From positions 1-35,250 of IMG/VR virus record IMGVR_UViG_3300025853_000298: a DNA stretch of 35,250 nt. One strand, given 5' to 3'. Positions 1 through 35,250 of this stretch are shown here, one piece after another (the stretch's first letter is position 1; each line of letters begins with the position of its first letter). The stretch is from a virus. A program made the position numbers and the translations under genes. The notes beneath the pieces were generated by a model. The model had not been told where the DNA came from. It was given only the letters and a program-made list of their open reading frames with translations, and searched no databases.

Positions 1-1
1 G

Positions 2-931
2 ATCACATGCGGCGACCATGACCTCGCCGAGTTTCTGCGGCGCGCGATTGGGATGACGCTGTGCGGACAGAAGCGCGACCACGTCATCATGATCTGCAAC
101 GGCATCGGCGCGAACGGCAAGAGCCAGTTGATTGAGACGCTGGTTGAGATGCTGGGCGACTACGGGACGTTGGCGATGCCGAACCTCCTCAGCGCACGCA
201 CGCAGGACGCGCACCCTACCGAGCTGATGCAGCTTCGCGCTGCTCGCCTCGTGTACTGCGACGAGGTCAAGGGCAACAAGCTCGACGAGAGCAAGATCAA
301 GCGCATGACCGGCGCTCGCAGCATGACCGCTCGCGGCATGAATCAGGACCCGCAGACGTTTGCGGTCACCTGGACCGTCTGGGCCGACTGCAACGCGAAA
401 CCCACGATCGCTGGCACCGACGAGGGCATCTGGCGGCGTGTTCGCCTCGTTCCGTTTAACGCGCACTTTCCCGAGACCTCGCCGAAGCGCGACCCACACC
501 TCGCCGCCAAACTGCGCGCGGAGATGCCCGGGATCCTGGCATGGGCGATTGACGCCGCCGTGGACTATCTGCGCAGTGGCCTGCCGCAGTCGAAGACGGT
601 GTCCGCCGCGACAGAGGCTTATCGCCACGACCAAGACGTGCTTCACGAGTTCCTCGAGATCTGCACCGACAAGGAACGGGAAGGCGCGCCCGACGCGATG
701 GTCAAGACCGGCGCGCTGCATGCTGCCGTGTCCGTCTATATGTCCGAGTTCTTGGGCTACTCGCACCCATGGAGCAAGCGCAAACTCACGATGGAACTGG
801 TGAAGCGCGGCAAGTTCGAGCCCGCCAAACTTTCCGGCGGCGACCGGGTGATCCGTGGCCTGCACATGCACCCCGACTGGCGCAAACGGCTTGATCTGCC
901 AGAGCGCATCGGCCCGCATTGGATGAACTAA
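2..931 (+). CDS. SF3 (D5/DUF5906-type) replicative helicase, 5' partial
   Basis: Phage/plasmid primase-associated helicase that unwinds DNA at the replication fork. The frame is open to the left edge (codons from base 2 read ITCGDHDLAEFLRRAIG, typical of this family just before the ATPase core), so the true start lies outside the window and the ATG at 53 is internal. Visible motifs, numbered from the first codon in the window: Walker A GIGANGKS (about 34-41), Walker B-like LVYCDEV, the SF3 sensor region TWTVWADCNAKP, and an arginine-finger-like WRRVRLVPF. The C-terminal part, after HEFLEIC, resembles the usual C-terminal domain of phage primase-helicases. It overlaps the AEP primase gene by one base (TAATG at 929-933). 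The family is secure; the missing N terminus leaves it unknown whether a D5_N or other domain precedes. Confidence 0.9.
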   Translation: MTCGDHDLAEFLRRAIGMTLCGQKRDHVIMICNGIGANGKSQLIETLVEMLGDYGTLAMPNLLSARTQDAHPTELMQLRAARLVYCDEVKGNKLDESKIKRMTGARSMTARGMNQDPQTFAVTWTVWADCNAKPTIAGTDEGIWRRVRLVPFNAHFPETSPKRDPHLAAKLRAEMPGILAWAIDAAVDYLRSGLPQSKTVSAATEAYRHDQDVLHEFLEICTDKEREGAPDAMVKTGALHAAVSVYMSEFLGYSHPWSKRKLTMELVKRGKFEPAKLSGGDRVIRGLHMHPDWRKRLDLPERIGPHWMN

Positions 932-1908
932 TGCACGCCCCAACGATCCGCCAGTACCTCGGAGCCCTCGCCCTTGACGCAGACGCCCCGCAAACGTGGC
1001 AGGTGTTTGCGGACGCCCCAAGCGCTCGCGTCCGGCCTGAACACCGCCACGCCACGCTAGCCGACGCGATGCCCTGGCTACGTCGGGTGCAGCACAACGG
1101 CGGCGGTGTGTTCATGACGGTCAACGCCACCGACGGCGGCAGGCGAGCCGCCGACATTACCGCCGTTCGGTGCCTGTTCGTTGACGTGGACACGCCGCAG
1201 CCCGAGCCCAGGTGGCACCTGGAGCCGTCGTGCGTCGTGGAGTCCAGCCCGGGCAAGTGGCACGCCTATTGGGCTGTTGCCGACGAGATGCCGCTAGACG
1301 CGTTTGCCGCCGCCCAGCAGCGCCTAGCCCTGCACTATGACGGCGACGCCGCGTGCAAAGATCTGTCGCGGGTGCTTCGGGTGCCGGGAACGCTGCATCT
1401 CAAGGCCGAGCCGATCTGCGTTCGCCTGCACCATGTCGCGATCTGGGGAGTGTACGGGTCCGACGACGTGTTGCGCGACCTTGCACCGCTTCCCGAGCCG
1501 CAGACGCGGCGCGCACCGAGTCCCACCGCGCTTGCGACGGCGCAGCGCTGGACCGGCGACCGAGGCGAACGGCGAGAGATCGATCCGACGACCTTGCGCC
1601 TCACCGACCTGTTCCGAGATCTGGGCATGGCGCTTGACCAGCAGCGCGGCGCCGGCCTCGCGATCGTGTGCCCATGGGCGGCCGAGCACAGCTCAGAGAC
1701 AGCAACGACCGCAACGATGGTGTGGGACGGCGACGGCGCGACCCTCGCCGGTTTCAAATGCCTGCACGCGCACTGCGCCGATCGGAGCCTGCGCGATGTG
1801 ATGAGCCTCTACGCGCGCCACCTCGACGCCTACGCGCAGACACGTCCTGCACCGAGCCGCAACGCCGAGCGCGTCGCAAAGCGGCTGTCCGTTCTCGATC
1901 GCTTCTAG
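931..1908 (+). CDS. AEP-superfamily (RepB-like) DNA primase
   Basis: Archaeo-eukaryotic-type primase expected to make primers for phage replication. Residues numbered from the ATG at 931: an FVDVD metal-binding motif (83-87, D85/D87), SSPGKWHAYW (106-114, catalytic H111), and KDLSRVLRVPG (143-153), the three-part signature of this superfamily. The C-terminal part has a CPWAAEHS ... FKCLHAHC pattern that looks like a zinc-binding module often found where these primases are fused to SF3 helicases. A TTG at 919 would add four residues, but ATG 931 forms a TAATG junction with the helicase gene and is preferred. In most known proteins primase and helicase are one chain or run primase then helicase; here they are separate genes in reverse order. 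Confidence 0.85.
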   Translation: MHAPTIRQYLGALALDADAPQTWQVFADAPSARVRPEHRHATLADAMPWLRRVQHNGGGVFMTVNATDGGRRAADITAVRCLFVDVDTPQPEPRWHLEPSCVVESSPGKWHAYWAVADEMPLDAFAAAQQRLALHYDGDAACKDLSRVLRVPGTLHLKAEPICVRLHHVAIWGVYGSDDVLRDLAPLPEPQTRRAPSPTALATAQRWTGDRGERREIDPTTLRLTDLFRDLGMALDQQRGAGLAIVCPWAAEHSSETATTATMVWDGDGATLAGFKCLHAHCADRSLRDVMSLYARHLDAYAQTRPAPSRNAERVAKRLSVLDRF

Positions 1909-1916
1909 GAGACACC

Positions 1917-2150
1917 ATGATCACCGAAATCTGCATGACCGACGAGCATCTTCAGGTCCTTAACGCCGGGGGGACAGTCGGGTATGTCGCCGAGGGACAC
2001 GCGATCGATGTGGATGACGTGTTCGCTGTTTACAACTCCGCAGGCGTCCCCGTGCGATTCGCTGTCGTTACCTGGACCATAGTGACCGACACCGAGACGC
2101 ACCTCGGGCTGGAGGCTTGGGACGAAGGCGAGATTGGGAAGGCGCACTAA
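1917..2150 (+). CDS. Small acidic protein of unknown function
   Basis: A 77-residue acidic protein that I do not recognise. It starts at ATG 1917 behind a good ribosome-binding site (AGGAGA at 1907-1912) and ends in a TAATG junction with the SF2 helicase gene at 2148-2152. The N terminus reads MITEICMTDEHLQVLNAGG and the rest is predicted mixed beta, with no signal peptide, membrane segment or cysteine cluster. Its tight placement between primase and helicase suggests it is translated with the replication genes, but gives no function. Confidence 0.7.
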   Translation: MITEICMTDEHLQVLNAGGTVGYVAEGHAIDVDDVFAVYNSAGVPVRFAVVTWTIVTDTETHLGLEAWDEGEIGKAH

Positions 2151-3628
2151 TGCAGCTCGACCTATTCGCCGACCGACCGCAGCCGCAGCCGCCAACCTGG
2201 GGACCGTTCCCCCCCCGCGCATGGCAGGCCGCAGCCCTCCCGATCGCGCTGCAGCACATCGCCGACGGTGGCCGCAGCGTGATCAGCGCGATCATGGGCA
2301 GCGGCAAGTCGGTCCTCATCGCCGAGATCTGCAAACGCACACGCGGCCGCATCGTGGTCACCGTCCCCACCGTCGCGCTCGTCGAGCAACTGTCTGCGAC
2401 CATCTCGCGTCGATGCGGCGCCGTGTCGGTCGGCTGCTACTACACACACGCAAGCGACACCGACTGTCGCATAACCGTCGTCTGCCTGCCGAGCCTGACG
2501 CGCTACGTCGAGGCGACCGCACACCTACCGCCGCCGCTGTGGATCGCCGACGAGGCGCACCGCACCGAGGCCGAGCAGTGCGTTGCCGTTTATGACTCGC
2601 TCGCCCCGCACGCCGCCCTCGGCGTCACCGCGACCCCGTTTCGCGCCGACGAGTCTGAGCGCCTGAGCCTGTGGGATTCGCTCGCCTACGAATACACCGC
2701 CGCCGATGCTCTGCGCGACGGTGTCGTAGTGCCGTTCCGCGTCCAGCTCTGGGACGGCAACGGCACGTCGGATCTCGACGCCGTGTGCCTGCGCCTGATC
2801 CGTGAGCACGCCAAAGGTCCCGGCCTCGTCAACGCCCGCAACATCGACGACGCCGAGGCGCACGCGGCCTGGTTGACCGCTCGCGGCGTGTCCGCCGTGG
2901 CCGTGCATAGCGGCTTGGATCGCGACGAGATAGCCGCGCGCCTTCAACGTCTGCGCGTCGGCGAGCTCGCGTGCGTCGTGCATGTCTCGATGCTGCAGGA
3001 GGGTGTGGATCTTCCGTGGCTGCGCTGGTTGTGTATGCGCCGCCCCGTCCGCAGCCGCGTTCGGTTCGTGCAGGAGGTCGGGCGAGTGCTTCGCGCGCAC
3101 GAGGGCAAGACGCGCGCCGAACTGCTGGACCCGCACGACCTCTTCGACACGTTCGGCCTCACCTACGAGGCGATCTTGGCCGGCGACACGAAGCCCGCAA
3201 AGGCCGACGCCGACCCGCTCGCCGACGAGGTCGCAGCCTGCCTCGGCATCGATCCCGACGTGCCCGAGTTTCCATGGGCGCCGCTTGAGCAGGCGAAGGC
3301 CCGTGCTCGCCGCCTCAAGCCCGTCCGCCGCTACGTCCGTCGGTTGTACCTGGCGCTACTGGCGGAAGGCGTGATCGAGGAGCGCATCAGCTCGACGCAC
3401 TGGCGCGGCAAAAAGCCGAGCGACAAGCAACTCAGTGCGGTCGGCTGGATGTGCGGGGGGATGGCGCGAGACACCGCGATCCCGCTGCCGCACCGAAAGG
3501 CGCTCGCCGTGGTGCGAGACAACGCCGCCGACCTGAAACGCGGCGACGTGTCCGATCTGCTGTCGATCGGCGCGGCAATGAAGGCGCGCAAGCGGCGCGG
3601 GGACCCGTGGCCGCTGGGAGGGGAGTAG
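2150..3628 (+). CDS. SF2 DEAD/DEAH-box helicase
   Basis: ATP-dependent superfamily 2 helicase of 492 residues, likely acting in phage replication or recombination. Motifs: Walker A IMGSGKS (48-54), VPTVALVEQL (motif Ia), DEAH (134-137), GVTATPFRADE (motif III, near 157-167), a second RecA-like lobe with HVSMLQEGVDLP and QEVGRVLR (motif VI). The basic C-terminal region (VRRYVRRLYLALL onward) has no recognised domain. The N terminus, MQLDLF, exactly contains the pentapeptide QLDLF, which matches the bacterial sliding-clamp-binding consensus QL(S/D)LF, so recruitment to the host beta clamp is plausible (inference). ATG 2150 is chosen over upstream starts because of the TAATG overlap with the previous gene. 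A Gly-rich, GC-rich stop region is followed by a 68-bp gap. Confidence 0.9.
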   Translation: MQLDLFADRPQPQPPTWGPFPPRAWQAAALPIALQHIADGGRSVISAIMGSGKSVLIAEICKRTRGRIVVTVPTVALVEQLSATISRRCGAVSVGCYYTHASDTDCRITVVCLPSLTRYVEATAHLPPPLWIADEAHRTEAEQCVAVYDSLAPHAALGVTATPFRADESERLSLWDSLAYEYTAADALRDGVVVPFRVQLWDGNGTSDLDAVCLRLIREHAKGPGLVNARNIDDAEAHAAWLTARGVSAVAVHSGLDRDEIAARLQRLRVGELACVVHVSMLQEGVDLPWLRWLCMRRPVRSRVRFVQEVGRVLRAHEGKTRAELLDPHDLFDTFGLTYEAILAGDTKPAKADADPLADEVAACLGIDPDVPEFPWAPLEQAKARARRLKPVRRYVRRLYLALLAEGVIEERISSTHWRGKKPSDKQLSAVGWMCGGMARDTAIPLPHRKALAVVRDNAADLKRGDVSDLLSIGAAMKARKRRGDPWPLGGE

Positions 3629-3635
3629 ACACAAC

Positions 3636-3681
3636 GTAAACACAGGTTGTTGACGCCGTGTTACCGAGCGTGTAAACACAC
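3636..3681 (+). promoter_or_regulatory. Repeated GTAAACACA boxes in the gap before gene 3697
   Basis: The gap holds two direct copies of GTAAACACA (3636-3644 and 3672-3680), 36 bp apart, with an imperfect inverted copy GTGTTAC between them (3658-3664). A TTGACG (3650-3655) lies 17 bp upstream of TAAACA (3673-3678) and could be a weak sigma-70-type promoter. An AGGAGG ribosome-binding site follows at 3687-3692. This looks like an operator/promoter for the nuclease operon; the protein that binds is unknown. Confidence 0.4.
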
Positions 3682-3696
3682 AGCGCAGGAGGAAAC

Positions 3697-4035
3697 ATGA
3701 GCACACTTGCACAAGAACTTGAGACCAAGGCCGAGATCCAGTCACGCCGGGTCATCCGTCGCGACGGCGGCACAATCGACATCAACCGACACGCCAGCGG
3801 CACCGTCACACTCGGATGCAAGGCGCCGGGATGCACGCTCGTCGTTCACCTCGACCCGGGCCAGGCGCGCGAGGTCGGCGAGACGCTCGCCGCGTTCGAC
3901 GCCGAGACTGGCACCGGGTCGGCCAAGGTCTCGCGAGCGCTGGCGTTCCTGCGCGCTCTGGAGATGACGCAGCGCGAGGCCCGGACCTTGCGCGGAATGC
4001 TGCCGGAACTGGCAGAGGAGCCCGGCAATGTCTGA
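3697..4035 (+). CDS. Hypothetical protein, first gene of the nuclease operon
   Basis: A 112-residue protein that I do not recognise. It has a strong AGGAGG ribosome-binding site five bases before the ATG. An N-terminal charged helix is followed by a short beta-rich segment with GCKAPGC (two cysteines four residues apart) and a C-terminal helical part rich in Arg and Glu (MTQREARTLRGMLPEL). It overlaps the PD-(D/E)XK nuclease by eight bases, so the two are probably co-translated and it may serve recombination or replication; this is context only. Confidence 0.75.
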   Translation: MSTLAQELETKAEIQSRRVIRRDGGTIDINRHASGTVTLGCKAPGCTLVVHLDPGQAREVGETLAAFDAETGTGSAKVSRALAFLRALEMTQREARTLRGMLPELAEEPGNV

Positions 4036-4942
4036 TTTTCCATGGCACAACCCGACCGACCCGCCGCCGCTGGGCATTCACTACGACATGAGCGACCGCG
4101 ACTATCACGCCCTCCCCGCGATGCGTTGGTCGACGCTGTCAGCGGGGCTGAACTCGGCGCGCGCGCTGAATCACCGGCTGCACGAGTCGCGTGCTGACAG
4201 TCCCGCCCTCCGCATCGGCCGCGCCGTGCATCTGCGCGTGCTGCAGCCCAAGGTCTACGCCGCTGCCGTCGCTATCGTGCCCGACGAGCACATCACCGCG
4301 TCCGGCGCGATGAGCTCCAGCAAGGCCGCGCGAGCATGGCGCGAGGAGACCGCGACGTGGGCCGAGTCCGTGATCAGCCCGCGCGAGGCCGCAGAGATCC
4401 AGACGTGGGCGCGGCTGGTCGATGCCCACGACGGCGCCCGCGAGTTGCTTGCGCGCTGCACGCACCGCGAGGTGACCGCCGTGTGGACCGAGGACGACGG
4501 CGCCGGAGGGTCCATCGTGTGCAAGGCCCGCGCCGACATGCTCGGGCCTTCGCTGCTCGCCGACCTCAAGACGTGGAGCCCTCGCAGCGGGTTCAACGCG
4601 AGGACGTTCGGCCGCGAGTGCTGGTCGCGCAACTATCACGCGCAGCTCGGGTTCTACGCTCGCGGCTTCGCAGCGCACGACTACACGACCGCCGATCGCG
4701 GCTTTCTTGTCGTGAACAAGGGCGACGGCGGCGACGTCGGGGCGCTGATCTGTGACGGCGACATGAACGCGGCCGGTGACGCCGACGCGGTCGCAGCGCT
4801 CGACGTACTGCGCGCGGCGCTGCGGACGAACACCTGGGAGGGCGCAATGCCGGGAGTCGGCACTCTGTCGCTCCCCGCGTATGCCTACGAGAGCGACAAC
4901 AACGCCGACAGCCTGGGGCTCGTCGGGCTGGGGGACGCATGA
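4028..4942 (+). CDS. PD-(D/E)XK exonuclease, RecE/DUF3799-like
   Basis: Predicted phage 5'-3' exonuclease (exodeoxyribonuclease VIII type) that would produce single-stranded ends for homologous recombination. The 304-residue chain starts with the usual GIHYDMSDRDYHALPAMRWS segment, then RIGRAVHLRVLQP (the conserved histidine region), EVTAVWTEDD, and the catalytic core KARADML ... LADLKTWSP, i.e. D-x(n)-D-x-K, followed by YHAQLGFYARG, the conserved QxxxY-like motif of this class. It overlaps the gene before by eight bases and the gene after by ATGA, forming a three-gene unit. No single-strand annealing protein of the Bet/RecT/Erf type is recognisable nearby, so the 236-residue product that follows is the candidate partner. 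Confidence 0.85.
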   Translation: MSDFPWHNPTDPPPLGIHYDMSDRDYHALPAMRWSTLSAGLNSARALNHRLHESRADSPALRIGRAVHLRVLQPKVYAAAVAIVPDEHITASGAMSSSKAARAWREETATWAESVISPREAAEIQTWARLVDAHDGARELLARCTHREVTAVWTEDDGAGGSIVCKARADMLGPSLLADLKTWSPRSGFNARTFGRECWSRNYHAQLGFYARGFAAHDYTTADRGFLVVNKGDGGDVGALICDGDMNAAGDADAVAALDVLRAALRTNTWEGAMPGVGTLSLPAYAYESDNNADSLGLVGLGDA

Positions 4943-5649
4943 GCAACAACAACCCGACGAGCCTCGCGGACCTGTACCCAGGCCGCTTTCTCAAGGCCGG
5001 TCACCTGATGCACAAGGGACGCGACTACTTCACGCTCACGATCGCGCAGGTGTTCACCGAGGAGCTGGCCGGAGACAAAGGCGCCGAACTCAAGGCGATC
5101 ATCACGTTCCGCGAAAGCCCGATGCAGCACGTGCTGCCGAAGATCAACGCGCACTGCATCGCTGCCATGCTCGGCGCCGATGTCCGGCAGTGGGTCGGCA
5201 AGCGGATCAGCCTGTACGCAACGGACAAGCTGATGCCGTTCCCCGGCCGCACCGGCGAGGATCGCTTCTGCGTCCGGGTCTACGGCAGCCCGGAGATCGA
5301 CAAGCCGATCGCGATCGAGTTCCGGCCGCCGAGGCGCAAGGCGATCCGCATGACGATGCAGCCGACCGGCAAGCCCGCGCAGAAGCAGCCGCAGAAGGCA
5401 AAGCCCCAGCAGCCCGCGCCGCAGAAGCCGTCACCGCTGCTCGAGGGTGATGTGCTCGCCCATCATCGCAAGCGCCTGCGCGCGAAGGCTGGCGAGTTCG
5501 GCAACGAGGAGGCCGCCGAAAGCGCCTACCGATGGGCGCTGCGTCAGGCGACCGGCCGCGCGGAAGATGCTGAGGTGCATCTCGCCGAGCTCACCGAGGA
5601 CCAGGCGCGCGCCGCCTACGAGCGGCTCCGGGCTGAGGCTCCGGGCTGA
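4939..5649 (+). CDS. Nuclease-partner DNA-metabolism protein (function unproven)
   Basis: A 236-residue protein whose N-terminal 125 residues look like a small beta-barrel family often found beside phage PD-(D/E)XK nucleases: LADLYPGRFLKAGHL, TLTIAQVFTEEL, LPKINAHCIAAMLGADVRQWVGKRISLY, DRFCVRVYG. It is followed by a Pro/Gln/Lys-rich linker (about 140-165) and a helical C-terminal domain of about 70 residues. The same layout (compact fold, flexible linker, acidic or helical tail) is common in single-stranded DNA-binding proteins, and such a role would suit the preceding exonuclease, but I see no diagnostic motif. ATGA overlap with the nuclease gene. The ORF ends just before the structured non-coding region. 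Confidence 0.75.
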   Translation: MSNNNPTSLADLYPGRFLKAGHLMHKGRDYFTLTIAQVFTEELAGDKGAELKAIITFRESPMQHVLPKINAHCIAAMLGADVRQWVGKRISLYATDKLMPFPGRTGEDRFCVRVYGSPEIDKPIAIEFRPPRRKAIRMTMQPTGKPAQKQPQKAKPQQPAPQKPSPLLEGDVLAHHRKRLRAKAGEFGNEEAAESAYRWALRQATGRAEDAEVHLAELTEDQARAAYERLRAEAPG

Positions 5650-5910
5650 CAGACACGCCGTCGCAGTGACGGCACCCCGCGCCGCATTCGTTGAGTGCAG
5701 ACAGGCGGCGCGGGTCACGGCAGCAGGGTTGCGGGCGGTGATACGACGCCCGGTCGGGTTCGACTCCCGGCACTGCCTCCATGGCTGCACGGTGCAGTCG
5801 CCCGGTCGGCACTCCGACACCGCGCGAGAGCGCACACCGGCCCGAGGGGGCCACTCGTCGGGGTCACGGCTCCTAACCTAGCCGGCCGGGTTTTTACGAG
5901 AGAGGGCGCG
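5650..5910 (+). ncRNA. Highly structured non-coding stretch, candidate RNA gene or attachment region
   Basis: No good reading frame fills these 261 bases, but inverted repeats do. In order: GCCGTC/GACGGC (5657-5662, 5668-5673); CCCGCGCCGC/GCGGCGCGGG, a perfect 10-bp stem with a 19-base loop (5676-5685, 5705-5714); CGGGCG/CGCCCG (5732-5737, 5747-5752); a tRNA-like T arm and CCA end (5754-5781); CTGCAC/GTGCAG (5785-5790, 5792-5797); GTCGG/CCGAC around a CACT loop near 5804-5817; GCGC/GCGC closed by GAGA; and CGGCT/AGCCG followed shortly by GTTTTT (about 5867-5896), which resembles a terminator. The set reads like a folded transcript ending in a terminator. It could instead be a leader of the HTH gene at 5911 or a prophage attachment region. 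Confidence 0.4.
5704..5781 (+). other. tRNA-like 3' half (T arm, acceptor strand, CCA), no canonical tRNA
   Basis: Bases 5754-5770 form a textbook T arm: stem TCGGG/CCCGG with loop TTCGACT. They are followed by the acceptor-like strand CACTGCC, then T and an encoded CCA (5779-5781). GGCGGCG at 5704-5710 can pair with CACTGCC at six of seven positions, giving a 75-base body plus CCA, tRNA size. However, no D arm can be drawn, and the central stem (CGGGCG/CGCCCG) has a nine-base loop instead of seven, so this is not a working canonical tRNA. It may be a decayed tRNA, a tRNA mimic, or the tRNA-end copy that integrating phages carry at attP. Confidence 0.35.
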
Positions 5911-6186
5911 ATGTTGCGAGGCGCAGCACTAAGCGGGCGGGGGCGGCCCTGGCATCGGCGCCGCGCGGCTCAACAGTTGCGCGAGGCCATGCAGGGCGAC
6001 GACCTGACCGAGCTCGGCGCCGCTATCCGTGTCGCGCGTCGCGCGCTGCGGATGACACTGCGGGACCTCGAGGCGGTCTCGGGCTGGTCGCGGTCGATGA
6101 TCGCGTACATGGAGCGAGGCGAGCGGTGGAGCGACGATGCCGCCGTCGACGTGCTCGCCGTGCTGGTGGGAAGGATGGAAGGATGA
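5911..6186 (+). CDS. Small XRE-family helix-turn-helix regulator
   Basis: DNA-binding regulator of 91 residues. The helix-turn-helix lies in the C-terminal half: LGAAIRVARRALRMTLRDLE then AVSGWSRSMIAYMERGERW, the typical XRE/Cro pattern with recognition helix around WSRSMIAYMERG. The N-terminal 25 residues are basic. The ATG at 5911 was chosen because it follows the purine-rich GAGAGAGGG (5898-5906); longer frames upstream would run through the structured non-coding region. It overlaps the next gene by ATGA. Position just downstream of a structured leader suggests a switch or operon-control role, which is inference. Confidence 0.75.
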   Translation: MLRGAALSGRGRPWHRRRAAQQLREAMQGDDLTELGAAIRVARRALRMTLRDLEAVSGWSRSMIAYMERGERWSDDAAVDVLAVLVGRMEG

Positions 6187-6539
6187 GCGTAGTTTACTGG
6201 CGCGCTCGCGCGGAGCAAGCAGAGCAAAAGCTGAAGCTTTGCTTGCGGGGGATCGGACTGATCGGCGCTAGCGCGGGGCTATACAATGACGCGAACTGCC
6301 CGATCCCAATGGTCGAGGTTGTCACGCGCGTGGTGGACGAGATCGCCCGCCTGACCCGCGAGCGCGACGAGGCGCGGGCTGCGATCAAGGACGCATACGG
6401 CGAGGGATGGTCGGACGGTGGGCACAGTGCAGAGTCGTTGTACGCTGGATACGGGTCGCACGACTTCGATGCTGCATGGCTTGCGTCCGACGCCATGCGC
6501 GCCGCAGACAAGGCCCTCGCAACCGAGGCCGCACAGTGA
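6183..6539 (+). CDS. Hypothetical protein with C-terminal helical domain
   Basis: A 118-residue protein I cannot assign to a named family. It has an N-terminal coiled-coil-like helix (WRARAEQAEQKLKLCLRGIG), a short middle segment, then ARLTRERDEARAAIKDAYGEG and a C-terminal stretch (SLYAGYGSHDFDAAWLASDA) of a kind seen in many small phage early proteins. Joined by ATGA to the HTH gene and by GTGA to the transglycosylase gene, so the three are probably translated together. Confidence 0.7.
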   Translation: MSVVYWRARAEQAEQKLKLCLRGIGLIGASAGLYNDANCPIPMVEVVTRVVDEIARLTRERDEARAAIKDAYGEGWSDGGHSAESLYAGYGSHDFDAAWLASDAMRAADKALATEAAQ

Positions 6540-7027
6540 CCGCTCTGCTTGCCGCCCTCCTGCTGCTCACCAGCAGTCCGCAACCGTGCTCGCAGTCGCT
6601 GTCCGCTGCGATCGAGCACGTCGAGAGCCGGGGGCACACGCTCGCGGTATCGCGGACGGGCGCGCGCGGTCTGTGGCAGGTCATGCCGCAGTGGTCGCGC
6701 TGGCCGTCGTGGGCGCTGCACGTCCCCGCGATCGGACGCTGGGAGGGCTGCCGGATTCTGCGGCGGTGGCAGGGGCGAGCTCGTCGGCAGTGTCGGCGGG
6801 AAGGGCGCGGGTGCCGGGTGATGGTGCGAGCGCTCGCTGGGTACAACGCGGGCAACGCGGGGCTGCGCGGCCGGTCGCGGCGAGGGATGGACTACGCGCG
6901 GGCGGTGCTCGCAAGAACGACGGCGAGGGGTCAAGCGACCAACAACCCCCGGCGCCGTCCAGTCACCCGGGCAACCCGTCGCGCGCGGGCTCTGCGCCGG
7001 GTGGCGCATTCGCACAGAGGGAGGTGA
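6536..7027 (+). CDS. Secreted lytic transglycosylase (SLT domain)
   Basis: Predicted peptidoglycan-cleaving lytic transglycosylase of 163 residues. It starts at GTG 6536 in a GTGA overlap. Residues 1-16 (VTALLAALLLLTSSPQ) are a short signal sequence, with a Cys at 18. The SLT core follows: AAIEHVESRG with catalytic Glu near residue 30, GARGLWQVMPQW (44-55), and ALAGYNAGNAGLRG, the conserved tyrosine/asparagine motif. The last 25 residues are strongly Arg-rich. The gene sits among early DNA-metabolism genes rather than with the endolysin on the other strand, so it is not simply part of the lysis cassette. Roles could be host-wall modification early in infection, or an accessory lysis function. 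Confidence 0.8.
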   Translation: MTALLAALLLLTSSPQPCSQSLSAAIEHVESRGHTLAVSRTGARGLWQVMPQWSRWPSWALHVPAIGRWEGCRILRRWQGRARRQCRREGRGCRVMVRALAGYNAGNAGLRGRSRRGMDYARAVLARTTARGQATNNPRRRPVTRATRRARALRRVAHSHRGR

Positions 7028-7031
7028 AGAC

Positions 7032-7262
7032 ATGGCAAAGGCAACGGTGGAGATGAGGATGCCACAACGGATTCTCGACACGATCGAGCGGGAAATCCGC
7101 AAGCGCGGCGATGACATCCAGCAGGCGATCCGCGACGCGCACCGCGCCGGTTACGAGGCCGGACTGTCGCGCGGGCGGCTAGCGGGTGTGCAGCGCCCCG
7201 ACGAGCAGGGTGCGTGGGAGGACTACCGCGAGGCGGTGTACGAGCGGAGGGACGAGCGATGA
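7032..7262 (+). CDS. Small helical protein of unknown function
   Basis: A 76-residue, highly charged protein, almost all predicted helix (MPQRILDTIEREIRKRGDDI and onward). No recognisable domain, signal peptide or cysteine. It has a good ribosome-binding site (GGGAGGTGA, 7019-7027) and an ATGA overlap with the next gene. Probably a small accessory early protein. Confidence 0.65.
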   Translation: MAKATVEMRMPQRILDTIEREIRKRGDDIQQAIRDAHRAGYEAGLSRGRLAGVQRPDEQGAWEDYREAVYERRDER

Positions 7263-7492
7263 GCATCACAACGAGCAGGCCGCTACGCTGGGAAATCGAG
7301 TTCGGCACGCGCGGCCACGGCACGCTTACCGAGTGGACCAACGGCGAGGGCTACGACCTGACGATCTATCTGCGCGAGGTGCCGACGGACCCGCCGCGCG
7401 AGGTGCACGTGTCGCTGACCGACGACGAGGCCGCTGTGATGCGATTGCTACTCGCCCGCGCCGAGGTGGCGCACCTGACGAGGGACCGATGA
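7259..7492 (+). CDS. Small beta-rich hypothetical protein
   Basis: A 77-residue protein, not recognised, with alternating strands (WEIEFGTRGHGTLTEW, YDLTIYLREV, EVHVSLTDDEAAVMRLL). Its last codons (HLTRDR, stop) lie inside an 88-bp perfect repeat: the Mom-like gene further on ends with the same six codons. The stop overlaps the start of the broken methyltransferase copy (ATGA at 7489-7492). Confidence 0.65.
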   Translation: MSITTSRPLRWEIEFGTRGHGTLTEWTNGEGYDLTIYLREVPTDPPREVHVSLTDDEAAVMRLLLARAEVAHLTRDR

Positions 7493-7557
7493 GAGGCACA
7501 CCCTGGTATCCCGATCTGCGCTGCGGCGACTGGCGCGAGGTGTTGGCGGATGTTGGC
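7470..7557 (+). repeat. 88-bp perfect direct repeat, left copy
   Basis: Identical to 8437-8524 (offset 967 bp). It covers the last codons of the upstream gene, the ATGA junction and the first 23 codons of the methyltransferase. Beyond it, homology continues with scattered differences to about 7607, pairing with 8574. Confidence 0.95.
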
Positions 7558-7638
7558 GAGGTTGACGCCATCGTGTGTGACTGCCCCTACAGCGCGCGGA
7601 CGCATGGTATGCAGCGCACAGAGAAGCACGACGACTGA
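7489..7638 (+). pseudogene. Truncated duplicate of the DNA methyltransferase N terminus
   Basis: A 49-residue ORF. Its first 23 codons are identical in DNA to the start of the intact methyltransferase at 8456, and the protein stays similar to about residue 39 (QVDAVIVDAPYSSRTH in the intact copy, EVDAIVCDCPYSARTH here). It then runs into an unrelated MQRTEKHDD and a stop. It retains a variant of the DxPY catalytic motif (DCPY, 31-34) but lacks everything else, including the AdoMet-binding motif, so it cannot be an active enzyme. Most likely it is what remains of an older methyltransferase after a Mom-like plus methyltransferase segment recombined in at this point. Confidence 0.8.
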
Positions 7639-7646
7639 AACAAAGA

Positions 7647-7683
7647 TGCCCCGCTGGCCGGAAAGGGAACAGCCGACGGGGCA
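7647..7683 (+). promoter_or_regulatory. Stem-loop just before the Mom-like gene
   Basis: TGCCCC (7647-7652) pairs with GGGGCA (7678-7683), and GCTG (7653-7656) with CAGC (7670-7673), leaving a four-base bulge and a 13-base purine-rich loop. It ends 17 bases before the ATG at 7701; the likely ribosome-binding site AAGGTGAT lies between. Could be a terminator without a T tract, or a translation-control hairpin. Confidence 0.5.
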
Positions 7684-7700
7684 GGGAAGGTGATAGGTTC

Positions 7701-8459
7701 ATGGTTGAATCCGCAGGCGGCGTCAAGCAGCGCAGCAAGGGCTACATCATCGAGCAGGCATCGTTGTTCGGGCAAGCTGACGTTGTTGGCTTTGGAGACG
7801 ACGATTTCTGCGTTCGGCTCATGCCGCGCGGCAAGGCCAACGCGATGATCAAAGCGGGCCATTACTCGAAGTCGGTGGTCAATGGCTCGTCCGTACACCT
7901 CGGGGTATACATCGACGGCTCCTGCGTTGGCGTGCTCCAATTCGGGCTAGCGCTGAATCCGGCAAGCGGGGATGGCATCGTGCGCGACTGCACGCGCGAT
8001 GAGTGGCTTGAGTTGAACCGCATGTGGCTGGACGACTGCGCGCCGCGCAACAGCGAATCACGCGCCCTGTCGTACGCGATGAAGTTCTTGAAGCGGCACA
8101 AGCCCAATCTGACGTGGGTGCAGTCCTTTGCCGATGAGCGTGCTGGCGGGCGGCTTGGGGTGGTCTACCAGGCATGTTCGGCGCTGTATTTAGGCGAGCA
8201 CTTGACCCAGTTCGTCGAGTTTGAGGGGCGCGCATATCACAGGATGGCGTGGAGCTCGACCGAGGCGTGGCTTGTTGGCAGACACCACAAGAGGTGGCTG
8301 AAGGTCAAGCGCGCGGTAGAGGCCGGCGAGGTGACGCCGCAAGCGTTCCGACAGTTTCGATACTTCTTCCCTGTGCGACGCGCAGTGCTTAAGCGGCTTC
8401 TGTTGAAACCGCAGGCGTACCCCAAGCCTGCACTGTCGCACCTGACGAGGGACCGATGA
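7701..8459 (+). CDS. Mom-like DNA hypermodification protein (GNAT-fold family)
   Basis: A 252-residue relative of phage Mu Mom, the protein that converts adenine to a carbamoylmethyl-modified form and so blocks restriction. Landmarks: IKAGHYSKSVV (His54-Tyr55), HLGVYIDGSCVGVLQFG, ELNRMWLDDCAPRNSESRAL (104-123), and VQSFADERAGGRLGVVYQACSALYLG with Asp145 and Tyr156. This is the order and spacing of Mom-family proteins (HY pair, ELxRLW.DD.PxNSESR, S.AD...G..GTIYQA..) as I remember them. The C-terminal 80 residues (HHKRWLKVKRAVE onward) are basic and less conserved. It lies between a broken and an intact methyltransferase, to which it is joined by ATGA. Its base composition is visibly less GC-rich than its neighbours, and its last six codons lie in the duplicated segment, both signs of recent acquisition. 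No Com-like zinc-finger translational activator is seen. Confidence 0.75.
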   Translation: MVESAGGVKQRSKGYIIEQASLFGQADVVGFGDDDFCVRLMPRGKANAMIKAGHYSKSVVNGSSVHLGVYIDGSCVGVLQFGLALNPASGDGIVRDCTRDEWLELNRMWLDDCAPRNSESRALSYAMKFLKRHKPNLTWVQSFADERAGGRLGVVYQACSALYLGEHLTQFVEFEGRAYHRMAWSSTEAWLVGRHHKRWLKVKRAVEAGEVTPQAFRQFRYFFPVRRAVLKRLLLKPQAYPKPALSHLTRDR

Positions 8460-8524
8460 GAGGCACACCCTGGTATCCCGATCTGCGCTGCGGCGACTGG
8501 CGCGAGGTGTTGGCGGATGTTGGC
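8437..8524 (+). repeat. 88-bp perfect direct repeat, right copy
   Basis: Second copy of 7470-7557, covering the final codons of the Mom-like gene and the first 23 codons of the intact methyltransferase. Complete identity over 88 bp, next to diverged homologous sequence, indicates recent duplication or gene conversion. Confidence 0.95.
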
Positions 8525-9280
8525 CAGGTGGACGCGGTGATCGTCGATGCGCCCTACAGCTCGCGGACGCATGGCGGGCACGAAGAAGCCGTGGCTGATA
8601 CGCGGTTGTCCGGCGAGGAAAAGCGGATGCGTGTGGACAAGCGCACAGGCGCGATCTACTCGGTCGGAGTCAACCGTCGCCGCGCCCTATCCTACGACGG
8701 CTGGACTGCCGCCGACGTGTCCGAATTCGTGGACGCATGGTCACCGCGCTGCCGTGGCTGGTTCGTGACTATCACCGATCACGCTCTCGCCCCGCACTGG
8801 TCCGCCGCCCTCGCCGCGCACGATCGCTATGTCTTCGCGCCGCTGCCGTGGGTCGCGCCGGGTGGCAGAGTGCGGCTCGCGGGCGATGGTCCCTCGTCGT
8901 GGACGTGTTGGATCGTCGTCGCTCGGCCTCGCAGCGGCACCGACCGCAACGGGCGCAAGTTCTCTAAGTGGGGCACGTTGCGCGGCGCCTACATCGCAAC
9001 ACAGGACCGAGGCGCGCACATCGGGGGCAAGCCACTGAAGTTGATGCGCCAGCTCGTGCAGGACTACACCCGCCTCGGCGATCTGGTCGCGGACCCATGC
9101 GCGGGCGGTGGAACAACCCTGCTCGCGGCAGCACAGGAAGGGCGGCGCAGCGTCGGCGCGGAGTTGGACCCGGAGACGTTCGCGCTCGCGGAGGCGCGGA
9201 TCTCCGAGGCACTGGCGCAAGCGGACCTCTACACCGAAGCGCAGATCCAGCAGGCAATCAACGGCGACCTACCGTTCTAG
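8456..9280 (+). CDS. DNA methyltransferase, beta-class (N6-adenine or N4-cytosine)
   Basis: AdoMet-dependent amino-methyltransferase of 274 residues. The catalytic DxPY motif appears as DAPY (31-34), near the N terminus. It is followed by a variable, probably target-recognition, region (50-180), motif X-like IGGKPLKLMRQLV (189-201) and the AdoMet-binding motif DPCAGGGTTLLAA (213-225), then GAELDPETFALAEARI. The motif order IV - TRD - X - I is the beta class. Specificity cannot be read from sequence. It is co-translated with the Mom-like gene (ATGA at 8456-8459), suggesting that the two modifications work together, although Mom itself does not require a phage methylase. A DAPY instead of DPPY catalytic motif is a tolerated variant in many phage enzymes. 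Confidence 0.88.
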   Translation: MRGTPWYPDLRCGDWREVLADVGQVDAVIVDAPYSSRTHGGHEEAVADTRLSGEEKRMRVDKRTGAIYSVGVNRRRALSYDGWTAADVSEFVDAWSPRCRGWFVTITDHALAPHWSAALAAHDRYVFAPLPWVAPGGRVRLAGDGPSSWTCWIVVARPRSGTDRNGRKFSKWGTLRGAYIATQDRGAHIGGKPLKLMRQLVQDYTRLGDLVADPCAGGGTTLLAAAQEGRRSVGAELDPETFALAEARISEALAQADLYTEAQIQQAINGDLPF

Positions 9281-9289
9281 GAGGGCGAG

Positions 9290-9526
9290 ATGCCAGACGA
9301 CACAAAAGGCCGGCAGTTCAGCCGCCGCGACCGCATCGCCGAGCTGAGCGACCTGCTCGAGCGGGAGCGGGCCGAGCGCGACGCCGAGCAAGCAGAGGCA
9401 GAGGAGCGGGGCGAGAGGTTCGCTGCCGGTGTGGTCGAGTTGTTCGAAGAAGTGGCGAGCTGGTTGCCGGAAAGCGAGGCTGCCGGTCTGCGGGCGCGAT
9501 TGGATGCGCTGCTGGCGGGGTCGTGA
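9290..9526 (+). CDS. Small coiled-coil hypothetical protein
   Basis: A 78-residue, very charged helical protein: RRDRIAELSDLLERERAERD is strongly coiled-coil, and LPESEAAGLRARLDALL ends it. GGAGGG ribosome-binding site directly after the methyltransferase stop. TGATG overlap with the next gene. No recognised family. Confidence 0.65.
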   Translation: MPDDTKGRQFSRRDRIAELSDLLERERAERDAEQAEAEERGERFAAGVVELFEEVASWLPESEAAGLRARLDALLAGS

Positions 9527-10035
9527 TGGCGCGCCCAGTAACCGCAGCCGAGCGCCGCCGCATTCTCGCGATGCACCGAGACGGCGAGAAGCTAGTCGTC
9601 ATCGCAGCGACGGTCGGGCGCCCTGTCTCGACGGTTCACGACATCGCCAGCCGCGCGGGGCTGAAGCGCGGGAGAGGCCACCGCGCCTCGACTGCCGAGG
9701 AGCGCGCAGCATGGCAGAGGGCGCGCGACGCGGGCGCAACGCTGGAGCAGATCGCAGAGGGCACGCGCTGGTCCCGCGCGACCATCGGCGCACACACAGT
9801 GCCAACCGGAGGGCGCACGCCCCGCCGAGAGCCTGATCCGCCTCGCAAGCCCCGTCGCATGGACGCACGACGGCCCGAGCCTGTGACCGACAGGTGGCGG
9901 CGCTACCGCCTGCGCCTCGCGCCCCGCCGCACCGAGCGCGAGAGCTTCGCGCAGTGCTGGGCCGAAGCGCTGGCAGAGGGACTGCCGCCGCAGCATCGGC
10001 GCGAGGCTCTGCGGCTGCTGTCGCGGACGAGATAG
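9526..10035 (+). CDS. Protein with two helix-turn-helix units
   Basis: A 169-residue basic protein with two successive resolvase/homeodomain-like helix-turn-helix segments: TAAERRRILAMHRDGEKLVV then PVSTVHDIASRAGLKRG (about 6-50), and ERAAWQRARDAGATLEQIAE then TRWSRATIGAHT (about 58-92). The rest is Arg/Pro-rich with a C-terminal helix. It probably binds DNA as a regulator or helps a neighbouring nuclease. It starts at ATG 9526 in a TGATG junction; the much longer frame running upstream overlaps the methyltransferase and is not coding. The RuvC-like gene follows after eight bases. Confidence 0.65.
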   Translation: MARPVTAAERRRILAMHRDGEKLVVIAATVGRPVSTVHDIASRAGLKRGRGHRASTAEERAAWQRARDAGATLEQIAEGTRWSRATIGAHTVPTGGRTPRREPDPPRKPRRMDARRPEPVTDRWRRYRLRLAPRRTERESFAQCWAEALAEGLPPQHRREALRLLSRTR

Positions 10036-10043
10036 GAGACGCC

Positions 10044-10499
10044 GTGCGACGAATCATGATCGACCCAGGCACGACGACACACGGCCTCGTCGTCGCCCAG
10101 GGCGAGCGCGTGCTGTGCGCCGAGAGCAAGGCCGGCGTCCTCACGGTCGAGATGTGGCTACGCGCGCCAGACCCGGCCCTGGTGCTCGTTGAGCGCGTTG
10201 CGGCTCGCGGCGTCGCCGACGGCAACGTGATGCGAACGTGCGAATGGTCTGCGCGCTTCCGGACCATCGCGCTAGAGGAAGGGCACGAGACCGTCTGGCT
10301 CTACCGCCGACACGTCACCGCCGTCCTGAAAGCTCGCGGCCGCAGCACGGACGCGCGGGTGCGGGCGAGGATGCGGGAGTACTACGGCGCGGAGGCATGG
10401 GAGCGAGAGGGCTGGCTCAGCGGTGTGAAGGGGCACGCCGTGCAGGCGCTTGCGCTCGGAGTCGCCTACGACCTCGGGGCGCGGGAGGTTGCTGGCTGA
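10044..10499 (+). CDS. RuvC-like Holliday-junction resolvase family protein
   Basis: RNase H-fold nuclease of the RuvC type, 151 residues, expected to cut branched DNA before packaging. Motifs: MIDPGTTTHGLVV (first catalytic Asp), LVLVERVAARG (catalytic Glu), and KGHAVQALALGVAYDL at the C terminus, where RuvC proteins have DxxDALALA. Here the first acidic residue is His (as in some RuvC proteins) and the second is Gln, so one metal ligand seems to be replaced. GTG 10044 follows AGGAG (10035-10039) at normal spacing; an in-frame ATG at 10056 would lose the residues before MIDPG. An 87-bp gap to the cytosine methyltransferase gene follows. Confidence 0.7.
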   Translation: MRRIMIDPGTTTHGLVVAQGERVLCAESKAGVLTVEMWLRAPDPALVLVERVAARGVADGNVMRTCEWSARFRTIALEEGHETVWLYRRHVTAVLKARGRSTDARVRARMREYYGAEAWEREGWLSGVKGHAVQALALGVAYDLGAREVAG

Positions 10500-10586
10500 T
10501 TGTCCTACTCGCCTCGCCGCGCTGTTCCAAAGCATCGGCTAATCACCGCAGCCGTGCGCTGCTACAACAACACCTTTGGAGGACTC

Positions 10587-11624
10587 ATGCGTATCGGCTC
10601 ACTGTTTAGCGGCATTGGCGCGATGGATCTAGCGTGCGAGCAGCACTTTAGCGCACGCACTGTTTGGCAGGTCGAGCGCGAGCCGTACTGTCGCGAGGTG
10701 TTGGCGCGTCACTGGCCCGACGCCGATCGCAGCGTGACGGACGTGCGAGAGGCCGGCGCCGACAGCCTCGCGCCCGTTGACATCATCTGTGGCGGGCCTC
10801 CGTGCGTGGACCTGTCGAGCGCCGGCCGACGCAAGGGACTGCACGCCGACCGCTCCGGCTTGTTCTTCGACATGGTGCGGATCTGCGCCGAGTTGCAGCC
10901 GCGATGGGTCGTCGTCGAGAACGTGCTAGCCCTGCTCACAGATTGGCGCGGGACAGTCGAGGGCGCTTTCGCTGATGCTGGCTATGGCGTCACCTGGGCG
11001 CGGGTGTCGGCGCAGCACGCGGGGGCTCCGCATTTGCGCTGGCGCACGGTCCTGCTGTGCGAGTTGGGCGGGCGACATCAAGGCGTCTGTCACCCGCCGC
11101 CGCTGCCGTCGCTGGCGAATGGCGTGCGCTGGCCGACCCCAACGGCGCGATGCGGGACGAGCGGGCCGTCGCAGATTGGGCGCGATGGGCACGGCGGTCC
11201 TGCGCTGCACGACGTAGTCGCAGTCGGCACCGGGTGGCCCACACCCGCCGCCCGCGATTGGAAGGACACAGGGCACGAGCCCGCAGCACAGGCGCGTAAC
11301 TCGCCGTGTCTGCCCGCTCGCACGGTGACCGACGAACCTGACGCCGTGCTCTGCCCGCGCTGGGAGGAGACGTTGCAAGGCTTGCCGGAGGGCTGGACCT
11401 CGCTCGACGAGCCGCTGACGCCGCGCCCATGGCCGCTGCCCGCCATCGAGGACATGTGGGGCGCGTCGCCGCAGCACGACCTTGAGCCGCCGCGCGCGAG
11501 GGTCGAGCGGGTGCCACACCGCAAAGAGCGCATCAAGGCGCTCGGTAACTGCTGCCCGCCTCAACAGTACCTCTACGCGCTGGCGATGCTGCGAGAGGGC
11601 CCGAGGCAGGGGATGCTTATCTGA
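10587..11624 (+). CDS. C5-cytosine DNA methyltransferase
   Basis: Dcm-type enzyme of 345 residues that makes 5-methylcytosine. Conserved motifs in the standard order: FSGIGAMDLA (7-16, AdoMet binding), ICGGPPCVDLSSAG (67-80, catalytic Cys73), VVENV (109-113), SAQHAGAPHLRWRTVL (motif VIII region), and IKALGNCCPPQQYLYAL near the C terminus (motif X). The target-recognition region between motifs VIII and IX is Pro-rich and contains WPTPTARCGTSGPSQIGRDG, as in many phage Dcm enzymes. Ribosome-binding site TGGAGGA at 10577-10583. A solitary phage methyltransferase of this kind usually protects against host restriction. Its end overlaps a minus-strand gene by eight bases. Confidence 0.92.
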   Translation: MRIGSLFSGIGAMDLACEQHFSARTVWQVEREPYCREVLARHWPDADRSVTDVREAGADSLAPVDIICGGPPCVDLSSAGRRKGLHADRSGLFFDMVRICAELQPRWVVVENVLALLTDWRGTVEGAFADAGYGVTWARVSAQHAGAPHLRWRTVLLCELGGRHQGVCHPPPLPSLANGVRWPTPTARCGTSGPSQIGRDGHGGPALHDVVAVGTGWPTPAARDWKDTGHEPAAQARNSPCLPARTVTDEPDAVLCPRWEETLQGLPEGWTSLDEPLTPRPWPLPAIEDMWGASPQHDLEPPRARVERVPHRKERIKALGNCCPPQQYLYALAMLREGPRQGMLI

Positions 11625-12060
11625 TGGCGTCGCGCACCTGCCACCCCACCCAAACCCCGCCGACGAGCGCAACGCCCGCAGCCGCCCACGTCACCCACGA
11701 CGGCAGCCCGCGCGGCACCTCGACGCGACGAGTCACCGACGGCGGACACGGCACCCGGGCGAGCTCGCGCCACCGCTCCGCCCGCGCGTCCGCTTCGCTG
11801 ACCTGACGCGCGAGCTGCGCAACGTCAGCAGCGCACACGGCCGCGTCTCGGCGTCGCAGCGCCTTGCACCGGGGTAGGCCCGAATCGAGGCACGCGGCGC
11901 CGTCCAGCGCGTCTCCAGGCGGCATCAGGACGCCTGTGCAGGGCGCGGGCTCTCCGGCCTCGGCGACGTGCTCGACGGTACACATGCGCGGCAAGGGTGC
12001 CGGTTGCGCGACCGCCAGCGCGGGCATCAGCAGGGCGGCGAGAGTGGCGCGGTGTCTCAT
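11617..12060 (-). CDS. Spanin-like secreted/membrane protein
   Basis: A 147-residue envelope protein. A signal peptide (MRHRATLAALLMPALAVAQ, likely cleaved after AVA) precedes a Cys-containing segment (CTVEHV, PCTGVL, CLDSGLPRC, CAADV), a helical coiled-coil region (LARQVSEADARAERWREL), a Pro-rich spacer and a C-terminal transmembrane helix (WVTWAAAGVALVGGVWVGW) with a charged tail. The CTGVLMPPGDAL ... CLDSGLPRC stretch is of a kind common in phage Rz-like or endopeptidase-type lysis proteins. The layout suggests a periplasm-spanning lysis factor. It is the only minus-strand gene left of 13.7 kb, has its own promoter region, and converges on the cytosine methyltransferase gene with eight bases of overlap. 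ATG 12060 is preferred to upstream starts because of the signal peptide. Confidence 0.6.
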   Translation of the reverse strand: MRHRATLAALLMPALAVAQPAPLPRMCTVEHVAEAGEPAPCTGVLMPPGDALDGAACLDSGLPRCKALRRRDAAVCAADVAQLARQVSEADARAERWRELARVPCPPSVTRRVEVPRGLPSWVTWAAAGVALVGGVWVGWQVRDAIR

Positions 12061-12214
12061 GCGGCGAGGGTAGCACGTCGATTGTTCCACAGGGCGCGGG
12101 GATATTTTCACCAGTGGGACAATAAAGTGCACGATTGTGCTAGACAGGGTGGTCAGGTAGTGGCATAAATGTACTCACCAAGGGGACGGAAGCCCCGCAA
12201 CACTGGAGCACAAC
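12061..12214. promoter_or_regulatory. Divergent control region with inverted repeat
   Basis: The 154-bp space between the divergent genes at 12060 (-) and 12215 (+). ATTGTTCCAC (12081-12090) and GTGGGACAAT (12114-12123) form an inverted repeat matching at nine of ten positions, with a further GATTGTGCTAG nearby (12133-12143). A + strand promoter candidate is TAGACA (12141-12146), 17 bp, CATAAA (12164-12169). Leftward, TTGTCT, 17 bp, TATTGT overlaps it on the other strand. The arrangement suggests one repressor or activator controlling both directions. Confidence 0.5.
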
Positions 12215-12376
12215 ATGGACTGGCGCGTTACCACTTACCGCAACTACTACTTCGACACCCGGCACGAGGCGTTCCGCTTCGCGCTGGCCCAGCGCAAGCC
12301 TGTGCTGGTGGAGGACCTCGCGGGGGACCATTGCTGGGAGGTTTATCCTCGCTGCGTTCCGCGCCAGCTCTACTGA
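12215..12376 (+). CDS. Small protein of 53 residues, unknown function
   Basis: First of a run of small + strand genes. It reads MDWRVTTYRNYYFDTRHEAF at the start and ends CVPRQLY. It is aromatic- and Arg-rich, with no signal or membrane segment. The leader CTGGAGCACAACATG (ribosome-binding site GGAG) is almost the same as that of the gene at 12776 (CTGGAGCCCAACATG), showing the cassette was built from shared control modules. I do not recognise the family. Confidence 0.6.
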   Translation: MDWRVTTYRNYYFDTRHEAFRFALAQRKPVLVEDLAGDHCWEVYPRCVPRQLY

Positions 12377-12386
12377 GCGCACCCCA

Positions 12387-12428
12387 ACCGCCCAGCCCCG
12401 AAGGTTCGTCCTCGGGGCTCGCGGCGGT
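12387..12428 (+). repeat. Intergenic hairpin element, copy 1
   Basis: Outer stem ACCGCC/GGCGGT, internal loop C/CGC, inner stem AGCCCCGA/TCGGGGCT, loop AGGTTCGTCC. The 49 bases 12388-12436 are identical to 12707-12755. It lies between two small genes and starts 11 bases after a stop codon. Confidence 0.85.
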
Positions 12429-12470
12429 AGAGACACTACGAAACGCGCCGAGGCGCACACGGAGTCAACA

Positions 12471-12692
12471 ATGAGCAGCAAGAACAAGCGCAACAACACC
12501 GCCGCAACCGACGCCGTCAGTGACATTTTTCTGAGCGCGATCCCTGATGACTGCACGCTCGGCGCCATCTGGGCGAACTACTGCCCGGATGACGACGCCA
12601 CCATCTACAGCGCATCGATCCACGAGGAAGGCGGCGCCGACATCGGTACGATCACCATGCTCGCGGGCGCCGATCCGCAGGTGCACTGGTAG
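12471..12692 (+). CDS. Small acidic protein of 73 residues, unknown function
   Basis: An acidic protein with a basic N-terminal dozen residues (MSSKNKRNNTAATD) and a body rich in Asp and Ile (SAIPDDCTLGAIWANYCPDD and a short beta-like C terminus). Ribosome-binding site GGAG at 12461-12464. Flanked on both sides by copies of the intergenic hairpin element. Not recognised. Confidence 0.6.
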   Translation: MSSKNKRNNTAATDAVSDIFLSAIPDDCTLGAIWANYCPDDDATIYSASIHEEGGADIGTITMLAGADPQVHW

Positions 12693-12706
12693 CCCCACAC
12701 CCCAAC

Positions 12707-12747
12707 CCGCCCAGCCCCGAAGGTTCGTCCTCGGGGCTCGCGGCGGT
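12707..12747 (+). repeat. Intergenic hairpin element, copy 2
   Basis: Same inner stem, loop and 3' flank as copy 1. The outer stem is shortened to CCGCC/GGCGG because the next pair is C/T. It lies 14 bases after one small gene and 28 before the next. Confidence 0.85.
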
Positions 12748-12775
12748 AGAGACACCCTCAAACCTGGAGCCCAAC

Positions 12776-13123
12776 ATGCACACCCCGACCATCAAGCCGA
12801 ACCTCGCCATCACCCTGCACGCCGACAAGTCCGTGAGCTTCTGGGACCCGATCGCCCAGCGCTGGGAGCGGACCTGCGTTTTGCCGAGCGATGAGGTGCT
12901 GGCCGCGCTCGACGCCGACGAGCGCGTGCGGATGGCGCTGTTCCTGCTCGCCGACGACATCGACGGCGACACCGTGAACGATGCGCTGGCGCTGCCGCGT
13001 ATCCCGTGGGCGCTGCTCGACCGCGCCGGCCTCGACATCAGCGACATCGCCGACGACGCCCGCTGGCGCGGCGACGAGACCCTGCACCGCCGCGCGCTCG
13101 CCTACCTGCGCCGCGCCGCCTAG
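12776..13123 (+). CDS. Hypothetical protein of 115 residues
   Basis: An acidic, mostly helical protein with an N-terminal beta-like part (LAITLHADKSVSFWDPIAQR) and repeated Asp-rich helices (EVLAALDADERVRMALFLL, ADDIDGDTVNDALALPRI). It ends in a basic helix, ALAYLRRAA. The GGAG ribosome-binding site sits in the conserved leader also used at 12215. Hairpin element copies lie directly upstream and downstream. Not recognised. Confidence 0.65.
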   Translation: MHTPTIKPNLAITLHADKSVSFWDPIAQRWERTCVLPSDEVLAALDADERVRMALFLLADDIDGDTVNDALALPRIPWALLDRAGLDISDIADDARWRGDETLHRRALAYLRRAA

Positions 13124-13130
13124 TCCGCAC

Positions 13131-13185
13131 CTCCACCGCCCAGCCGCCACCGAGGTCATGCTCGGGGCGGCTCGCGGCGGTGGAG
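13131..13185 (+). repeat. Intergenic hairpin element, copy 3 (diverged, stem preserved)
   Basis: Outer stem CTCCACCGCC/GGCGGTGGAG (10 bp, perfect), the same C/CGC internal loop, then AGCCGCC/GGCGGCT, one bulged A, CCGAG/CTCGG and the loop GTCATG. The inner-stem sequence differs from copies 1 and 2 but pairing is kept on both sides. The 3' arm contains GGAG, part of the ribosome-binding site of the gene at 13191. Confidence 0.8.
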
Positions 13186-13190
13186 GCCCC

Positions 13191-13403
13191 ATGCACCCAA
13201 TCGCCCGCAACCGCCGCACCAACCGTCTCGCCGAGCTGCGCCGCAAGCTTGCCGCTGAGCAGCAGATCGCCCGCTACCCGTGCGCGGTCCTGCCGGCGAA
13301 CGCGAGCAAGGGGCGTCGGCAGCGGTGCGCGGCGCGGGCTCGCGCACGGGCCGAGAAACTGAGCGCGGAGATCGCGCGGATGGAGACAACATGCGAAACC
13401 TGA
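13191..13403 (+). CDS. Small Arg-rich protein of 70 residues
   Basis: A very basic helical protein (RNRRTNRLAELRRKLAAEQQ, then RRQRCAARARARAEKLSAEI). Basic charge and helices suggest nucleic-acid binding, but no family is evident. Its ribosome-binding site GGAGG (13182-13186) is partly buried in the outer stem of hairpin copy 3, so expression may depend on opening that stem. It overlaps the HTH gene at 13391 by 13 bases. Confidence 0.6.
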   Translation: MHPIARNRRTNRLAELRRKLAAEQQIARYPCAVLPANASKGRRQRCAARARARAEKLSAEIARMETTCET

Positions 13404-13663
13404 TCAAGCAAGCCGGTACGCAACAGGACGTGGCGAAGATGCTGCGGCGGTCGCGGCGCCTCGTCACGTTCTGGGCAGCGGGCGAGCGACTGCCCGACGC
13501 GGCCGACCTCGCCGAGCTGCTGGCGCTCGCGGGCGTCGTGAGCGTCCACGTCGAGCCCGGCGCCGACGCGACCGTGCTGCACTGTTACACGGAGGGCGAC
13601 TGCGGTGAGCCGTCGGTTGTGCTAACGGTGCCCAAGGGGCGGATGGGAGGCGACAATGCGTGA
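13391..13663 (+). CDS. Cro/YdaS-like helix-turn-helix protein
   Basis: A 90-residue protein whose N terminus reads IKQAGTQQDVAKMLRRSRRL then VTFWAAGERLPDAADLAELL: the pattern of a small helix-turn-helix that uses QQDVAKML as the second helix and SRRLVTFWAAGERLP as the recognition segment, as in Cro/YdaS-type phage repressors. The C-terminal half (VVSVHVEPGADATVLHCYTE) is beta-like and may dimerise. It could be the regulator acting on the divergent control region at 12061-12214, which is inference. Ribosome-binding site GGAG at 13382-13385; overlaps the next gene by eight bases. Confidence 0.6.
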   Translation: MRNLIKQAGTQQDVAKMLRRSRRLVTFWAAGERLPDAADLAELLALAGVVSVHVEPGADATVLHCYTEGDCGEPSVVLTVPKGRMGGDNA

Positions 13664-13748
13664 CTTCGACTGGATCGACCTCGGCACTCAGGCGCTCGGA
13701 TGTGTGCTGGTGGCCTGGGTCGTGCTTGAGTGGTGCGCGACGTTCTAG
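13656..13748 (+). CDS. 30-residue single-pass membrane peptide
   Basis: A tiny ORF, MRDFDWIDLGTQALGC then VLVAWVVLEWCATF, with a hydrophobic helix of about 16 residues. Good GGGAGG ribosome-binding site at 13645-13650, inside the end of the HTH gene. Its TAG stop and the TAG of the converging minus-strand gene share the palindrome CTAG (13745-13748). It could be a small holin/antiholin-like or signalling peptide; the position next to the lysis genes is suggestive only. Confidence 0.5.
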   Translation: MRDFDWIDLGTQALGCVLVAWVVLEWCATF

Positions 13749-14107
13749 CGCCTGCGTCGCCGCCTCAGCGCCTCCACAACCGCCCGCACGTCCGTCCGCT
13801 CCACGTCCAGCGCGCCGCGAGCCTCGGCAGCCCGGACGAGCTCGTCGCAGGCCGCGCGCTCGGTTGCCCTGGCGTCTCGCGCGGCCTCGTCGCTGTCACG
13901 CTGGCAGCGCTCCACAGCCGCGCGCTCTGCGTCAACCAGGCCAAGGCAGCGGGTGTGCTTCCTGGACGCCTGCTCGACGCTATGGCGAGCGCTCGCAAGG
14001 TCTGCTCGCATGTCTGCAAGGGTCTGCACGTCCCGACGCCACAGCGATCCAGTGATGGCGAGCAGCGCGACGAGCAGGCCGCAGACTCCGGCGAGCGCGC
14101 GTGTCAC
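13745..14107 (-). CDS. Rz-like inner-membrane spanin candidate
   Basis: A 120-residue protein with an N-terminal membrane helix (ALAGVCGLLVALLAITGSLW) followed by a long charged coiled coil (LADMRADLASARHSVEQASR to the C-terminal ALRRRRRR). This is the layout of phage i-spanins (Rz), which link inner and outer membrane in the last step of lysis. It starts at GTG 14107 in a GTGA overlap with the gene before. A partner u-spanin is not embedded in it; the separate signal-peptide protein at 11617-12060 could serve. It ends the leftward late operon. Confidence 0.6.
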   Translation of the reverse strand: MTRALAGVCGLLVALLAITGSLWRRDVQTLADMRADLASARHSVEQASRKHTRCLGLVDAERAAVERCQRDSDEAARDARATERAACDELVRAAEARGALDVERTDVRAVVEALRRRRRR

Positions 14108-14457
14108 TGCGGCGGGTCCTGTGGCACCTGAGCCGCAGCCACAACCGACACCACACGCCGCTGAATCGCCGGCCACACAGACGGCCCCGCAAGCCCTCCG
14201 AGCCCGCCGACGACCTCGCACACGCGCACGCCGACCTCTGACAGCTCGGGCGCGACGTAGCCGCCGAGCAGGGCAGCGCCGACGACCGCGAGCCCGTAGC
14301 CGCAGCCAATGCCGATCATGTCAGCCCAGCGGGGGAGGTGGCGCGCTGCGTCGACCGCCTTGTAGCCCGCGACCATGGCGCCGCCGACGACACCGCCGAC
14401 CACTGCGCCGCCGAGGAACAGGCCGCCGAGTTCTAGCGCTAGCTGTGTGTTCGTCAT
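14104..14457 (-). CDS. Glycine-rich membrane protein, holin candidate
   Basis: A 117-residue protein with two or three hydrophobic segments containing glycine-zipper patterns: LGGLFLGGAVVGGVVGGAMV and IGIGCGYGLAVVGAALLGGY, and a weaker third segment near VCEVVGGLGGLAG. Together with its place between the endolysin and the Rz-like gene this points to a holin, which would open the inner membrane for lysis. No family-specific motif is visible. It overlaps the endolysin gene by four bases and the Rz-like gene by GTGA. Confidence 0.55.
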   Translation of the reverse strand: MTNTQLALELGGLFLGGAVVGGVVGGAMVAGYKAVDAARHLPRWADMIGIGCGYGLAVVGAALLGGYVAPELSEVGVRVCEVVGGLGGLAGPSVWPAIQRRVVSVVAAAQVPQDPPQ

Positions 14458-14897
14458 GCGACACCCTTCGCCGGCCGGTTCTTGCCCCACTCAGCGTAGC
14501 GCCCTGGGCGCCGGTCGATGTGAATGAACGACGGGCGGGGGTCGCTCTCGGGGCGCTTGTAGTAGCCGGCGCCGTTGAAGCCGATCGCCTCGCGGTTGGC
14601 GTGCAGAGCGCGCCAGAACTCCTCGATCGTCGGCTTGCCCTCGCCCTCGGCGAGCACAAGGTCAGCTGCGCGCGCGCCCTGCGACGGCAGGTGCTGCGAC
14701 CGCTTGGCGCCGCCGCAGCGCGTGTTGTACGCCTCGCAGCGGATGCCTGTGCGGACGATGAGCGGCCAGCCGATGGCGTCCCGTGCGCGCTGGCACATCT
14801 CTGCGGTCTCTTGGAGGTCGCGGATGTGCTCGCGCTCAACGCCGCAGCCGTCGCCGCAGCGGAACTCGCGGAGGGTGAAGTTTGCGGTGAGCTTCAT
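14454..14897 (-). CDS. Endolysin, peptidase M15 (zinc D-Ala-D-Ala type)
   Basis: Peptidoglycan peptidase of 147 residues. Zinc-site residues in the M15 order: SQHLPSQGARAADL (67-80; His69 and Asp79) and FIHIDRRPG (124-132; His126), with RTGIRCEAYNTRCGG before them. The N terminus, KLTANFTLREFRCGDGCG, is the typical start of M15_3-type phage and prophage enzymes. No signal peptide, so it should depend on the neighbouring holin for release. It overlaps the upstream gene by four bases. Confidence 0.88.
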   Translation of the reverse strand: MKLTANFTLREFRCGDGCGVEREHIRDLQETAEMCQRARDAIGWPLIVRTGIRCEAYNTRCGGAKRSQHLPSQGARAADLVLAEGEGKPTIEEFWRALHANREAIGFNGAGYYKRPESDPRPSFIHIDRRPGRYAEWGKNRPAKGVA

Positions 14898-15295
14898 GTT
14901 GCCCCCTTTGCCATCTCCACGCGAGTCTCGACTCGCGTCAGCCGGTCGGCGTGCGCGTCGATGCGCTTGTGCAGCGTCGAGTGCGCCGCTGTGTTGTGTC
15001 CGGCGCCCGCCTCGAGCGTGCCGATCCGCTCGTCGTACCGGCGCTGCTCGCCACGGATCTCGGTCAGCACGATCTCTGTGCGCTGCTGCGACTCGGCCAT
15101 TCGGTCCAGGCGCGCGGCCAGCGCGTCGATGCGGCCGATGATGTCCTCAGTCTCGGCCGCCCGCGCCGCGCTCAGCCGCCGGAACGCTTCCCGCGCCGCC
15201 CATCCGGCCGCGCTGAGAGTGACGCCGCCGACGCCGGAGGCCACCGCTAATGTCGTTGAGTCTAGGTCCATCGGCCGGTGCTCACTGCTCGTCAT
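14894..15295 (-). CDS. Membrane-anchored coiled-coil protein in the lysis block
   Basis: A 133-residue protein with a hydrophobic N-terminal segment (STTLAVASGVGGVTLSAAGW) and a long coiled coil (RIDALAARLDRMAESQQRTE to the C terminus). The layout recalls XhlA-type or holin-accessory proteins. ATG 15295 is used; another Met five codons upstream (15310) is possible. Its place directly before the endolysin makes a role in lysis or in anchoring at the membrane likely. Confidence 0.6.
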   Translation of the reverse strand: MTSSEHRPMDLDSTTLAVASGVGGVTLSAAGWAAREAFRRLSAARAAETEDIIGRIDALAARLDRMAESQQRTEIVLTEIRGEQRRYDERIGTLEAGAGHNTAAHSTLHKRIDAHADRLTRVETRVEMAKGAT

Positions 15296-15497
15296 CTCGG
15301 CGCCACGCATCGGTCTGCATCCGCGCTGTCGCCTGCTCGTGCGAGAGTGCGCCGTCGACCCACTCGGTGAGCGACACGATCGCCCGCTGCCCGCTCCGGC
15401 TGAGGCGAGGGGTCCCCGGCGCGATCGGTAGCGTCTCGCGCAACGTGTCGAGCTGCGACGTGTAGATCACCAGATACCATCGACGCGCGGCGGTCAC
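15282..15497 (-). CDS. Small hypothetical protein of 71 residues
   Basis: Starts at GTG 15497 in a GTGA overlap with the LamG-protein gene and ends inside the start of the next gene. Sequence begins VTAARRWYLVIYTSQLDTLR and continues with GQRAIVSLTEWVDGALSHEQ. Not recognised. Small proteins at this place, between the last tail gene and lysis genes, are often tail or virion accessory proteins. Confidence 0.6.
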   Translation of the reverse strand: MTAARRWYLVIYTSQLDTLRETLPIAPGTPRLSRSGQRAIVSLTEWVDGALSHEQATARMQTDAWRRDDEQ

Positions 15498-16267
15498 AGG
15501 TCGCTCCCGATCACGTCTGCGCGGACAATGTTCTGCAACGTTGCCGCGTCGGCCGAGCCCTGCAGGTCGGCCGTCATCGCGTCGAACCCGAGGCCGCCCA
15601 GGACGTACCAGCGATCCGGCGCCGGGTTGAGTTTGCGGAGGTTCAGCGAGGGTCCGGCCGCATGAATCGCAGGCGCAAGGCTCGTCAACGTCAGTTGCTC
15701 GAACCACACCGCCACCCCCAGGATGTCACCGTCCCAGAAGTTCCCGACGCTAGGGCCTGGATCCCACTCCGCGCCCAGAGTAACAAGGTCATCAGCCGCG
15801 AGCGCCGGAAACACGGTTGCGCCCGCGCCCTGCTCAAGCGCGCCGTCCACATACCAATCCAGCCGGTTGGTCGCGTGATCGACCGCAATCATGAGGTGAT
15901 GCCACTCGCCGTCGAGCAGGTTGGTCGTGTTGCTGCGCCCCGCCGACACCGCCGAGCTTCCAGCGTAAATCGTCATGTAGTTGTTGGTCGCGATGAACGT
16001 GCTCGTGGTCACGTTGCCGCCAGCCGCTGTGTTGACGTTCCAGAGGTTTCGACCCGATGCCGTCGGGCCGGGATGGCGCAGCCACATGCTCACCGTCCAC
16101 GCCTGCGACGCGAACAGGTACGGCGCGAGCGGGTCGAGCGTGACGTACTCGTTGACGCCGCCGAACGATAGGCAAGCATGGCGCGCGGCCGCGATCTCAG
16201 CGTCTCCGCCATCGCGATGGAAGCGCCCAAACAGTGCCGGGGCGCCGCTATTGCGCCGCGTCCTCAT
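15494..16267 (-). CDS. LamG/concanavalin-like domain protein, candidate receptor-binding or decoration protein
   Basis: A 257-residue protein with a laminin-G-like jelly-roll: LSFGGVNEYVTL, TVSMWLRHPG, NYMTIYAGSSAV, LLDGEWHHLMIAVDHATNRL, DWYVDGALEQG and LVTLGAEW follow the strand order of this fold, with EWHH the usual signature. Such domains bind carbohydrates and in phages occur in tail-tip, fibre or neck-decoration proteins. As the last large gene before the lysis cassette it is a candidate host-recognition protein. It overlaps the preceding gene by ATGA. There is no signal peptide. The C-terminal 60 residues lie outside the fold. Confidence 0.75.
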   Translation of the reverse strand: MRTRRNSGAPALFGRFHRDGGDAEIAAARHACLSFGGVNEYVTLDPLAPYLFASQAWTVSMWLRHPGPTASGRNLWNVNTAAGGNVTTSTFIATNNYMTIYAGSSAVSAGRSNTTNLLDGEWHHLMIAVDHATNRLDWYVDGALEQGAGATVFPALAADDLVTLGAEWDPGPSVGNFWDGDILGVAVWFEQLTLTSLAPAIHAAGPSLNLRKLNPAPDRWYVLGGLGFDAMTADLQGSADAATLQNIVRADVIGSDL

Positions 16268-16671
16268 GCAAGCCCCGGCTGCGAGAGGGTCGCGTCAATG
16301 GTGATGTCGCCGCCGCCGCTAACGTCGGTGACGCGGACATAGAGCCAATCGGCACCCATGGCCTCGTGACTGTAGCGGTTGGCGCCGACCGGGCACGACA
16401 GGACGCCAGACACACCGAACGCGGTATCAACGCACCATGTGTCGGCCTCGGCGTTCCAGGCGTACACGGTGACCTCGACGGCAGCCGTGGCGACGGTAAC
16501 CCACAAATCAACCCACTGCGCGCCTGCGCACAGGATGTAGCCGCTGCCAATGGTCGTCGGGTCTGCCGATGGCGCGGCACTGACCGTGCTGCGCTCATCC
16601 CAGATCGAGGTTGTGCCGTCGCTGTCAAGCGCGGCGCCTGCGTCGATCCGCTTGGTGATGGTCCTGGCCAT
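16264..16671 (-). CDS. Beta-rich virion protein, probably tail-tip accessory
   Basis: A 135-residue protein with alternating beta segments (SGYILCAGAQWVDLWVTV, AAVEVTVYAWNAE, DWLYVRVTDVSGGGDITI). No named family is evident; its content resembles small tail or fibre-associated beta-sandwich proteins. It is the first gene after a 77-bp gap that carries the recurring ATTGTTYCA-type boxes, so it may start its own transcript with the LamG and lysis genes. Confidence 0.6.
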   Translation of the reverse strand: MARTITKRIDAGAALDSDGTTSIWDERSTVSAAPSADPTTIGSGYILCAGAQWVDLWVTVATAAVEVTVYAWNAEADTWCVDTAFGVSGVLSCPVGANRYSHEAMGADWLYVRVTDVSGGGDITIDATLSQPGLA

Positions 16672-16711
16672 GTCGTCTACCTCCGCGCCCGCAGCCTAGC
16701 ACCGCGCCGCT

Positions 16712-16752
16712 AGTTGTTCCAAGCGTTGAACAGTCGCGCTTGATTGTTTCAG
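16712..16752. promoter_or_regulatory. ATTGTNNCA-type boxes upstream of the 16671 gene
   Basis: Contains AGTTGTTCCAA (16712-16722), GTTGAACAG (16725-16733, an imperfect inverted half) and GATTGTTTCAG (16742-16752). The last overlaps the TGA stop of the upstream gene, exactly as a near-identical box does at 32516-32526. Candidate promoter/operator for the leftward end of the late operon. Confidence 0.4.
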
Positions 16753-18311
16753 ATGTCGTCATAGTCCGCAGCGGGCCGGACGCGCACATAGTGCAGCCCG
16801 CAACCGACCGTGTAGCCGACCTGCACAACCTCTGCCGACGGGGCAAGCGCCTCGGACACCTGCAGCAGCCGATCAACCGATGCGCTCGGCGACGTGTCGT
16901 CAAAACTGCCCGAGCTCCACCGCGTGACCGCCTGGAGTTCGCTGCCGTCGATGTCGAGATAGCCTTCGGTCCCGTAGGTGTTCGCCGGCACGGTGACCGT
17001 CTTTGTTGCGGGCGAGGCCGGGACGCCGCTTGTCGTCGTCGTCTCGATCGTGCTGTCGGTCTGCGCGGTGCCCCCGGTGAAAATGTCGGCCTGCGATGCC
17101 CGGGACAGCGCCGCGCGCATCCGCTGACAGGCTGGCGGGACGAGCGCAACCCACCGACGCGAGGTCAGGCCGGTCGTGTTGCCCTCGTACATGAGCGCCG
17201 GCTGTGCCCATGGGGCTAGCGCCTCGGTCTCAACGGTGCGGAGGCAAGCGGCGAGGATCTCAATGCTTGCGGGCGGGGCGACAGAGTTGATCAGCAGATC
17301 GGACGAGGGTGACGGCAAGAACCAGCCCGTGACCGCGTGAAGCCAAGTCTTGCGCGCCGATTCCGCGCGCGCCTCGACAATGAACGTCACCGACGCGGCG
17401 AGGGTGCCGGGATCGCTAACCTTGCACGCGAGGGTGTCCCGGTTGACTGACCCATCCCCGTCGAGCAGCACGCCGCCGCCGCCGAGGGTACGGACGCGCA
17501 CACGCTCGCTCGTCGTTCCGCCGTCAACACTGCACAGCGCGGCAACAGTGATCTCGCGACCGTCTGGCCAGAAGGGCGTGGACGCCGTGACGATCCCGAA
17601 CGTCTGCCACTCACCGCCCGGAATGCTGCTGTCGGTAAGGTCCCAACGCACGTTGGCGCCGCTGCTCGTCTCGTCCTCCTGCGCGAACGAAAGCACGCAC
17701 TGCGCCCGGTCGCCGAGCACGGCGCGCACGTTGCGGACGGGTCGGTTGACGAGCTCGGTGTTGATGGGCGCTCCACTCGCGGTCAAGAGCCCGTCATCGT
17801 AGGGCCAGAATCCCGCGTCAGTGCGCGCGCTCGGAGAGTTGGCGGCAGGGTAGATCGTTACGCTGTCGTAGGTGGTCGGGTCCGGACTGCGGTCGTAGGT
17901 GATCCGCACCTCATCGGTCAGCGGATCGATCGTCGCTGTGGTCGTGATGTCCTCGACGCTTGAGGCGCTCACCGCCGTCGCCGTCGGCCCGTAGATTGTG
18001 GACCAGCCGCCGCCGCTAGCTTGCTCCTCGATGGTGATCGTGACCGATGTCGTGCCGGTGCCGGTGCGGACGATGTGCCGGACCGTGTAGGACAGGTCGT
18101 CGGCGCTTGGCTGGAGGGGGATGCGAAAACGGGCTTGCCGCGTCAGGTCTGGATCAGCGGTGTAGACGTGCGTCGCCGCCGTCGGCGTGTGCAGGCTGTA
18201 TGCCGCGTTACTGTTTGCCATCGCCGTTGACAGCGGCGCCGCGTCCATCTCGGGCGTAATAAGCGCGCCAAGGGGCGTGATCGCGTAGGCGCTCGGGTAG
18301 GTGACTGCCAT
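16749..18311 (-). CDS. Large tail/baseplate protein of unknown family
   Basis: A 520-residue, mostly beta protein with many Ser/Thr/Ala, typical of virion structure. Segments such as ARFRIPLQPSADDLSYTVRH, GGGWSTIYGPTATAVS, VRNVRAVLGDRAQCVLSFAQ and a late GTEGYLDIDGSELQAVTRW suggest several beta-sandwich domains. I recognise no catalytic motif. It sits between the tail-hub candidate and the small tail-tip genes, so it is probably a baseplate or tail-fibre-like component. Confidence 0.65.
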   Translation of the reverse strand: MAVTYPSAYAITPLGALITPEMDAAPLSTAMANSNAAYSLHTPTAATHVYTADPDLTRQARFRIPLQPSADDLSYTVRHIVRTGTGTTSVTITIEEQASGGGWSTIYGPTATAVSASSVEDITTTATIDPLTDEVRITYDRSPDPTTYDSVTIYPAANSPSARTDAGFWPYDDGLLTASGAPINTELVNRPVRNVRAVLGDRAQCVLSFAQEDETSSGANVRWDLTDSSIPGGEWQTFGIVTASTPFWPDGREITVAALCSVDGGTTSERVRVRTLGGGGVLLDGDGSVNRDTLACKVSDPGTLAASVTFIVEARAESARKTWLHAVTGWFLPSPSSDLLINSVAPPASIEILAACLRTVETEALAPWAQPALMYEGNTTGLTSRRWVALVPPACQRMRAALSRASQADIFTGGTAQTDSTIETTTTSGVPASPATKTVTVPANTYGTEGYLDIDGSELQAVTRWSSGSFDDTSPSASVDRLLQVSEALAPSAEVVQVGYTVGCGLHYVRVRPAADYDDI

Positions 18312-20900
18312 CTATGCCCACCTCGTGCCGTCGCCGTCGTGCGCGAAGGTCGCCTGATACGCGCTTGCGTTCGCCGTTTCCGGCCACGTCAGATAGCTGG
18401 TAGAGGTCGAGAGCGTCGGCGAGCCAATGACGCTCGCAACGGTGAGCCGACAGACTCCCGCTGTCACCTGCGCCGCGCTGATCGTGTATGCCTCGGAGAC
18501 GCCCTCGGAGCCCTCGCCGGGTTCGTAGTGCAGCAGCCGAATGTCTGTGCCCGCAGCCGTCAAAGCGCGCTGGATCTCGGTGTAGAAGCCTGCGGGAATG
18601 TCGATCGTCGTCGGGTTGGCGGCCGTGCCGGTGAACGCTGAAACGGGAGCCGCAGGGCAAAGCGCCGTCGAGACTGATTGTCCGTCGATCACGATGTGCA
18701 GCCGCGTCACGCCCGTCGAAAGCGTTACCTCGCGACCGAGCACGCGACCGCGCCCCGTGTAGCCGACGGCGCCCGCGCTCCAGTCCCAGAGCCCCGGGTG
18801 CGTCAAGCTGACATCGACCGCGTCCCCAACCCGCAGCCCCGTCCATGGCACAACGTCGGCGCTCATCATCGCGGCGTGCTGGTCGCCCGCGATGCGCGAG
18901 ATGCCCCACGCGGCGACGAGCGGCACGAGCACCTCCCGATCGGCCGACGGGATCGTCGCGTCGAACGTCTGCGCGCCCTGCCAAGCAACGCGCCCCGCGT
19001 CGGTCTGCACGACGCGACCGTGCTCCTGCTCGCCGACCTTGAGCTCGACGGTGATGACGTTGGGCGCCTGCACGCGCTCGAGTTCCACCGACGACTGCGG
19101 GTGCGTGATCAGCGAGTTGTCCGACACCGTCGCCGCATAGCCGCCCGCCGCGCTGGACGTGTGGATCGCGGAGAGCTTCGCGATCCCGTCGGCGTCGTCG
19201 GTCACGGTAAGCGCGCGTTGGCTCAACGCCATCAACGGGCCGCAGATGTCGGCGAGGCTCTCGTCGGACGGCAGCACGTCGAGGTTGATGCCGGAAAGCC
19301 AGCCCTCGGCGAGCACGTCGCCGATCGTGTCGAGGTCCACTAGCGCCGAGGGCAGCCCATAACCGATCTGTCCCGGCAGTATGTCGTAAGTGGCATCGCG
19401 CAAGCCCGACTCGCCCGAACTGGTGAGGATGCGGCGCACGGTGTCGGCAAGGTTGCCCGTCGTAGACAGTCGCACCTCGGCGGTCGCGCCGACAAAATCC
19501 GTCAACGCCTGGGAGTGCCCTTGCGCGGCGAGGTTTTGCAGAACGATGGTCCCCGCGTCGGCGGTCTGCACCGTCCCGGCGTAAATCCACGCCGTGTCGC
19601 CGATGGTGACCGCGCCTGAACTCGGAAGCGGGCCGGGGTAGCCCTGATCAAAACGGATCGCCGCCTGCGGCTTGAGCGGCGCGGACCCTCCACCGTTGGC
19701 GGTGAGCTGATACGGGCTCCACGAGTACGCCACGCCGATCCGCGCCCCCTCATTCGCCGCGAAGCCGTGGGATACCGCGATCGGGCCGTTACTCAGCGCA
19801 TTGGCGCTGTTTGCTACGCTACCGCCCCACGACACGCCGAGATTGATCTGGCGGATGTTGGAGTTAGCGGCGAACCGCAAGATCGGCACCCAGTCGCCCT
19901 TATTGATCGCGACCGCCGCGCCGTCGAGTACCGGCGACGTGGCCTGCACAATGTCGAGGCCGGCGAGATCGCTGCCGGCGCTGTACGTGGTGATCGCCGT
20001 TGCAAACTCACTCACAGCGGAGGCGTTCCATTCGCTGATGCTAACTGGATCGCCGACGGTCGCGCTCGGCAGCACCTCAAACTTGATCGCGTACTTGAAC
20101 AATTGCGCGCCCGCGCCGTTGAACGCCTCGACCGAAATCATGCAGTCGCGGTCAGCAAGCGGAAAGCGGGGCTCAAGATCGGTCACGGTGCCGGTGAGCA
20201 CGCCCGACAGAGGCCGCGCGAGCATTCGGTCGAGCGGCAGCGCCTCAAACACAAACCCGTCGCCCTCCGGCGCTCGCAGCGGCTCGGCGGCAATGTAGCC
20301 GCGCCAGACTACGACCGCGTCGTCGTCCAGCGCGGAGCCGGTGACGTAGCCAGTCGGGTCCATTGGCGAGGCGTAGAGCGTCACGAAACGGCCGGACCAA
20401 TAGCGCGGCGTATTGGTGACGATGGCTCCCACGCTGTCCGGGCTGTGTGGGTAGGCATAGCCGGCTTTCCCGCGCCCCAAGGCCGCGACCGTGAACGACG
20501 ACGCGCCCTTGGCGCTGTAGGCGATCCGCTCTTTGCCGATGTAGATCGAGCCGGTCGCGTCAAAGTCGGCCGCGCTGTCAACGGTGACCGTGACCCCCGA
20601 GCTCGACAAGCTCGCGGTCAGGTAGGTCGACGCCGACGGACGCACCATGTAGCCGGCGATGGTGGTTGAGTCGAGAAGCCGGAACGTGAGCGGGAAGCCC
20701 GCCGCAACGCCTTGATCCCTGTCCACCACGGCGCCGACGCGCGCAGAGTCGGCGAGCACGAGCGTCGGGTCTTCGCTCGGGTAGTCGGGTGGCGCGGTTT
20801 TGCCCGACGACGCCTGCGAGAACGCGACAGGCACGCCCTCGATCGTGAGCCAGTACAGGTGGCCCCATCCGTACTGCAGCGGCGCCCATACGTCTGTCAT
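18312..20900 (-). CDS. Large tail-hub/baseplate protein
   Basis: At 862 residues the largest gene of the window. It is read from ATG 20900 (ATGA overlap with the preceding gene; earlier in-frame starts overlap that gene further). The N-terminal part opens MTDVWAPLQYGWGHLYWLTI and has repeated short beta modules. A motif-like IGKERIAYSAKGASSFTVAA, often seen in phage tip proteins, is followed by AALGRGKAGYAYPHSP. The middle and C-terminal parts (SLADICGPLMALSQRALTVT, GDAVDVSLTHPGLWDWSAG, GYTGRGRVLGREVTL) resemble baseplate hub-like modules. No lysozyme domain is visible. It is likely the central tail-tip hub, which is inference from size and position after the tape measure. Confidence 0.65.
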   Translation of the reverse strand: MTDVWAPLQYGWGHLYWLTIEGVPVAFSQASSGKTAPPDYPSEDPTLVLADSARVGAVVDRDQGVAAGFPLTFRLLDSTTIAGYMVRPSASTYLTASLSSSGVTVTVDSAADFDATGSIYIGKERIAYSAKGASSFTVAALGRGKAGYAYPHSPDSVGAIVTNTPRYWSGRFVTLYASPMDPTGYVTGSALDDDAVVVWRGYIAAEPLRAPEGDGFVFEALPLDRMLARPLSGVLTGTVTDLEPRFPLADRDCMISVEAFNGAGAQLFKYAIKFEVLPSATVGDPVSISEWNASAVSEFATAITTYSAGSDLAGLDIVQATSPVLDGAAVAINKGDWVPILRFAANSNIRQINLGVSWGGSVANSANALSNGPIAVSHGFAANEGARIGVAYSWSPYQLTANGGGSAPLKPQAAIRFDQGYPGPLPSSGAVTIGDTAWIYAGTVQTADAGTIVLQNLAAQGHSQALTDFVGATAEVRLSTTGNLADTVRRILTSSGESGLRDATYDILPGQIGYGLPSALVDLDTIGDVLAEGWLSGINLDVLPSDESLADICGPLMALSQRALTVTDDADGIAKLSAIHTSSAAGGYAATVSDNSLITHPQSSVELERVQAPNVITVELKVGEQEHGRVVQTDAGRVAWQGAQTFDATIPSADREVLVPLVAAWGISRIAGDQHAAMMSADVVPWTGLRVGDAVDVSLTHPGLWDWSAGAVGYTGRGRVLGREVTLSTGVTRLHIVIDGQSVSTALCPAAPVSAFTGTAANPTTIDIPAGFYTEIQRALTAAGTDIRLLHYEPGEGSEGVSEAYTISAAQVTAGVCRLTVASVIGSPTLSTSTSYLTWPETANASAYQATFAHDGDGTRWA

Positions 20901-21592
20901 GCGGACCTCGGATAGCCGAGCGACAGGTCGGCGACGGCCCAAACCTTGCCCGACGTGTCGCGCTGGTCAGTAAGCGCGAGCACGTAGCCGTCGAGGTAGC
21001 CGCCCAGGTTGCTTGAGCTGTAGGCGCTGCCGTTGCTGCTATCGCACCAGAGCCGGACCTTGCCCGACGCACAGTAGCCGCCAAACAGCGCCCCGGCGAC
21101 GGCGTGCGGCACCCACAGGCGGCAGGCGAACACGTCCACCGCACCGAACGCGATAGATCGCGCGCGGCCGTGCGCGTATTCGCGGAGCGCGACATCTCCG
21201 CCGCTGGTTGGAGGCGTCACCTGCACGCGGATGTCGTCGAAGCGAACAAGCGGCGTCTGATCGCTGCTGTAGCTGTCCGCCCCGGTCTGCGGCGTCGAAG
21301 AGAACCCTAGCGCCGTTGCGAGGTTGCCCGACAGCGCAAGCGTAAAGGTGTTGGCGTTGTCGTTCGTAACCATGACCGCGTTGGAGCTCCAAGCGATCGT
21401 ATAGGAGTCGACGAGCGTTGCGCTTGAGTCAATCTGCGTTTGCCAGTCCGAGAGCGCATCGGTGAGCAGCAGCGGCTCGGTAAGCGTAAACGTGTCGGTG
21501 CCGCCCGCGTCAGTGATCGCGAGGGTCGCGGTCGCGTCCATGTCGCCGGCCGTGCCGCTGCTCCACAGGCAGCATTCAATCCGGCCGCTCAT
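20897..21592 (-). CDS. Tail-tip/distal-tail-type protein
   Basis: A 231-residue beta-rich protein (MSGRIECCLWSSGTAGDMDA start; TPLVRFDDIRVQVTPPTSGG; FACRLWVPHAVAGALFGGYC). I recognise no named domain. Position two genes after the tape measure and directly before the large hub-like protein fits a distal-tail or hub-adaptor protein. ATGA overlaps at both ends. Confidence 0.6.
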   Translation of the reverse strand: MSGRIECCLWSSGTAGDMDATATLAITDAGGTDTFTLTEPLLLTDALSDWQTQIDSSATLVDSYTIAWSSNAVMVTNDNANTFTLALSGNLATALGFSSTPQTGADSYSSDQTPLVRFDDIRVQVTPPTSGGDVALREYAHGRARSIAFGAVDVFACRLWVPHAVAGALFGGYCASGKVRLWCDSSNGSAYSSSNLGGYLDGYVLALTDQRDTSGKVWAVADLSLGYPRSA

Positions 21593-22233
21593 GCCAGCAC
21601 CTCAGCGGCGAACCTGTAGCGCCCGCGCGAGCCCTGCCGCGACACCGGGCCAAGGGCGCCCGTGATCCAGCCGTCGTCGGCCGTATAGACGCTCGCCTGC
21701 CTCGGGTTGCTCGCCGACGCAAGGGCCAGCCGCAGCGCCTCAGCATCGAGCGTGACGCCCTGCCAAACGACACGGGGACGGTGAGGTGCGAGACCTGGCA
21801 CCGCCGCGCGAACGGCGCCGGAGCCCGCGCCCTGTGCCGGGTCGCGGACGCTGCGCCAGTAGTTGTCGGACAGCGCGGACGCTGCCGCGTTGTCTGGCAC
21901 GAGGGTGCCTAAGATGTCGTCCCAATTGAGCGAGGGGACGCCCGATCCGGACGCACCGACGCCGAGCACCGACTGTGCCGCAGCGCTCGACATGTAATTG
22001 TAGGTCCCGCCAAACTCAAGCGACACAGCCGCGCGCGCGGAGTCATTGCGGATCCACGTCCAAGTAGCCGTGTCGCTGTAGGTGCTATCAAGCCACGCAA
22101 CAAAGTCGAGAATCGCAGCGTAGCCGTCGCGCACGCCCGCCGCTGGCGTCCACTCCTCGACGCCTACAACGCCACCGTCATCAAGCTGGATGGTGACCGA
22201 CTCCCATGCGTCCATTGTGCCGATCGCGATCAT
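21589..22233 (-). CDS. Tail protein following the tape measure
   Basis: A 214-residue protein with alternating strands and helices (WESVTIQLDDGGVVGVEEWT, YAAILDFVAWLDSTYSDTAT, AVSLEFGGTYNYMSSAAAQS). The same position in lambda-like and related siphoviruses holds the minor tail proteins that connect the tape-measure-filled tube to the tip. No diagnostic motif is seen. Overlaps both neighbours by ATGA. Confidence 0.6.
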   Translation of the reverse strand: MIAIGTMDAWESVTIQLDDGGVVGVEEWTPAAGVRDGYAAILDFVAWLDSTYSDTATWTWIRNDSARAAVSLEFGGTYNYMSSAAAQSVLGVGASGSGVPSLNWDDILGTLVPDNAAASALSDNYWRSVRDPAQGAGSGAVRAAVPGLAPHRPRVVWQGVTLDAEALRLALASASNPRQASVYTADDGWITGALGPVSRQGSRGRYRFAAEVLA

Positions 22234-24341
22234 GCGCCCGCCATCCCCGCCATCTTTGCGGCTTTGGTCGCCTTGTCGATGGCTGCGCCGACCTCGGCGC
22301 GGGTCGTCATCACGCCATTCAAGACGATGTTGAACACGGGAGCAGCACCACCGCCGCTGGACGGTGCAGGGCCGGAGATTCCGCCGCCTGCCGACCCCGA
22401 AGGCGCGGACGGTTTCGACACGGTCGGCGCTGCGGCGAACGCCTGGCGAGCCATGTTGATCGCTGCGGCGGTCTTGGCGATGCCAGCCGGGATGTGGCCA
22501 GAAGCGAACGAAAAAGCGGCTTCTGCGGCAAAGATTGCGGCGCGGACGCCTGCTAGCACTCGGTTGGCGCCGATCAACTGCTCGACGGCGTCGACGCCCG
22601 CGTTTGCAATCTCGAAAGCCTCAGTGATTGCGGCGGAAGCGTTTGCGGCGCGAGCATCGGCAGCCTCTTTGATTTGGCGCATCTCCTGCTCGTGCGCCTG
22701 GCGCTTGATGTCCGCTGCGACCTTGTCTGCCGTGGCGATGACCTGGCGCCCCTTGAGCGTTGCTTCCTGTCGCAACGCTGCGATCTGCGCCTGCTTCTGC
22801 TGCTCGGTCACCGCAGAGGCGCGGACGCGAGCAATGTCCCGCTGGAGCTGCAACTCAACGCGCATGAGGTCAACGCGCATCTTGGCGCGCAGATCGTCGC
22901 CCGCCTGGAGCGCGGCGATACGCAAGCGCGCGTCCTCAAGCGACCGCGTCGATGCGGCCGCCTCGCGGTTGATTTTGTCGACCTCATCGAGCGCGTCGGC
23001 ATGAGCCCTTTCAGCGTCGATTGCGGCAGCGATTGCAGGATCCGCCTTTGTTTTCCTCCCTGTGCCTCCTCTGCGGGCGGCGGATTTCTTGATTGCCGCA
23101 TCCGCCCTTTCGATCATCTTGTCGGTTAGCCGGATCGCTGCATCAACATCGGCGAGGTATTTCTTGAGACCCCCCGATGTGCTGATCGACTGCACCGCGC
23201 GGACCTTCGCACTGCCCTTGCTGATCTCGTCGTAGACCTTCCGCCATGCGTCCGCGCTCTTGCCAATGCCGCTTGCGACCGCGTCGTCGCTGGCGCGCTC
23301 AAGCAACCCCACCGCCGTCTTGAGCGAGCCGCCCGACGCGAGGGTTGCTGCTGCCGCTGCCATGCCGCCGAGGGCGATGCCGGCCGCGCGGGTGTTAGCG
23401 GTGAAGGTGGTGCCGAGCGCAACGGCAACGCTTGCCGCGACACGGCCAAAACGCGCCATGGCCTCCGCCGCCTCCGCGAGCGTCTCAAGAATGCCCGCTG
23501 CCGGACCCGCCAGCACCTCGGAGAGCTGGAACTTGAAATCAGTCCAAGCCACCGACAATCGCGCCAGCACGTCATCCTGGCGGGCAAAGGTGGTCGATGT
23601 GGAGCCCATCTGCTGATCGAGACTCTCTTGCACGGCGGCGAGCACCGCGACCTGCTTTTCGTACTGCGTCAGCTCGGTCGTGGTCTTGCCAGCGGCCTTC
23701 GCGTATTCGTCGAGCACTCGCCCCGCGTTGATGAACGTGCCGACCTGCTGCAGCGCTCGCGTGTTGCCCGTCTGAATCGCGCGCGCGAAGGCCGTCAAAG
23801 CCTCGTCGCCACTCTTGCCCATCGTGGTAGCGCGCGCGGTAAGCTCCTGCATTTGCGCCGCTGTGATCTGTGCGCTGAGGCCAGTTGCCTTGAGGGTGGT
23901 CGCGAGTTTGGCGACCGAATCGACGCCGACGCCGCCGATCGCTCGCGCAAAGCCGATCGCGGTCTCAACGCCCTTGCCAGTCCCGAACGTCGAATCCAAC
24001 GCCGCGCGTGTCCGCTCGATCTCGACGCTCCACTCGGTGAACTTGTACGCGGCGACCGCGACCGCCGCGCCGAGGGCTGCCGTGCCCGCCGCCGCCGCCG
24101 CCGCCGCGCCCGCCATGCCTCCGGCGCTGCCGAGCATCCCCGAGACGTTGCCGACGGCGCCCGCGACATCGCCGGAAAACGCCGAGCGCACCGCCTGGCC
24201 CATGCGGCCGAACGACGACTGCGCCGACTGGACCGCGCGGTTGAGGCGCCCAACGCTGCTCGAGGCTTTGTTGACAGCCCGCGAGGCGTTGTCCTGGCCC
24301 TCAAGCTTGATGATCGTTTTGACTGACGCGGCGACTGCCAT
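22230..24341 (-). CDS. Tail tape measure protein
   Basis: A 703-residue, Ala-rich, mostly helical protein that sets tail length and is expected to lie inside the tube. The N-terminal SVKTIIKLEGQDNASRAVNK, the hydrophobic stretch GMAGAAAAAAAGTAALGAAV, and long heptad-like helices (LDEVDKINREAAASTRSLED, AQIAALRQEATLKGRQVIAT) are typical. The C-terminal part is hydrophobic, then Gly/Pro-rich (PSAPSGSAGGGISGPAPSSG). By the usual rule of about 0.15 nm per residue, the tail would be roughly 100 nm long. It directly follows the chaperone-like ORFs, as in other long-tailed phages. Confidence 0.9.
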   Translation of the reverse strand: MAVAASVKTIIKLEGQDNASRAVNKASSSVGRLNRAVQSAQSSFGRMGQAVRSAFSGDVAGAVGNVSGMLGSAGGMAGAAAAAAAGTAALGAAVAVAAYKFTEWSVEIERTRAALDSTFGTGKGVETAIGFARAIGGVGVDSVAKLATTLKATGLSAQITAAQMQELTARATTMGKSGDEALTAFARAIQTGNTRALQQVGTFINAGRVLDEYAKAAGKTTTELTQYEKQVAVLAAVQESLDQQMGSTSTTFARQDDVLARLSVAWTDFKFQLSEVLAGPAAGILETLAEAAEAMARFGRVAASVAVALGTTFTANTRAAGIALGGMAAAAATLASGGSLKTAVGLLERASDDAVASGIGKSADAWRKVYDEISKGSAKVRAVQSISTSGGLKKYLADVDAAIRLTDKMIERADAAIKKSAARRGGTGRKTKADPAIAAAIDAERAHADALDEVDKINREAAASTRSLEDARLRIAALQAGDDLRAKMRVDLMRVELQLQRDIARVRASAVTEQQKQAQIAALRQEATLKGRQVIATADKVAADIKRQAHEQEMRQIKEAADARAANASAAITEAFEIANAGVDAVEQLIGANRVLAGVRAAIFAAEAAFSFASGHIPAGIAKTAAAINMARQAFAAAPTVSKPSAPSGSAGGGISGPAPSSGGGAAPVFNIVLNGVMTTRAEVGAAIDKATKAAKMAGMAGA

Positions 24342-24345
24342 CCTG

Positions 24346-24732
24346 CTACCTCGCCCGCTTGGCTGCCTGCTTCCGCAGCCGGTTGTCGCGCTCGATCTCG
24401 GCGTGATGCAGCGCGGTCAGCGCCGATACCGTACCGCAAGCATACCGCTCCGGCCAAGCGGAGAGCGGTGAGACCCTGCGCGCAGCGTCGAGCCGTTGCC
24501 ACGCTTGCCATTGCGGCGACGTAAGCATCCCATAGGGACAGTGCGACCATTGCCGGTCAACGATCCACTCGCCCGGGTCGGCCGTGCATTGCGTGCCGTC
24601 GTCGAGCTCGCCCGCGCCCCCGCAATGGTCGCACGGCGCGAGGTTGGCTTGGTTGTCAAGGTCGTACAACAGGCGCGACAGCTCTAGCAGCACCTCGCCG
24701 GCCGCAGCCGGGGCGCCGTCGAGAGCAATCAC
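24346..24732 (-). CDS. Tail assembly chaperone, second frame (T-like), with Cys cluster
   Basis: A 128-residue ORF from GTG 24732, overlapping the preceding gene by GTGA. It contains LEVLLELSRLLYDLDNQANL-like helical sequence at its start and a zinc-ribbon-like CDHCGG ... TQC ... HCPYG cluster, then a helical C terminus (ALTALHHAEIERDNRLRKQA). In long-tailed phages the ORF immediately before the tape measure is normally the frameshift extension of a tail chaperone, as T is of G in lambda. The frame is open upstream through the end of the preceding gene, so a -1 slip would fuse them. Translation could instead re-start at the GTG. Confidence 0.6.
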   Translation of the reverse strand: MIALDGAPAAAGEVLLELSRLLYDLDNQANLAPCDHCGGAGELDDGTQCTADPGEWIVDRQWSHCPYGMLTSPQWQAWQRLDAARRVSPLSAWPERYACGTVSALTALHHAEIERDNRLRKQAAKRAR

Positions 24733-25061
24733 GCCCCCGGAGGGACCAGCGACACGAGCCCCGACGACACAGCGCGGACCAGGTTGGCGACGGCGCGACG
24801 GAACACCGGGGGCCACGCGGCCGGGTCGGCTGCGTCCCCGTCCACGCTTGACACGCCGTGCTTCCACGCAGCCTCGGTCGTCGCGTGAACATCCGAGGCG
24901 TGGTCCTCGCTCACGGCCTGCACGGTGACGACGGTGCATCCATCGGGCTGACCGTCGGCGTAGTACCACCCTCCCCAGGCCTCGGGCTTGCTATCGTCGG
25001 TCGAGGGGTCCGCGCCCCACACGAATGAGGCGGAGTCGCCCGCTAGCTTGAAAATCGCCAT
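24729..25061 (-). CDS. Tail assembly chaperone, first frame (G-like)
   Basis: A 110-residue protein between the tail tube and tape measure genes. The start resembles a chaperone-type module with FKLAGDSASFVWGADPS and a WP-rich centre (WGGWYYADGQPDG). Residues 85-105 form a helix (FRRAVANLVRAVSSGLVSLV) before the ending PPGA. Function is assigned from position and size, since these proteins vary strongly between phages. Near the end of the gene the minus strand has a run of five G (24734-24738) where a slip could occur. Confidence 0.6.
   Translation of the reverse strand: MAIFKLAGDSASFVWGADPSTDDSKPEAWGGWYYADGQPDGCTVVTVQAVSEDHASDVHATTEAAWKHGVSSVDGDAADPAAWPPVFRRAVANLVRAVSSGLVSLVPPGA
24734..24738 (-). 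other. Candidate -1 ribosomal frameshift site (GGGGG run)
   Basis: On the minus strand the codons are CCG GGG GCG TGA. A -1 slip on GGG would re-pair with GGG and continue as GGC GTG ATT, joining the 24729-25061 product to the downstream frame that also starts at the GTG at 24732. It is not a perfect X-XXY-YYZ heptamer, so efficiency is uncertain. Confidence 0.4.
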
Positions 25062-25106
25062 TCTGAACCTCCCGCGTCCGTTGGCGTTGTTGATGTCGGC
25101 CTGCGC

Positions 25107-26411
25107 CTAGCAGACGCAGAAGCGCAGCACGCTGTCGGCCGGCGCCGTGCTGCCCGTGTCGCTGGTGTAGCGGCTCGGACGGAACTTCACCTCGGTCGCG
25201 ATCATGCCGTTGACCTGGGTGCGCTGCGGCGCCTCGGCGACGTGCGCGGCCGGCAGGAACACCGAAAACGACGAACCCGGCATCGAGACCACATCAAGCT
25301 GAAGCTCAGCGTTTGCCTGCGTGTTGTACTTCTGCTCGAACGGCCCCATGTTCGCGACGACGCTGTCGGAGGAGTCGAGCGGGACCTTGGCGGCGAGCTC
25401 GACCGAGGAGATCGAGCGCACGAACTCAGAGACACCCTCGGACGCGCTCGGGCACTCCACGTCGGCGATCTCATACTCGATGCTGATCTCCATCTCCATG
25501 AAGCCGCAGGTGACCGAGCCGTCGTACAGGAAGCGGCCGCCCGCGTTGCCCAGGGTCGGACGCACGCGCTGGAACGAGGCGATGTCCTGAATACCGCCGC
25601 CGGACCCGTAGCGCTTGCGGTCGGCGAACTGGAACACGATCTCGCACATCGCGGTCTTCTTCGCGGCGAGGTCGAGCTTGATGCTCTTGGCGACACACCC
25701 GATGTAGGTATCGAGGAAAGCCGAGTTATCGCCGGACACGCGGAACGTCAGCGGAACGGTGTCGTTGCCGGACATGTAGCCGGTCGCGATGCCGTAGCTG
25801 TTGTCGCCCGCGCTCGGCGCCACGGTAGCGGCAGCGGCGACGGTCAGCACGTCCGGGGTGCCGGTCGTGATGTCCGTGATCCAGCCGAACGACGGCGAGC
25901 CGGCCGACGCGCTCGAGTCGAGCAGCACGGCCGAGCCGGTCGTGTACGCGGTGTCGGTGTTCACGTTGAAAGCGGTCGTGGTCGAACCCGCCGCCGCGTC
26001 CGCCGCGACGTAGCCCGTGCGCGCCATGTGGTAGCCCTGCGCGAACTCTGCCGCGCTGCTCACCGCCGAGCTGCCCGCCGAGCCGATCGCGTTCGCGAGC
26101 AAGACGGCGGCGGGACTGATGACACCCGAATCGCCGGGATCCTCACTCGTCGGGTCGTAGGACGCCTTGAGCGCCGACATCGGGAACTGGACGGTGATGC
26201 TCCCGCCCGACTTGCTACCCGGCGCCGGGGGCTCGAAAGCGCCCGCCTGCCCGGACTGCAGATCGCTAAAATCCTCCTGCTCCTGCGCATGGTCCGGGTC
26301 AGGGAATACGCACGGGAAGTACGTGAACTCGTTGGCCGTCGTGTTTTCGGTCGTCAACGCGGTCTGCCGCGCGAATCCGATGGTGCGGCGTTTTGCGACT
26401 AGGCGTGCCAT
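25107..26411 (-). CDS. Major tail tube protein
   Basis: A 434-residue virion protein that builds the tail tube, larger than the usual 150-250 residues. It begins MARLVAKRRTIGFARQTALT, then a beta-rich body with SKSGGSITVQFPMSALKASY and VPLTFRVSGDNSAFLDTYIG. Its C-terminal region FVRSISSVELAAKVPLDSSD, ATEVKFRPSRYTSDTG and SVLRFCVC is also beta-rich. The repeated Thr/Ser/Gly insertion in the middle (about 115-215) could be an added surface domain, which would explain the length. It is the only tube-like gene and no sheath follows, supporting a non-contractile tail. Confidence 0.8.
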   Translation of the reverse strand: MARLVAKRRTIGFARQTALTTENTTANEFTYFPCVFPDPDHAQEQEDFSDLQSGQAGAFEPPAPGSKSGGSITVQFPMSALKASYDPTSEDPGDSGVISPAAVLLANAIGSAGSSAVSSAAEFAQGYHMARTGYVAADAAAGSTTTAFNVNTDTAYTTGSAVLLDSSASAGSPSFGWITDITTGTPDVLTVAAAATVAPSAGDNSYGIATGYMSGNDTVPLTFRVSGDNSAFLDTYIGCVAKSIKLDLAAKKTAMCEIVFQFADRKRYGSGGGIQDIASFQRVRPTLGNAGGRFLYDGSVTCGFMEMEISIEYEIADVECPSASEGVSEFVRSISSVELAAKVPLDSSDSVVANMGPFEQKYNTQANAELQLDVVSMPGSSFSVFLPAAHVAEAPQRTQVNGMIATEVKFRPSRYTSDTGSTAPADSVLRFCVC

Positions 26412-26412
26412 G

Positions 26413-27138
26413 TTACTTCCTCCAGTAGCGAGCGAGTCGAGTGTATAGCAGCCCGTCGCCCGCGCCTACCGCGCGAACGCGAACGCTCTCGGCGTCCATG
26501 GCTGCAGCGAGGGGGATGCCGATCTTGTTGCTAATAGCGTCTGCCATCGCCAGATTCTCAGGCATTGCGGGCTGCACGGGGTTGAGCTGCAACGTGTTGA
26601 ACACCGTCGCGGCCTTGAGCTTGTTTGAGACTCGCGAAGACGCGCGCTGCTTACGGTAGAGCCCAGCGCGGGGGCCAGACTTGATCAGCGCCCGACGGGC
26701 CTTGCGCCCGTGCTGGCCCGTGCTGCTCTCGCGGAAGTCGATCACAACAGCCTTGCCGCCCTGCGAGGCGCGCGCCTGCAGTCCTTTCCACATGCCGCCC
26801 TGTGCATTGAGCATACCGACGCGGTATCGGGCGACGAGCTCGCGGCGGGACGGCCACAGGCGGCGCGTTGCGCCGATTACATCGGCGTAGTCCTTGTTGA
26901 TCCAGACCGTGTAGCCGCTGCGGTAGCCGCCGAACGCGCCTTGTGCGGTCTGTCGGCGCTCCGTAAAGCGCTGGCGGATGTAGGCGGCGACGATGCCGCC
27001 CATGCCTGCGATCTCGAGCGAGCGAATGATCTGCGCAGGCGACAGCTTGCGCGTGTCGGTCGTGCGGGCGAGCACGCCGTCAGTTTCGAACCACAGCACG
27101 CCGCGACGGGCGAACTTGTCGGCACGACTAAGCGGCAT
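26413..27138 (-). CDS. Tail-completion / head-tail joining type protein
   Basis: A 241-residue basic protein (MPLSRADKFARRGVLWFETD start; SGPRAGLYRKQRASSRVSNK; LLYTRLARYWRK end). The ORF extends further upstream, but ATG 27138 with an 11-base overlap of the preceding gene is the natural start. Its position between the tail terminator and the tube gene matches tail-completion or minor tail proteins. No enzyme motif. Confidence 0.6.
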   Translation of the reverse strand: MPLSRADKFARRGVLWFETDGVLARTTDTRKLSPAQIIRSLEIAGMGGIVAAYIRQRFTERRQTAQGAFGGYRSGYTVWINKDYADVIGATRRLWPSRRELVARYRVGMLNAQGGMWKGLQARASQGGKAVVIDFRESSTGQHGRKARRALIKSGPRAGLYRKQRASSRVSNKLKAATVFNTLQLNPVQPAMPENLAMADAISNKIGIPLAAAMDAESVRVRAVGAGDGLLYTRLARYWRK

Positions 27139-27601
27139 CGTACTGCCTCCCCGCGCGCACGGTGAACACGAGCGACACGAACGCAGTCTTGCGGTCGCCG
27201 TCAACGGGGTCGGCGTAGGTGTGCGACACGCTCTCAATCGTCTCGAACCCGTCAAGCGCGGCGTGCCAAGTCGGCTCAAGCATGATCGCCAGCACCTCCT
27301 CCTCAAAGGCGTCGAGCGACTGATCAACCGCGGCGTCGGTCTGTCCACCGTCCGCCTCGGCGTAGAACAGTGAGAGGCTGAACGTATAGGTTTTTGTGAA
27401 GAACTCAGGGAAGTTCGGCGTTTGCTCGTCCGGTTCGCGCTCGACGGACTGCGACGATTCAGGGAGAAGAACGATCGCAGGCAAATCCCCCGGCTCGAAC
27501 TCGCTGGTCCGGTACCGAACGATCGAGTTGGCCGACGTGTTGCCGTCAAGCGCCGTCATGACGGCAGCGAACAGTTGCGATCTGGTAAAGCCGTATGCCA
27601 T
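27128..27601 (-). CDS. Tail terminator-like protein
   Basis: A 157-residue protein with MAYGFTRSQLFAAVMTALDG, IVRYRTSEFEPGDLPAIVLL and TKTYTFSLSLFYAEADGG, the fold pattern of the small alpha/beta tail-terminator proteins (lambda gpU position). It sits between the FII-like joiner and the tail-tube group. The stop of the upstream gene overlaps its ATG as TGATG. Confidence 0.65.
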   Translation of the reverse strand: MAYGFTRSQLFAAVMTALDGNTSANSIVRYRTSEFEPGDLPAIVLLPESSQSVEREPDEQTPNFPEFFTKTYTFSLSLFYAEADGGQTDAAVDQSLDAFEEEVLAIMLEPTWHAALDGFETIESVSHTYADPVDGDRKTAFVSLVFTVRAGRQYDAA

Positions 27602-27933
27602 CAGGCCGACAGGTCCAGTTTGAGGGAGATGACGAGCCCCGCCTGCCCGTCAGCCTGTGGGACGCCAGCAACGCGCCACGACTGGCCGCCGATCGTGATC
27701 TTGTCGTTCACCGCTGGCACCTGCGACAGATCCGCAGCACGACAGAACACCTCGACCGTCTGCATGCGCAGCCCGATCTCGCCGATAGCGTCGGCACGGA
27801 CGCTTCGGCGGTGGTAGACCATCCGCACCGACTCGGCGATCCCCGTTGCGGCCGGCGTATAGGTCGCCGTCTGCCCGAGGTGGTCGCGGGCAGCGCTCAT
27901 CATGCGGTCTTCGATGGTGTTCCAGTCGAGCAT
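27601..27933 (-). CDS. Head-tail joining protein (lambda FII-like)
   Basis: A 110-residue protein: MLDWNTIEDRMMSAARDHLG, then beta strands with TATYTPAATG and DKITIGGQSWRVAGVPQADG, ending LVISLKLDLSA. This matches the size and strand pattern of the lambda FII/phage-attachment family that joins the finished head to the tail. It follows the decoration gene after a 69-bp gap that contains a hairpin. Confidence 0.75.
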   Translation of the reverse strand: MLDWNTIEDRMMSAARDHLGQTATYTPAATGIAESVRMVYHRRSVRADAIGEIGLRMQTVEVFCRAADLSQVPAVNDKITIGGQSWRVAGVPQADGQAGLVISLKLDLSA

Positions 27934-27948
27934 GAACTCCTACGCAAA

Positions 27949-27978
27949 GGCGCGCGCCGAGTTGCCCCGACGCGCGCC
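27949..27978 (-). terminator. GCAA-loop hairpin after the decoration gene
   Basis: In the leftward transcript GGCGCGCG pairs with CGCGCGCC, and the inner bases continue pairing (TCGGG with CTCGG, with wobbles) to close on a GCAA tetraloop, 13 pairs in all. It starts 24 bases after the decoration gene stop, followed by TTTGCG. It resembles the hairpin at 28617-28648. Confidence 0.6.
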
Positions 27979-28002
27979 CCGTTGCAGCCGTCGCGCGGGA
28001 GG

Positions 28003-28584
28003 CTAGGCCACGTCCACGTCGAGGATCTCGTAGTACGCCTTGCCCGTCATCGAGGCCGAGGCCGTGAGCGTGAGCGTGCCGGACGCGATCGCACCCTTGA
28101 CCAGCGCGGCGGTGCCGTCGTTGGTCTGCAGGAACGCCCGCACGACCTTGCCGTCGAACGCCGCGCCGACCGACTCGGTCCCGGTCGTGGCTGCGGCGAA
28201 GGCAAGCTGCCCGCTGAACAGCACGCGAGGAGCGCCGGTCGATGCAGGGTAGGCAAGCAGGATCTTGCCGCTGGTCGCGGACGAGCCCGCAGCCTCAACA
28301 CAGGTTCCGAGCAGCGCGTTGCCGTCGGCGGCGGTGCTGCCCTTGCTCGTGCTGGCCACGAAGTAGACGCTCTGGCCGACCGCCCACGCCTGCGAGGTCG
28401 TCTTGGCGATGTTGTAGACGCCGCGCACGCCGACCGCGATGTCGGTGCCGCTCACGCCGTCGCTCAGGGCGATGCCCATGATGACGTTGGGCGCAGTGCC
28501 GACCGGGATGATGTCGCCGCTCGACACGGTCGCGCCGGGGTCGAGGGTCAGGATGTCGCCTGTCTGGATGCCGTTCTTGGCCAT
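28003..28584 (-). CDS. Head decoration-like protein (DUF2190-type N terminus)
   Basis: A 193-residue protein. The N-terminal half, GDILTLDPGATVSSGDIIPV then IMGIALSDGVSGTDIAVGVR and YNIAKTTSQAWAVGQSVYF, is the repeat-like beta pattern of DUF2190 proteins. These are found beside the major capsid gene in many phages and thought to decorate or stabilise the head. The second half (about 105-193) is a separate beta-rich segment, GKVVRAFLQTNDGTAALVKG. Strong ribosome-binding site (GGAGGG on the minus strand, about 28588-28593). Hairpins lie just before and just after the gene. Confidence 0.75.
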   Translation of the reverse strand: MAKNGIQTGDILTLDPGATVSSGDIIPVGTAPNVIMGIALSDGVSGTDIAVGVRGVYNIAKTTSQAWAVGQSVYFVASTSKGSTAADGNALLGTCVEAAGSSATSGKILLAYPASTGAPRVLFSGQLAFAAATTGTESVGAAFDGKVVRAFLQTNDGTAALVKGAIASGTLTLTASASMTGKAYYEILDVDVA

Positions 28585-28616
28585 GGTTCCGCCCTCCTAG
28601 TGGCGTAGTGTGGTCA

Positions 28617-28648
28617 GGGCGGCGCCGAGGTTGCGCCCGACGCCGCCC
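28617..28648 (-). terminator. GCAA-loop hairpin after the capsid gene
   Basis: In the leftward transcript GGGCGGCG pairs with CGCCGCCC and the inner TCGGG with CTCGG, closing on C-GCAA-C. It lies 12 bases after the capsid stop codon and 32 bases before the decoration gene start. Same inner sequence as the hairpin at 27949-27978 but a different, still perfect, outer stem. Confidence 0.6.
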
Positions 28649-28660
28649 GGTTCAGTCTGC

Positions 28661-30643
28661 TCAGCTCGGGCCGGCGTTCTTGGTGATGGGACGCCAGTCG
28701 ATGGCCTTGAAGGCCACGTCGCCGCGCACCTTGTAGCTGACGCAGTCGGTGTCCCAGTCGGTCATGTTGTCGATGTAGGGGTTCGCGTTGCCGCCGAGAA
28801 GGCCGCGCTCGATGAACGGCCGGTTCATCGCGCCGAGGTAGTAGGCGTTGGCGTCGGCCGCGTCGAGCCGGGGCTCCACAATGAGGCTGAGGCCGCGAAC
28901 CCAGTTGTTCTTCGCAGTGGCGGCGGTGGTCGGCGCGTAGTCGCCAGCGATGAGGCCGAGCGCGGTCTCCTCGAGGGCGGCGGGCACGCACAGGTAGCCG
29001 GGCATGAGGTTGAGCTGCGCGCCGTCGCTGCCGCCGCTGGTCGAGGGCACGCCCTTCTGCAGCCGGAGCAGCTTCTTGAGCTCGGCGAGGGTGCCGAGAG
29101 CGAGCGCGCCATTGGTGCCCACGTTGCTGTGGTTGCTGCTGTCAAACAGGTTGTTGCCGTCGCCCATCGCCGGGTTGCCGGTGAAGATGGCCCAGCACAG
29201 GTCGAGCTGCGTGAACGCCCACGCGCGGCCCATCTGGTTGATCACCTGCTGGAAGCCACCCAGGTCGTCGTTGATGACGGCCTCGCGGGTCAGCTTCACG
29301 CCCTTGCCGTAGGTGGCCAGGGTGTAAACCTCGCGCTCCTCGCCGACGGTCGCGTAGGTGTACTCGCTGCCTTCAGGCTTGGCGCTCATGCTGGTGATCT
29401 CGCCGACCTTGACGGCGCTGACCTGCTTGAAGTCCGGCACCGCGCGGTCACGCACGAAAGCCTCGAAGTTGAGCGCCTCGGTCTGGTAACCGTCGAGCAG
29501 GAACTTGTTGGCCACGTTGGCGAGCAGGTAGGGGAAGTCCGACGTGCTGTGGGCGCCGATGGCGCGGACGTTGCCGTTCCAGTCGGTCGAGAGCTTGCGC
29601 GCGGCCTGCGGAGCCATCGCCAGCGTCACCGCGTCGCGGAGCGACATGCGGGCGGCGCCGGGGACGCCGTTCAGCACCAGCGACTCGCGCGCCATCTCGG
29701 CGAGGGTCATGCCACGGAAGGACCGGCCAGCGTCGGTCAGGTCGACGTTGCGAACGCCGACGCGATGCTCGAGAGCGTTGGTCAGGCCGGCGCGGGCCTG
29801 CTCGTCGTGGCTCTTGCCCACGCGGATCGTGTTGTTCACGTCGGTCTCCTCGTCGGCCTTCGCGACCATGTTGATCAGCGCGGCGCGGGCCTCGTCGGCG
29901 CTGACGCCCCGGCTGATGAAGTCGTCGGCCTTGTCGCCGAGCGACAGGGCAGCGGCAGCCTCGCGGATGTCGGCAGCGCGCTTGCGCTCGGCCTCGACCG
30001 CCTCGGCGCGGATGGCGTCCGCGTCCACCGTGGGCGCGGTCTCGATGGGCTTCAAGTCCTGCATCTTGTCGGTCTCCTGCGGGGGCTCCCGCTCCATGGT
30101 GCGCGTCTGCGCGCGTGCGTCAGCCGGCACCGGGACGGCGCTGACCTCGTGAGGCTCCCAATCGGTCGCCGTGCGAATCTCGACACCGTCGACGGTCTCC
30201 CGGGTCTCGCCGTGGGTGCGGTAGCCGACGCTGATGCTGCGCAGGCTGCCGTCGATGATCTTGCGGACGGTGCTGGCAACGTCCTCGGCATCGGTGAGAC
30301 GGACGGTCGCGGTTCCGACGCCGTCGGCGACGCGGACGCTACCCGGCACGATGGACCCGACGACGTTTGCCGCGCCGTGGCTGCGGTGGCTGTCGAGCAG
30401 CGGGGCGCCTGCGTTGAGCCGGTCGAGGCGGATGTGCGCCGGGTCCATGCTCAGGCGCTCGATGTAGCGGTCGCCGGTAAGCCAGTCAGACCGCTGCACG
30501 TCGGCGCCGGTGCTCCACACGATGTCGAGGGTGCGGGACTCCTCGTCCCAGGTGCCCGGAGCCATCCGCACGCGCGCGTCATCGTCGATCGAGCGGGTGT
30601 GCTCGGCGGCGAGGGCGGGGGGATTGTTGCGCTCGTGGGACAT
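28661..30643 (-). CDS. Prohead protease fused to HK97-fold major capsid protein
   Basis: A 660-residue fusion. Residues about 30-180 are an HK97-type (U35) prohead protease: GAPLLDSHRSHGAANVVGSI with the catalytic His (86 or 89) and LRSISVGYRTHGE with the catalytic Ser (136 or 138), ending EPHEVSAVPVPADA. Residues about 195-290 are a charged, helical scaffold-like segment (AIRAEAVEAERKRAADIREA). The C-terminal part is the capsid shell (AMARESLVLNGV-like region, QTEALNFEAFVRDRAVPDFK, KLTREAVINDDLGGFQQVIN, NLFDSSNHSNVG). Such fusions mature by self-cleavage. An in-frame ATG at 30064 with a strong ribosome-binding site would make a scaffold-plus-capsid product alone. ATG 30643 is used as start of the full protein. 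Confidence 0.88.
   Translation of the reverse strand: MSHERNNPPALAAEHTRSIDDDARVRMAPGTWDEESRTLDIVWSTGADVQRSDWLTGDRYIERLSMDPAHIRLDRLNAGAPLLDSHRSHGAANVVGSIVPGSVRVADGVGTATVRLTDAEDVASTVRKIIDGSLRSISVGYRTHGETRETVDGVEIRTATDWEPHEVSAVPVPADARAQTRTMEREPPQETDKMQDLKPIETAPTVDADAIRAEAVEAERKRAADIREAAAALSLGDKADDFISRGVSADEARAALINMVAKADEETDVNNTIRVGKSHDEQARAGLTNALEHRVGVRNVDLTDAGRSFRGMTLAEMARESLVLNGVPGAARMSLRDAVTLAMAPQAARKLSTDWNGNVRAIGAHSTSDFPYLLANVANKFLLDGYQTEALNFEAFVRDRAVPDFKQVSAVKVGEITSMSAKPEGSEYTYATVGEEREVYTLATYGKGVKLTREAVINDDLGGFQQVINQMGRAWAFTQLDLCWAIFTGNPAMGDGNNLFDSSNHSNVGTNGALALGTLAELKKLLRLQKGVPSTSGGSDGAQLNLMPGYLCVPAALEETALGLIAGDYAPTTAATAKNNWVRGLSLIVEPRLDAADANAYYLGAMNRPFIERGLLGGNANPYIDNMTDWDTDCVSYKVRGDVAFKAIDWRPITKNAGPS
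30062..30078 (-). promoter_or_regulatory. Internal ribosome-binding site and ATG inside the protease-capsid gene
   Basis: On the minus strand AGGAGA (30078-30073) lies eight bases before an in-frame ATG (30064) at codon 194, giving MQDLKPIETA. This is exactly where the protease ends and the scaffold begins. It would let the cell make more capsid than protease. Confidence 0.5.
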
Positions 30644-30654
30644 TCGGGCCTCCG

Positions 30655-30691
30655 TGTCGCAGATTGTTGCGACGGTGCGACAGTTGTCAAG
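30655..30691. promoter_or_regulatory. Repeated TGTCGCA/TGCGACA boxes and promoter candidate before the capsid gene
   Basis: The inverted repeat TGTCGCA (30655-30661) / TGCGACA (30676-30682) has a third related TTGCGAC between (30667-30673). On the minus strand TTGACA (30689-30684) lies 16 bases before AACAAT, a sigma-70-like promoter that would drive the capsid gene. GATTGTTGCGAC (30662-30673) belongs to the box family also seen at 16712-16752 and 32486-32526. Confidence 0.45.
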
Positions 30692-32249
30692 CCTCGTCTG
30701 CATCGGGCGCCTCGGCCTCGTCTTCGACCTCGACCGTCTCGACCGCGCCGGGTTCAGTGCCCAGGACGCTAGACGTGTTGATCCCCATCGCCTGAAGCCG
30801 CGCCTTGTCGGCCTCGAGCTCGGCGAACACCGTAGCCGGGTCGGCGCCGCGACTGCGGATGATACCCGAGAGCGACTGCACGCCCGCGTTGACCTCGGCC
30901 ACGTCGGCGTTGATCTCTTTGTTCCGGTCAATCGGGACCGGGCGCGGCGCGTGCCACGTCACTGGGTAGCCGCCCTCGCGCGCCGGCAGTTTGCCCGCCG
31001 CGACCGCCGACTGGATGAACCAGCCCCACATCGGGCGGCATACGTGGCGCTCCACAACGCGCGGACGCACGCTGTCGATCATGCGGTAGAACTCCAGCAT
31101 TCCTGTGCGGATAGACGAGAAGTTGACGCCTGACAGGTCACCCGTAAGCAGCTCATAGGGTAGCCGGTAGCCGGTCGCGATCTTGCGCAGGATCGTCTTG
31201 GAGTAGGCGTCGAGCTGCGGCGACACGTTCGGCAGCGCAAACTTGATGTCCTGGTCGGCCGACAGGTGCCGCACCATCCCCGGCTGCAGGGTGTCGAAGT
31301 AGTCGCCCGTCGCGGCGTCCGTGCTGACGGTGCCGAGGCCCTGGTTGTCTTCCTGATCGGCGCCGATGACGAACGCGGCGAAGTTGCTCTGCGTCTCCTG
31401 CCTGATCGCCTCGTTGTACATGTACTCATCGAGCGCGACGAGGTCCTCGATCACGCTCGCAGCCCACGGCAGGCCGCGCACCTGTCCAGGCCGCCGCGTG
31501 TCGTAGACGTGGCTAATGTCGGCGGCGCTGACGCGCACAACCTCGCTCTGCCCAGTAATCCCGCCGAGGCTGGGGATGTAGTCGCCAGGATGCGTCTTGT
31601 AGACGATGTAGCCGACGCGCTGGCCTCGACGATCAAAGATCACGCCCTGGTTGACGTAGTCGGTCGCGCCGACGCGCGCTGTTCCGACGTAGCTGTCGCC
31701 CGCGACAAGAAAATCAGACTCGAGCGCCTGGACCTGCAGCGGGACCGCCAGCGGGGCGTCGATGCGGCGAGGACGGCGACGCAAAAGCACCTCGCCCGAC
31801 TCTAGCCACGCCTCGACCGCGAGCCGCTGAAGCCCGTACACATCGCAGCGCCCGTCCGCGTCCGCGTCCGCTGCCCACTCGGCCCACAGCGCCTCGACGC
31901 GCCGATCGAGCGCCTCGCTGCCGGTGTGGACTTGCGGCCGCACACCGTCGCCGACGAGAGCGTTTGCGAGTACGTCGACGGCCTTGCGCCCGTAGCCGCT
32001 GTTGCGGCTGAGGCTGCGGCTGCGAGCGCGGAGGCTTGAGAGATCGGAGTAAGTGACCGCGTTGGGGCCAACACCGACCGTGCGCTGCCCGTAGTTGAGG
32101 CGGCTGGTCTGCGCACCGACGTGATAGCCGCGACGGCCCGACGGCGGCGGCGATGCCTCGGGGATCGGCAGCGTCGTCGCGCCGGCCTCGTGCGGCGTGC
32201 GCGCGAGCTTGTGTACCCAGTCGGCGAGAAATCCAACGGCCATGGTCAC
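30687..32249 (-). CDS. Portal protein (lambda gpB family)
   Basis: Head portal of 520 residues, the ring through which DNA enters. The N-terminal signature SRLNYGQRTVGVGPNAVTYS, ARSRSLSRNSGYGRKAVDVL, and later HVYDTRRPGQVRGLPWAASV, YELLTGDLSGVNFSSIRTGM and RPMWGWFIQSAVA are typical of lambda-type portals. The C-terminal tail is very acidic (VETVEVEDEAEAPDADEA). Length is normal for the family. GTG 32249 forms GTGA with the gpW gene; ATG 32243 two codons later is an equally good start. Its stop lies in the box-containing gap before the capsid gene. Confidence 0.92.
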   Translation of the reverse strand: MTMAVGFLADWVHKLARTPHEAGATTLPIPEASPPPSGRRGYHVGAQTSRLNYGQRTVGVGPNAVTYSDLSSLRARSRSLSRNSGYGRKAVDVLANALVGDGVRPQVHTGSEALDRRVEALWAEWAADADADGRCDVYGLQRLAVEAWLESGEVLLRRRPRRIDAPLAVPLQVQALESDFLVAGDSYVGTARVGATDYVNQGVIFDRRGQRVGYIVYKTHPGDYIPSLGGITGQSEVVRVSAADISHVYDTRRPGQVRGLPWAASVIEDLVALDEYMYNEAIRQETQSNFAAFVIGADQEDNQGLGTVSTDAATGDYFDTLQPGMVRHLSADQDIKFALPNVSPQLDAYSKTILRKIATGYRLPYELLTGDLSGVNFSSIRTGMLEFYRMIDSVRPRVVERHVCRPMWGWFIQSAVAAGKLPAREGGYPVTWHAPRPVPIDRNKEINADVAEVNAGVQSLSGIIRSRGADPATVFAELEADKARLQAMGINTSSVLGTEPGAVETVEVEDEAEAPDADEA

Positions 32250-32452
32250 TGACTCCGGCGAGTTGAGCGGGCGAGCGTGACGCGCTTCTTGCGGTAGGCG
32301 CTGCCGTCGACCTCAAGCTGCGCCTTGTCGAGCGCGGCGCGCATCTCAGCCATGCTGCGATAGGTGATCGTCTTGCCGCCCTGCGTCACCGACAGCACGC
32401 CGCTGGCGATTGCCTCTTTCAGCGCCGTCACATCCGAGCTCGTCACTGCCAT
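32246..32452 (-). CDS. gpW-like head-tail joining protein
   Basis: A 68-residue protein, the size of lambda gpW, which closes the head after packaging. It has the two-helix plus hairpin layout: ALKEAIASGVLSVTQGG, then TITYRSMAEMRAALDKAQLE, ending in a basic tail. The ITYRSMAEM segment is the conserved part of this family. It lies between large terminase and portal, exactly where gpW lies in lambda. It is preceded by a 70-bp gap with repeat boxes. Confidence 0.85.
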   Translation of the reverse strand: MAVTSSDVTALKEAIASGVLSVTQGGKTITYRSMAEMRAALDKAQLEVDGSAYRKKRVTLARSTRRSQ

Positions 32453-32485
32453 CGCGCATACCTCCCGCCGCGACAGCCTACGCGC

Positions 32486-32526
32486 GATCGTTGCGGTGGT
32501 GCAACAATGGGTTGAGATTGTCTCAG
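32486..32526. promoter_or_regulatory. ATTGTNNCA-type boxes between terminase and gpW genes
   Basis: GATCGTTGCGG (32486-32496) and GTGCAACAAT (32499-32508) form an inverted repeat: ATTGTTGC/GCAACGAT on the minus strand with six bases between. GATTGTCTCAG (32516-32526) overlaps the TGA stop of the terminase gene. Likely operator/promoter for gpW and the following head genes. Confidence 0.45.
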
Positions 32527-34430
32527 AACCTCGGACGGAACTTGCCCCGGCTGCGCGGGCGTTTCTGCTGCTGCGGCTTGCGGGGCGTCGGCGGCGCGGG
32601 CTCTGCCGCTTCGCGTGTGCGGCGTGCGCGCTCCCCCGGCGACAACTCCGGCAACGCGGCGTGCAGAGACTCAAGCGACCGGCCCACCGACAGCAGGCTA
32701 TGAAGCGCTGCCGATGCGTAGACGCGGCAGTCGAGCGCCTCCGACCGTGCCGATCCGACCGCGCGCCACTCGCGGACGGGACGCCCTCTGCTGTAACGAA
32801 CAACGGGGCGCTCGGCGAGGAGCTGCTGATACCAGCCAAGGTCGCGCCCCGCTGGGAAGTGGAGCGCACCTGCGCCAGCCTCGACGCGCTGAAGCCTCGC
32901 CCAGAGCATGTCCTTGCCGGTGTCCACACCGACGTTGTAGACGCGGGCGGCGCCCTTGCGGTTGCCTTTGCGTCCGCGCTTCGGCCAGAGCGGGCGCTTT
33001 GGTCCGGCAACGCCCTTGATGGCGTACCAGCGGCGGCGACGGTGAGCGTGGGCAAACGCCTGGACGTGGTCGCTCATGTAGCCCGCATCAATGCAGGCTG
33101 CGGCAAGCGTCATCGGTCCCGCTGTCTCGTGCTGCCACACCCGCTCAAGGTACACCCGGAGGTCATCCCACAGCATCGGGCCGGACGGGTCGCCGGGAAT
33201 CACGGCGTAGTCGATCGACCACGACTCCTCACCCGGGCCCCAGCCGACGATCTCGACCTCGACGCGGTCGATCTGCACATCGACGCCAGCGGTAAGCACG
33301 GCAACGCCTGCCGGGACCTCGGCGGCGTAATCCTCGGCGCGCTCGGCAAGCCCTGTCTCGTCGATGTCGTCGTCGCGGAACTCGTCCCACGTCTCGGCGA
33401 GGCGCGTGTTGACGAACACTTGCAACAGCTTGGGATCGCCGTCGCACTGCAAGAACTCGGCGACGAGCGACGGCCAGCTCGCCGGGGTCCAGCCTGCCGG
33501 AGCGTAGAGGCTCGACAGGTGGTAGCCGTACACTCGGCCGTCTTCCGCGTCCGGCTGCGTCGCAACCCACCGCCCGCGCGGCAACATCGTAGCCTTGTGC
33601 CGGTCGTAGATCGGATCGTCGCAACCGGCGCACTCGTAGTAGACGCTCGCCGGATCGCGGTCGTTCCAGTGCAGGTGCTCCCACTGCAAATGCTGATAGG
33701 TGCCGCAGTGAGGGCACGGGACCTCGTAGACCCGTTGGCCTGTCCGTAGGTACTCAGCCTCGACGCGCGAGGCGCCCTTGACGGTCGGTGTGCTGGTGAT
33801 CAGCAGCTTGCGGTTGGGAAACGAGGTCGTGCGCTTGGCGGCAAGCTCAAGCGGGTCGCCTTCGCTGCCGGCGCTCGCGGGGAAGCGGTCGATCTCGTCG
33901 GCGAAGACGTACCGGATCGGCATCGACGCGAGCGGGCTCGGAGCGTTCGCGCCCACGATCTTGAGCATCCCGCCTGGGAACTCCTTTAGCGTCAACGTGT
34001 TGCCGCTGTCTCGCGACTTGGGGTCAGCGACAAGGCGGCGCAAAGTCGGCGCGTCCGAGATCATCGGCGCGATCCGTTGCTTGCTGTACGTCTCCGCCAT
34101 CTCGACCGTCGGCTGCATCATCATCGACGGACCTGGAGCGTGCGCCATGATGTAGCCCAGCCAGTTGTTGCCGACCGACGACTTGCCGAGCTGCGAACCC
34201 CACATAAGCACGACGCGCTCGCAGCGGTCGCCCTCGCTGAGGCGCTGCATCGGTTCAATCGCGTAGGGCGTCCGAGCGCTGCGGTAGGGTCCGGGCTCGG
34301 CGCTTGTCTTGCTGCTCAGGCGGATGTGCGCGTCGGCCCACTCCGACACGTCGAGCGGCGGCGGCGGGGCGAGCACAGCCCAGAACGCGGCCTCGAGCTC
34401 GGCGGGATCGGCGAGAGGGAAGCGGCTCAC
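32523..34430 (-). CDS. Large terminase subunit (GpA-like)
   Basis: DNA-packaging ATPase-nuclease of 635 residues. Starting at GTG 34430 (GTGA overlap): Walker A-like WGSQLGKS (77-84), Walker B YVFADEID (174-181), coupling motif LLITSTPTVKGASRVE (209-224), a zinc-ribbon-like pair VPCPHCG (237-243) and ECAGC (266-270), and nuclease acidic residues in TAGVDVQIDRVEVEIVGWG (D384, D388). The C terminus is basic and Pro-rich. This is the GpA family of lambda-like packaging enzymes. Longer upstream starts overlap the preceding gene and are less likely. Confidence 0.93.
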   Translation of the reverse strand: MSRFPLADPAELEAAFWAVLAPPPPLDVSEWADAHIRLSSKTSAEPGPYRSARTPYAIEPMQRLSEGDRCERVVLMWGSQLGKSSVGNNWLGYIMAHAPGPSMMMQPTVEMAETYSKQRIAPMISDAPTLRRLVADPKSRDSGNTLTLKEFPGGMLKIVGANAPSPLASMPIRYVFADEIDRFPASAGSEGDPLELAAKRTTSFPNRKLLITSTPTVKGASRVEAEYLRTGQRVYEVPCPHCGTYQHLQWEHLHWNDRDPASVYYECAGCDDPIYDRHKATMLPRGRWVATQPDAEDGRVYGYHLSSLYAPAGWTPASWPSLVAEFLQCDGDPKLLQVFVNTRLAETWDEFRDDDIDETGLAERAEDYAAEVPAGVAVLTAGVDVQIDRVEVEIVGWGPGEESWSIDYAVIPGDPSGPMLWDDLRVYLERVWQHETAGPMTLAAACIDAGYMSDHVQAFAHAHRRRRWYAIKGVAGPKRPLWPKRGRKGNRKGAARVYNVGVDTGKDMLWARLQRVEAGAGALHFPAGRDLGWYQQLLAERPVVRYSRGRPVREWRAVGSARSEALDCRVYASAALHSLLSVGRSLESLHAALPELSPGERARRTREAAEPAPPTPRKPQQQKRPRSRGKFRPRF

Positions 34431-34630
34431 CGCTTGCGCTCCGAATTCTCGTCGCAGAACGGGCGGATGCGTTCGCGCGCAAACTTCGCCGCGTCTTCCG
34501 CAGACACATCTCGGAGAATCGAGACGCAGCGAATCGGGACGCAAGCGCCGTCGACGTATTCGGTTTTGCCCTCGGTAGTCCGAAACTCCAACACCACGAC
34601 CTTGCCGCGCTTGTCTTTGCTCTCTGTCAT
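34427..34630 (-). CDS. Small hypothetical protein between terminase genes
   Basis: A 67-residue protein, MTESKDKRGKVVVLEFRTTE to the end PFCDENSERKR. The middle contains GACVPIRCVSILRDVSAEDA. ATGA overlap with the small terminase gene and GTGA with the large terminase gene. A small gene at this place is unusual for a lambda-like order; it may assist packaging, but I see no motif. Confidence 0.65.
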   Translation of the reverse strand: MTESKDKRGKVVVLEFRTTEGKTEYVDGACVPIRCVSILRDVSAEDAAKFARERIRPFCDENSERKR

Positions 34631-35157
34631 CGCTTCACCTCCGGTTGTCGCAGCACCGTCAACGCCTCGCGCAGTGCCTCGTCTAGCGTAGCCTTCACGT
34701 CGCGCGTGTCGTCCAGCGCGGCGACCACAGGCGCCACGCGGGGGATGATGCCCATGACGCGGTCGCGGACGATGGCGGCGACGTTCTCCCAGGCGCGGGT
34801 TGCCTCGGCGGCGCTGATCAGGCTGCCGGCGCGCTGCTCGAGGTCGAGCTCGGCCTTGATGCGCTTAGCCTTCTCGTGCAGGGCGCGTTCGGCGTTGATG
34901 TCGGGGATCGGCTCGGGGTCGCCGTCATCGCCGACGACGGGGTCAAACTGGCGCGGCTTTGGGCCAGGGCGCGGCTTGTTCTCAGCGGCGGCGATGATGT
35001 CGGCGGTCAGGTACATCGCGACACCGCGCTCGTCGGTGTGATGGATCTCGAACCGGCCCTGCTTCCGCCAACGGTGCAGCGTCGGCACCGTGCGCTCTAC
35101 AAGCTTCGCGGCCTGACGGGCTGTGACGTAGAGCGGAGGGTCGGAGAGGGTCATCAT
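34627..35157 (-). CDS. Small terminase subunit (Nu1-like)
   Basis: DNA-recognition subunit of the packaging enzyme, 176 residues. An N-terminal winged helix-turn-helix, PPLYVTARQAAKLVERTVPT then LHRWRKQGRFEIHHTDERGV, matches Nu1-type proteins. A Pro-rich linker and a helical C-terminal region (ERALHEKAKRIKAELDLEQR, ATLDEALREALTVL) follow; this part should bind the large subunit. First gene of the leftward late operon. Two adjacent Met codons (35157, 35154) are both possible starts. Confidence 0.85.
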   Translation of the reverse strand: MMTLSDPPLYVTARQAAKLVERTVPTLHRWRKQGRFEIHHTDERGVAMYLTADIIAAAENKPRPGPKPRQFDPVVGDDGDPEPIPDINAERALHEKAKRIKAELDLEQRAGSLISAAEATRAWENVAAIVRDRVMGIIPRVAPVVAALDDTRDVKATLDEALREALTVLRQPEVKR

Positions 35158-35250
35158 TGCGCGCTCGCGTGTCTATAACGTGTGGGGAAGTCTTGAAGTT
35201 TCGGTGGGTTACGCCCTGTAACTAGCCGAAAAAGTCGGTGGGGAGAAACC
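35158..35250 (-). promoter_or_regulatory. Leader before the terminase genes, possible late promoter or cos region
   Basis: These 93 bases hold no gene. Small inverted repeats GTTAC/GTAAC (35208-35212, 35218-35222) and CCGA/TCGG (35226-35229, 35235-35238) are present. On the minus strand a TATAGA lies 18 bases before the ATG, usable as a -10 element; no good -35 is seen. In lambda, cos lies just upstream of Nu1, so a packaging site here is possible but not shown. Confidence 0.3.

Follow-up and report, generated by a model that had tools for sequence, protein, structure and literature searches.

A Mom-family gene probably acquired by insertion at the start of a beta-class methyltransferase gene in a phage

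The Mom protein of phage Mu decorates viral DNA, blocking host restriction enzymes, and transcription of its gene depends on methylation by host Dam, which keeps OxyR away. Expression of Mu mom is subjected to control by C, by methylation and by Com, and is lethal when untimely (PMC4461284, PMC6483171), the methyltransferase dependence of its transcription being attributed, in PMC4461284, to Hattman 1982 and Bolker & Kahmann 1989. In jumbo phages Mom occurs fused to a restriction-like nuclease (PMC7824862), which resembles the locus described here in placing Mom beside another DNA-acting protein but differs from it in that our mom gene overlaps a methyltransferase gene instead. A literature search of limited reach retrieved no relevant description of Mom together with a methyltransferase, although an earlier one is possible. 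The locus lies in a stretch of 35,250 nt, hereafter the window, of the IMG/VR virus record IMGVR_UViG_3300025853_000298. Our analysis makes it probable that a gene for a Mom-family enzyme was acquired here as an accessory by insertion into the 5' part of a methyltransferase gene, the two enzymes leaving independent marks on the DNA; the adjacency of both genes seems to reflect the mode of arrival rather than a new two-part modification machine.

The ORF at 7701-8459 (plus strand, 252 aa) encodes a true Mom-family enzyme with the GNAT fold, predicted to modify adenine in DNA. Its product matched Pfam family PF25680 (Mom) along profile positions 2-202 of 202 with E=1.1e-59 and a score of 202 bits (cut-off 27.1), PHROG 1384 (Mom, E=1.6e-45) and, among PDB sequences, Mu Mom itself (E=3e-44; NP_050657), with which it shares about 39-44% identity. 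The AlphaFold2 model, built on 41 Moms, had a mean pLDDT of 87.5 and could be superimposed end to end on the crystal structure of Mu Mom (8bv8), 219 residues aligning with Z 26.5 and rmsd 2.5; GNAT acetyltransferases ranked next, with Z not exceeding 12.7. The first-pass annotation had called this ORF Mom-like on account of H54-Y55, E104-L-N-R-M-W109...D112, N117-S-E-S-R, D145 and Y156 with YQACSALYLG; all these landmarks are found where it had placed them, and the assignment is borne out by the profiles and by the similarity to Mu Mom, at E-values that leave no room for a chance match. Comparison of 135 non-redundant Moms revealed that all but one of the most conserved residues of the family are kept in the window protein; those kept include HYS, ELNR.W..D, E119-S120, D145, H180, R220-Y221 and, again, Y156. 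S120 is equivalent to S124 of Mu Mom, whose S124A mutant is named inactive in the PDB title of 8bv8. The reaction, conversion of adenine to N6-carbamoylmethyladenine, and its late timing are by analogy most likely those of Mu. Among annotated phages the nearest Moms are those of Pseudomonas phages JD024 (49.5% identity) and PAN70 (43.3%), but in these com-mom is located near the genome end or beside an integrase gene and adjoins no methyltransferase. A Mu-type DNA hypermodification enzyme is hereby placed in a phage that lacks close relatives among those annotated.

Besides its other surroundings and the lack of an upstream Com, the window locus departs from that of Mu in the protein itself, which carries a foreign C-terminal tail and an alanine at the equivalent of Mu F164. 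This substitution, F161A in window numbering, is the loss of one near-invariant residue (F in 130 of 133 Moms) and is accompanied by N160S within the conserved YQASNF block; 26 columns are invariant in the alignment of 41 Moms. Since, in addition, the protein sits on a long branch (0.9) of the Mom tree, its activity could be altered. With its insertions of one and six residues and the foreign tail, it might even be a captured gene on the way to decay or to another role, no longer an active Mom. We consider this doubtful, as the reading frame is open over its full length, the Mom fold is predicted with high confidence and the remaining most conserved residues, S120 and D145 among them, are present.

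Mom ends in an ATGA overlap with the start of a second gene on the plus strand (8456-9280, 274 aa), predicted to encode an intact beta-class N6-adenine/N4-cytosine DNA methyltransferase. It matched PF01555 (N6_N4_Mtase) with E=9e-14 in Pfam and shows the motif order of the beta class, motif IV (DAPYS; D31-P33-Y34) preceding motif I (DPCAGGGTT; D213-P214...G217), while a Foldseek search with its model retrieved the SAM methyltransferase fold, M1.HpyAVI (E=6e-12) being the best match and CcrM following with E=1.5e-10. The enzyme aligned over its full length with a series of phage methyltransferases (L002-L019; 41-61% identity), and the DAPYS variant of motif IV occurs in these relatives too. Many of them have an ATGA or GTGA overlap with the preceding gene (L002, L003, L005-L007, L011, L017 and L018), but these preceding genes are various and unrelated, and none of them is mom, so that the overlap is a habit of the methyltransferase itself. 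Moreover, a Mom profile search of the 18 records carrying these relatives, some of which are fragments, retrieved no Mom in 17. The single positive record, L002, holds the closest methyltransferase relative (61%), a ParB-like ORF and then, about 720 nt downstream of the methyltransferase, a much more divergent Mom-like protein (L002:705-2926). The presence of a beta-class neighbour joined to mom by ATGA had been correctly anticipated; the further proposal that both genes form a dedicated unit for a combined modification is not supported, given the behaviour of the relatives and the location of the ATGA junction within a duplicated block.

This block contains the longest exact direct repeat of the window, 88 nt at 7470 and 8437, whereas simulated windows give 15-17 nt. 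Around it, 102 nt (7467-7568 and 8434-8535) are 97% identical, and a stretch of lower identity extends the left copy (7467-7607) and the right copy (8434-8574), both read on the plus strand, by a more divergent last 39 nt or so. In each copy the end of a small upstream gene is joined, through an ATGA overlap, to the beginning of the methyltransferase gene, and mom lies between the copies. The small gene, which we call gene U (7214-7492, plus strand, 92 aa), had no Pfam or PHROG match and is presumed to be the original neighbour of the methyltransferase; it ends in AHLTRDR* and overlaps by ATGA with a truncated methyltransferase copy (7489-7638, plus strand). This stub has only motif IV, as DCPYS, lacks the SAM-binding part and stops after 49 codons, being probably a relic of the insertion, whereas the right copy opens the intact enzyme. 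The last seven residues of Mom, SHLTRDR*, fall in the right copy in the same frame as the end of gene U, and therefore the tail of Mom and its ATGA overlap derive from the copied target. No other part of the window has so low a GC content as the segment bounded by the repeat (7608-8433, plus strand); its 795-nt mom core (7639-8433) stands at 0.611, whereas the window averages 0.679, which places this core in the lowest 0.14% of equal-sized stretches. The first-pass annotation had taken base composition as a sign of transfer, which these values support, but had not recorded the flanking repeat, and the beginning of the interval it assigned to the pair, 7489-7638, is the truncated copy. As a whole, its reading stands for the Mom family, the GNAT-like fold, the beta-class neighbour and the signs of transfer, and is not supported for the dedicated unit making a combined modification.

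On this basis, a segment of about 826 nt with mom would have been inserted into the 5' portion of a beta-class methyltransferase gene of the phage, leaving about 141 nt of the target, that is the end of gene U and the methyltransferase start, on both flanks. The left copy would have become the 49-codon stub and the right copy the start of the intact methyltransferase, while the mom frame would have been prolonged through the duplicated end of gene U, thereby gaining a borrowed tail and the overlap. As a consequence mom and the methyltransferase gene are co-oriented and possibly coupled in translation. The window would thus illustrate a route of gene entry into an operon, in which the target is copied on both sides and at once supplies an overlap with the downstream gene. 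Most differences between the two copies fall in the final ~40 nt; there the stub is closer to L003, with DCPYS, and the intact gene to L002, with DAPYS. Since the motif IV forms match different relatives, a plain one-step duplication of a single allele does not account for the pattern unless recombination followed, and the comparison points to alleles that recombined when the segment entered or later. A misjoin of the assembly at the 88-nt repeat is possible and could alter which methyltransferase body follows mom, the stub-mom junction being unaffected. The order of events can only be inferred, because searches for contigs with an empty, mom-less site retrieved none and neither mom nor the methyltransferase was detected in two distant relatives of 33-35 kb. 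Comparable flanking repeats were found at no other of the 135 mom loci examined, and repeat-flanked mom was accordingly rejected as a general mechanism of mobility. An exonuclease VIII-like gene is encoded on the plus strand at 4028-4942 (PHROG 412, E=7e-35), which suggests that the phage brings recombination of its own, for which the 88-nt repeats flanking mom could be substrates.

Alternatively, Mom and methyltransferase could be a working pair, with a combined anti-restriction coat kept by selection, in which the methyltransferase marks certain adenines or cytosines and Mom hypermodifies different ones, or methylation tunes the Mom sites. Indeed, beta-class methyltransferase genes abut or overlap mom in L031, L034, L064, L158 and L137, and in further loci of unrelated phages they lie on the same strand within ~500 nt. 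In the 16 records with both genes, proximity exceeded random placement (Fisher combined P=1.6e-4; P=0.0018 when limited to records of 15 kb or more), values that are somewhat generous since the null was simple uniform placement with the nearest match taken per record. PF01555 was also the most frequent family among the 99 ORFs adjoining mom, yet with 5 members only. The five partners that were aligned are not orthologous to the window enzyme (23-29% identity), they are located upstream of mom in some loci and downstream in others, most Mom loci have none close by, and adjacency requires about 12 state changes on the Mom tree. Hence, no orthologous pair is conserved across genomes and the association looks convergent; part of the proximity would stem from a general clustering of modification genes, which may share a phage region without acting together. 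A working pair is therefore an improbable explanation of this locus, a loose functional tie between Mom and methyltransferases is possible, and joint chemistry is not indicated by the sequences compared. A broader version, in which phages repeatedly unite Mom with a beta-class methyltransferase for joint action, be it a two-layer coat or a methylation switch restraining a toxic Mom where Com is absent, is scarcely more probable; if true, the window would represent a recently formed example whose trace of insertion remains legible. The finding that Mom and unrelated methyltransferases cluster statistically provides a testable lead. Two Desulfovibrio loci show further arrangements: com, mom and a methyltransferase gene occur together in a contig (L137:1001-2957), and a single ORF (L130:33-1193) fuses Mom with the C-terminal part of a methyltransferase, probably as a deletion relic.

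The control of mom in the window probably departs from that of Mu. The Mu-type com-mom operon, with a Com zinc-ribbon ORF at the mom start, was not found here, and the Com profile reached at best 5.4 bits over 6901-7800, at the level of noise, while relatives reach 47-109 bits. Com adjoins mom in 41 of the 135 Mom loci sampled, all within one large clade of the Mom tree, and thus Com control looks like a trait of one Mom branch; the window Mom falls just outside the Com-bearing rows (SH-aLRT 93 and 82), in a position that is uncertain. The gene has its own Shine-Dalgarno-like sequence at 7683-7692 on the plus strand (around GGAAGGTGAT; anti-SD duplex of -8.6 kcal/mol). With this ribosome-binding site and no Com upstream, the window mom probably needs no Com. 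An inhibitory hairpin like that of Mu, covering the start of mom, was discarded (fold z-scores of -0.26 and -0.22), in a test that is weak, as the Mu control sequence did not score either. A Com remnant within the 49-aa stub was likewise dismissed, PF10122 giving a noise-level E=0.043 and the stub being accounted for by the methyltransferase repeat, and so was the idea that the stub serves mom as a coupling leader, since it stops 62 nt ahead of the mom start. Unannotated Com zinc-ribbon ORFs were detected directly 5' of mom in Pseudomonas phages JD024 and PAN70 (L020:1215-1433 and L021:1709-1933).

A regulatory tie could be imagined in which the phage methyltransferase methylates the mom control region and, in place of host Dam and of Com, acts as the switch that times a toxic Mom. 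Such a switch has its precedent in the methyltransferase-dependent mom transcription described for Mu in the studies that PMC4461284 cites, and it would fit the lack of Com in the window and, among the methyltransferase-paired relatives, its confinement to the Desulfovibrio loci L130 and L137. We regard it as very unlikely, given that no promoter-like site was found within 6500-10000 (a weak test outside sigma-70 promoters), that 7200-7720 contains two GATC sites only, that the methyltransferase gene sits downstream of mom, and that the absence of Com tracks the Mom lineage more than the presence of a methyltransferase.

Under the preferred explanation, an insertion followed by independent action, Mom would act late in infection, converting a fraction of the phage adenines to N6-carbamoylmethyladenine and thereby shielding the DNA from host restriction, whereas the methyltransferase would retain its usual function, producing m6A or m4C at sites of its own. 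Both marks would add as independent protection, with no requirement for shared chemistry. A C5 cytosine DNA methyltransferase (PF00145, E=1e-32) is encoded on the plus strand at 10587-11624, so that three DNA-modifying enzymes are encoded within 4 kb; together they could provide a layered, passive anti-restriction. The Mom family is already known, and what the window adds is a new setting and an unusually readable insertion history, with no new chemistry on present evidence. The terminase encoded on the minus strand at 32523-34544 is 98% identical in three other metagenome contigs (L188-L190), which indicates that the phage recurs; neither mom nor the methyltransferase gene was matched in these contigs, whose length does not suffice to test the region. 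A second direct repeat of 55 nt (12382-12436 and 12701-12755, 96% identity, 319 nt apart) contains a CCCCGA...TCGGGG hairpin and may represent a terminator or regulatory element that was duplicated.
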